Shown here: in pieces, positions 1 to 33,213 of the stretch
Layout: each line of letters opens with the position of its first letter
Position numbering within the stretch: position 1 is the first letter of the stretch
Assembly: GCA_017624285.1 (NCBI GenBank)
Contig: JAGANI010000020.1
Coordinates: 1 to 33,213 of the forward strand
DNA length: 33,213 bases
Direction of reading: 5' to 3'
Origin: Clostridia bacterium
GTDB lineage: Bacteria > Bacillota > Clostridia > Christensenellales > Borkfalkiaceae
Translations under genes and position numbers: made by a program
The notes under the pieces: model-generated
Told to the model about the DNA's origin: nothing
Seen by the model: only the letters and a program-made list of their open reading frames with translations
Database searches by the model: none

Positions 1-206
1 AATAAAAAAATAAAAAAATTTTTCAAAAAAAAATAAAAAAATATTTTCGTAAAAAATTGTGGGTAATATCGCAAAAATAACAATATTTAGGTAAAATTAT
101 ATCGATAATCGGTATATGTTGTGGTGCAAAACACGTACGAAAACTTACCCGTGTGTATCGCATAAAAAACATTTGAAAAAAACTTAAAAAAAGTATGTAA
201 AAACAT

Positions 207-235
207 TTGACTTATTTCATAAGATGTTATACAAT
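207..235 (+). promoter_or_regulatory. Promoter of the S10-spc-alpha operon
   Basis: The -35 box TTGACT lies at 207-212 and the -10 box TACAAT at 230-235, with a 17-nt spacer. An overlapping reading is an extended -10, TGT followed by TATACA. Transcription would start near 242. It is the only clear vegetative promoter upstream of rpsJ. The sequence before it (1-206) is A/T-rich and shows no gene. Confidence 0.75.
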
Positions 236-241
236 TAGCAG

Positions 242-471
242 GCTGTGTGAAATGGGATGAGTCGAAAAGTTACTCAAATCGCTTTTGGCGGAGATAATTT
301 TCGATGACAAATGTAGAGGCAAGACCTCTGCGACTAACTTCGTATATTACGGATTTATAGGCGGTCATTCGCAGCGACTTAAAATTGGTTTAAGTATCGG
401 CGGATGATTTTTTTATTTTTCTGTTTGATGCGACACACACGGCAAAGTTATCAATAAAACGTTAGTATAAA
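242..471 (+). promoter_or_regulatory. Structured 5' leader of the ribosomal operon
   Basis: About 245 untranslated nucleotides separate the predicted start site from rpsJ. Visible pairings are AGAGG/CCTCT (315-319 with 325-329), CGTA/TACG (341-344 with 348-351), and CTGCGA/TCGCAG (328-333 with 369-374). The last would break the base of the terminator-like hairpin at 365-407, so it is a candidate antiterminator. Leaders controlled by a ribosomal protein are common in front of S10 operons. Which protein, if any, acts here cannot be told from sequence. Confidence 0.55.
365..420 (+). terminator. Terminator-like hairpin (attenuator) in the rpsJ leader
   Basis: The lower stem is TCATTCGC (365-372) with GCGGATGA (400-407), including one T-G wobble. 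After a small internal loop, the upper stem is ACTTAAA (377-383) with TTTAAGT (389-395), around the loop ATTGG. It is followed directly by TTTTTTTATTTTT (408-420). It lies upstream of the rpsJ ribosome binding site, so it can only make sense as conditional termination inside the leader. Confidence 0.6.
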
Positions 472-486
472 AAGGAGTATCAACAA

Positions 487-786
487 ATGGCAAGTCAAAA
501 AATTAGAATCAAACTTGTATCTTACGATCACGACATGGTCGACCAAGCTGCTGCAAGAATCGTTGAAACGATGAAGAAAGCAGGCGCAAAAATCTCGGGT
601 CCTATTCCGCTTCCTACTGAAAAAGAAGTAGTAACCATCTTACGTTCTCCCCACAAGTATAAAGACAGCAGAGAACAATTCGAAATCAGAACACACAAGA
701 GACTTATCGATATTTACAGCCCCAACGTTAAGCTTTTAGATAGCATCCACTTACCAGCAGGCGTAGATATCAAAATCAAACTCTAA
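487..786 (+). CDS. rpsJ: 30S ribosomal protein S10
   Basis: This is a 99-residue protein of the usual S10 length. It starts with the typical [17 protein letters not shown] segment and carries the IPLPT...[22 protein letters not shown] loop region. S10 sits in the 30S head and, in other bacteria, also serves as NusE in antitermination. The start is fixed by AAGGAG at 472-477. It is the first gene of the operon. A long 160-nt gap with inverted repeats follows before rplC, whereas S10 and L3 are usually close together. Confidence 0.97.
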
Positions 787-946
787 TCAAGTAAAATCCC
801 GATAATTAACGCACAACCCATACACAGCACACACACGTGCGTTAAAATCGGTTAAGGACACGCTTATCCTTAATCAAGCGACAAGGTGACGCTTTCCTAA
901 AAAAGCGTAAAAACATTTCAAAATTTTATGGAGGTGAACTTTATCT
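787..946 (+). promoter_or_regulatory. Structured spacer between rpsJ and rplC
   Basis: This 160-nt gap has no open frame of note but contains successive inverted repeats. TTAACGCAC (806-814) pairs with GTGCGTTAA (837-845) and is extended by CCGAT (799-803) with ATCGG (847-851). TTAAGGA (852-858) pairs with TCCTTAA (867-873). CGCTT (890-894) can pair either backwards with AAGCG (876-880) or, as ACGCTTT (889-895), forwards with AAAGCGT (902-908). A strong ribosome binding site, GGAGGTG, begins at 930. It is probably a cis-acting leader for rplC. Confidence 0.5.
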
Positions 947-1576
947 ATGTATAAAGCAATCATTGGTAAAAAGTTAGGTATGACGCAGCTTTTTTCAGCT
1001 GACGGCAAAGTAATTCCCGTAACCGTAGTGGAAGCAGGTCCGTGTCCCGTAGTTCAAATTAAGACGGTAGAAAAAGACGGCTACTCCGCAGTAAAACTCG
1101 GTTTTGTGGAAACCGCGGAAAAGAACCTTTCTAAACCTGCGCTCGGTCAATTCAAGAAAGCAGGCGTAAATCCGCAAAAGGAATTAAGAGAATTCAGAGT
1201 AGACGACACCGCTGACTACGCAGTAGGTTCTTCGGTAACGGTAGACGTCTTCGCTGACGGCGATAAAATCGACGTAACTGGTATCACTAAAGGTCACGGT
1301 TACACCGGTGTTATCAAAAGATGGAACAACCACAGACTTAAAGAAACCCACGGCGTAGGCCCTGTACACAGAGAAGTTGGTTCTATGAGTGCAAACAGTT
1401 CTCCGTCGAGAGTATTCAAAGGCAAGAAGATGGCAGGTCAATACGGTTGTGAACAAGTAACAATCCAAAACCTTGAAATCGTAAAAGTCGACGTTGCAAG
1501 AAACGCACTCTTAATCAAAGGTGCAGTTCCCGGTCCTGTTAAGGGCATCGTAACGATAAGAGCCACCGTTAAATAA
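947..1576 (+). CDS. rplC: 50S ribosomal protein L3
   Basis: L3 has 209 residues, the normal bacterial length. The N-terminus is [13 protein letters not shown], and the long extension that reaches the peptidyl transferase centre is visible as [17 protein letters not shown]...HREVGSMS. It is an early-assembly 23S rRNA binder. The start follows an almost perfect Shine-Dalgarno sequence (GGAGGTG at 930-936). It lies 11 nt ahead of rplD. Confidence 0.97.
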
Positions 1577-1587
1577 GGAGTAAAGTT

Positions 1588-2211
1588 ATGCAAGTAAAAT
1601 TATTTGATATGAAAGCCAATGAAGTTGGCACGTTAGAATTAAACGAACAATTATTCAATATTGAATACAACGAGGCTGTTATCCATCAAGCAATCGTAAC
1701 GAGACTCGCTAACGAAAGACAAGGTACTAAAAGCACTCTTACCAGAAGTGAAGTAAGAGGCGGCGGTATTAAACCTTGGAGACAAAAGGGTACTGGTCGT
1801 GCAAGACAAGGTTCTATCCGTTCTCCTCAATGGATTCACGGTGGCGTAGTATTCGCACCAAAGCCCAGAGATTTCTCTAAGAAGATGAATCTCACTGCAA
1901 AAAGAGTTGCAATGTTCTCCGCACTTTCGCAAAAAATCCGTGACGACGAAGTTATCTTTGTTGATTCACTCGTAAGCGAAAACGGTAAGACTAAAGAAAT
2001 GGTAGCGTTCTTAAAGAGTTTCAATCTCGAAAAGTCTGTACTTTTCGTAATGGACAACAACGACGTTAACGTTTTAAGAGCAAGTTCAAACATTAAGAAA
2101 ATCAGCACTATTCCGGTAGAACAAATTAACACTTACGATATCGTTAAAAACGCAAAAGTTGTTATCACCAAGGAAGCTGTTAAGAAGATTGAGGAGGCTT
2201 ACGAAGTATAA
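1588..2211 (+). CDS. rplD: 50S ribosomal protein L4
   Basis: L4 has 207 residues and the conserved loop RSEVRGGGIKPWRQKGTGRARQGS (around residues 53-78) that lines the exit tunnel. In Enterobacteria L4 is the autoregulator of the S10 operon through the rpsJ leader. Whether it does so here is open. The ribosome binding site is AAGGAG, and the stop overlaps the rplW start by one base (TAATG). Confidence 0.97.
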   Translation: MQVKLFDMKANEVGTLELNEQLFNIEYNEAVIHQAIVTRLANERQGTKSTLTRSEVRGGGIKPWRQKGTGRARQGSIRSPQWIHGGVVFAPKPRDFSKKMNLTAKRVAMFSALSQKIRDDEVIFVDSLVSENGKTKEMVAFLKSFNLEKSVLFVMDNNDVNVLRASSNIKKISTIPVEQINTYDIVKNAKVVITKEAVKKIEEAYEV

Positions 2212-2501
2212 TGAAAGCACACGACATTATCATTAAACCTATCCTTTCCGAAAAGAGTTATGCAGGTATCGCTAACAAGAAGTACACCTTCGTTGTTGCT
2301 AAATCCGCTAACAAGACGGAAATCAAGCTCGCTGTTGAAGAAATATTCGGCGTAAAGGTAGATTACGTTAACACTGCAAACGTAGATGGCAAAATGAGAA
2401 GAATGGGCGCTCATCAGGGTCTCACTCCTTCCTACAAAAAGGCTATCGTTCAACTTAAGAAAGACAGCAAATCAATCGAATTCTTCGATTCTTTATCCTA
2501 A
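2211..2501 (+). CDS. rplW: 50S ribosomal protein L23
   Basis: L23 has 96 residues and begins KAHDIIIKPILSEKS, the family signature, followed by KYTFVVAKSANKTEIKLAVEEIFGVKV. It sits at the tunnel exit and docks trigger factor and the signal recognition particle. The start codon shares one base with the L4 stop, and the ribosome binding site lies inside rplD (GAGGAGG at 2191-2197), so translation is coupled. Confidence 0.96.
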   Translation: MKAHDIIIKPILSEKSYAGIANKKYTFVVAKSANKTEIKLAVEEIFGVKVDYVNTANVDGKMRRMGAHQGLTPSYKKAIVQLKKDSKSIEFFDSLS

Positions 2502-2520
2502 TTAACGGAGGAAACAACTA

Positions 2521-3348
2521 ATGGCTATTAAGAGATATAAGCCGACTTCGCCTGCGCGTCGTTTTATGACTGTACATGCATACGAAGAAATCACGGCTAC
2601 AAAACCGGAAAAATCACTTCTCGAAGACCAAAGAAAGAGTGGTGGTAGAAACAACACCGGCCGTATCACCGTAAGACATATCGGTGGCGGTAATAGACGT
2701 AAATACCGTATTATCGATTTCAAGAGAGATAAGGTAGGTATTCCCGCAACTGTTAAAACTATTGAATACGATCCAAATAGATCTGCTAATATCGCACTCG
2801 TTTGCTATGCAGACGGCGCAAAGAGATATATCCTTGCCCCCGTAGGCTTAAACGTTGGCGATAAGATTATTTCCAGCCCTGATGCAGATATCAAGGTAGG
2901 TAACGCACTTCCCCTTGCAAATATCCCCGTTGGTACTATGGTTCACAATATCGAAATGCAACCGGGTAAAGGTGGTCAAATTGCGCGTTCCGCAGGTATG
3001 GCTGCACAACTTATGGCAAAGGAAGGCAACTTCGCAACGATTAAGATGCCTTCAGGTGAAATGAGATATATTCTCTTAACCTGTAAAGCAACTATCGGTC
3101 AAGTTGGTAATTTAGAACACGAAATCATCAGAATCGGTAAAGCAGGTAAAACCAGACATATGGGTACTAGACCTACCGTTCGTGGTGTAGTTATGAACCC
3201 GTGTGATCACCCGCACGGTGGTGGTGAAGGCCGTTCACCGATCGGTCATCCCGGTCCGCTTACTCCGTGGGGTAAACCTGCTCTTGGTTATAAGACCAGA
3301 AAGCATAAAAAAGCATCTGACAAGATGATTGTTACAAGAATAAATTAA
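2521..3348 (+). CDS. rplB: 50S ribosomal protein L2
   Basis: L2 has 275 residues and is essential for subunit joining and peptidyl transfer. It carries [21 protein letters not shown] near the N-terminus and the invariant C-terminal block [19 protein letters not shown], whose histidine lies close to the catalytic centre. The start follows CGGAGGAAAC. There is 19 nt to rplW upstream and 14 nt to rpsS downstream. Confidence 0.98.
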
Positions 3349-3362
3349 GGAGGTAGTAGAGT

Positions 3363-3641
3363 ATGTCAAGAAGTGTTAAGAAAGGTCCATACGTGGAAGT
3401 CAAACTCTTAAAGAGAATTGAAGAACTTAATGAAAAGAACGAAAAGAAAGTTTTAAAGACTTGGTCCAGAGCATCTACTATTTTCCCGCAGATGGTTGGT
3501 CATACAATCGCAGTATACGACGGAAGAAAGCACGTTCCGGTATACGTAACCGAAGATATGGTAGGTTGCAAATTAGGTGAATTCGCACCGACCAGAACGT
3601 TCAAAGGTCACGCCGGTGAAAAATCGACGTCGGCTCGTTAA
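3363..3641 (+). CDS. rpsS: 30S ribosomal protein S19
   Basis: S19 has 92 residues and starts [15 protein letters not shown]. The conserved core [27 protein letters not shown] and GEFAPTR are present. It forms a head complex with S13 that contacts A- and P-site tRNA. The ribosome binding site AAGGAGG lies in the 14-nt gap after rplB. Confidence 0.97.
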
Positions 3642-3660
3642 TTGGAGGTCTTAAAACATT

Positions 3661-4047
3661 ATGGCTAAAAATATGAGAGAGAAAACTCTTAGAATTCAAG
3701 AAAATAAAGATAAGAGACCTATGGCTTGTGCTAAGCACGTTAGAATTTCTCCCTACAAGGTAAGAATCGTTCTTAACCTTATTAGGGGTAAAAACTATCA
3801 GGAAGCTGTTGCTATCTTAGCAAACACTCCTAAGTCTGCATCCGAACCTATCAAAAAGGTATTAATGTCTGCTGCTGCTAATGCTGAACATAACTTAGGC
3901 ATGAGCAAGGACAACCTTTACGTGGCTGCTTGCTACGCTGACCAGGGCCCCACTCTTAAGAGAGTTATGCCGAGAGCACAGGGTAGAGCATTCAGAATCT
4001 TGAAACGTACAAGTCACATCACTGTGATACTTGACGCAAGGGCTTAA
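3661..4047 (+). CDS. rplV: 50S ribosomal protein L22
   Basis: L22 has 128 residues, including an N-terminal extension of roughly 15 residues (charged, [16 protein letters not shown]) before the usual [14 protein letters not shown] start of the family. The beta-hairpin that lines the exit tunnel ends in [20 protein letters not shown]. The ribosome binding site is TTGGAGG. The stop lies 10 nt before the true rpsC start. Confidence 0.95.
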
Positions 4048-4057
4048 GGAGGACGCT

Positions 4058-4723
4058 ATGGGACAGAAAGTTAATCCACACGGTTTAAGAGTTGGTGTTA
4101 TTAAAGATTGGGATACACAATGGTTTGCTCCCAAAAAAGACATCGCTAAATATCTTAAAGAAGACAACGTAATCCGTAATACGTTAAAGAAAAAATACTA
4201 TCAATCTGCAATCAGCAAGATTGTTATCGAAAGAGCCGCTCAAAGACTTATCGTAACCATTCACACCGGTAGACCCGGCGTGCTTATCGGTAAGCAAGGT
4301 TCTGAAATTGAAATCATCAAAGCTACCGTTGCAAAACTTACTGGTAGTAAACAAATTTCAATCAACATTGTTGAAGTTAAACGCCCTGACTGCGACGCTC
4401 AATTAGTTGCTGAGTCTATCGCTGCACAACTCGAAAAGAGAGCATCTTTCCGTCGTGCTATGAAGCAAGCAATCGGTAGAGCTATGAGATGTGGTATCAA
4501 GGGTATTAAAGTTATGATTTCCGGTAGACTTGACGGCGCAGAAATCGCAAGATCCGAAAGTCATCACGAAGGTTCTATCCCTCTTCAAACTTTAAGAGCG
4601 GATATCGACTACGGTTTCGCAGAAGCACACACCACCTTCGGTGTAATCGGTATCAAAACCTGGACTTACAAGGGTGAAGTTATCGGTAAAGCAAAGAAAC
4701 CTTCAGAAGGAGGCCAAGCATAA
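4058..4723 (+). CDS. rpsC: 30S ribosomal protein S3
   Basis: S3 has 221 residues from the ATG at 4058, which follows TAAGGAGGACGCT and gives the family N-terminus [18 protein letters not shown]. The frame is open to a TTG at 4031, but that would lie inside rplV without a binding site and adds an atypical nine-residue lead. The KH domain ([18 protein letters not shown]) and the C-terminal [13 protein letters not shown] block are present. S3 lines the mRNA entry channel. Confidence 0.97.
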
Positions 4724-4725
4724 TT

Positions 4726-5166
4726 ATGTTAATGCCGAAGAGAGTTAAAAGAAGAAGAGTTCATCGTGGTAGGATGACCGGTAAATGCACCAAAGGTAAT
4801 CAAATTGCTTACGGTGAATACGGTCTTATGGCTATGGAACCTGCTTGGATTAAATCCAACCAGATTGAAGCAGCCCGTATCGCTATGACGAGATTTATCA
4901 AGAGAGGCGGTAAGGTTTGGATTGATATCTTCCCGCACAAACCTATCACCAAAAAACCTGCCGACAGCCGTATGGGTTCCGGTAAAGGTTCAGTAGAATA
5001 CTGGGTAGCAGTAGTTAAACCGGGTAGGATCATGTTTGAAATGGCAGGCGTAGACGAAGCAGTTGCTAAAGAAGCTATGCGTCTTGCTGCACACAAGTTA
5101 CCTATCAAAACTAAGTTCGTTAAAAAGAGCGATTTAGAAAATAAAGCACAAGGAGACGAAAATTAA
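4726..5166 (+). CDS. rplP: 50S ribosomal protein L16
   Basis: L16 has 146 residues and begins [19 protein letters not shown]. The first ATG (4726) matches the family start better than the one at 4732. It binds near the A site and organises 23S rRNA helices. The Shine-Dalgarno sequence (AAGGAGG) lies at the very end of rpsC, two bases separate the genes, and the stop overlaps the rpmC start by one base, so the group is translationally coupled. Confidence 0.97.
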
Positions 5167-5369
5167 TGAAAGCAAAAGAAATTCAGGAACTTCATAATTT
5201 ATCCGAACAAGAACTGAACGTTAAGCTTGCAGAATTAAAGGAAGAATTATTCAACCTTCGTTTCCGTCATGCTACCGGTCAGCTTGAAAACCCTGTGTCT
5301 TTAAGAAACTGCAAGAGAGATATTGCAAGAGTGCAAACCATTCTCCGTCAGAAGGAATTAAAGGCGTAA
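5166..5369 (+). CDS. rpmC: 50S ribosomal protein L29
   Basis: L29 is a 67-residue two-helix protein with the family pattern KAKEIQELHNLSEQEL...LKEELFNLRFRHATGQLENP...IARVQTILRQ. It sits next to L23 at the exit tunnel. Its start overlaps the rplP stop (TAATG), with AAGGAG inside the end of rplP. Confidence 0.96.
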   Translation: MKAKEIQELHNLSEQELNVKLAELKEELFNLRFRHATGQLENPVSLRNCKRDIARVQTILRQKELKA

Positions 5370-5383
5370 GTGAGGTATAAACA

Positions 5384-5638
5384 ATGGAAAGAAATTTAAG
5401 AAAAGAAAGAATCGGCGTTGTAGTTTCGGATAAGATGGACAAAACCGTTGTTGTTGCAATCGAAGAAAGATTTAAACATCCGTTATACAAAAAGACCGTA
5501 AAGAAAACCCATAAATTCAAAGCACACGACGAACTCAACGCGTGTGGCGTAGGTGATAAGGTTTTAATCGTTGAAACCAGGAAGCTTTCCAAGGACAAAA
5601 ACTGGAGAGTAGCCGAAATCATCGAAAAGGCTAAATAA
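5384..5638 (+). CDS. rpsQ: 30S ribosomal protein S17
   Basis: S17 has 84 residues, an OB-fold primary binder of 16S rRNA. The conserved segments are [32 protein letters not shown] and a C-terminal [17 protein letters not shown]. The ribosome binding site is a weaker GTGAGG, compared with its neighbours. Confidence 0.97.
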
Positions 5639-5653
5639 GGAGGACCGAAGTTA

Positions 5654-6022
5654 ATGATTCAACCACAGACTATATTAAAAGCAGCAGATAACTCTGGCGC
5701 TAAAGAATTAATGTGCATTAAAGTTCTCGGCGGTTCTATTAGAAAATCCGGCAACATCGGCGACGTTATCGTATGTAGCGTTAAGACTGCAACCCCCGGC
5801 GGTGCTGCTAAAAAAGGTAAAGTTTACAGGGCAGTTATCGTAAGAAGTAAGAGCGGTATCAGAAGACCTGACGGTACTCATATCAGATTTGATGAAAACG
5901 CAGCAGTTATCATCGACGGTCAGAAACAACCTATCGGTACCCGTATCTTTGGACCGATTGCCAGAGAACTCCGTGACAAGGATTATATGAAAATTATCTC
6001 CCTTGCACCGGAAGTTTTATAA
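5654..6022 (+). CDS. rplN: 50S ribosomal protein L14
   Basis: L14 has 122 residues, exactly the common length. It starts [27 protein letters not shown] and contains the family motif [17 protein letters not shown]. It forms intersubunit bridges with 16S rRNA. The ribosome binding site is AAGGAGG. Confidence 0.98.
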
Positions 6023-6034
6023 GGAGACACCATT

Positions 6035-6535
6035 ATGAAGATTAAGAAAAATGATACTGTATTGGTACTTTCCGGTAAAGACGCTGGCAAAACCGCAAAG
6101 GTTTTAGTGGCTATGCCCAAAACCAACAAAGTTGTTGTTGACGGCGTAAACGTTCAAAAACGTCACACCAAAGCAAGAAGCGCTAATCAGGTAAGTGAAA
6201 TTAAATCACAATCCGGTCCTATCGACGCATCTAACGTATTAGTAGTTTGTCCTACTTGCAATAAGGCTACCAGAGTTAGCTACAAAGTAGAAGGCGACAA
6301 AAAGGTTAGAGTTTGCAAAAAGTGCGGTGCTGTTTTAGACGTTGCTGAAAAGAAAGAAGTTAAAAAAGCTACCAAAAAGACCACTGCTAAAAAGGTAGAA
6401 GGTGAAGTAGCAACCGAAAAGAAAACCACAAAGAGAACCACTAAGAAGGCTGAAGGCGAAACTGCTGAAAAGCCGGCTACCAAGAAAAGAACTGCTAAAA
6501 AAGCAGAAGCAACGGTTGAAGAAACCAACGCTTAA
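6035..6535 (+). CDS. rplX: 50S ribosomal protein L24 with histone-like C-terminal tail
   Basis: Residues 1-100 are a normal L24: the KOW motif ([21 protein letters not shown]) and a zinc ribbon with C72-x2-C75 and C94-x2-C97. L24 starts 50S assembly by binding the 5' domain of 23S rRNA. The protein is 166 residues long, against about 100-110 for the family. The extra part, residues 103-166, is almost entirely Lys, Ala, Thr and Glu with repeated KKATKKT / KKAEGE units, like histone H1 tails. It is in frame, with a normal stop and no frameshift, so the tail appears to be a real part of the protein. Confidence 0.95.
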
Positions 6536-6555
6536 TAACGGGAGGTAAATTTATT

Positions 6556-7110
6556 ATGGCAGAAGCTATGAATAGAGTAAGGGCTCGTTATGAAAACGAG
6601 GTAGTTACTTACTTAAAAGATAAATTCAATTATAAAAACGTAAACGAAATTCCTAAGCTTGTTAAGATCACCATCAACACTGGTCTTGGCGACGTAAAGG
6701 ACAATGCAAAAAGCGTACAGCAGGCAGTAGAAGAACTTAAGACTATTTCCGGTCAAAAGCCTTTACAAACACTTGCAAGAAAATCCATCGCTAACTTCAA
6801 AGTAAGAGAAGGTATGGTTGTTGGCGCTAAAGTTACTTTAAGGGCTAACAGAATGTACGAGTTCTTTGATAAACTCGTATCTATCGCTCTTCCGAGAGTT
6901 AGGGACTTCCGTGGTGTTCCCACAAAGTCGTTCGACGGTAGAGGCAACTACGCATTAGGCGTAAAGGAACAACTTATTTTCCCTGAAATTTCTTATGACC
7001 AGGTTGAAAAGGTAAGAGGTTTCGATATTTGCTTCACTACGACCGCAAAAACTGATGAAGAAGCATACGAACTTTTAAAAGCACTCGGTATGCCTTTTGC
7101 GGCAAAGTAA
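6556..7110 (+). CDS. rplE: 50S ribosomal protein L5
   Basis: L5 has 184 residues, a 5S rRNA binder that contacts P-site tRNA. Visible signatures are [46 protein letters not shown] and the C-terminal [25 protein letters not shown]. The ATG at 6556 is chosen over that at 6568 because GGGAGG at 6540-6545 is correctly spaced for it. Confidence 0.97.
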
Positions 7111-7128
7111 GGGTAAGGAGTTAATAAC

Positions 7129-7314
7129 ATGGCTAAAAAATCAATGATTAACAAACAGCAGAAACCTGCAAAGTTCTCCACAAGAGCATATACTAGATGT
7201 TCTATTTGTGGTAGACCTCACGCAGTATTAAGAAAATACGGTATCTGCCGTATTTGTTTCAGAAACTTAGCGTACAAGGGTGAAATTCCTGGCGTTAAGA
7301 AAGCAAGCTGGTAA
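7129..7314 (+). CDS. rpsZ: 30S ribosomal protein S14, zinc-binding type
   Basis: This is the short 61-residue S14 form with a zinc ribbon: C24-x2-C27 and C40-x2-C43. The end ([11 protein letters not shown]) is the family end. No zinc-independent S14 copy is seen in the window. The ribosome binding site is TAAGGAG. Confidence 0.97.
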
Positions 7315-7331
7315 GAACGGAGGTAGTTAAT

Positions 7332-7721
7332 ATGACAGACGTAATAGCAGATATGCTTACAAGAATCCGTAACGGTTTACTTGCAAAGCACGAAACTGTA
7401 GAAATCCCCGCTTCCAACACCAAAAAAGCAATCGCTGACATCTTATTAAAAGAAGGTTACGTTGCTGACGTTAAGGTTGTAGAAGGCGTTCAGGGTACAA
7501 TTGTAATTACTCTCAAATACGGCGCAAACGGTGCTAAGGTTATCACCGGCTTAAAGAGAGTAAGCAAACCTGGTTTAAGAGTATACGTTGGTTGTGATGA
7601 AATCCCCAGCGTTCTCGGCGGTTTAGGTGTTGCAATCCTTTCCACTTCGAAAGGTATTTTAACTGATAAGGAAGCAAGAAAGGCTCATCAGGGCGGCGAA
7701 GTTCTTGCTTACATCTGGTAA
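7332..7721 (+). CDS. rpsH: 30S ribosomal protein S8
   Basis: S8 has 129 residues, with the conserved opening [15 protein letters not shown] and the C-terminal [26 protein letters not shown]. It is a primary binder of the 16S central domain and the known spc-operon autoregulator in Enterobacteria. The ribosome binding site is CGGAGG. Confidence 0.98.
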
Positions 7722-7735
7722 GGAGGTAACGGGTT

Positions 7736-8278
7736 ATGTCAAGAATTGGTAAATTACCTGTTGCTATTCCCGCAGGTGTAACCGTTGCATTAGATAACGG
7801 TATTATTACTGTAAAGGGCCCGAAGGGTACTCTTACGCAGGATTATGATGCAGCAAACATCACCATCACTATCGAAGGTGCTGTTGCTACACTTACTAGA
7901 GCAAACGATAACAAAGACGTTAGGGCTAAACACGGTTTATACAGGGCTTTACTCCACAACATGGTAGTAGGCGTAACCGAAGGTTTTTCTAAGAAACTCG
8001 TACTTGCAGGCGTTGGTTACAAGGCAGCAAAGTCGGGCAACAAGGTAACCTTAAACGTTGGTTATTCTCACCCCGTTGACATCTTCGAAACTAGCGACAT
8101 CAAGCTTGAAGTTGCTTCTCAAACCGAAGTTGTTGTTAGCGGTATCGACAAAACCAAAGTCGGCCAATATGCGGCTACTGTTAGAAGTATCCGTAAACCC
8201 GAACCTTACCACGGCTACGGCATCCACTACAGTGATGAAGTAATCGAACGTAAGGAAGGTAAGACTGCCGGCAAGTAA
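7736..8278 (+). CDS. rplF: 50S ribosomal protein L6
   Basis: L6 has 180 residues with two homologous folds. It opens SRIGKLPVAIPAGVTV and ends with the signature RSIRKPEPYHGYGIHYSDE. It lies near the sarcin-ricin loop. A 90-nt gap with inverted repeats separates it from rplR, instead of the usual short spacing. Confidence 0.97.
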   Translation: MSRIGKLPVAIPAGVTVALDNGIITVKGPKGTLTQDYDAANITITIEGAVATLTRANDNKDVRAKHGLYRALLHNMVVGVTEGFSKKLVLAGVGYKAAKSGNKVTLNVGYSHPVDIFETSDIKLEVASQTEVVVSGIDKTKVGQYAATVRSIRKPEPYHGYGIHYSDEVIERKEGKTAGK

Positions 8279-8368
8279 CATTTAGTTACTTTTGGTGGGG
8301 TAGGCGATTTTATCCGCCTGTCCTGCTGAGTGCCGCAAGGCGAAAAGTATTAAATCAGGAGTATTAAA
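8279..8368 (+). promoter_or_regulatory. Structured spacer between rplF and rplR
   Basis: This 90-nt non-coding gap has a hairpin AGGCG (8302-8306) with CGCCT (8315-8319), and a short GCC-GCAA-GGC tetraloop hairpin around 8332-8341. The ribosome binding site CAGGAG follows. No promoter or U-tract is seen. It may be a local regulatory element. Confidence 0.35.
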
Positions 8369-8737
8369 ATGATTTCAAAAATCGATAAAAACGCAGACAG
8401 AAAACAAAGACATGTCAGAGTTAGAGGCAAGGTCAAAGGTACTGCAAACGCTCCGAGACTTTGTGTATACAGAAGTTTAAATAACATCTATGCACAATTA
8501 ATCGATGACGTTGCTGGCAACACTTTAGTAACCGCATCTACACTTGACAAGGCAATCAAAGGTAATTTAGATGGCAAAACCAAGTCTGAAGAAGCTAAAG
8601 AAGTAGGTATCTTACTTGCTAAAAAAGCAATCGAAAAAGGTATCGAAACTGTAGTTTTCGACAGAGCAGGTTACCTTTATACAGGCAGAGTAGCAGCATT
8701 GGCTGACGGCGCAAGAGAAGGCGGCTTAAAATTCTAA
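8369..8737 (+). CDS. rplR: 50S ribosomal protein L18
   Basis: L18 has 122 residues and binds 5S rRNA. It has the basic N-terminus ([20 protein letters not shown]), [20 protein letters not shown], and the C-terminal [24 protein letters not shown]. The translation start follows AGGAG, at the end of the unusual spacer after rplF. Confidence 0.97.
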
Positions 8738-8771
8738 GTCGAATTCAAAATAAAAACGGAGAGAAATTATT

Positions 8772-9290
8772 ATGGCAAGAGAAAATAACAGAGCACCTCG
8801 TAGAGCCGAAGACGACGGTTTAGTAAAGAAACTTATCTGTGTAAACCGCGTAACTAAGGTTGTAAAAGGTGGTAGAAATATGAGATTTGCTGCTCTCGTT
8901 GTTATTGGCGACGGTGCAGGCAAAATTGGCTACGCAATGGGTAAGGCGAACGAAGTTCCCGAAGCAATCGAAAAGGCTACCCAAAGAGCAAAGAGAAGTA
9001 TGGTTAAAGTTTCCATCGTTGGTACGACTATTCCTCACGAAATCATCGGTAATTTCAACAGGGGTTCAATTCTTATGATGCCCGCTAGTGAAGGTACTGG
9101 TGTAATCGCTGGTGGTCCTGTACGTGCGGTAATGGAAGCAGTAGGTATCAAAAACATCAGAACCAAGTCTCACGGTTCAAACAACCCCATCAATATGGTT
9201 AAAGCAGCAGTAGAAGGTCTTAAAGGTTTAAGAACTATCGAAGAAGTTGCGGCTGTTCGTGGTAAGACTGTGGAAGAAATTAACGGTTAA
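8772..9290 (+). CDS. rpsE: 30S ribosomal protein S5
   Basis: S5 has 172 residues, with an N-terminal double-stranded-RNA-binding-like domain ([44 protein letters not shown]) and the C-terminal domain with [21 protein letters not shown]. It is an accuracy (ram) protein of the decoding site. The ribosome binding site is CGGAGAG. Confidence 0.98.
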
Positions 9291-9303
9291 GGAGAGATTT
9301 ATC

Positions 9304-9507
9304 ATGGCTAAAAAGAATGTAGAAGTTAAACAGATAAAAGTTACTCTCGTTAAAAGCACTATCGCTTGCACACCTAACCAAAAGAAGGTTGTTGCTTCGT
9401 TAGGTCTTAAAAAGATTCGTTCTTTCAAGGTTCATCCGGCAAACGATTGCATCTTAGGTATGATTGCAAAAGTAAGCCATATGGTTACTGTTGAAGAAGT
9501 AAAGTAA
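9304..9507 (+). CDS. rpmD: 50S ribosomal protein L30
   Basis: L30 has 67 residues, slightly above the usual 58-62 because of an N-terminal MAKKNVEV lead. The family pattern IKVTLVKSTIACTPNQKKVVASLGLKKIRS and a C-terminal KVSHMVTVEEV are present. The ATG at 9304 follows TAAGGAGAG. An upstream in-frame ATG at 9247 lies inside rpsE and is not used. Confidence 0.96.
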   Translation: MAKKNVEVKQIKVTLVKSTIACTPNQKKVVASLGLKKIRSFKVHPANDCILGMIAKVSHMVTVEEVK

Positions 9508-9531
9508 TCATCAATTAAAGGAGTAAATATT

Positions 9532-9978
9532 ATGAGAATAGATACTATACAGCCGGCAGTCGGCGCCGTTACTTCCTCTAAAAGACTTGGTAGAGGTATC
9601 GGTTCTGGCTTAGGCAAGACCTCCGGTAAAGGCCACAAAGGTCAATGGGCAAGAAGCGGTGGTGGCGTAAGGGTTGGTTTTGAAGGTGGTCAAATGCCTT
9701 TAACTAGACGTTTACCAAAACGTGGCTTCAATAACAATTTTAGAAAGGTTTATTCTATCGTTAACCTTACCGTTTTAAACGGTTTTGAAGCAGGTACGGT
9801 AGTAGATAAAGCTTTATTACTTGAAAAGGGCCTCATTAAAGAAATTAAAGACAATGCAGGCTTAAAGGTCCTCGGTAACGGTGAGATCAACGTTGCTATA
9901 ACCGTAAAAGCAGCTAAATTCTCTGCTTCTGCTAAAGAAGCTATTGAAAAAGCTGGCGGTAAAGTAGAAGTTGAATAA
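9532..9978 (+). CDS. rplO: 50S ribosomal protein L15
   Basis: L15 has 148 residues. The glycine-rich basic N-terminal arm ([22 protein letters not shown], residues 18-39) threads into 23S rRNA, and the [19 protein letters not shown] motif follows. The ribosome binding site is AAAGGAG. It lies 20 nt before secY. Confidence 0.97.
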
Positions 9979-9998
9979 TTCATCAACGGAGGGCGAAA

Positions 9999-11321
9999 AT
10001 GTTTCAAACGTTAATTAAAGCATTTAAAGTAAAGGAAATTAGAAACAAGATTTTAATAACTCTTGCTCTTTTATTCGTTTACAGATTAGGGTGCTATATT
10101 CCTGTTCCTGGTATGTCTATGATGAACGAGGTTATGCAGGAATACACTTATTTCCAAATTATGAGTGCGGTAACCGGTGGTGCTTTGACTTACGGTACGT
10201 TATTCGCTATGGGTATCGGCCCGTATATCAACGCGTCAATTATCGTTCAACTCTTAGCCTACGCTATCCCCAGTTTAGAAAGACTTTCTAAACAAGGTGA
10301 AGAAGGCAGAAAGAAAATTGCAAAAATCACGAGGTACGTTACCTTAGTTTTAGCAATTGCACAAGCAGTAGGTATTATTATCGGTGTAGGTATCCAAGGT
10401 GGTTACATTAACACCACGCAAATTTTTAACATCAATGGCGACAGTAAGTTCCTTAACTTCTTAAGTTATGCGTTCTTAGTATGCGTTTATACCGCAGGCG
10501 CTGCAATCACTATGTGGCTTGGCGAAAGAATCACCGATTACGGTGTATCTAACGGTATCTCTATGTTGATCTTTGCTGGTATTATTGCTACCGCAGGTAC
10601 TGCTATTACCGGTCAAATTTCTGGTATCGGCGTTGACAGCGTAAGCAACAAACTTGAAGTATGGCAATTAATCGGTTTCATTGTTATTGCTATCTTAGTA
10701 TTTGCTGCTATCGTTACAGTTGACAGCGCTGAAAGAAAAATCCCCGTTCAGTACGCTAAACAAGTAAAAGGCAGAAAGATGTATGGTGGCAGCTCGACAA
10801 ATATTCCGATTAAGGTAAATTCGTCCGGCGTTATGCCTCTTATCTTCGCTTTTGCAATCCTTTCCTTCCCTGAACTTATCATGAACATTTTCGGTTTAGG
10901 TGCAGGTAATGGTTTCTATGATTGGTGGACTAAATGGGTAGGTATGCAAAGCGTATTATATCAAGTACTTTTATGCTTACTTATCTTATTCTTCGCATAC
11001 TTCTATCAACAGATGCAGTTCAATCCGGACGACATCAGTAAAAGTATCCAACAAAACGGTGGTTTCATCCCTGGTATCAGACCTGGTAAACCTACCGCAG
11101 ACCATCTTAAAAAGATTTCAAACAGAATTACTTTATTCGGCGCAATTTATCTCGCACTCGTAGCATTAATTCCGTCGTTAATTCTTAACTGGGTAGCACC
11201 TCAATTAGGTGGTGCGTTCAGCGCAACGGGTCTTTTAATTACCGTATCCGTAGCACTTGAATTCAACCAAGCTTTGGAATCTCAAATCATGATGAAGAAC
11301 TATAAAGGTTTCTTAAAATAA
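9999..11321 (+). CDS. secY: Protein translocase subunit SecY
   Basis: SecY has 440 residues, with ten hydrophobic segments expected and visible. It forms the channel of the Sec translocon with SecE and SecG. Signatures are the N-terminal helix RNKILITLALLFVYRLGCYIPVPG, FAMGIGPYINASIIVQLL, the cytosolic loop VQYAKQVKGRKMYGG, and the conserved IPGIRPGKPT (here FIPGIRPGKPT). The ribosome binding site CGGAGGG follows rplO by a few bases. Location in the spc cluster is standard. Confidence 0.98.
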   Translation: MFQTLIKAFKVKEIRNKILITLALLFVYRLGCYIPVPGMSMMNEVMQEYTYFQIMSAVTGGALTYGTLFAMGIGPYINASIIVQLLAYAIPSLERLSKQGEEGRKKIAKITRYVTLVLAIAQAVGIIIGVGIQGGYINTTQIFNINGDSKFLNFLSYAFLVCVYTAGAAITMWLGERITDYGVSNGISMLIFAGIIATAGTAITGQISGIGVDSVSNKLEVWQLIGFIVIAILVFAAIVTVDSAERKIPVQYAKQVKGRKMYGGSSTNIPIKVNSSGVMPLIFAFAILSFPELIMNIFGLGAGNGFYDWWTKWVGMQSVLYQVLLCLLILFFAYFYQQMQFNPDDISKSIQQNGGFIPGIRPGKPTADHLKKISNRITLFGAIYLALVALIPSLILNWVAPQLGGAFSATGLLITVSVALEFNQALESQIMMKNYKGFLK

Positions 11322-11327
11322 ACTAAT

Positions 11328-11954
11328 ATGAACATTATACTGTTAGGGGCGCCTGGCTCCGGTAAGGGGACCCAGGCAACCCGTATAGCGGAAAAATATT
11401 CCCTTACACACATTTCCACGGGCGACATTTTTAGGGAAAATATTAAAAATCAAACTGGTTTAGGTATCATCGCTAAGACGTATATCGACGAAGGGCATCT
11501 CGTTCCGGATGATTTAACTATCCGTATGGTAGAAGAACGCCTTTCTCGTCCTGATTGCGCTAACGGCGTGTTGCTTGACGGTTTCCCAAGAACTATTTCA
11601 CAAGCAGAAGCTCTTGAAAAGTTCGCTAAGATTGATTACGTAATTAATCTTGAAGTTTCCGCGGACAGAATTGTAAAAAGAGTTATCGGCAGGCGCAGTT
11701 GTTTAGCATGTGGCGGTACTTTCCATATCGACTTTATTGGCGATACAAAAGTTTGCCCCACTTGCGGTAAAGAGCTTTATCACCGCGCGGACGATAATGA
11801 AGAGACGGTTACCGAAAGACTTGCCGTTTATAACGCGCAAACCAGACCGCTTGCAGATTTTTATCTCGGCAAAGGTTTACTCGTAAATATCGATGGTGAT
11901 AAGGATATCGAAGATATCTTCGGTGATATCGTCAAGGCAGTAGAAAATGATTAA
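11328..11954 (+). CDS. adk: Adenylate kinase
   Basis: This 208-residue enzyme catalyses ATP + AMP to 2 ADP. The P-loop GAPGSGKGTQ (residues 7-16), the AMP site STGDIFRE, DGFPRT, and a zinc-type lid (CLACGG...CPTCG) are visible. There is no convincing Shine-Dalgarno sequence in the six bases after secY, so translation is probably coupled to secY. The end overlaps map by 8 bases. Confidence 0.97.
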   Translation: MNIILLGAPGSGKGTQATRIAEKYSLTHISTGDIFRENIKNQTGLGIIAKTYIDEGHLVPDDLTIRMVEERLSRPDCANGVLLDGFPRTISQAEALEKFAKIDYVINLEVSADRIVKRVIGRRSCLACGGTFHIDFIGDTKVCPTCGKELYHRADDNEETVTERLAVYNAQTRPLADFYLGKGLLVNIDGDKDIEDIFGDIVKAVEND

Positions 11955-12693
11955 AATCAAAACTATGGCGGAAATCAACGCCATGAGAGACGCTTCAAAA
12001 ATCGTCAAAGACACACTCGACCTTATCGAATCAAAGATACAGGTTGGTATGACTACTAAGGAACTCGATACCATTGCCCACGATTACATAATTAGCGTGG
12101 GTGGGTATCCTGCTTGCCTTGGATACTACGGCTTTCCAGCATCAACGTGTATCTCTGTTGAAGAAATGGTCGTACACGGTATACCTTCTGATGACGTAGT
12201 AATAAAAGACGGGCAAATCGTTAGCGTGGATATCACCGCGTTGTATAACGGGTTTCACGGCGACGCAGCAAGGACGTTTATGGTGGGCAACGTTTCATCC
12301 GAAAAACGTAAACTTGTTGAAGTCACTAAAGAGTGTTTCTTCAAAGGCTTAGACGCAGTTGGTATAGGCGCGCCGATAGGCAATATTGGACACGCCATAC
12401 AAACCCATGCAGAAAGCAACGGGTTTTCCGTTGTAAGGGACTTTGTTGGACACGGTATCGGTGTAGATATGCACGAAGACCCAAATATCCCAAACTTTGG
12501 TCACAAAGGCACGGGTATCAGGCTTAAAGAGGGTATGGTAATTTGTATCGAACCTATGATAAACATGGGTACGCACAAGTTGGACTTTTTAAGCGACGGG
12601 TGGGGTGTGGTTACACGCGATAGATTGCCGTCAGCCCATTACGAAAACACGGTGGCAATCACCGAAGACGGTGTTGAAGTACTTACCCTTTAA
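11947..12693 (+). CDS. map: Methionine aminopeptidase, type I
   Basis: This 248-residue pita-bread metallopeptidase removes the initiator methionine. Metal ligands are visible in order: D in VSVDITALYNGFHGD, the following D of HGDAARTF, H in FVGHGIG, E in CIEPMI and E in AITEDG. Its start lies inside the last codons of adk. A 112-nt spacer with hairpins follows before infA. The KOW-domain gene often found between map and infA in Bacilli is absent. Confidence 0.97.
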   Translation: MIKIKTMAEINAMRDASKIVKDTLDLIESKIQVGMTTKELDTIAHDYIISVGGYPACLGYYGFPASTCISVEEMVVHGIPSDDVVIKDGQIVSVDITALYNGFHGDAARTFMVGNVSSEKRKLVEVTKECFFKGLDAVGIGAPIGNIGHAIQTHAESNGFSVVRDFVGHGIGVDMHEDPNIPNFGHKGTGIRLKEGMVICIEPMINMGTHKLDFLSDGWGVVTRDRLPSAHYENTVAITEDGVEVLTL

Positions 12694-12805
12694 TGGGGAA
12701 AACACGTAAAGCATATTAAAATCAGGTGGCGACGGAAGTTTTTCCGAGCAACCAACGCGAAAGGTTTTAATAAATCCTTTCCCAAATAAAAATGGAGGAC
12801 AGTTT
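12694..12805 (+). promoter_or_regulatory. Hairpin-bearing spacer between map and infA
   Basis: In 112 non-coding nt there are two perfect hairpins, CGGAA (12733-12737) with TTCCG (12742-12746), and GAAAGG (12759-12764) with CCTTTC (12776-12781). No U-tract follows the second, so it is not a typical terminator. The infA ribosome binding site (GGAGG) comes 12-13 bases later. Confidence 0.35.
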
Positions 12806-13027
12806 ATGTCAAAGGACGACGTAATAGAAGCCGAAGGCGTTATTCAAGAAGCGCTTCCAAATGCAGAATTCTTAGTAAAGCTTTCAAACGGATACGTAAT
12901 CAAGGCTTATATATCGGGTAAACTACGTATGAACTATATTAAGATTATCCCGGGCGACAGCGTAAAACTCGAAATGAGTCCGTACGACCTTACCAAAGGC
13001 AGAATAATCTGGCGTAGCAAAAACTAA
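12806..13027 (+). CDS. infA: Translation initiation factor IF-1
   Basis: IF-1 is 73 residues, an S1-type OB fold that occupies the 30S A site during initiation. The pattern [68 protein letters not shown] is diagnostic in its parts ([17 protein letters not shown]). The ribosome binding site is TGGAGG. Confidence 0.98.
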
Positions 13028-13059
13028 CGCATAAACTTAATTTTATAAGGAGAAACAAT

Positions 13060-13176
13060 ATGAAAGTCAGACCATCAGTTAAACCTATGTGCGATAAATG
13101 TAAAGTTATCAAAAGAAACGGCAAGGTTATGGTAATTTGTTCTAAAAACAAAAACCACAAACAAAGACAAGGTTAA
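13060..13176 (+). CDS. rpmJ: 50S ribosomal protein L36
   Basis: This 38-residue zinc-ribbon protein reads [19 protein letters not shown] with ligands C11, C14, C27 and H33. The family usually has 37 residues with the histidine at 32, so there is a one-residue insertion in SKNKNH. It completes the 50S near the L7/L12 stalk base. AAGGAG lies nine bases upstream. Confidence 0.96.
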
Positions 13177-13304
13177 TTAACTAATGCTTTAAGTTTTTCG
13201 TAAACTTAAAAACACTCTATCCGTGGATAAAAGCAAATTTTCCACAACGCTAAAGCCACGGTAGTTACTATAAAACAAACAAAATTATAACGGAGGAACA
13301 TTTA
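13177..13304 (+). promoter_or_regulatory. Structured leader between rpmJ and rpsM
   Basis: This 128-nt gap contains a perfect 9-bp hairpin, TTTAAGTTT (13188-13196) with AAACTTAAA (13202-13210). The segment CCGTGG (13221-13226) can pair with CCACGG (13256-13261) or, one base shifted, as GTGGA with TCCAC (13223-13227 with 13241-13245). The two pairings exclude each other. In Enterobacteria, S4 controls the alpha operon from the leader just before rpsM. This is the equivalent position and rpsD is downstream. Confidence 0.45.
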
Positions 13305-13682
13305 ATGGCACGTATAGCCGGTGTAGATTTACCTAACAACAAAAGGGTTGAAATAGGTATTACTTACATTTATGGTATTGGTTTAGCAACGTCTAAAAAG
13401 ATTCTTGCAGAAACTGGCGTTGATCCTGATACCAGAGTTAAAGATTTAACGGAAACCGATATCTCTAAATTAAGAGAATATATCGAACACAATTTAAGAG
13501 TCGAAGGTGATTTAAGAAGCGAAGTTAGCCTTAACATCAAAACCTTGATGGAAATCGGCTGCTATCGTGGGGTAAGACATAGAAAAGGTTTACCCGTACG
13601 CGGTCAAAGCTCCAAGAGAAACGCGAGAACTAGAAAAGGTCCTCGTCGTACAGTCGCTAAGAAGAAGACTGTTTCTAAATAA
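13305..13682 (+). CDS. rpsM: 30S ribosomal protein S13
   Basis: S13 has 125 residues. It opens [25 protein letters not shown] and ends with a basic tail, [22 protein letters not shown], that reaches P-site tRNA. It is the first gene of the alpha cluster, behind a 128-nt leader. The ribosome binding site is CGGAGG. Confidence 0.98.
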
Positions 13683-13695
13683 TCGGAGGTAAATT

Positions 13696-14088
13696 ATGGC
13701 TGTAAAGAAAAAGATTATTAAAAAACGTAAAGATATTAAAAAGGTCGACAAAGGTCAAGTACACATTCAGTCGTCCTTTAACAACACTATTGTAACTATT
13801 ACCGATATGCAAGGTAACACCATTTCTTGGTGCAGTTCTGGTTGCTTAAGCTTAAAAGGCTCAAGAAAAGCTACCCCGTTTGCAGCGCAAATGGTAACTG
13901 AAACCGCAGCAAAAGCAGCAAAAGAACACGGCTTAAGAACTGTTGAAGTTTACGTTAAGGGTCCTGGTGCTGGTAGAGAATCTGCTATCAGAGCGCTCGC
14001 TAATTGCGAATTAGACGTTACCCTTATCGAAGACGTATCACCGATTCCGCACAATGGTTGCAGACCGCCCAAAAAGCGTAGAATTTAA
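13696..14088 (+). CDS. rpsK: 30S ribosomal protein S11
   Basis: S11 has 130 residues and forms the 30S platform with S6 and S18. It carries [29 protein letters not shown] and the invariant end [18 protein letters not shown]. The ribosome binding site is CGGAGG, 13 nt after rpsM. Confidence 0.98.
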
Positions 14089-14102
14089 CGGAGGAACGAT
14101 AA

Positions 14103-14726
14103 ATGGCTAAATATACAGAATCTAAATGTCGCTTATGCAGACGTGAAGGTCAAAAGTTATTCTTAAAAGGCGAAAGATGCTTTAAAGCTACTTGCGCATT
14201 TGAAAAGAGACCCGTTGCTCCTGGTCAGCACGGTGCAGACAGAAAGAAAATTTCCGAATACGGCTTACAACTTCGTGAAAAACAGAAGGTTAAGAGAATT
14301 TACGGCGTACTCGAAGGTCAGTTCAGAAAATATTACGAACAAGCTGACCGTCAAAAGGGTATCACCGGTGATAACATGCTTTCTTTACTTGAAAGAAGAC
14401 TTGATAACGTTATCTACAGGATGGGTATCGGTTCTTCAAGAAGTCAAGCAAGACAACTTGTTACGCACGGTCATTTTACCGTAAATGGTAAAAAGGTTAA
14501 CATCGCATCTTACATCGTTAAGGCTGGCGACGTTATCGCTGTTAAGGAAAGCAAACAGGACAACAAGTACTTTACCGAAATCAAACAGATGAAGGTTGGC
14601 GCTATGCCCAAATGGCTTGAATTCAATCCTGAAACTTTATCCGGTAAGATCATCTGCTTACCTGAAAGAGCAGACGTAGATGCACAAATTAAGGAAAACT
14701 TAATCGTCGAATTATATTCGAAATAA
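14103..14726 (+). CDS. rpsD: 30S ribosomal protein S4, zinc-binding form
   Basis: S4 has 207 residues. A zinc knuckle is present at C9-x2-C12...C26...C31, then the S4 RNA-binding domain ([38 protein letters not shown]). It nucleates 30S assembly. Its place between rpsK and rpoA is the ancestral order, unlike Bacillus, where rpsD lies alone. A 152-nt structured spacer follows. Confidence 0.98.
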
Positions 14727-14878
14727 TATTTTATTTGGCTTATTGCGTTATATCGCAAACAAATATTATTCATATTTGATGGGAAATCGGGAGGGGAAAC
14801 CCTACGGCTCCACACCATGGGAAAGAATTCTCTCGGTTTTCTATATCAAAACTATTTATCAAGGAGGATTTTTTCATT
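14727..14878 (+). promoter_or_regulatory. Structured spacer between rpsD and rpoA
   Basis: This is 152 non-coding nt. The first half folds around TTGCG (14743-14747) with CGCAA (14754-14758), flanked by ATTTG (14733-14737) with CAAAT (14760-14764) and an outer AT-rich stem. The second half is GC-richer. GGAG (14790-14793) pairs with CTCC (14808-14811) around GGG-AAA-CCC (14794-14802), and ATGGGAAA occurs twice (14779 and 14817). A strong AAGGAGG (14861-14867) precedes rpoA. It looks like a regulatory RNA element, with no clear terminator or promoter. Confidence 0.45.
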
Positions 14879-15829
14879 ATGATGGAAATTGAAATGCCCA
14901 AAATAGCTGTGGAAGAAAATGAAGAAAAAAGTTATGCCAAAATAGTTGTTGAACCTTTAGAAAAAGGCTTCGGTCTTACTCTCGGCAACGCTTTAAGAAG
15001 GATTTTATTATCGGCTCTCCCCGGTGCCGCTATCCAGAACATTAAGTTCGCTGACGGCGTCGTTAAGCACGAATTCCAATCCGTACCTGGTATTAAAGAA
15101 GACGTAACCGATATTGTTCTTAACCTTAAACTTGTTAACGTTAAGACTGCATCGTTAGATCAAGACTTCAAAAAGACTGTTAGACTTTATAAAGAAGGTC
15201 CTGCAGTAGTTACCGCTAAGGATATCGAAATGGATGCCGAAATTGAAGTCCTCAATCCCGATTTATATATTTGCACCGTAGCAGAAGGCGCTAAACTTGA
15301 TTTAGAACTCATCATTGGTCGTGGTAGAGGCTACAAGGATGCTAAATATAATAAAACGGACGTAATAGACAGTATCGCTATCGACAGCATCTACACTCCC
15401 GTTAAGAAGGTAAGCTACAATGTTGAAAACTCCCGTGTAGGCGAATCCGTTGATTACGACAAACTTATTTTAGAAGTTTGGACAAACGGCGCTTTCAGCG
15501 GCAGGGACATCGTTTCGTTAGCAGCAAAAATCATGGAAGAACATATCAGAATGTTCGTTGATTTATCTGAAGTCGGCAACATCGGTATCTTAGTACCGCC
15601 GGAAGAAGATAAAAAGACCAAGATTTTAGAAATGGCTATCGAAGATTTAGATTTAACAGTAAGATCTTACCACTGCTTAAAGAGAGCAAATATTCACACT
15701 GTCGACGATTTAATCAAAAAGACAGAAGACGATATGCTTAAAGTTAGAAACTTGGGTAAAAAATCGTTACTCGAAGTTATCGCTAAACTCGAAAGTTTAG
15801 GCTTAAGCTTAAAGGACAAGGAGGATTAA
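14879..15829 (+). CDS. rpoA: DNA-directed RNA polymerase subunit alpha
   Basis: Alpha has 316 residues. The N-terminal dimerisation domain (1 to about 230) contains [23 protein letters not shown], and the C-terminal DNA-binding domain (about 245-316) contains the helix-hairpin-helix region ([44 protein letters not shown] in parts). The ATG at 14879 is favoured over 14882 by spacing to AAGGAGG. The stop is four bases before rplQ. Confidence 0.98.
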
Positions 15830-15833
15830 TAAT

Positions 15834-16340
15834 ATGCCAAGAAAGTTAGGCGTTAAAACCGCACATAGAAAATCTATGCTCCGCAATCTTGCTTCCGATT
15901 TACTTTGGAACGGCAGAATTGAAACCACCGTTACCAGAGCAAAAGAAACCCGTTCTTATACCGAAAAACTTATCACGTTAGCAATTAACACTTACACTGA
16001 TAACGTTGAAATTAAAAAGACTGAAGTTAACGAAAAGGGTAAAGAAGTTAACGTTACTATCGTTAAAGACGGCCCCAAGAAGTTAGCTGCAAGAAGAAAG
16101 TTAATGAGTTCTTTATTCGATTTACAAGAACAAAGAGCATTTAAGGAAAGCAAGGCTGATTTTAAAGCAAGAACTAAGGATATCAAACACCCGCTTATCG
16201 AAAAACTCTTCAACGAAATTGCTCCTAAATACGCAGCAAGAAAAGAAGAACTCGGTCAAGGTGGTGGCTATACCAGAATCTTAAAATGCGGTCCAAGAAA
16301 GGGCGACGCTGCTGAAGTAGCAATCATCGAACTTATCTAA
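15834..16340 (+). CDS. rplQ: 50S ribosomal protein L17 with internal insertion
   Basis: L17 begins [23 protein letters not shown] and ends [25 protein letters not shown], both diagnostic. At 168 residues it is longer than the usual 115-130. The surplus is an insertion at about residues 52-82, a charged hairpin-like stretch between LITLA and LAARRKL, and a smaller one near 105-117. The ribosome binding site lies in the end of rpoA (AAGGAGG). It is the last gene of the operon. Confidence 0.96.
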
Positions 16341-16354
16341 TTATTTTAATAAAT

Positions 16355-16383
16355 AAAAGGTCATCTTTGATGACCTTTTTTTA
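16355..16383 (+). terminator. Terminator of the ribosomal operon (first)
   Basis: GGTCATC (16359-16365) pairs with GATGACC (16369-16375) around TTT. The stem is extended by A-T pairs and followed by a run of T. It lies 15 nt after rplQ. Confidence 0.93.
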
Positions 16384-16440
16384 TTTATAACCGTTATATT
16401 TGCATATTTTATTGAAACATAATTTTAAGTTTTTTTGCAT

Positions 16441-16477
16441 AAAAACAGCCCCCGTTCGGGGGCTTGTTTGTTTTTTA
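16441..16477 (+). terminator. Second tandem terminator, possibly bidirectional
   Basis: GCCCCC (16448-16453) pairs with GGGGGC (16458-16463) around GTTC, followed by TTGTTTGTTTTTT. The reverse strand is also followed by T-rich sequence. No gene lies between this and the first terminator. The remainder of the 326-nt gap (to 16666) holds an imperfect palindrome, ACAATA (16577-16582) / TATTGT (16588-16593), and a possible -35 TTGTCA at 16595, with no well-spaced -10. Confidence 0.85.
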
Positions 16478-16666
16478 CGTGCAAGTTGCTTGGCAAGAAG
16501 TCGCAAGCATAACAAATATTAAAGTTAAGCATATAAAAAGTTTTTTCGCAACCTAACTTCTATATACAATTATTTTACAATAAAAAATATTGTTTTGTCA
16601 ATAGGGCGGTGGATTTTACGTAATATAACAGGGTAAAAGCACATATATTTACATAAAGGTGATTAT

Positions 16667-18517
16667 ATGAAATTTTTATTAGCAGGAAATCCTAACTGTG
16701 GCAAAACCACTTTATTTAATGCGCTTACTGGCTTAAACGAAAGGGTTGGTAATTATTCTGGCGTAACGGTATCGCTTAAAGAAGGGGTATACAAAAAAGA
16801 TAAAAGCATAACTTTTACTGATATACCTGGGGCGTATTCTACTGCAACGTTGTCTGTTGATGATACCGTTGCAATCACAGCGTTAAAAACAATTAAATGC
16901 GACGGTATTATTGTGGTTGTAGACGGCACTAAACTAGAGCGTAGTCTTTATTTTGTTTGTGAGTTATTAAGGCTTAAAAAGCCTATTACGGTTGCTGTTA
17001 ATTTTTACGACGAGTTAGTTAAAAACGGCATAAACGTCGATTTTGACGCCCTTTCTAAGGCTTTAGGCGTGCCTGTGATTGGTATATCTGCAAAACGAAA
17101 CATCAACCTGGATAAACTTATAAAGTTAGTCGTTAAAAACGTTGCGCCACCAAAGGCAGACAATAGTATTTTTACGCTTGAATATATCAAAAAGGTGGTG
17201 GACGGGTGCGTAAATTACAAAAAAACGAAGGCAGAAACCATTACTGAAAAGTTAGATAAAGTCTTGCTATCCAAAGCGGGGTATTTGATTTTAGCATTAG
17301 CGCTTTTTATTACTTTTTACGTATCGGACAAGGTTGGTGGCTTTATTAGTGGTTATTTAGATAAGTTGTTTGATTTAGCTATTAACTCAGTAAGCACGTT
17401 AATTGCAAAAAAGTATGGTTTATACGTGCTGTCGGATTTTATCACCGACGGTGTTTTAAAAGGGGCTTTTTCGGTTATAGGATTTTTACCTAACGTTTTG
17501 GTTGTATTTATCTTTTTATCCTTTTTTGAGTATACTGGTTATACTGCGCGCATCGCTTTTTTAATGGAAAAGTTACTCTCCAGCGTAGGGCTATCGGGTA
17601 AATCTATCATGCCTTTTATAATAAGTTGCGGTTGTACCGTTACCGGTGTAATGGCTACTAAAATTATAGAAGACAGTTCAAAACGCAACCGTACGGCGCT
17701 TTTAACGGCGTTTATGCCGTGTAGCGCAAAGCTTGTGGTTATAAACTATTTAGCCACGATAATTTCGCCCTATCCGTATATAATAACGGTTTCAATTTAT
17801 CTTTTATCAATACTTTTAATATGCGTTTTAGGTAGTATATTTTCTAAAACGGGGGTATACGGTAGTGGTGATTTTGGGTTTTTAATGGAATTACCCACGT
17901 TTAGGACGCCGACGGTAAAAGACGTGTTTAGGGTTTTATCTGAAAAAGTTAAAAGTTTTTTAATTAAAGCAGGCAGTATCATAGCTATAACAAATATTAT
18001 AATTTGGGTGTTGTCGTCGTTTTCATTTAAATTTAACTACGTAGGCTCGTTATCTGGTGGGATGCTTAAGGAAATTTCGCGCTATATTCTATTTATATTT
18101 AAGCCGTTGGGCTTTTTAGGGTGGGAAGCCGTTGCATCGCTTTTTTCAGGGATATTTGCAAGAGAAGGTATCGTTAGCGCGTTGTCGGGTGTAAACCTTG
18201 ATAGGTGCTTTTTAAATGATTTTTCAGCCTACGGCTTTTTGGCTTTCGTGTCCTTTTATCCACCGTGTTTAAGTGCAATTATCTCGGTCAAAAATTTAAT
18301 TGGTAAAAAGTATAAACTAATTTTTCCTATAATTGTTTGGTTTATCACGGCGTACTTCGTTGCGCTTATAATAAATTTTTTAGGTTTATTATTTTATAAA
18401 AATATTTTAATTTTCTTTGTAGTTTTGGGGCTTTTTTTCTTGTGTTTTCTTGCGTTTTGTATTAAAATTGCATATGGCAAAAAAACCCAAATTTTTTACA
18501 AAAAAACGGCAAAATAA
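16667..18517 (+). CDS. feoB: FeoB-type ferrous iron transporter
   Basis: This 616-residue membrane protein has an N-terminal GTPase domain: G1 GNPNCGKT (7-14), G2 threonine in VGNYSGVT (27-34), G3 DIPG (52-55), G4 NFYD (112-115), G5 SAK (141-143). From about residue 210 it is a polytopic membrane domain. That domain carries two FeoB gate motifs, SCGCTVTGVMATKIIE followed by FMPCSAKL, and the later FAREGIVSALSG. Those motifs support Fe(II) uptake. It is shorter than many FeoB proteins. No feoA or feoC is next to it, so it stands alone. The start follows AAAGGTGAT. Confidence 0.9.
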   Translation: MKFLLAGNPNCGKTTLFNALTGLNERVGNYSGVTVSLKEGVYKKDKSITFTDIPGAYSTATLSVDDTVAITALKTIKCDGIIVVVDGTKLERSLYFVCELLRLKKPITVAVNFYDELVKNGINVDFDALSKALGVPVIGISAKRNINLDKLIKLVVKNVAPPKADNSIFTLEYIKKVVDGCVNYKKTKAETITEKLDKVLLSKAGYLILALALFITFYVSDKVGGFISGYLDKLFDLAINSVSTLIAKKYGLYVLSDFITDGVLKGAFSVIGFLPNVLVVFIFLSFFEYTGYTARIAFLMEKLLSSVGLSGKSIMPFIISCGCTVTGVMATKIIEDSSKRNRTALLTAFMPCSAKLVVINYLATIISPYPYIITVSIYLLSILLICVLGSIFSKTGVYGSGDFGFLMELPTFRTPTVKDVFRVLSEKVKSFLIKAGSIIAITNIIIWVLSSFSFKFNYVGSLSGGMLKEISRYILFIFKPLGFLGWEAVASLFSGIFAREGIVSALSGVNLDRCFLNDFSAYGFLAFVSFYPPCLSAIISVKNLIGKKYKLIFPIIVWFITAYFVALIINFLGLLFYKNILIFFVVLGLFFLCFLAFCIKIAYGKKTQIFYKKTAK

Positions 18518-18528
18518 TATTTTTGCAA

Positions 18529-18592
18529 TATTGTACAATAAATTGTGCTTTTTCACTTGCAAAAATACTATATCTTGTGTTACAATATTACA
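18529..18592 (+). promoter_or_regulatory. pflA promoter with candidate Rex operator
   Basis: The -35 TTGCAA (18557-18562) and -10 TACAAT (18581-18586) are 18 nt apart, with an extended TGT before the -10. Overlapping the -35 is TTGTGCTTTTTCACTT (18543-18558), which keeps the GTG-N6-CAC core of the Rex box TTGTGAAATTTCACAA (11 of 16 positions). Upstream is a perfect 12-bp palindrome, TATTGTACAATA (18529-18540). Rex is encoded in this window and commonly represses fermentation genes. Confidence 0.55.
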
Positions 18593-18604
18593 GCGGAGGA
18601 CGAT

Positions 18605-19327
18605 ATGGCTAATGGATACGTACATTCAACTGAATCGTTCGGTGCGGTTGACGGCCCTGGTATAAGGTTCGTCTTCTTTTTATCGGGATGCAAGTTTAGA
18701 TGTAAGTATTGCCATAACCCAGATACTTGGTTTTTTAACCGTGGGGAGGTGCTTTCCCCAGAAGCTGCTTGTCAGTTAGCGCTTAAATATAAAAACTATA
18801 TAAAAAACGGTGGTGTAACCTTTTCTGGTGGTGAACCGCTTGAGCAGATTGATTTTGTAACCGAAACTGCTAAATTGTTAAAAGAAAACGGTTTGCACGT
18901 TGCAGTTGATACTACGGGTTTTACTTTTAACGTGGGCGACGAAACTTCGGTTGAAAAACATCTTAATCTTATTAAATACGTCGATTTATTTTTGCTTGAT
19001 ATCAAGCATATTGATGACGACAAACACCGTATTATTACGGGGCAATCTAATAAACACACGTTAGATTTTTTGGCGTTTTTAGACGCAAAAGGCAAAAAAA
19101 CTTGGATACGTTACGTAGTTTGTCCGACGCTTTCTGATGATATTTTAGATGCAAAGGCGCTTAAAAATTACGCTAATAATTTTAAATGTATCGATAAGTT
19201 TGAAGTTTTACCCTATCACACAATGGGTAAGCACAAGTATACCGAATTAAATATACCTTATTCGCTTGAAGACGTTTTACCCCCGTCGGAAGAAACTGTT
19301 TTAGCTATTAAGGATATTTTGCTTTAA
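18605..19327 (+). CDS. pflA: Pyruvate formate-lyase activating enzyme
   Basis: This 240-residue radical SAM enzyme installs the glycyl radical on PflB using a [4Fe-4S] cluster and S-adenosylmethionine. The cluster motif C29-x3-C33-x2-C36 (CKFRCKYC) is followed by HNPDTW, and TFSGGEPL is the SAM-binding GGE motif. The ATG at 18605 is chosen because GCGGAGG precedes it. A TTG further upstream would include promoter sequence. Only 18 nt separate it from pflB, so they form an operon. Confidence 0.96.
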   Translation: MANGYVHSTESFGAVDGPGIRFVFFLSGCKFRCKYCHNPDTWFFNRGEVLSPEAACQLALKYKNYIKNGGVTFSGGEPLEQIDFVTETAKLLKENGLHVAVDTTGFTFNVGDETSVEKHLNLIKYVDLFLLDIKHIDDDKHRIITGQSNKHTLDFLAFLDAKGKKTWIRYVVCPTLSDDILDAKALKNYANNFKCIDKFEVLPYHTMGKHKYTELNIPYSLEDVLPPSEETVLAIKDILL

Positions 19328-19345
19328 TTTTTATAGGAGAAGTAT

Positions 19346-21601
19346 ATGAAGTACGAAGGCTGGAAAGGTTTTAAATTAGGCAACTGGTCTGACGAAATCG
19401 ACGTCAGAGACTTTATACAATTAAATTATACTCCTTACGATGGCGATGCTTCTTTTTTAGCACCCGCAACCGAAGATACTTTAAAACTTTGGGATATCGT
19501 TTTAGATTATTCTAAAAAAGAAAGGGATGCAGGCGGCGTACTTGACGCCGATACGGAAACGGCTTCTTCAATCACTAGCCACGGTCCTGGCTATCTTGAT
19601 AAGGATTTAGAAAAAATCGTTGGGTTACAAACGGATAAGCCCTTCAAAAGACCGTCGCACATCTTTGGTGGTATCCGTACGGCTGAACAAGCCCTTAATA
19701 TGTATGGTTACGAGCTTTCTAAAGACATTAAAGAGTCTTTTAAAAAGTATCGTAAAACCCATAACGACGCAGTTTACGACGCCTACACGCCTGAAATGCG
19801 CTTGGCAAGAACTGCCCACATATTAACAGGTTTACCTGATACTTATGGTAGGGGTAGAATTGTTGGCGACTACCGCCGTGTTGCACTATACGGTGTGGAT
19901 TATCTTATCGAAAAAAAGGAACAAGATAAACTCAACTTAAACGGCGATATGGTTGAAACTTTAATCTGCGCAAGGGAAGAAGTTGCCGACCAAATTAAAG
20001 CATTAAAGGCATTAAAAGAAATGGCGCTTAGCTACGGCATAGATATTTCTAAACCGGCTACTAGTGCAAAAGAAGCTATTCAAGCAGTATACTTTGGTTA
20101 TTTGGCTGCTGTTAAAGACCAAAACGGCGCTGCTATGAGTATTGGTAGAAATTCTACCTTTTTAGATATTTATATCGAGCGTGATCTTAAAAACGGTGTT
20201 TTAACTGAAGTAGAAGCGCAAGAACTTATCGATCAATTCGTTATGAAGTTACGTATAATCAAGTTTATGCGTATTAAAGAGTATAACGAGCTTTTCTCTG
20301 GTGATCCCACTTGGGTAACGGAATCCATCGGTGGTATGGGTGTCGACGGCAGGACTTTGGTTACTAAATCTTCTTTTAGGGTATTACGTACGCTTGAAAA
20401 TTTAGGACCTGCGCCAGAGCCTAACTTAACTGTACTTTGGTCGGAAAAATTACCTGAAAATTTCAAAAATTATTGTGCTGAGATTTCCATTAAAACTTCC
20501 GCAATTCAGTATGAAAGCGACGATTTAATGCGTCCACGTATGGGTGATGATTATTGTATCGCTTGTTGTGTAAGTTGTATGCGTCAAGGTAAAGATATGC
20601 AATTCTTTGGGGCAAGGGCTAATTTAGCAAAGTGTCTATTATACGCTTTAAATGGTGGCAAGGACGAATTAACCCTTGATAAAAAGACTGGTAAGCACTT
20701 ACAAGTTTCGCCCGAATACGCTCCTATCACGGGGGACGGGGCATTAAATTATGATGAAGTAATTGCTAAATACGACAATATGATGGAGTGGCTTGCGCGC
20801 CTTTACGTTAACACGCTTAACCTAATCCATTATATGCACGATAAGTACTCTTACGAAGCTTTAGAACTTGCTTTACACGATACTAAAGTGCATAGGTTTT
20901 TTGCGACGGGTATTGCAGGTTTATCTTGCGCGGTAGATTCGCTTTCGGCAATCAAATACGCTAAAGTATACCCCATCCGTAATGACGAAAACATGATTGT
21001 CGACTTTAAGGTTGAAGGCGATTATCCCAAATACGGCAACAATGACGATAGGGTTGATGATATTGCAGTATGGCTTGTTAAAACTTTTATGAATAAGATC
21101 AAAAAGTACAAAACCTATCGCGATTCCGAGCCTACCACGTCGATTTTAACTATAACTTCAAACGTAGTATACGGCAAAAAAACAGGCAATACCCCCGACG
21201 GTCGTCGCGCTGGTGAACCTTTAGCCCCAGGCGCTAACCCGATGCACGGCAGAGATACACACGGTGCGCTTGCTTCGCTTGAATCCGTTGCTAAAATCCC
21301 GTACGATTATTCTAGGGACGGTATTTCAAACACCTTCTCGGTAACGCCTGCGTCGCTCGGCAAAGAAAAATCCACACAAATCAAAAATTTAGTAAATATG
21401 CTTGACGGCTACGTGCTTTCAAACGGTTTCCACTTAAACGTTAACGTGTTTAATAGGGATACTCTTTTAGACGCACAAGCCCATCCCGAAAAATACCCAC
21501 AATTAACTATAAGGGTTTCGGGCTATGCAGTTAACTTTATTAAGTTAAGTAAAGAGCAACAAGACGACGTTATTTCAAGAACTATCCATCAATCGATGTA
21601 A
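19346..21601 (+). CDS. pflB: Formate C-acetyltransferase (pyruvate formate-lyase)
   Basis: This 751-residue glycyl radical enzyme cleaves pyruvate with CoA to acetyl-CoA and formate. The adjacent active-site cysteines are C407-C408 in IACCVSC, followed by [11 protein letters not shown]. The radical glycine is G726 in RVSGYAVNF, 25 residues from the end as expected. These residues separate it from dehydratase or choline-lyase members. It follows pflA with AGGAG, and a strong terminator follows. Anaerobic fermentation is implied. Confidence 0.97.
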
Positions 21602-21627
21602 AAAAAGACGGCTTTTGCCGTCTTTTT
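21602..21627 (+). terminator. Terminator after pflB
   Basis: GACGGC (21607-21612) pairs with GCCGTC (21617-21622) around TTTT, within flanking A and T runs. It begins at the pflB stop. Confidence 0.95.
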
Positions 21628-21689
21628 AATTTTTAACATATAATAAATTAACGTTTTTTGTACAACGCACGTCAACATTTTATATTGGC

Positions 21690-21718
21690 TTGACAAAAAA
21701 TAAAATAATATGCATAAT
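21690..21718 (+). promoter_or_regulatory. Promoter of the FAD oxidoreductase gene
   Basis: A perfect -35 TTGACA (21690-21695), a 17-nt spacer, and CATAAT (21713-21718). The start would be near 21725, leaving a short leader of about 22 nt. Confidence 0.8.
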
Positions 21719-21746
21719 AAAAACGTAATAAATAAAGTTGGTGCGT

Positions 21747-23240
21747 ATGAAAAAAGTTATTATTATCGGTGGTGGCGTTGCTGGTTTTGCGGCAGGTACG
21801 TATTTACAGTTTAATGGTTACCAAACCGAGATTATTGAAAAAAACGTTGTGGCTGGTGGTGCGTGTATCGGCTGGGAGAGAAGCGGTTGTTATATCGACG
21901 GTTGTATACATTGGCTATCTGGTGTAAAAAACGGCTCGGATTTAAATAAAATTTGGTTAGACGTCAATGCTATCAATAAAGATACCGTCATTTTTAAACA
22001 GGACGATTTATTTAAATTTAAGTTTGGCGATAAATCTTTTATTTTGTATTCGGATTTAGATAAGTTCCAAAAAGAACTTATTGCTTTTGCCCCCGAGGAT
22101 GAAAAAGAAATTAGACGTTTTGCAAAACTGGTTAAAAAGTTTCAAAAGGTAAATCCACCTTGTTTTAAACCGGTAGAACTTATGAATCTTTTCGACCTAT
22201 TAAAAGTAGCGTTTACTTTGGGTGGGGTATATCCGTTGGTTAGTAAAACCTCAAAAATATCTCCAGAGGATTACGCTAATAGGTTTAAAAACGAAGCGTT
22301 GCGTCAATCTATGTGCGACTTTATGGCACCACACTATAATTTAATGAGTATGCTTTATATGTTAGGGCATATTTCTGCCGACGATGCTGGTATACCAGAA
22401 GGTGGTTCTTTAGGCGTGGTTAAGCGTATGGAAGAAAGATATTTAAGTCTTGGTGGCAAAATACGCAAAGGTATTTCGGTTAAAAAAGTTGTTATCGATA
22501 ACGACGTCGCAAAGGGTGTTTTACTTACTAATGACGAAGTTTTATATAGCGACTGGGTTGTTTCTACGACACCCGTTGAGCATTGTTTGGTAGATTTATT
22601 AGAAAATAAGTATCATGATAAAAAGTTTGATATGCGTTTGGCTAACGAAAAAATCTACCCGATTTATACTTATACTGCTGTGGCAATTAAATGCCCCAAC
22701 ACGGTTAAGGATACAAGTTTATCTATCAAAATAGAGTTGGATGAACCTATTGTTTTAGACAAAGAGTATAAGTATCTATCTTTCCGTAATTACGGTTACG
22801 ATAAAACTGTAAAAGGCGCCGATAATTATTGCGTTATTCAAGTGTCTTTACATGGTGATGATAACATGTATTATTACTGGAAAAATATTAAAAATTCAGG
22901 CAACTATAAAGAGGAAAAATCCCGTATTGGCGAATTGTTTTTATCTTTAGCAAAACAGGTTTATCCCGATGTTGCCGACGATCTTAAAGTTATCGACGTA
23001 GTTACCCCTTGCACTTACGAACGATATCTTAACTCCCGTCATGGGTCTTTCCAAGGTTTTGTGCATACTAAAAAAGGAAAATCTTTAATGCAAAACGGCA
23101 GGATAAAGGGTCTTAAAAACTTTATTTTAGCAGGGCAGTATATCGTGCAAAGTGGTGGCTTGCCGTCCGCTGTTATGAGTGGTCGTTTTAGCGCACAAAG
23201 AATTTGCCACGACGATAAAAAGAAGTTTATCGAGCCGTAA
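21747..23240 (+). CDS. FAD-dependent oxidoreductase, phytoene dehydrogenase-like
   Basis: A 497-residue protein from the ATG at 21747. GTG 21741 and TTG 21738 are in frame but have no better binding site, and all three lack a strong Shine-Dalgarno sequence. The N-terminal dinucleotide-binding motif is IIIGGGVAGFAAGTYLQFNGYQTEIIEKN, followed by AGGACIGWERSGCYIDGCIHWLSG. This is the pattern of the phytoene desaturase / carotenoid oxidoreductase superfamily (COG1233). A C-terminal FAD segment reads ILAGQYIVQSGGLPSAVMSGRFSAQ. No other carotenoid genes are nearby, so the substrate is unknown. It has its own promoter and terminator. Confidence 0.8.
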   Translation: MKKVIIIGGGVAGFAAGTYLQFNGYQTEIIEKNVVAGGACIGWERSGCYIDGCIHWLSGVKNGSDLNKIWLDVNAINKDTVIFKQDDLFKFKFGDKSFILYSDLDKFQKELIAFAPEDEKEIRRFAKLVKKFQKVNPPCFKPVELMNLFDLLKVAFTLGGVYPLVSKTSKISPEDYANRFKNEALRQSMCDFMAPHYNLMSMLYMLGHISADDAGIPEGGSLGVVKRMEERYLSLGGKIRKGISVKKVVIDNDVAKGVLLTNDEVLYSDWVVSTTPVEHCLVDLLENKYHDKKFDMRLANEKIYPIYTYTAVAIKCPNTVKDTSLSIKIELDEPIVLDKEYKYLSFRNYGYDKTVKGADNYCVIQVSLHGDDNMYYYWKNIKNSGNYKEEKSRIGELFLSLAKQVYPDVADDLKVIDVVTPCTYERYLNSRHGSFQGFVHTKKGKSLMQNGRIKGLKNFILAGQYIVQSGGLPSAVMSGRFSAQRICHDDKKKFIEP

Positions 23241-23256
23241 AATCAACTATAAAAAA

Positions 23257-23282
23257 CCCCGTAAACATTTTTGTTTACGGGG
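23257..23282 (-). terminator. Terminator between convergent genes
   Basis: CCCCGTAAAC (23257-23266) pairs with GTTTACGGGG (23273-23282). On the - strand the stem is followed by TTTTTT, so it ends the AAC(3)-like gene. On the + strand the T-run is interrupted but may still serve the oxidoreductase. Confidence 0.9.
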
Positions 23283-23289
23283 TATTTAA

Positions 23290-24069
23290 TTATTTAAAGT
23301 CGTTATATAAACTTTCGGGTATGGTTTTATAATCATCGCCAACGTCAAAAGTTGTCTTAGATAAAATATGTTTAATTAAGTCCGTACCTTTTTTAACGTT
23401 AAAAACTTCAACAATAGCGTCGCCAAGGCGGGCATATTTAATTGCATTAGCAAACTCTAATGCGGGGTAGTAGTTTATAAAATATTCACTAAAAGCGCCG
23501 TTGTGTGGATAAAACGGACCTGTACGTACTACGCCGTTTTTATCTTTTACCGTTATATTAAATGGTTTACTAAGTCTATTTGGCAAATTAAAACTTTCGT
23601 CAAAGACGTGCATATACGTGTTACGGTTAAGTTTAACACCGATAAGTAATATAGTGGCGTTTTCTTTATAAAGCCTATCCCAAACGCCGTTTTTGGGGCA
23701 GGGGGTTTCGGACAGTTCTTCCCCCTTAATAAAATCTAGCGCGCGTTTACCATAAACTGCTACAGAGTGGGTGGGGTGTAAAGATCTAACCATTTCTTTT
23801 TTAAAAGCGGCGATTGTAGGCACTACGCCTATACAGGGGATAGATTTATCTACTTCGTATACGGGGTTATCTTTATTTACGTTTGCCCAAGTGTGGGTGG
23901 GTACAATAAAAAGCCCGTCGTCTAAATAACTAATAAAAGCATCTAAAAAACCGTCTGGGCCACCTTCAAATCCACCTAGGCTTTTATAAGAAGTATGTAT
24001 AAGCACAGTGTCTGTATTTTTAATGCCTATGCTTTTTAAAAAGGAGTGTAAAGATAATTTATTTAACAT
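23290..24069 (-). CDS. AAC(3)-family N-acetyltransferase
   Basis: A 259-residue protein of the aminoglycoside 3-N-acetyltransferase fold (Antibiotic_NAT, YokD-like). Visible family marks are VLIHTSYKSLGGFEGGPDGFLDAF, FIVPTHTW, VRSLHPTHSVAVYGKRA and ILLIGVKLNRNTYMHVFDE. Acetyl-CoA-dependent acylation of an amine is the family chemistry. Many members do not confer resistance, so the natural substrate is unknown. The leader carries GGTGG before the start. It is a single gene with an ideal promoter and its own terminator. Confidence 0.85.
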   Translation of the reverse strand: MLNKLSLHSFLKSIGIKNTDTVLIHTSYKSLGGFEGGPDGFLDAFISYLDDGLFIVPTHTWANVNKDNPVYEVDKSIPCIGVVPTIAAFKKEMVRSLHPTHSVAVYGKRALDFIKGEELSETPCPKNGVWDRLYKENATILLIGVKLNRNTYMHVFDESFNLPNRLSKPFNITVKDKNGVVRTGPFYPHNGAFSEYFINYYPALEFANAIKYARLGDAIVEVFNVKKGTDLIKHILSKTTFDVGDDYKTIPESLYNDFK

Positions 24070-24093
24070 AATCCACCAAAAAGTCTTTTGGTT

Positions 24094-24122
24094 ATTATAT
24101 CATTAAAACATACGCTTGTCAA
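24094..24122 (-). promoter_or_regulatory. Perfect-consensus sigma-A promoter for the AAC(3)-like gene
   Basis: On the - strand, TTGACA (24122 to 24117), exactly 17 nt, then TATAAT (24099 to 24094). All twelve hexamer positions match. Transcription would start near 24087, 18 nt ahead of the ATG. Confidence 0.9.
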
Positions 24123-24160
24123 TATAAGATAGTTATAGGATAATTTATAATTTAGGCAAA

Positions 24161-24184
24161 ATAAAAAGCCCCGTTTGGGGGCTT
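24161..24184 (-). terminator. Terminator after manA
   Basis: AAGCCCC (24166-24172) pairs with GGGGCTT (24178-24184). On the - strand, TTTTTAT follows the stem. It sits five bases after the manA stop. Confidence 0.92.
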
Positions 24185-24188
24185 AATA

Positions 24189-25259
24189 TTAATCTTGTTT
24201 ACTTGGTAAGCACTCTATAAAGGTAGCGCACGTGTCGGAAGTTATCTTAAATTTGCCTTCAGCAACGTAAGGTAGATAAAAATAATCACCTTTTTTAACC
24301 AATTTTTCATACCCGTCGCCAACAATTTTAGCGTTACCGTCTACGCAGATATATACCGACGGTGCGTAGTCAAGGGTAAAGATTCCGCCGTTTTTTACGG
24401 TATGACGGTTTTCAGCAAAACAAGTAGTATCGTCGTACGTAATAAGCGCTTCTTTTTTATAAGTATCGGTATCGATAACCACTTTGGGATTTACCGTAGC
24501 GTAAAGCCTAGCAGCATCTCCGTAAATATCATAGTTAATACTATCTAAAGCAACGTCTTTTTCTAAACCGATATATTCTTCTTCATAACTAATGTGGTAA
24601 TCACCACACCATCTTTCGGGTTGAATAGTAAAATCTGTAGGTTCTTGAACTTCAACAATAGTACAGCCAGCGCCTATAGCATGTATTAAGCCTGCTTTAA
24701 TAAGCCAAATATCACCGGGCTTAGCGTCAACGCCTGCTAAAAGGTTGCCCATAATATCCTTTTCTACTTCACTTTGTTCTTCTAAAGCAGATAATTGTTC
24801 TTTAGTGATTTTATCTTTAAAGCCAAAGTAAAGTTTGCCACCAGGACGTGTTGCAACCACAAGCCACGCCTCGGTTTTGCCGTATTCACTGTTAAAATAT
24901 TTTCTAGAAAACTCTTTATTCGGATGCACCTGGAAAGGCAGTCTTACCGCGCTATCTAAAAATTTAACTAAGCAGTCGTATTTGCGTGGGCCTTCAAGCT
25001 CGTTAGGGTAGTTTTTAAGTAAATCGTCAAAAAACAAATTTGTACCTTTTACTACCGAAACACCATCACGGGGTCCAAAATATTTAGGGTTTATCGCTTT
25101 AACTTTACTGCAAATCCACTCTTCCGGAAACATATTATCAGTACCGTCGTCATAACCATCGTTAAAAAGGTCTTTATAAGGCATACCACCTTTGTAGATA
25201 CGATATACTCTGTTTCTTTCAAAAAAGATAGGTTTGTTAATCAAATTTTTAATATCCAT
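24189..25259 (-). CDS. manA: Mannose-6-phosphate isomerase, class I
   Basis: A 356-residue cupin-type zinc enzyme interconverting fructose 6-phosphate and mannose 6-phosphate. The metal ligands of the family are all visible: Q110 and H112 in FQVHPNKE, E130 in GKTEAWLV, and H193 in KAGLIHAIGAG. Start follows AAGGTGA. It links glycolysis to mannose activation or use. Transcribed alone; the upstream region has AT-rich -10-like boxes (TACAAT at 25299 to 25294) but no good -35. Confidence 0.94.
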   Translation of the reverse strand: MDIKNLINKPIFFERNRVYRIYKGGMPYKDLFNDGYDDGTDNMFPEEWICSKVKAINPKYFGPRDGVSVVKGTNLFFDDLLKNYPNELEGPRKYDCLVKFLDSAVRLPFQVHPNKEFSRKYFNSEYGKTEAWLVVATRPGGKLYFGFKDKITKEQLSALEEQSEVEKDIMGNLLAGVDAKPGDIWLIKAGLIHAIGAGCTIVEVQEPTDFTIQPERWCGDYHISYEEEYIGLEKDVALDSINYDIYGDAARLYATVNPKVVIDTDTYKKEALITYDDTTCFAENRHTVKNGGIFTLDYAPSVYICVDGNAKIVGDGYEKLVKKGDYFYLPYVAEGKFKITSDTCATFIECLPSKQD

Positions 25260-25444
25260 AATTCACCTTAACTAAAAACTGTTTTATAGATATATTGTAC
25301 TATAATTATAGATATAAATCTAACGGTTTTTTAAAATATTTTAATGATTTTTTAAAGTTTTTGCAAAAGAAAGTTATTTTTATGCAAAAACGCTTTTATT
25401 ATTTAATAATTATGGTTATAATTAACTAAAAAGGAGGGCGAGAT

Positions 25445-25612
25445 ATGTCTTTATTAGATTTGATGAAGCTTAGCGACAACTTAGACGACGACGGCGTTAT
25501 CCCTGAAGAAGAGATGGAAGAAACGCTCGATAATATCGACGATAGGCAAAACTATTTCGATTATTACGACGACGTAAAACAGCCCTGTAAATATATTAAG
25601 GAAGACTGGTAG
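25445..25612 (+). CDS. 55-residue acidic small protein, unknown function
   Basis: A short frame behind an excellent ribosome binding site (AAGGAGGGCGAGAT). It encodes 55 residues, 18 of them Asp or Glu against five Lys/Arg, with clusters LDDDG, PEEEMEE and YFDYYDD, and a single Cys at 48. There is no signal peptide or membrane segment. It has a possible -10 (TATAAT, 25417-25422) and a dedicated terminator 18 nt after the stop, so it is a complete transcription unit. I do not recognise a family. Coding is inferred from the binding site, codon usage like its neighbours, and the terminator. Confidence 0.7.
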   Translation: MSLLDLMKLSDNLDDDGVIPEEEMEETLDNIDDRQNYFDYYDDVKQPCKYIKEDW

Positions 25613-25629
25613 TAGTCATTTTGTATTTT

Positions 25630-25652
25630 AGCCGATATCAATCGGCTTTTTT
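25630..25652 (+). terminator. Terminator of the small acidic protein gene
   Basis: GCCGAT (25631-25636) pairs with ATCGGC (25641-25646) around ATCA, followed by TTTTTT. Confidence 0.93.
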
Positions 25653-25794
25653 AATGTAAAATTTTACTTGGTATTAATTATCAAAATAAAACCATATTAT
25701 TGTAGATAATATTATGGTTAAATTATATTTATATTAAAACAAAACGCTATAAAAAATTTTTATGTAAAGGGGATACTTTTTTTACTAAAAAAAA

Positions 25795-25824
25795 TTGAAA
25801 AAAATTCCTTCTTAGTGGTATAAT
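25795..25824 (+). promoter_or_regulatory. Promoter of the CofE-like gene
   Basis: TTGAAA (25795-25800), 18 nt, then TATAAT (25819-25824) preceded by TGG, an extended -10. Start would be near 25831, with a leader of about 53 nt. Between the previous terminator and this promoter is an AT-rich inverted repeat (AACCATA 25690-25696 with TATGGTT 25713-25719) of unknown role. Confidence 0.85.
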
Positions 25825-25883
25825 GTTATAGGTTTAGTTGTTAAGCCCAAATTAAAAGATAACATTTACAGGGGTATATAATT

Positions 25884-27074
25884 ATGGCACGTATGTTTGG
25901 TACAGTTTCTAGGGGCGTAAGAGCTCCTATCATCAATAGTGGCGACGACATTGTTGAAATCGTTACTAACACCCTTTTAACTGCAGCTAAAGAGGAAGGC
26001 GTTAAATTTTACGATAAAGACGTAGTCGCTATGACTGAATCTGTTGTAGCCCGCGCGCAAGGCAACTACGCAACTATCGACGATATTGCAAAAGACGTTA
26101 AGGCAAAACTCGGTGGCGAAACCATCGGTATCATTTTCCCGATTTTATCCCGTAACCGTTTCTCGGTATGTTTAAGGGGTATGGCAAAGGGCGCTAAAAA
26201 GGTAGTTATTATGCTTTCGTATCCTTCGGACGAAGTTGGCAACCATCTTATTTCGCTTGAGCAACTTGATGCTAAGGGTGTTAACCCGTATTCAGACGTT
26301 TTAACCGAAGAAAAATATCGTGAACTTTTTGGTTACGAAAAACATACCTTTACGGGTGTTGATTACGTTGAGTATTATCGTTCACTCGTTACCGAAATGG
26401 GTGCAGAGTGCGAAATTATCTTTGCAAACAACGCAAAGGCTATCTTAAATTACACCAACAACGTACTTTGCTGTGATATTCACACACGTTTCCGCACAAA
26501 ACGTATCTTAAAAGAATTAGGTGCAAACGTTATCGGTATGGACGAGGTTTTAAATGCACCGGTAGATGGTAGTGGTTATAATAAAGATTACGGTTTATTA
26601 GGTTCAAACAAATCCACCGAAGATACAGTTAAACTTTTCCCGCGTGATTGCCAACCAATAGTTGATGCTATTGCTGAAAAACTTTACAAAGCAACCGGCA
26701 AAAAGATTGAAGTTTTAGTTTACGGCGACGGCGCATTTAAAGACCCTGTTGGTAAAATTTGGGAACTTGCCGACCCAGTAGTTTCACCCGCGTACACCAA
26801 GGGTTTAGAAGGCACCCCGCATGAACTTAAAATCAAATACCTTGCTGATAACGACTTTGCTGACTTATCTGGTGAAGAACTTAAAGAAGCAATTAAAGGT
26901 AAGATTTCTGCAAAAGACGAAAACATCGTTGGTCAAATGGGTACTACGCCACGTCGTTTAACCGACCTTATCGGTTCACTTTGCGATTTAACTTCAGGCT
27001 CGGGCGATAAAGGTACGCCTATTATTTGGATTCAAGGTTATTTTGATAACTATACTTCTGAATACCAAGACTAA
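25884..27074 (+). CDS. F420-0:gamma-glutamyl ligase family protein
   Basis: A 396-residue protein resembling the CofE / F420_ligase family, which adds glutamate to coenzyme F420 using GTP. Seen here are VVAMTESVVARAQGNYATIDDIAKDV near the N-terminus, the FPILSRNRFSVCLRGMAKGAKKVVIMLSYPSDEVGN block, and VLVYGDGAFKDPVGKIWELADPVVSPAYTKGLEGTP. It is longer than archaeal CofE. Nothing else of F420 synthesis is in the window and most Clostridia lack F420, so the true substrate is uncertain. It may glutamylate another cofactor. It stands alone with a strong promoter; the binding site is a weak AGGGG. Confidence 0.75.
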   Translation: MARMFGTVSRGVRAPIINSGDDIVEIVTNTLLTAAKEEGVKFYDKDVVAMTESVVARAQGNYATIDDIAKDVKAKLGGETIGIIFPILSRNRFSVCLRGMAKGAKKVVIMLSYPSDEVGNHLISLEQLDAKGVNPYSDVLTEEKYRELFGYEKHTFTGVDYVEYYRSLVTEMGAECEIIFANNAKAILNYTNNVLCCDIHTRFRTKRILKELGANVIGMDEVLNAPVDGSGYNKDYGLLGSNKSTEDTVKLFPRDCQPIVDAIAEKLYKATGKKIEVLVYGDGAFKDPVGKIWELADPVVSPAYTKGLEGTPHELKIKYLADNDFADLSGEELKEAIKGKISAKDENIVGQMGTTPRRLTDLIGSLCDLTSGSGDKGTPIIWIQGYFDNYTSEYQD

Positions 27075-27090
27075 TTTAATTTTTAATTTA

Positions 27091-27117
27091 AAAGGAGCGG
27101 CTTAACCGCTCTTTTTT
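27091..27117 (+). terminator. Terminator after the CofE-like gene
   Basis: GAGCGG (27095-27100) pairs with CCGCTC (27106-27111) around CTTAA, followed by TTTTTT. Confidence 0.93.
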
Positions 27118-27165
27118 ATTTTATGGGCTAGTGGTTTAAGTATTTTATAAATTAATTTATTTTTT

Positions 27166-27193
27166 TAAGTGGGGTTGGTCGCCCCATTTTTTT
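27166..27193 (+). terminator. Second terminator with no gene before it
   Basis: TGGGG (27170-27174) pairs with CCCCA (27182-27186), followed by TTTTTTT. It lies about 50 nt after the previous terminator. The remaining gap, to the promoter at 27419, is more than 80 percent A/T with many short TATACATA-like repeats and shows no credible gene. Confidence 0.75.
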
Positions 27194-27418
27194 ATTTATG
27201 ATTAAATTTATATAATTTACTTTATATATTATATATATTAAGGCAAAACCATTTGAAAAACCCTTTTGGTTTAAATAAACAAAAAAGTAAAATGCATAAA
27301 AAAGCGTATAAATTCAAAAATATGTATATCAATATAAAAATATACATAAAAAAATACAAAAATAATAAAAAATATTCAAAATTAATTGAAAAAAAATAAA
27401 AAATATACATAAAAACAG

Positions 27419-27489
27419 TTGACAATATTAAAAAAAGGGTATATTATAGTGCCATATTAAAAAAGTCGACCAATGGAAGGGCGGTCGAC
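27419..27489 (+). promoter_or_regulatory. Promoter and inverted repeat before the M28 peptidase
   Basis: TTGACA (27419-27424), 17 nt, TATTAT (27442-27447). Start would be near 27454. Just downstream is the inverted repeat GTCGACC (27465-27471) / GGTCGAC (27483-27489), which can act as a DNA operator or as an mRNA hairpin. Confidence 0.75.
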
Positions 27490-27505
27490 AAAAGGAAGGT
27501 ATTTT

Positions 27506-28804
27506 ATGAAACATCTTATTAAACCCATTGTAGCAACTTCATTATGTGCATGTTTCGCTTTTGGTACGTTTGCAGGCGCGGGCTGCAACAATACCGATCA
27601 ACTTGATGCGCTAGACAACAAGTCTAACTCGATAGTAACTTCTATCGAAGATTTAGAAAGCCAAATCGCTTCTTTACAAGAAGAAAACGATAAACTTTCT
27701 GCATTATTAGACAAAATCGGCGCGGAGGTTTTACCTGAGGAAGTACCTGAAGGGAAGCTTGCATCTAACTACGGCCAAGAGGCTTATGATAAATTAGTTT
27801 ATTTAGATAAAAACGTTAAGGATAGGGATTTTATCTATGGCGATAAGTTTGAGTTCTGCCAAAAGTGGATAACGTGGGAACTCATGAAGGCTGGTTATAG
27901 CGAAGACGACGTAGTTTACCAAAATTTTGATTACACCACTTACGTTAAAAAAGCTAACGAAGAAGCTATCACTGCTGATTACGATACCGATGGTAAAGAA
28001 TACGTTCGTAGCGGTTGGTCTTATACGGAAGCCACTGAGGAAGGCACTGGCACACACGTAAAGGCAACCATACATACTGCAAACCTTATCGTAACGCATA
28101 AAGGTAAAACGGATAAGCAAATTATCATCGGTGCGCACTACGACGGTAGTGGTTCTGGCGATAACGCTTCGTCGGTAGCGCTTGCAGTTACCACGTTGCA
28201 ACACTTAAAGGGTGTTGAAACCGAATACACCTTAAAATTTGTTTTCTTCTCGGCAGAAGAATACGGCAAATACGGTTCAAAGCATTACGCAGATAATATG
28301 AGCCAAGAAGAAATTGACAACACTTTATATATGATTAATATGGATTCGCTCGGCTGTGGGGATTACACCTATATTTACGGTGGCGTAGCCGATGACGATA
28401 CTAAAACCGTTACTAAAACAGAAGCGTTTGATAACGCTATGGCAATTTCTAAAAAACTCGGTCTTGATATGAAGTCAAACCCCTGGACATACGACAACCC
28501 GACGCCTGGATACGACACGCCTTTATATGCCGCTCCTTCCACTGGCGACTGGTCGGACCACGCGCCCTTTAAAGATAAAGGTATAACCTATCTTTACTTT
28601 GAAGCAACCAATTGGGAAATCCCCGGTCCTTTAAACGAATACGACGGTTACGGCGAAACTTATCTTGTTGGTATGATTATGAATACCCCCAAAGATTATC
28701 TCGAGTATATCGAAACTTATTTCCCCGGTCGTCCACTTTCACACTTAACGACTTTCTCAACGTTATTAAACGCGTTAATAACACAGACCGATTACCAGGC
28801 TTAA
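27506..28804 (+). CDS. M28-family metallopeptidase, putative lipoprotein
   Basis: A 432-residue protein. A signal peptide runs to about residue 26 and is followed by C27 (FAGAGC), a lipobox-like site with an atypical glycine at -3. Residues 35-70 look like a coiled coil (SIEDLESQIASLQEENDKL). The C-terminal half is an M28 aminopeptidase domain with two-zinc ligands in order: H211 (GAHYDG), D219 (GDNAS), E251/E252 (SAEEYG), D280 (NMDS) and H352 (SDHAPF). It would act on peptides at the outer membrane face of the cell. The start at 27506 follows AAGGAAGG. An in-frame ATG at 27473 lies in the hairpin loop and lacks a binding site. Confidence 0.85.
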   Translation: MKHLIKPIVATSLCACFAFGTFAGAGCNNTDQLDALDNKSNSIVTSIEDLESQIASLQEENDKLSALLDKIGAEVLPEEVPEGKLASNYGQEAYDKLVYLDKNVKDRDFIYGDKFEFCQKWITWELMKAGYSEDDVVYQNFDYTTYVKKANEEAITADYDTDGKEYVRSGWSYTEATEEGTGTHVKATIHTANLIVTHKGKTDKQIIIGAHYDGSGSGDNASSVALAVTTLQHLKGVETEYTLKFVFFSAEEYGKYGSKHYADNMSQEEIDNTLYMINMDSLGCGDYTYIYGGVADDDTKTVTKTEAFDNAMAISKKLGLDMKSNPWTYDNPTPGYDTPLYAAPSTGDWSDHAPFKDKGITYLYFEATNWEIPGPLNEYDGYGETYLVGMIMNTPKDYLEYIETYFPGRPLSHLTTFSTLLNALITQTDYQA

Positions 28805-28808
28805 TGCC

Positions 28809-28842
28809 AAAAATCCCCCACCAGGCAGGTGGGGGGATTTTT
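28809..28842 (+). terminator. Terminator after the M28 peptidase
   Basis: ATCCCCCACC pairs with GGTGGGGGGAT around AGGCA (28823-28827), with one bulged G, and runs into TTTTT. Confidence 0.93.
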
Positions 28843-28853
28843 ATGTAAAAATT

Positions 28854-28887
28854 AACGCGCTATACTATTACGTATAGCGCGTTTTTA
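28854..28887. terminator. Bidirectional terminator between convergent genes
   Basis: A perfect 12-bp stem, AACGCGCTATAC (28854-28865) with GTATAGCGCGTT (28872-28883). T-rich sequence follows it on both strands. On the - strand it would serve the Rho-N/AT-hook gene ending at 28896. Confidence 0.85.
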
Positions 28888-28895
28888 CTTTTTAA

Positions 28896-29180
28896 CTATA
28901 ATAAATTTAAAAGTTCTTGTTTTAATTTTTCAAGCAACTCGTCAATAATTTCTTCCTTTTTAACGTCTGTTTTTTCTATTTTAGTGTCATAAAGCGACGT
29001 GTTAAGTCTAGGTCGCCCCCTTTTAGAAGGCTTTTTATTAGGGGTGGTCGTAATATTTAAAATTTCATCAATAAGTTGTTTTTTATTTAACGTAGTGGGC
29101 GCTTTAACGTTAAGTTCGTAAGCAAGCTCTCTAAGCGCAAAAATATTCAACTTTTCTAAATCACTTTTGCAGTAATTCAT
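28896..29180 (-). CDS. Small Rho-N/SAP-like protein with AT-hook motif
   Basis: A 94-residue protein. Residues 7-41 (DLEKLNIFALRELAYELNV, then KKQLIDEIL) match the helix-extended-loop-helix pattern of Rho N-terminal / SAP domains, which bind nucleic acid. Residues 49-58 are basic with the core R54-G55-R56-P57, an AT-hook for minor-groove DNA contact. Residues 73-94 form a leucine-rich, probably coiled-coil, helix. It is not transcription factor Rho, since the ATPase domain is absent. The start follows AGGTGA, three bases after the T-run of a terminator, so expression must depend on read-through of the leader RNA at 29193-29386. Function unknown; nucleoid or transcription control is a guess. 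Confidence 0.75.
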   Translation of the reverse strand: MNYCKSDLEKLNIFALRELAYELNVKAPTTLNKKQLIDEILNITTTPNKKPSKRGRPRLNTSLYDTKIEKTDVKKEEIIDELLEKLKQELLNLL

Positions 29181-29192
29181 AACGTTTCACCT

Positions 29193-29224
29193 AAAAAAAG
29201 TGCGTCAACCGAAGCTAACGCACT
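29193..29224 (-). terminator. Terminator just before the Rho-N/AT-hook gene
   Basis: ACGCACT (29218-29224) and AGTGCGT (29199-29205) form a 7-bp stem followed on the - strand by TTTTTTT. The T-run ends three bases before the Shine-Dalgarno sequence. A nearby TGCGT (- strand, 29232 to 29228) could compete for the 3' arm. Confidence 0.85.
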
Positions 29225-29386
29225 AAAACGCAAACTCCATTGTATGGCGTACAATTTAATAGAAATGACTAATCATTCCCATTTGAAGTTTGCATTTTTA
29301 CAAAATTCTATAATGGGAGTATGTTCAAAAAAAGGGTAGAATATGCCCTTGGTTAGTCATCTCGTAAACTATTAAATTGTACGCCA
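29193..29386 (-). ncRNA. Novel structured leader RNA with terminator
   Basis: Transcribed on the - strand from a predicted start at about 29386. The helix P1 is perfect over 18 bp: TGGCGTACAATTTAATAG (29245-29262) and its complement (29369-29386). Inside come ATGACTAA (29265-29272) with TTAGTCAT (29353-29360), then a junction carrying two hairpins: AAGGG/CCCTT (29332-29336 with 29346-29350) and TCCCATT/AATGGGA (29277-29283 with 29312-29318). The loop segment AGTTTGC (29287-29293) is complementary to GCAAACT (29230-29236), just outside P1, a possible pseudoknot. A terminator follows. I do not recognise a known family. Confidence 0.7.
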
Positions 29387-29391
29387 CCTTT

Positions 29392-29420
29392 AGTATACCA
29401 CACCTAAAAATAATTATCAA
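29392..29420 (-). promoter_or_regulatory. Promoter of the leader RNA and Rho-N/AT-hook gene
   Basis: On the - strand, TTGATA (29420 to 29415), exactly 17 nt, TATACT (29397 to 29392), preceded by TGG as an extended -10. The predicted start falls on the first base pairs of helix P1 of the leader RNA. Confidence 0.82.
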
Positions 29421-29430
29421 GAATAAAATT

Positions 29431-29464
29431 AAAATAAAAGAAGACTTACAAAAGCAAGTCTTCT
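29431..29464 (-). terminator. Terminator of the 86-residue protein gene
   Basis: AGAAGACTT (29439-29447) pairs with AAGTCTTCT (29456-29464). On the - strand TTTTATTTT follows. About 60 nt of 3' untranslated sequence separate it from the stop codon. Confidence 0.88.
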
Positions 29465-29524
29465 AATGTTTAAATTGTTGTTAAAAGCAATAAATTGTGA
29501 TAAAATACATATAAATACCTATAA

Positions 29525-29785
29525 CTACCTATCGTCGTTTTCAATAAACATATAATCAAAGTTTATTTTATCAATAAAATCGTCGGCGGTAAGTTTAAGC
29601 GAATTAAAACTTTCAAAGCATTCGCGGTGGTAGGCTATAATAATAGGCGTTTCAATATCAAGCGAACGCGCAAGAGTTGAAATATAAAGGTAAAAATCGT
29701 TACTATCGTATTCGTTTACGCTGTTATACGACGCTGTTTTTATAGTTTTATGGTTTTTTATAAGTTTTGCGCTAATTTTAATCAT
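29525..29785 (-). CDS. Unknown 86-residue protein, possibly leaderless
   Basis: An 86-residue soluble-looking protein with mixed strand/helix character: MIKISAKLIKNHKTIKTAS then a central YLYISTLARSLDIETPIIIAYHR. No motif is recognised. It is divergent from rex, with 45 nt between the two starts. No Shine-Dalgarno sequence precedes the ATG, only a run of T. A TTGCAA-17-TAGAAT promoter places the start site on or next to the ATG. It has a dedicated terminator, which supports a real gene. Confidence 0.65.
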   Translation of the reverse strand: MIKISAKLIKNHKTIKTASYNSVNEYDSNDFYLYISTLARSLDIETPIIIAYHRECFESFNSLKLTADDFIDKINFDYMFIENDDR

Positions 29786-29791
29786 AAAAAA

Positions 29792-29820
29792 ATTCTACCA
29801 TATATTAATAAATTTTGCAA
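29792..29820 (-). promoter_or_regulatory. Promoter of the 86-residue protein gene
   Basis: On the - strand, TTGCAA (29820 to 29815), 17 nt, TAGAAT (29797 to 29792), preceded by TGG. The start would be at about 29785, the A of the ATG, which suggests a leaderless mRNA. Confidence 0.6.
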
Positions 29821-29830
29821 GGAGATTAGT

Positions 29831-30457
29831 ATGAACGGCAAACAAATTTCCGAAAACGTAATATCAAGGCTTCCTAAATATTATAGATACTTACAAGAAC
29901 TCGATTCGCGTAAAATAACGCGCGTTTCAAGTAAAACTATTTCGCAAGCGTTAAATATAACCGCATCGCAAGTTAGGCAAGACTTATCTAACTTTGGTGG
30001 TTTTGGTCAGCAAGGTTACGGTTACGATACCGATTATTTAAAGGCGCGTATTCGTGAAATTTTAGGGCTTAACGATAATCACAACGCAATAATTATAGGT
30101 GGCGGACGTATAGGTCAAGCGCTTGCTAACTATAAGGGGTTTGAAAACGAAAACGTATACGTGCGCGCGGTATTTGATATAGAAACGTCGCACGTTAAAA
30201 ACGTAAACAATATTGAAGTTTTAAATATGCTTGAACTTGATAACTATATTAAAACTCATAAAGTAGACGTTGCAATTATTTCCGTTCAAAAAGAACAAGC
30301 GAAAACCGTTGCCGAAAGAGTTGTTAATTTAGGCGTTACGGCTATTTGGAATTTTGCGCCTATCGACCTTAATTTTGAAGGGCGCGCCGTTTGTGAAAAT
30401 ATAAATATGAGCGAAAGTTTAATGCGCCTTATCTACAAAAGCAAAAAAAACAAGTAA
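29831..30457 (+). CDS. rex: Redox-sensing transcriptional repressor Rex
   Basis: A 208-residue regulator that binds DNA when NAD+ is high and lets go when NADH rises. The N-terminal winged helix (about 1-80) contains SKTISQALNITASQVRQDLSNFGGFGQQGYGYD, and the Rossmann domain carries GGGRIGQAL (around residue 90) and the family marks VAIISVQK and IWNFAPIDL. The start at 29831 follows AAGGAGATT. An upstream in-frame ATG at 29750 lies over the divergent gene and lacks a binding site. The pflA promoter is a plausible target in this window. Confidence 0.95.
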   Translation: MNGKQISENVISRLPKYYRYLQELDSRKITRVSSKTISQALNITASQVRQDLSNFGGFGQQGYGYDTDYLKARIREILGLNDNHNAIIIGGGRIGQALANYKGFENENVYVRAVFDIETSHVKNVNNIEVLNMLELDNYIKTHKVDVAIISVQKEQAKTVAERVVNLGVTAIWNFAPIDLNFEGRAVCENINMSESLMRLIYKSKKNK

Positions 30458-30461
30458 AGAT

Positions 30462-30492
30462 AAACCGCTTACGAAAATGTAGGTGGTTTTTT
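30462..30492 (+). terminator. Terminator after rex
   Basis: AAACCGCTTAC (30462-30472) pairs with GTAGGTGGTTT (30479-30489), including two wobble pairs, then TTT and an AT-rich stretch. Confidence 0.85.
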
Positions 30493-30518
30493 AATTTAAT
30501 AAAAATTTTAAAAAGCCC

Positions 30519-30547
30519 TTTAAATTTGGTTTAATATGTGTTAAAAT
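30519..30547 (+). promoter_or_regulatory. Probable promoter of the VTC-DUF4956 operon
   Basis: TTTAAA (30519-30524), 17 nt, TAAAAT (30542-30547), preceded by TGT (extended -10). The -35 matches four of six. Confidence 0.5.
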
Positions 30548-30591
30548 ATATTTACACGTTAATACAACTAGCAAAATTTAAGGAGAAAGTT

Positions 30592-31299
30592 ATGAAAAAG
30601 AAGTACGTTTTTAAGCGTAACGAATTAAAATACGTAATAACCCCTGAAATTATGCGATTGCTTATTGATAAGTTTTCTAAATTCGTTGAGCCAGACGAAT
30701 ACGGTGAAACCACCGTATACAGTTTGTATTACGATACTCCCGATAAGCGTATTATTCGTAAATCGGTTGAAAAACCGCCTTTTAAAGAAAAGTTGCGCGT
30801 TAGAAAGTACGGCAGTAAAAAGGGCGGTAACGTTTTTATAGAACTTAAACGCAAAGTTGACGGAGTTGTATATAAACGTAGAATTGAACTTTTAGAAAAA
30901 ACCGCTTTTGATTATTTAAGCGGAAAACCCGTTGATTTTGACGGGCAAATTAAACGCGAAATAGACTATTTTATTTCATTTTACAAAAACTTACAACCGT
31001 CAACAATGATATCTTGCGAGCGTATCGCTTTTAAAAACGACGAAACTGAACTTAGAGTAACCTTTGATAAAAACATACGCTACCGCACTTGCGATTTTGA
31101 GTTTAAAAACAGTAATAACGACGTGTTAATTACTGATAACAGCGTGCTTATGGAAATAAAAACTCCTTACGCTATTCCGCTTGAAATTGTTAAAATTTTA
31201 AGCGACCTTAAACTTTATAAGCGTTCGTTTTCAAAATACGGAACGGCGCATTTAAAAGAACTTAACTTAAATTTAAAGGGGGAAGAAAACGTTGGATAA
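30592..31299 (+). CDS. VTC-domain (polyphosphate polymerase-like) protein
   Basis: A 235-residue protein of the VTC domain family, whose yeast member Vtc4 makes polyphosphate from ATP inside a basic tunnel. Tunnel-type motifs are seen in order: KRNELKYVI, YSLYYDTPD, EKLRVRKYG, VFIELKRKVDGVVYKRR, ISCERIAF, and LMEIKTPYAIP near the end. Whether bacterial members polymerise phosphate is not shown for most. The ATG at 30592 follows AAGGAG. It overlaps the DUF4956 gene by 8 bases, the usual partner of bacterial VTC proteins. Confidence 0.88.
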   Translation: MKKKYVFKRNELKYVITPEIMRLLIDKFSKFVEPDEYGETTVYSLYYDTPDKRIIRKSVEKPPFKEKLRVRKYGSKKGGNVFIELKRKVDGVVYKRRIELLEKTAFDYLSGKPVDFDGQIKREIDYFISFYKNLQPSTMISCERIAFKNDETELRVTFDKNIRYRTCDFEFKNSNNDVLITDNSVLMEIKTPYAIPLEIVKILSDLKLYKRSFSKYGTAHLKELNLNLKGEENVG

Positions 31300-31975
31300 A
31301 ATATTTGATAGCGTAATTCAAAACGGAACGTTAACCGTTTCATCGTTTTTTATATGTTTTGTATCGGCGCTTGCTACGGGTGTTATATTAGCGCTTTTAT
31401 TATCGCTTAAAATGCGCTCGACAAAACGCTTTTTTATAACTATTGCCATTTTACCCGCAGTTGTAATGATGGTAATTGCTCTTGTAAACGGTAACATAGG
31501 CGCGGGCATTGCGGTTGCGGGCTCGTTTGCTTTAATACGTTTCCGTTCAGCGCCAGGTTCTGCTGAAGAAATAGGAACGTTATTTATAACCGTTGCTAGC
31601 GGACTTGCTTTCGGTATGGGCTTTATAGCCTACGGTGTAATTTTTGCTATTTTAATGGCGGGCGTTTACTTATTATTATCAAGTTTTAACTTGTTTAATT
31701 TAAAAACTACCACAAGCGAAAAGTTTTTAAAAATTACCGTACCTGAAGACCTTAATTACGTTGACGCCTTTACTACCGTTTTAGAAAAGTACACCACTAA
31801 ACACGAACTTATACGTTCTAAACTTATAAATATGGGTAGTATGTATAAACTTGTTTTCCGCGTGATTATTAAAGATGCAAAACTTAATAAAGAGTTTATC
31901 GACGAATTGCGAATTATAAACGCTAATTTAGAAATTTCGCTTGAAGACTTTGACGTTTACCGTTCTGAATTATAA
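31292..31975 (+). CDS. DUF4956 membrane protein
   Basis: A 227-residue protein with a TTG start inside the end of the VTC gene, behind AAGGGGGAAG. Membrane segments lie at about residues 17-39, 46-65 and, after the signature GAGIAVAGSFALIRFRSAPGSAEEIG (71-96), at about 97-132. The C-terminal third is soluble and may be a small ferredoxin-like domain. DUF4956 is of unknown function and is commonly found with VTC and CotH kinase genes. Here an IS3 element starts 18 nt after the stop, so any further operon member is cut off. Confidence 0.88.
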   Translation: MDKIFDSVIQNGTLTVSSFFICFVSALATGVILALLLSLKMRSTKRFFITIAILPAVVMMVIALVNGNIGAGIAVAGSFALIRFRSAPGSAEEIGTLFITVASGLAFGMGFIAYGVIFAILMAGVYLLLSSFNLFNLKTTTSEKFLKITVPEDLNYVDAFTTVLEKYTTKHELIRSKLINMGSMYKLVFRVIIKDAKLNKEFIDELRIINANLEISLEDFDVYRSEL

Positions 31976-32034
31976 AATTTAAGCCGACGTATTTGAACTG
32001 CACCCCAAAAAGTGCGCGAATAAAAAAGCCAAAG

Positions 32035-32066
32035 CAGGAAGAAATTAAGTTTTCTTCCTGTTTTTT
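32035..32066 (+). terminator. Terminator inside the left end of the IS
   Basis: CAGGAAGAAA (32035-32044) pairs with TTTCTTCCTG (32051-32060), followed by TTTTTT on the + strand. The orfB stop codon lies in the loop. It would end transcription coming from the VTC-DUF4956 operon and stop antisense transcription of the transposase. Confidence 0.82.
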
Positions 32067-32836
32067 AATCTTTTAGTGTTGTAAAATTCTAACCAATCTT
32101 CAACAATTGCTATGTATTCTTCTAGATTTGTGATATAATTATTATACAAAGTCTCTTTTTTGAGTATGCTATGAAAACTCTCCATCGGAGAGTCATCAAT
32201 AGGTGTACCTTTACGGCTCATGGAAATAGTGATTCCATTAGCTTCGCAAACGACTTTGTATTCGTGGGACGTGTACTGAAAACCTTGGTCGCTGTGAATG
32301 ATTAGGTTGTGCACGTCTTTTTCTTTTGCTAATGCTTGGTTTAATGTGTCTGTTACGATAGAAAGATTATTAAATTTACTTATTCTATACGCAACAACTC
32401 TTCTATCATATAAATCAATTATTGTGGACAAATATGCGCGTTTGTTGTTAAAGATTAAATAAGTTATATCCGTTAACCAAACCTTGTTTTTAATATTAGT
32501 TTTAAAGTTGCGTTTTAATAAATTAGGTTTAACGTTTTCTTCAATACGTTTAGCATTGTAGTTTGGTCTAATTCTCTTAATATATTCTGGTTTTAAGGCA
32601 TATTTTGCCATAATACGTTGAACTTTTTTGTGATTAAATATTACACCATATTTAATTAGTAAGCCATCACATATCCTACGATATCCATAAGTTTTCTTGC
32701 TTTCATCAAAGATCTCTTTTATTAGAAGATAGTCGTAATAATCTTTATCTTGAGTATTACGATATTTGTAGTACGTTCTCTTGTTAATTTCTAAAGTAGC
32801 ACACATATTGTCTAATTTGTAATCTTTGATATGCAT
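32045..32836 (-). CDS. IS3-family transposase OrfB (DDE domain)
   Basis: A 263-residue rve-type integrase core. The catalytic triad is D123 (WLTDITYL), D183 (HSDQGFQYTS) and E219 (DSPMESFHS), with the DD(35)E spacing of IS3 elements, then K226. HTH_21-like sequence (YGYRRICDGLLIKYG) precedes it. The usual C-terminal SPxxYR segment is missing; the frame ends NTKRLKNRKKT within the terminator hairpin. The frame is -1 to orfA and open from the orfA end, so a fused OrfAB is expected by slippage at the AAAAAG near 32850. Confidence 0.92.
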   Translation of the reverse strand: MHIKDYKLDNMCATLEINKRTYYKYRNTQDKDYYDYLLIKEIFDESKKTYGYRRICDGLLIKYGVIFNHKKVQRIMAKYALKPEYIKRIRPNYNAKRIEENVKPNLLKRNFKTNIKNKVWLTDITYLIFNNKRAYLSTIIDLYDRRVVAYRISKFNNLSIVTDTLNQALAKEKDVHNLIIHSDQGFQYTSHEYKVVCEANGITISMSRKGTPIDDSPMESFHSILKKETLYNNYITNLEEYIAIVEDWLEFYNTKRLKNRKKT

Positions 32837-32847
32837 ATTGATAAAGA

Positions 32848-33129
32848 TTACTTTTTCTCTCGTTGTGCTTCTATGAAGGCGCGGAATTTTTTTAGTATTT
32901 CATATCTTTCCTTGTAGTCTATATTTTCTTCTTTTGGTCTGCCTTTCTTTTGATATCCTAACGGAATATCTTGTTTATATGCGCTTATCCAAGTTTTAAT
33001 TGTGTTGCGAGTAATACCATATTCCTTTGCAAGTGAATTTTGACTTCCCTGTCCAGATAAATATTTATCTAATATTTCTTTTCTTTGTTCTGGTGTGTAT
33101 TTGTTAAATTTTTGTCCTTTTTTTGCCAT
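32848..33129 (-). CDS. IS3-family transposase OrfA (helix-turn-helix)
   Basis: A 93-residue protein with a helix-turn-helix (RKEILDKYLSGQGSQNSLAKEYGITRNTIKTWISAYK, about residues 16-52 in parts) that binds the inverted repeats. GRPKEENIDY marks the start of the leucine-zipper-like C-terminal part. The start follows AGGAGG. The stop falls just after an A-run where -1 slippage would lead into orfB. Confidence 0.92.
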   Translation of the reverse strand: MAKKGQKFNKYTPEQRKEILDKYLSGQGSQNSLAKEYGITRNTIKTWISAYKQDIPLGYQKKGRPKEENIDYKERYEILKKFRAFIEAQREKK

Positions 33130-33132
33130 AGA

Positions 33133-33168
33133 AAAACCTCCTATGAAAATTATATCATAAGAGGTTTT
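33133..33168 (-). promoter_or_regulatory. IS promoter inside a Shine-Dalgarno-masking inverted repeat
   Basis: On the - strand TATAAT (33154 to 33149), preceded by TGA (extended -10), lies largely in the loop of a 14-bp inverted repeat: AAAACCTCTTATGA (33168 to 33155) and TCATAGGAGGTTTT (33146 to 33133), with one U-G wobble. The second arm contains the orfA binding site AGGAGG. Transcripts started here lack the first arm. Transcripts entering from outside would contain both. Confidence 0.75.
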
Positions 33169-33213
33169 CTTTTTTTGGCTTTTTATTGTGTGAACTAAAT
33201 AGGGTTCACTTCA

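Follow-up and report, generated by a model that had tools for sequence, protein, structure and literature searches.

Transcription-terminating riboswitches are the closest described systems. They share with the leader RNA analyzed here a structured 5′ domain with its own promoter, antiterminator and terminator helices that exclude each other, and a Shine-Dalgarno sequence and gene directly downstream. Unlike them, the present family has a control strand sequestered by a loop-linker pseudoknot of 14-15 bp, an unusually conserved terminator sequence, a promoter distance that is fixed in most members, and functionally diverse genes; it is often present more than once per genome, at times in tandem. 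The c-di-GMP riboswitches (GEMM-I and GEMM-II) regulate scattered genes of Clostridia, including those for surface proteins, but members of the present family that were tested gave no Rfam match to a c-di-GMP riboswitch, and several carriers have no detectable GGDEF domain. In the RNA antiterminator sites of BglG/LicT, the antiterminator hairpin overlaps an intrinsic terminator. In contrast, the present family has no obvious RAT-like consensus, possesses a large upstream P1-P3 domain with a pseudoknot, and precedes genes that do not belong to sugar operons. The raiA motif (ModT RNA) is similar in size to the present family, which differs from it in being multi-copy and cis-linked, in carrying a terminator/antiterminator switch, and in giving no raiA/ModT match in Rfam among the members tested. 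raiA/ModT is described as a structured noncoding RNA that occurs in Clostridia and in other Bacillota (PMC11706538).

Scanning the window, the main members and the tested subtypes against Rfam gave only tRNAs above the gathering score. Below it, at E-value thresholds, there was no convincing match, and the sub-threshold hits look like chance. Neither the Rfam 6S models, a match to which would have refuted the preliminary description of this locus, nor those for T-box leaders were matched; a UGGN bulge or specifier loop lay outside our systematic search. We found no paper on the family in the literature, with subscription papers and preprints outside the search. The family is apparently undescribed, and our best reading is that it is a new, orphan family of transcription-attenuating leaders in which ligand and protein control remain undecided. 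From sequence analysis, and without transcript, termination or ligand data, we consider it probable that the window element and its family are cis-acting transcription attenuators, each a leader RNA with its own promoter.

Layout of the element

The window is a stretch of 33,213 nucleotides from a Clostridia bacterium (contig JAGANI010000020.1). The element lies on its minus strand, which the preliminary description did not specify, and reads from 29420 to 28896 in the order promoter, leader RNA, terminator, Shine-Dalgarno sequence and Rho_N gene (Table 1). The extended -10 with 17-nt spacing, the long helix at the RNA start, the inner helix, the two junction hairpins, and the terminator followed by the Shine-Dalgarno sequence of the downstream gene had all been described, and all are present in the sequence or its fold. 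A pairing of 7 bp between 29287-29293 and 29230-29236, offered as a possible pseudoknot, turned out to be real and to belong to a longer one, with 14 pairs in the family alignment and 15 bp in the window copy. Two features had been missed: the antiterminator, and the multi-copy nature of the element, which has two further copies in the same genome (three in total).

Table 1. Features of the leader element and its gene in the window.
Feature	Position	Strand	Evidence
-35, TTGATA	29415-29420	-	sequence
Spacer between -35 and -10	17 nt	-	sequence
Extended -10, TGGTATACT	29392-29400	-	sequence
Whole promoter	29392-29420	-	sequence; promoter box conserved in the family
Leader RNA, 192 nt	29195-29386	-	covariance model R1, 132.8 bits; fold z -8.9
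P1, 5′ arm	29369-29387	-	pairing statistics, 101 members
P1, 3′ arm	29245-29262	-	pairing statistics, 101 members
P2, 5′ arm (inner helix of the preliminary description)	29353-29361	-	fold; native versus foreign arms
P2, 3′ arm	29263-29272	-	fold; native versus foreign arms
Junction hairpin, AAGGGCATATTCTACCCTT (the GGGAUAAUUAUACCC element of the family)	29332-29350	-	sequence similarity across members
P3 hairpin, apical loop with pseudoknot strand	29275-29319	-	fold; native versus foreign arms
Pseudoknot strand 1, AAAATGCAAACTTC	29285-29298	-	pairing and compensatory changes
Pseudoknot strand 2, GGAGTTTGCGTTTT, common to the antiterminator	29225-29238	-	pairing and compensatory changes
Antiterminator strand 1, ACAATGGAGTT	29233-29243	-	pairing statistics in the family
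Antiterminator strand 2, AGCTTCGGTTG, within the terminator	29206-29216	-	pairing statistics in the family
Intrinsic terminator, GTGCGTTAGC UUCG GTTGACGCAC and seven T	29193-29223	-	pairing statistics
Shine-Dalgarno sequence (AGGTG) and start codon (ATG)	29178-29192	-	sequence
Controlled gene, 94-aa Rho_N-domain protein with RGRP (AT-hook-like) motif	28896-29180	-	Pfam

The leader fold is far more stable than its dinucleotide shuffles, none of 200 being as stable, and the Rho_N match of the 94-aa protein scores 28.2 bits against a Pfam cut-off of 24.9. In this copy the first antiterminator strand has one bulged position relative to the consensus CAAUCGGAGUU, and the local hairpin P4 is imperfect. 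Its energies are lopsided (pseudoknot -18.7, terminator -14.8 and antiterminator -6.7 kcal/mol), so the window copy may be largely switched off, or it may be partly degenerate. Between the leader promoter and a divergent Rex gene lies an 86-aa open reading frame (29525-29785, minus strand) without a Pfam match, and near the window end two open reading frames (32045-33129, minus strand) resemble, by eye, an IS3-type transposase pair.

A multi-copy family with competing helices

Altogether, 263 distinct relatives of the leader were collected. When 61 relatives were searched at the DNA level, 25 genomes gave matches, frequently more than one each. Once aligned, these matches displayed a single architecture in which the helices vary and the loops are conserved. 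The covariance search in related genomes that had been proposed for this RNA likewise recovered relatives: model R1 matched 91 of 151 genomes in the host's family, 62 of 297 in its order and 92 of 391 in its class. In a phylum-wide draw of 299 genomes the window's own genome was the sole match. These genome counts are lower bounds, with few candidates per genome scored; deep scoring of five genomes gave 7 to 12 copies in each. Antisense hits of the model, arising from the palindromic P1, were left out. Carriers with a name are mainly metagenome-assembled genomes from the guts of ruminants and other herbivorous animals, under labels such as Clostridia and Oscillospiraceae. Viral spread was considered and rejected, as merely three viral contigs were found, apparently bearing one same element.

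The structure was evaluated on 101 members (set A5) found by the covariance model rather than by exact motif, to avoid bias. P1 was paired in 96.6% of cells, with 11 of its 14 pairs changed on both sides, and the terminator in 98.3%. In the joint test of P1, pseudoknot and terminator, 264 cells were changed on both sides, versus 52 in shuffles. The pseudoknot (consensus AAAAUGC-AAAUUCC with GGAGUUU-GCGUUUU) was paired in 94.9% and 97.4% of cells in its two halves, about 96% overall, and alone accounted for 22 cells changed on both sides versus 4.5 in shuffles; sliding one strand lowered pairing to 37-58%. The antiterminator, CAAUCGGAGUU with GACUUCGGUUG, was paired in 94.2% of cells (18-54% when slid), with 30 doubly changed cells versus 6.9 in shuffles; for example, a change from A to U or G at column 243 is mostly accompanied by A or C at column 293. 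P4 (GAAUUUG/CAAAUUC) is the least conserved helix, at 90.5%. Compensatory changes, the absence of which would have spoken against the preliminary description, occur in large numbers in P1, in the pseudoknot, and in both the antiterminator and the terminator.

P2 and P3 are too variable for column statistics and have no pairs in the covariance model, and chimeras were used instead: their arms form a median of 23 pairs natively versus 5 when combined with other members' arms. Shuffle controls do not model relatedness; therefore the slid and chimera controls carry most weight. Divergent subtypes of 134-185 nt occur across the class, with the same plan and different sequences, and in them the pseudoknot and antiterminator sequences have changed together. 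Across 45 such RNAs, the native partner beats the foreign one for both the pseudoknot (Wilcoxon p = 1e-8) and the antiterminator (Wilcoxon p = 3e-7). In subtype L230, the antiterminator consists of CAUGAAGAGA with UCUCUUCAUG, and by eye the pseudoknot is altered to match. Within a genome, a pseudoknot strand pairs better with its partner in the same copy than with that of another copy (p = 3e-7); trans pairing between copies remains possible. Over all members, the median energies are similar (terminator -14.7, antiterminator duplex -13.5 and pseudoknot duplex -17.3 kcal/mol).

The promoter is conserved as well. In 249 of 252 members, the 22 nt that precede the RNA contain a TANNNT box; it carries a TG extension in 173 and ends exactly 5 nt before the modeled RNA in 167. 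As separate observations, minimal forms of about 100 nt (L234:607-706 and L235:590-689) keep P1, antiterminator and terminator and are without the P2/P3 domain or pseudoknot loop, yet are found upstream of genes, and a triple tandem leader precedes a gene at L364:1501-2105 (G688 C138:35008-35612), with copies of about 157-176 nt separated by about 58 nt.

The proposed attenuation mechanism and its signal

The pseudoknot joins the P3 loop (AAAAAUGCAAAUUCC) to the strand directly before the terminator (GGAGUUUGCGUUUUU). GGAGUU is required by pseudoknot and antiterminator alike, and the loop side of the terminator by antiterminator and terminator alike. As these three helices use common strands, they compete, an arrangement that matches an attenuator equipped with an anti-antiterminator. 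We hypothesize that, once the pseudoknot has formed, the terminator would form and the gene would be off; this direction is inferred. If the pseudoknot were prevented, for example by P4 holding the loop strand, the antiterminator could form and RNA polymerase would read into the gene. The balance may be shifted by a signal; the simplest candidate is a small molecule that the P1-P3 domain binds, as in a riboswitch, and a protein or another RNA could also serve. With many copies in a genome, scattered genes for accessory and surface proteins would come under one signal. Against an attenuator stand the imperfect P4 of the window copy and its antiterminator, weak relative to its terminator, the low conservation of P4 compared with the other helices, the tandem copies without a gene between them, and some members with no obvious gene.

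The leader had been called riboswitch-like; this name fits, and the preliminary interpretation is supported in its core. A conserved structured domain in the 5′ leader, one criterion for a riboswitch, is present; a second, a mutually exclusive expression platform, is met by the shared, covarying strands, with no data on switching in the cell. Ligand binding is without biochemical data, and the family is possibly a riboswitch class. A fuller form of this proposal, which we put forward only tentatively, is a riboswitch class widespread in Clostridia, often in several copies per genome, that answers to a small-molecule signal of the whole cell, one different from c-di-GMP, and uses the pseudoknot/antiterminator switch to govern genes for surface proteins and accessory functions as a single dispersed regulon. 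The doubt about c-di-GMP rests on the GGDEF distribution: in the host's family only 16 of 101 genomes gave a GGDEF domain, and none was detected in several near-complete carriers (for example G003, G006, G009 and G013), making this ligand unlikely. The regulated genes have no common pathway, which is unusual for metabolite riboswitches. An abundant regulatory RNA of gut Clostridia without an Rfam model would mean that a tier of regulation acting on surface and accessory genes has escaped notice. The three-way switch is defined well enough for immediate testing, and identifying the signal would reveal what is sensed by these bacteria, most of them uncultured.

Downstream genes and alternative readings

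The genes behind the leaders are diverse. Lipoprotein-like products, called by a simple lipobox rule, make up 65 of 204, compared with 102 of 796 background open reading frames (p = 9e-10). Pfam scanning of 143 products returned BspA-type leucine-rich repeats (LRR_5, 19), zinc ribbons (about 7), the Listeria-Bacteroides repeat (6), EcoRI methylase (4) and Rho_N (4), followed by a long tail of single families. With products this diverse, the Rho_N gene of the window is one cargo among many, and the earlier suggestion of control by the gene product does not hold as a general explanation. An attenuator could still respond to an RNA-binding antiterminator or stabilizer protein instead of a small molecule. 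A diverse regulon, as for a global regulator, and the conserved loop sequences and terminator loop side would suit this sub-case; the gene product cannot be the general regulator, since the downstream genes are unrelated, and the elaborate P1-P3 domain resembles an aptamer. We regard protein control as rather unlikely, and the present data cannot separate it from a ligand switch.

The position of these genes weighs on a reading that does without attenuation, namely a stand-alone, multi-copy small RNA of about 200 nt that acts in trans or binds a shared protein and whose terminator leaks into the next gene. It would account for the RNA's own promoter and strong terminator, the well-conserved loops, and the tandem copies without an intervening gene (about seven cases in the main set). 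However, of 243 evaluable members 168 (69%) have a gene start no more than 40 nt downstream of the terminator, versus 6% for random positions, and on the upstream side the figure is 0 of 165; moreover, a covarying antiterminator would be useless to a purely stand-alone RNA, leaving this reading quite improbable.

A mobile, MITE-like palindrome carrying promoter and terminator by chance would explain the copy number, the long inverted repeat and the location of some copies at contig ends. We consider it very improbable, because the P2/P3 arms vary between copies yet remain complementary and the orientation before genes is fixed; in the copies read, similarity spans promoter to terminator, with no common flanks by eye. 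Ribosome-mediated attenuation through a leader peptide is scarcely tenable: many members have an ATG that overlaps the start of the RNA, but its frame stops are widely scattered (median 14 codons, often 3), an internal Shine-Dalgarno-led frame of at least 6 codons occurs in only 31 of 254 members, and no frame is conserved. A 6S-like, RNA polymerase-binding RNA has a similar size, a long closing helix and its own promoter in its favor, and can practically be set aside given the absent Rfam 6S match, the many copies per genome, and the antiterminator/terminator switch with adjacent genes.

Several further cargoes recur behind the leaders. Rho_N-domain proteins like that of the window follow leaders at L293:527-817 and L310:492-821, the latter below the cut-off. 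Small cysteine-rich proteins, mostly of about 56-75 aa and with the pattern ...G.EL.PGN.GKDCPGNGENGNECCCDECNY..., are found in different genomes (L357:1273-1479, L348:1307-1483, L353:1722-1928, L090:5961-6128 and L100:6665-7033); the two that were scanned have no Pfam match. Finally, SLOG/YpsA-like proteins lie behind the leader in several genomes (L274:1459-1980, L146:5525-5851 and L164:3232-3684), one confirmed by Pfam YpsA and the others identified by eye.
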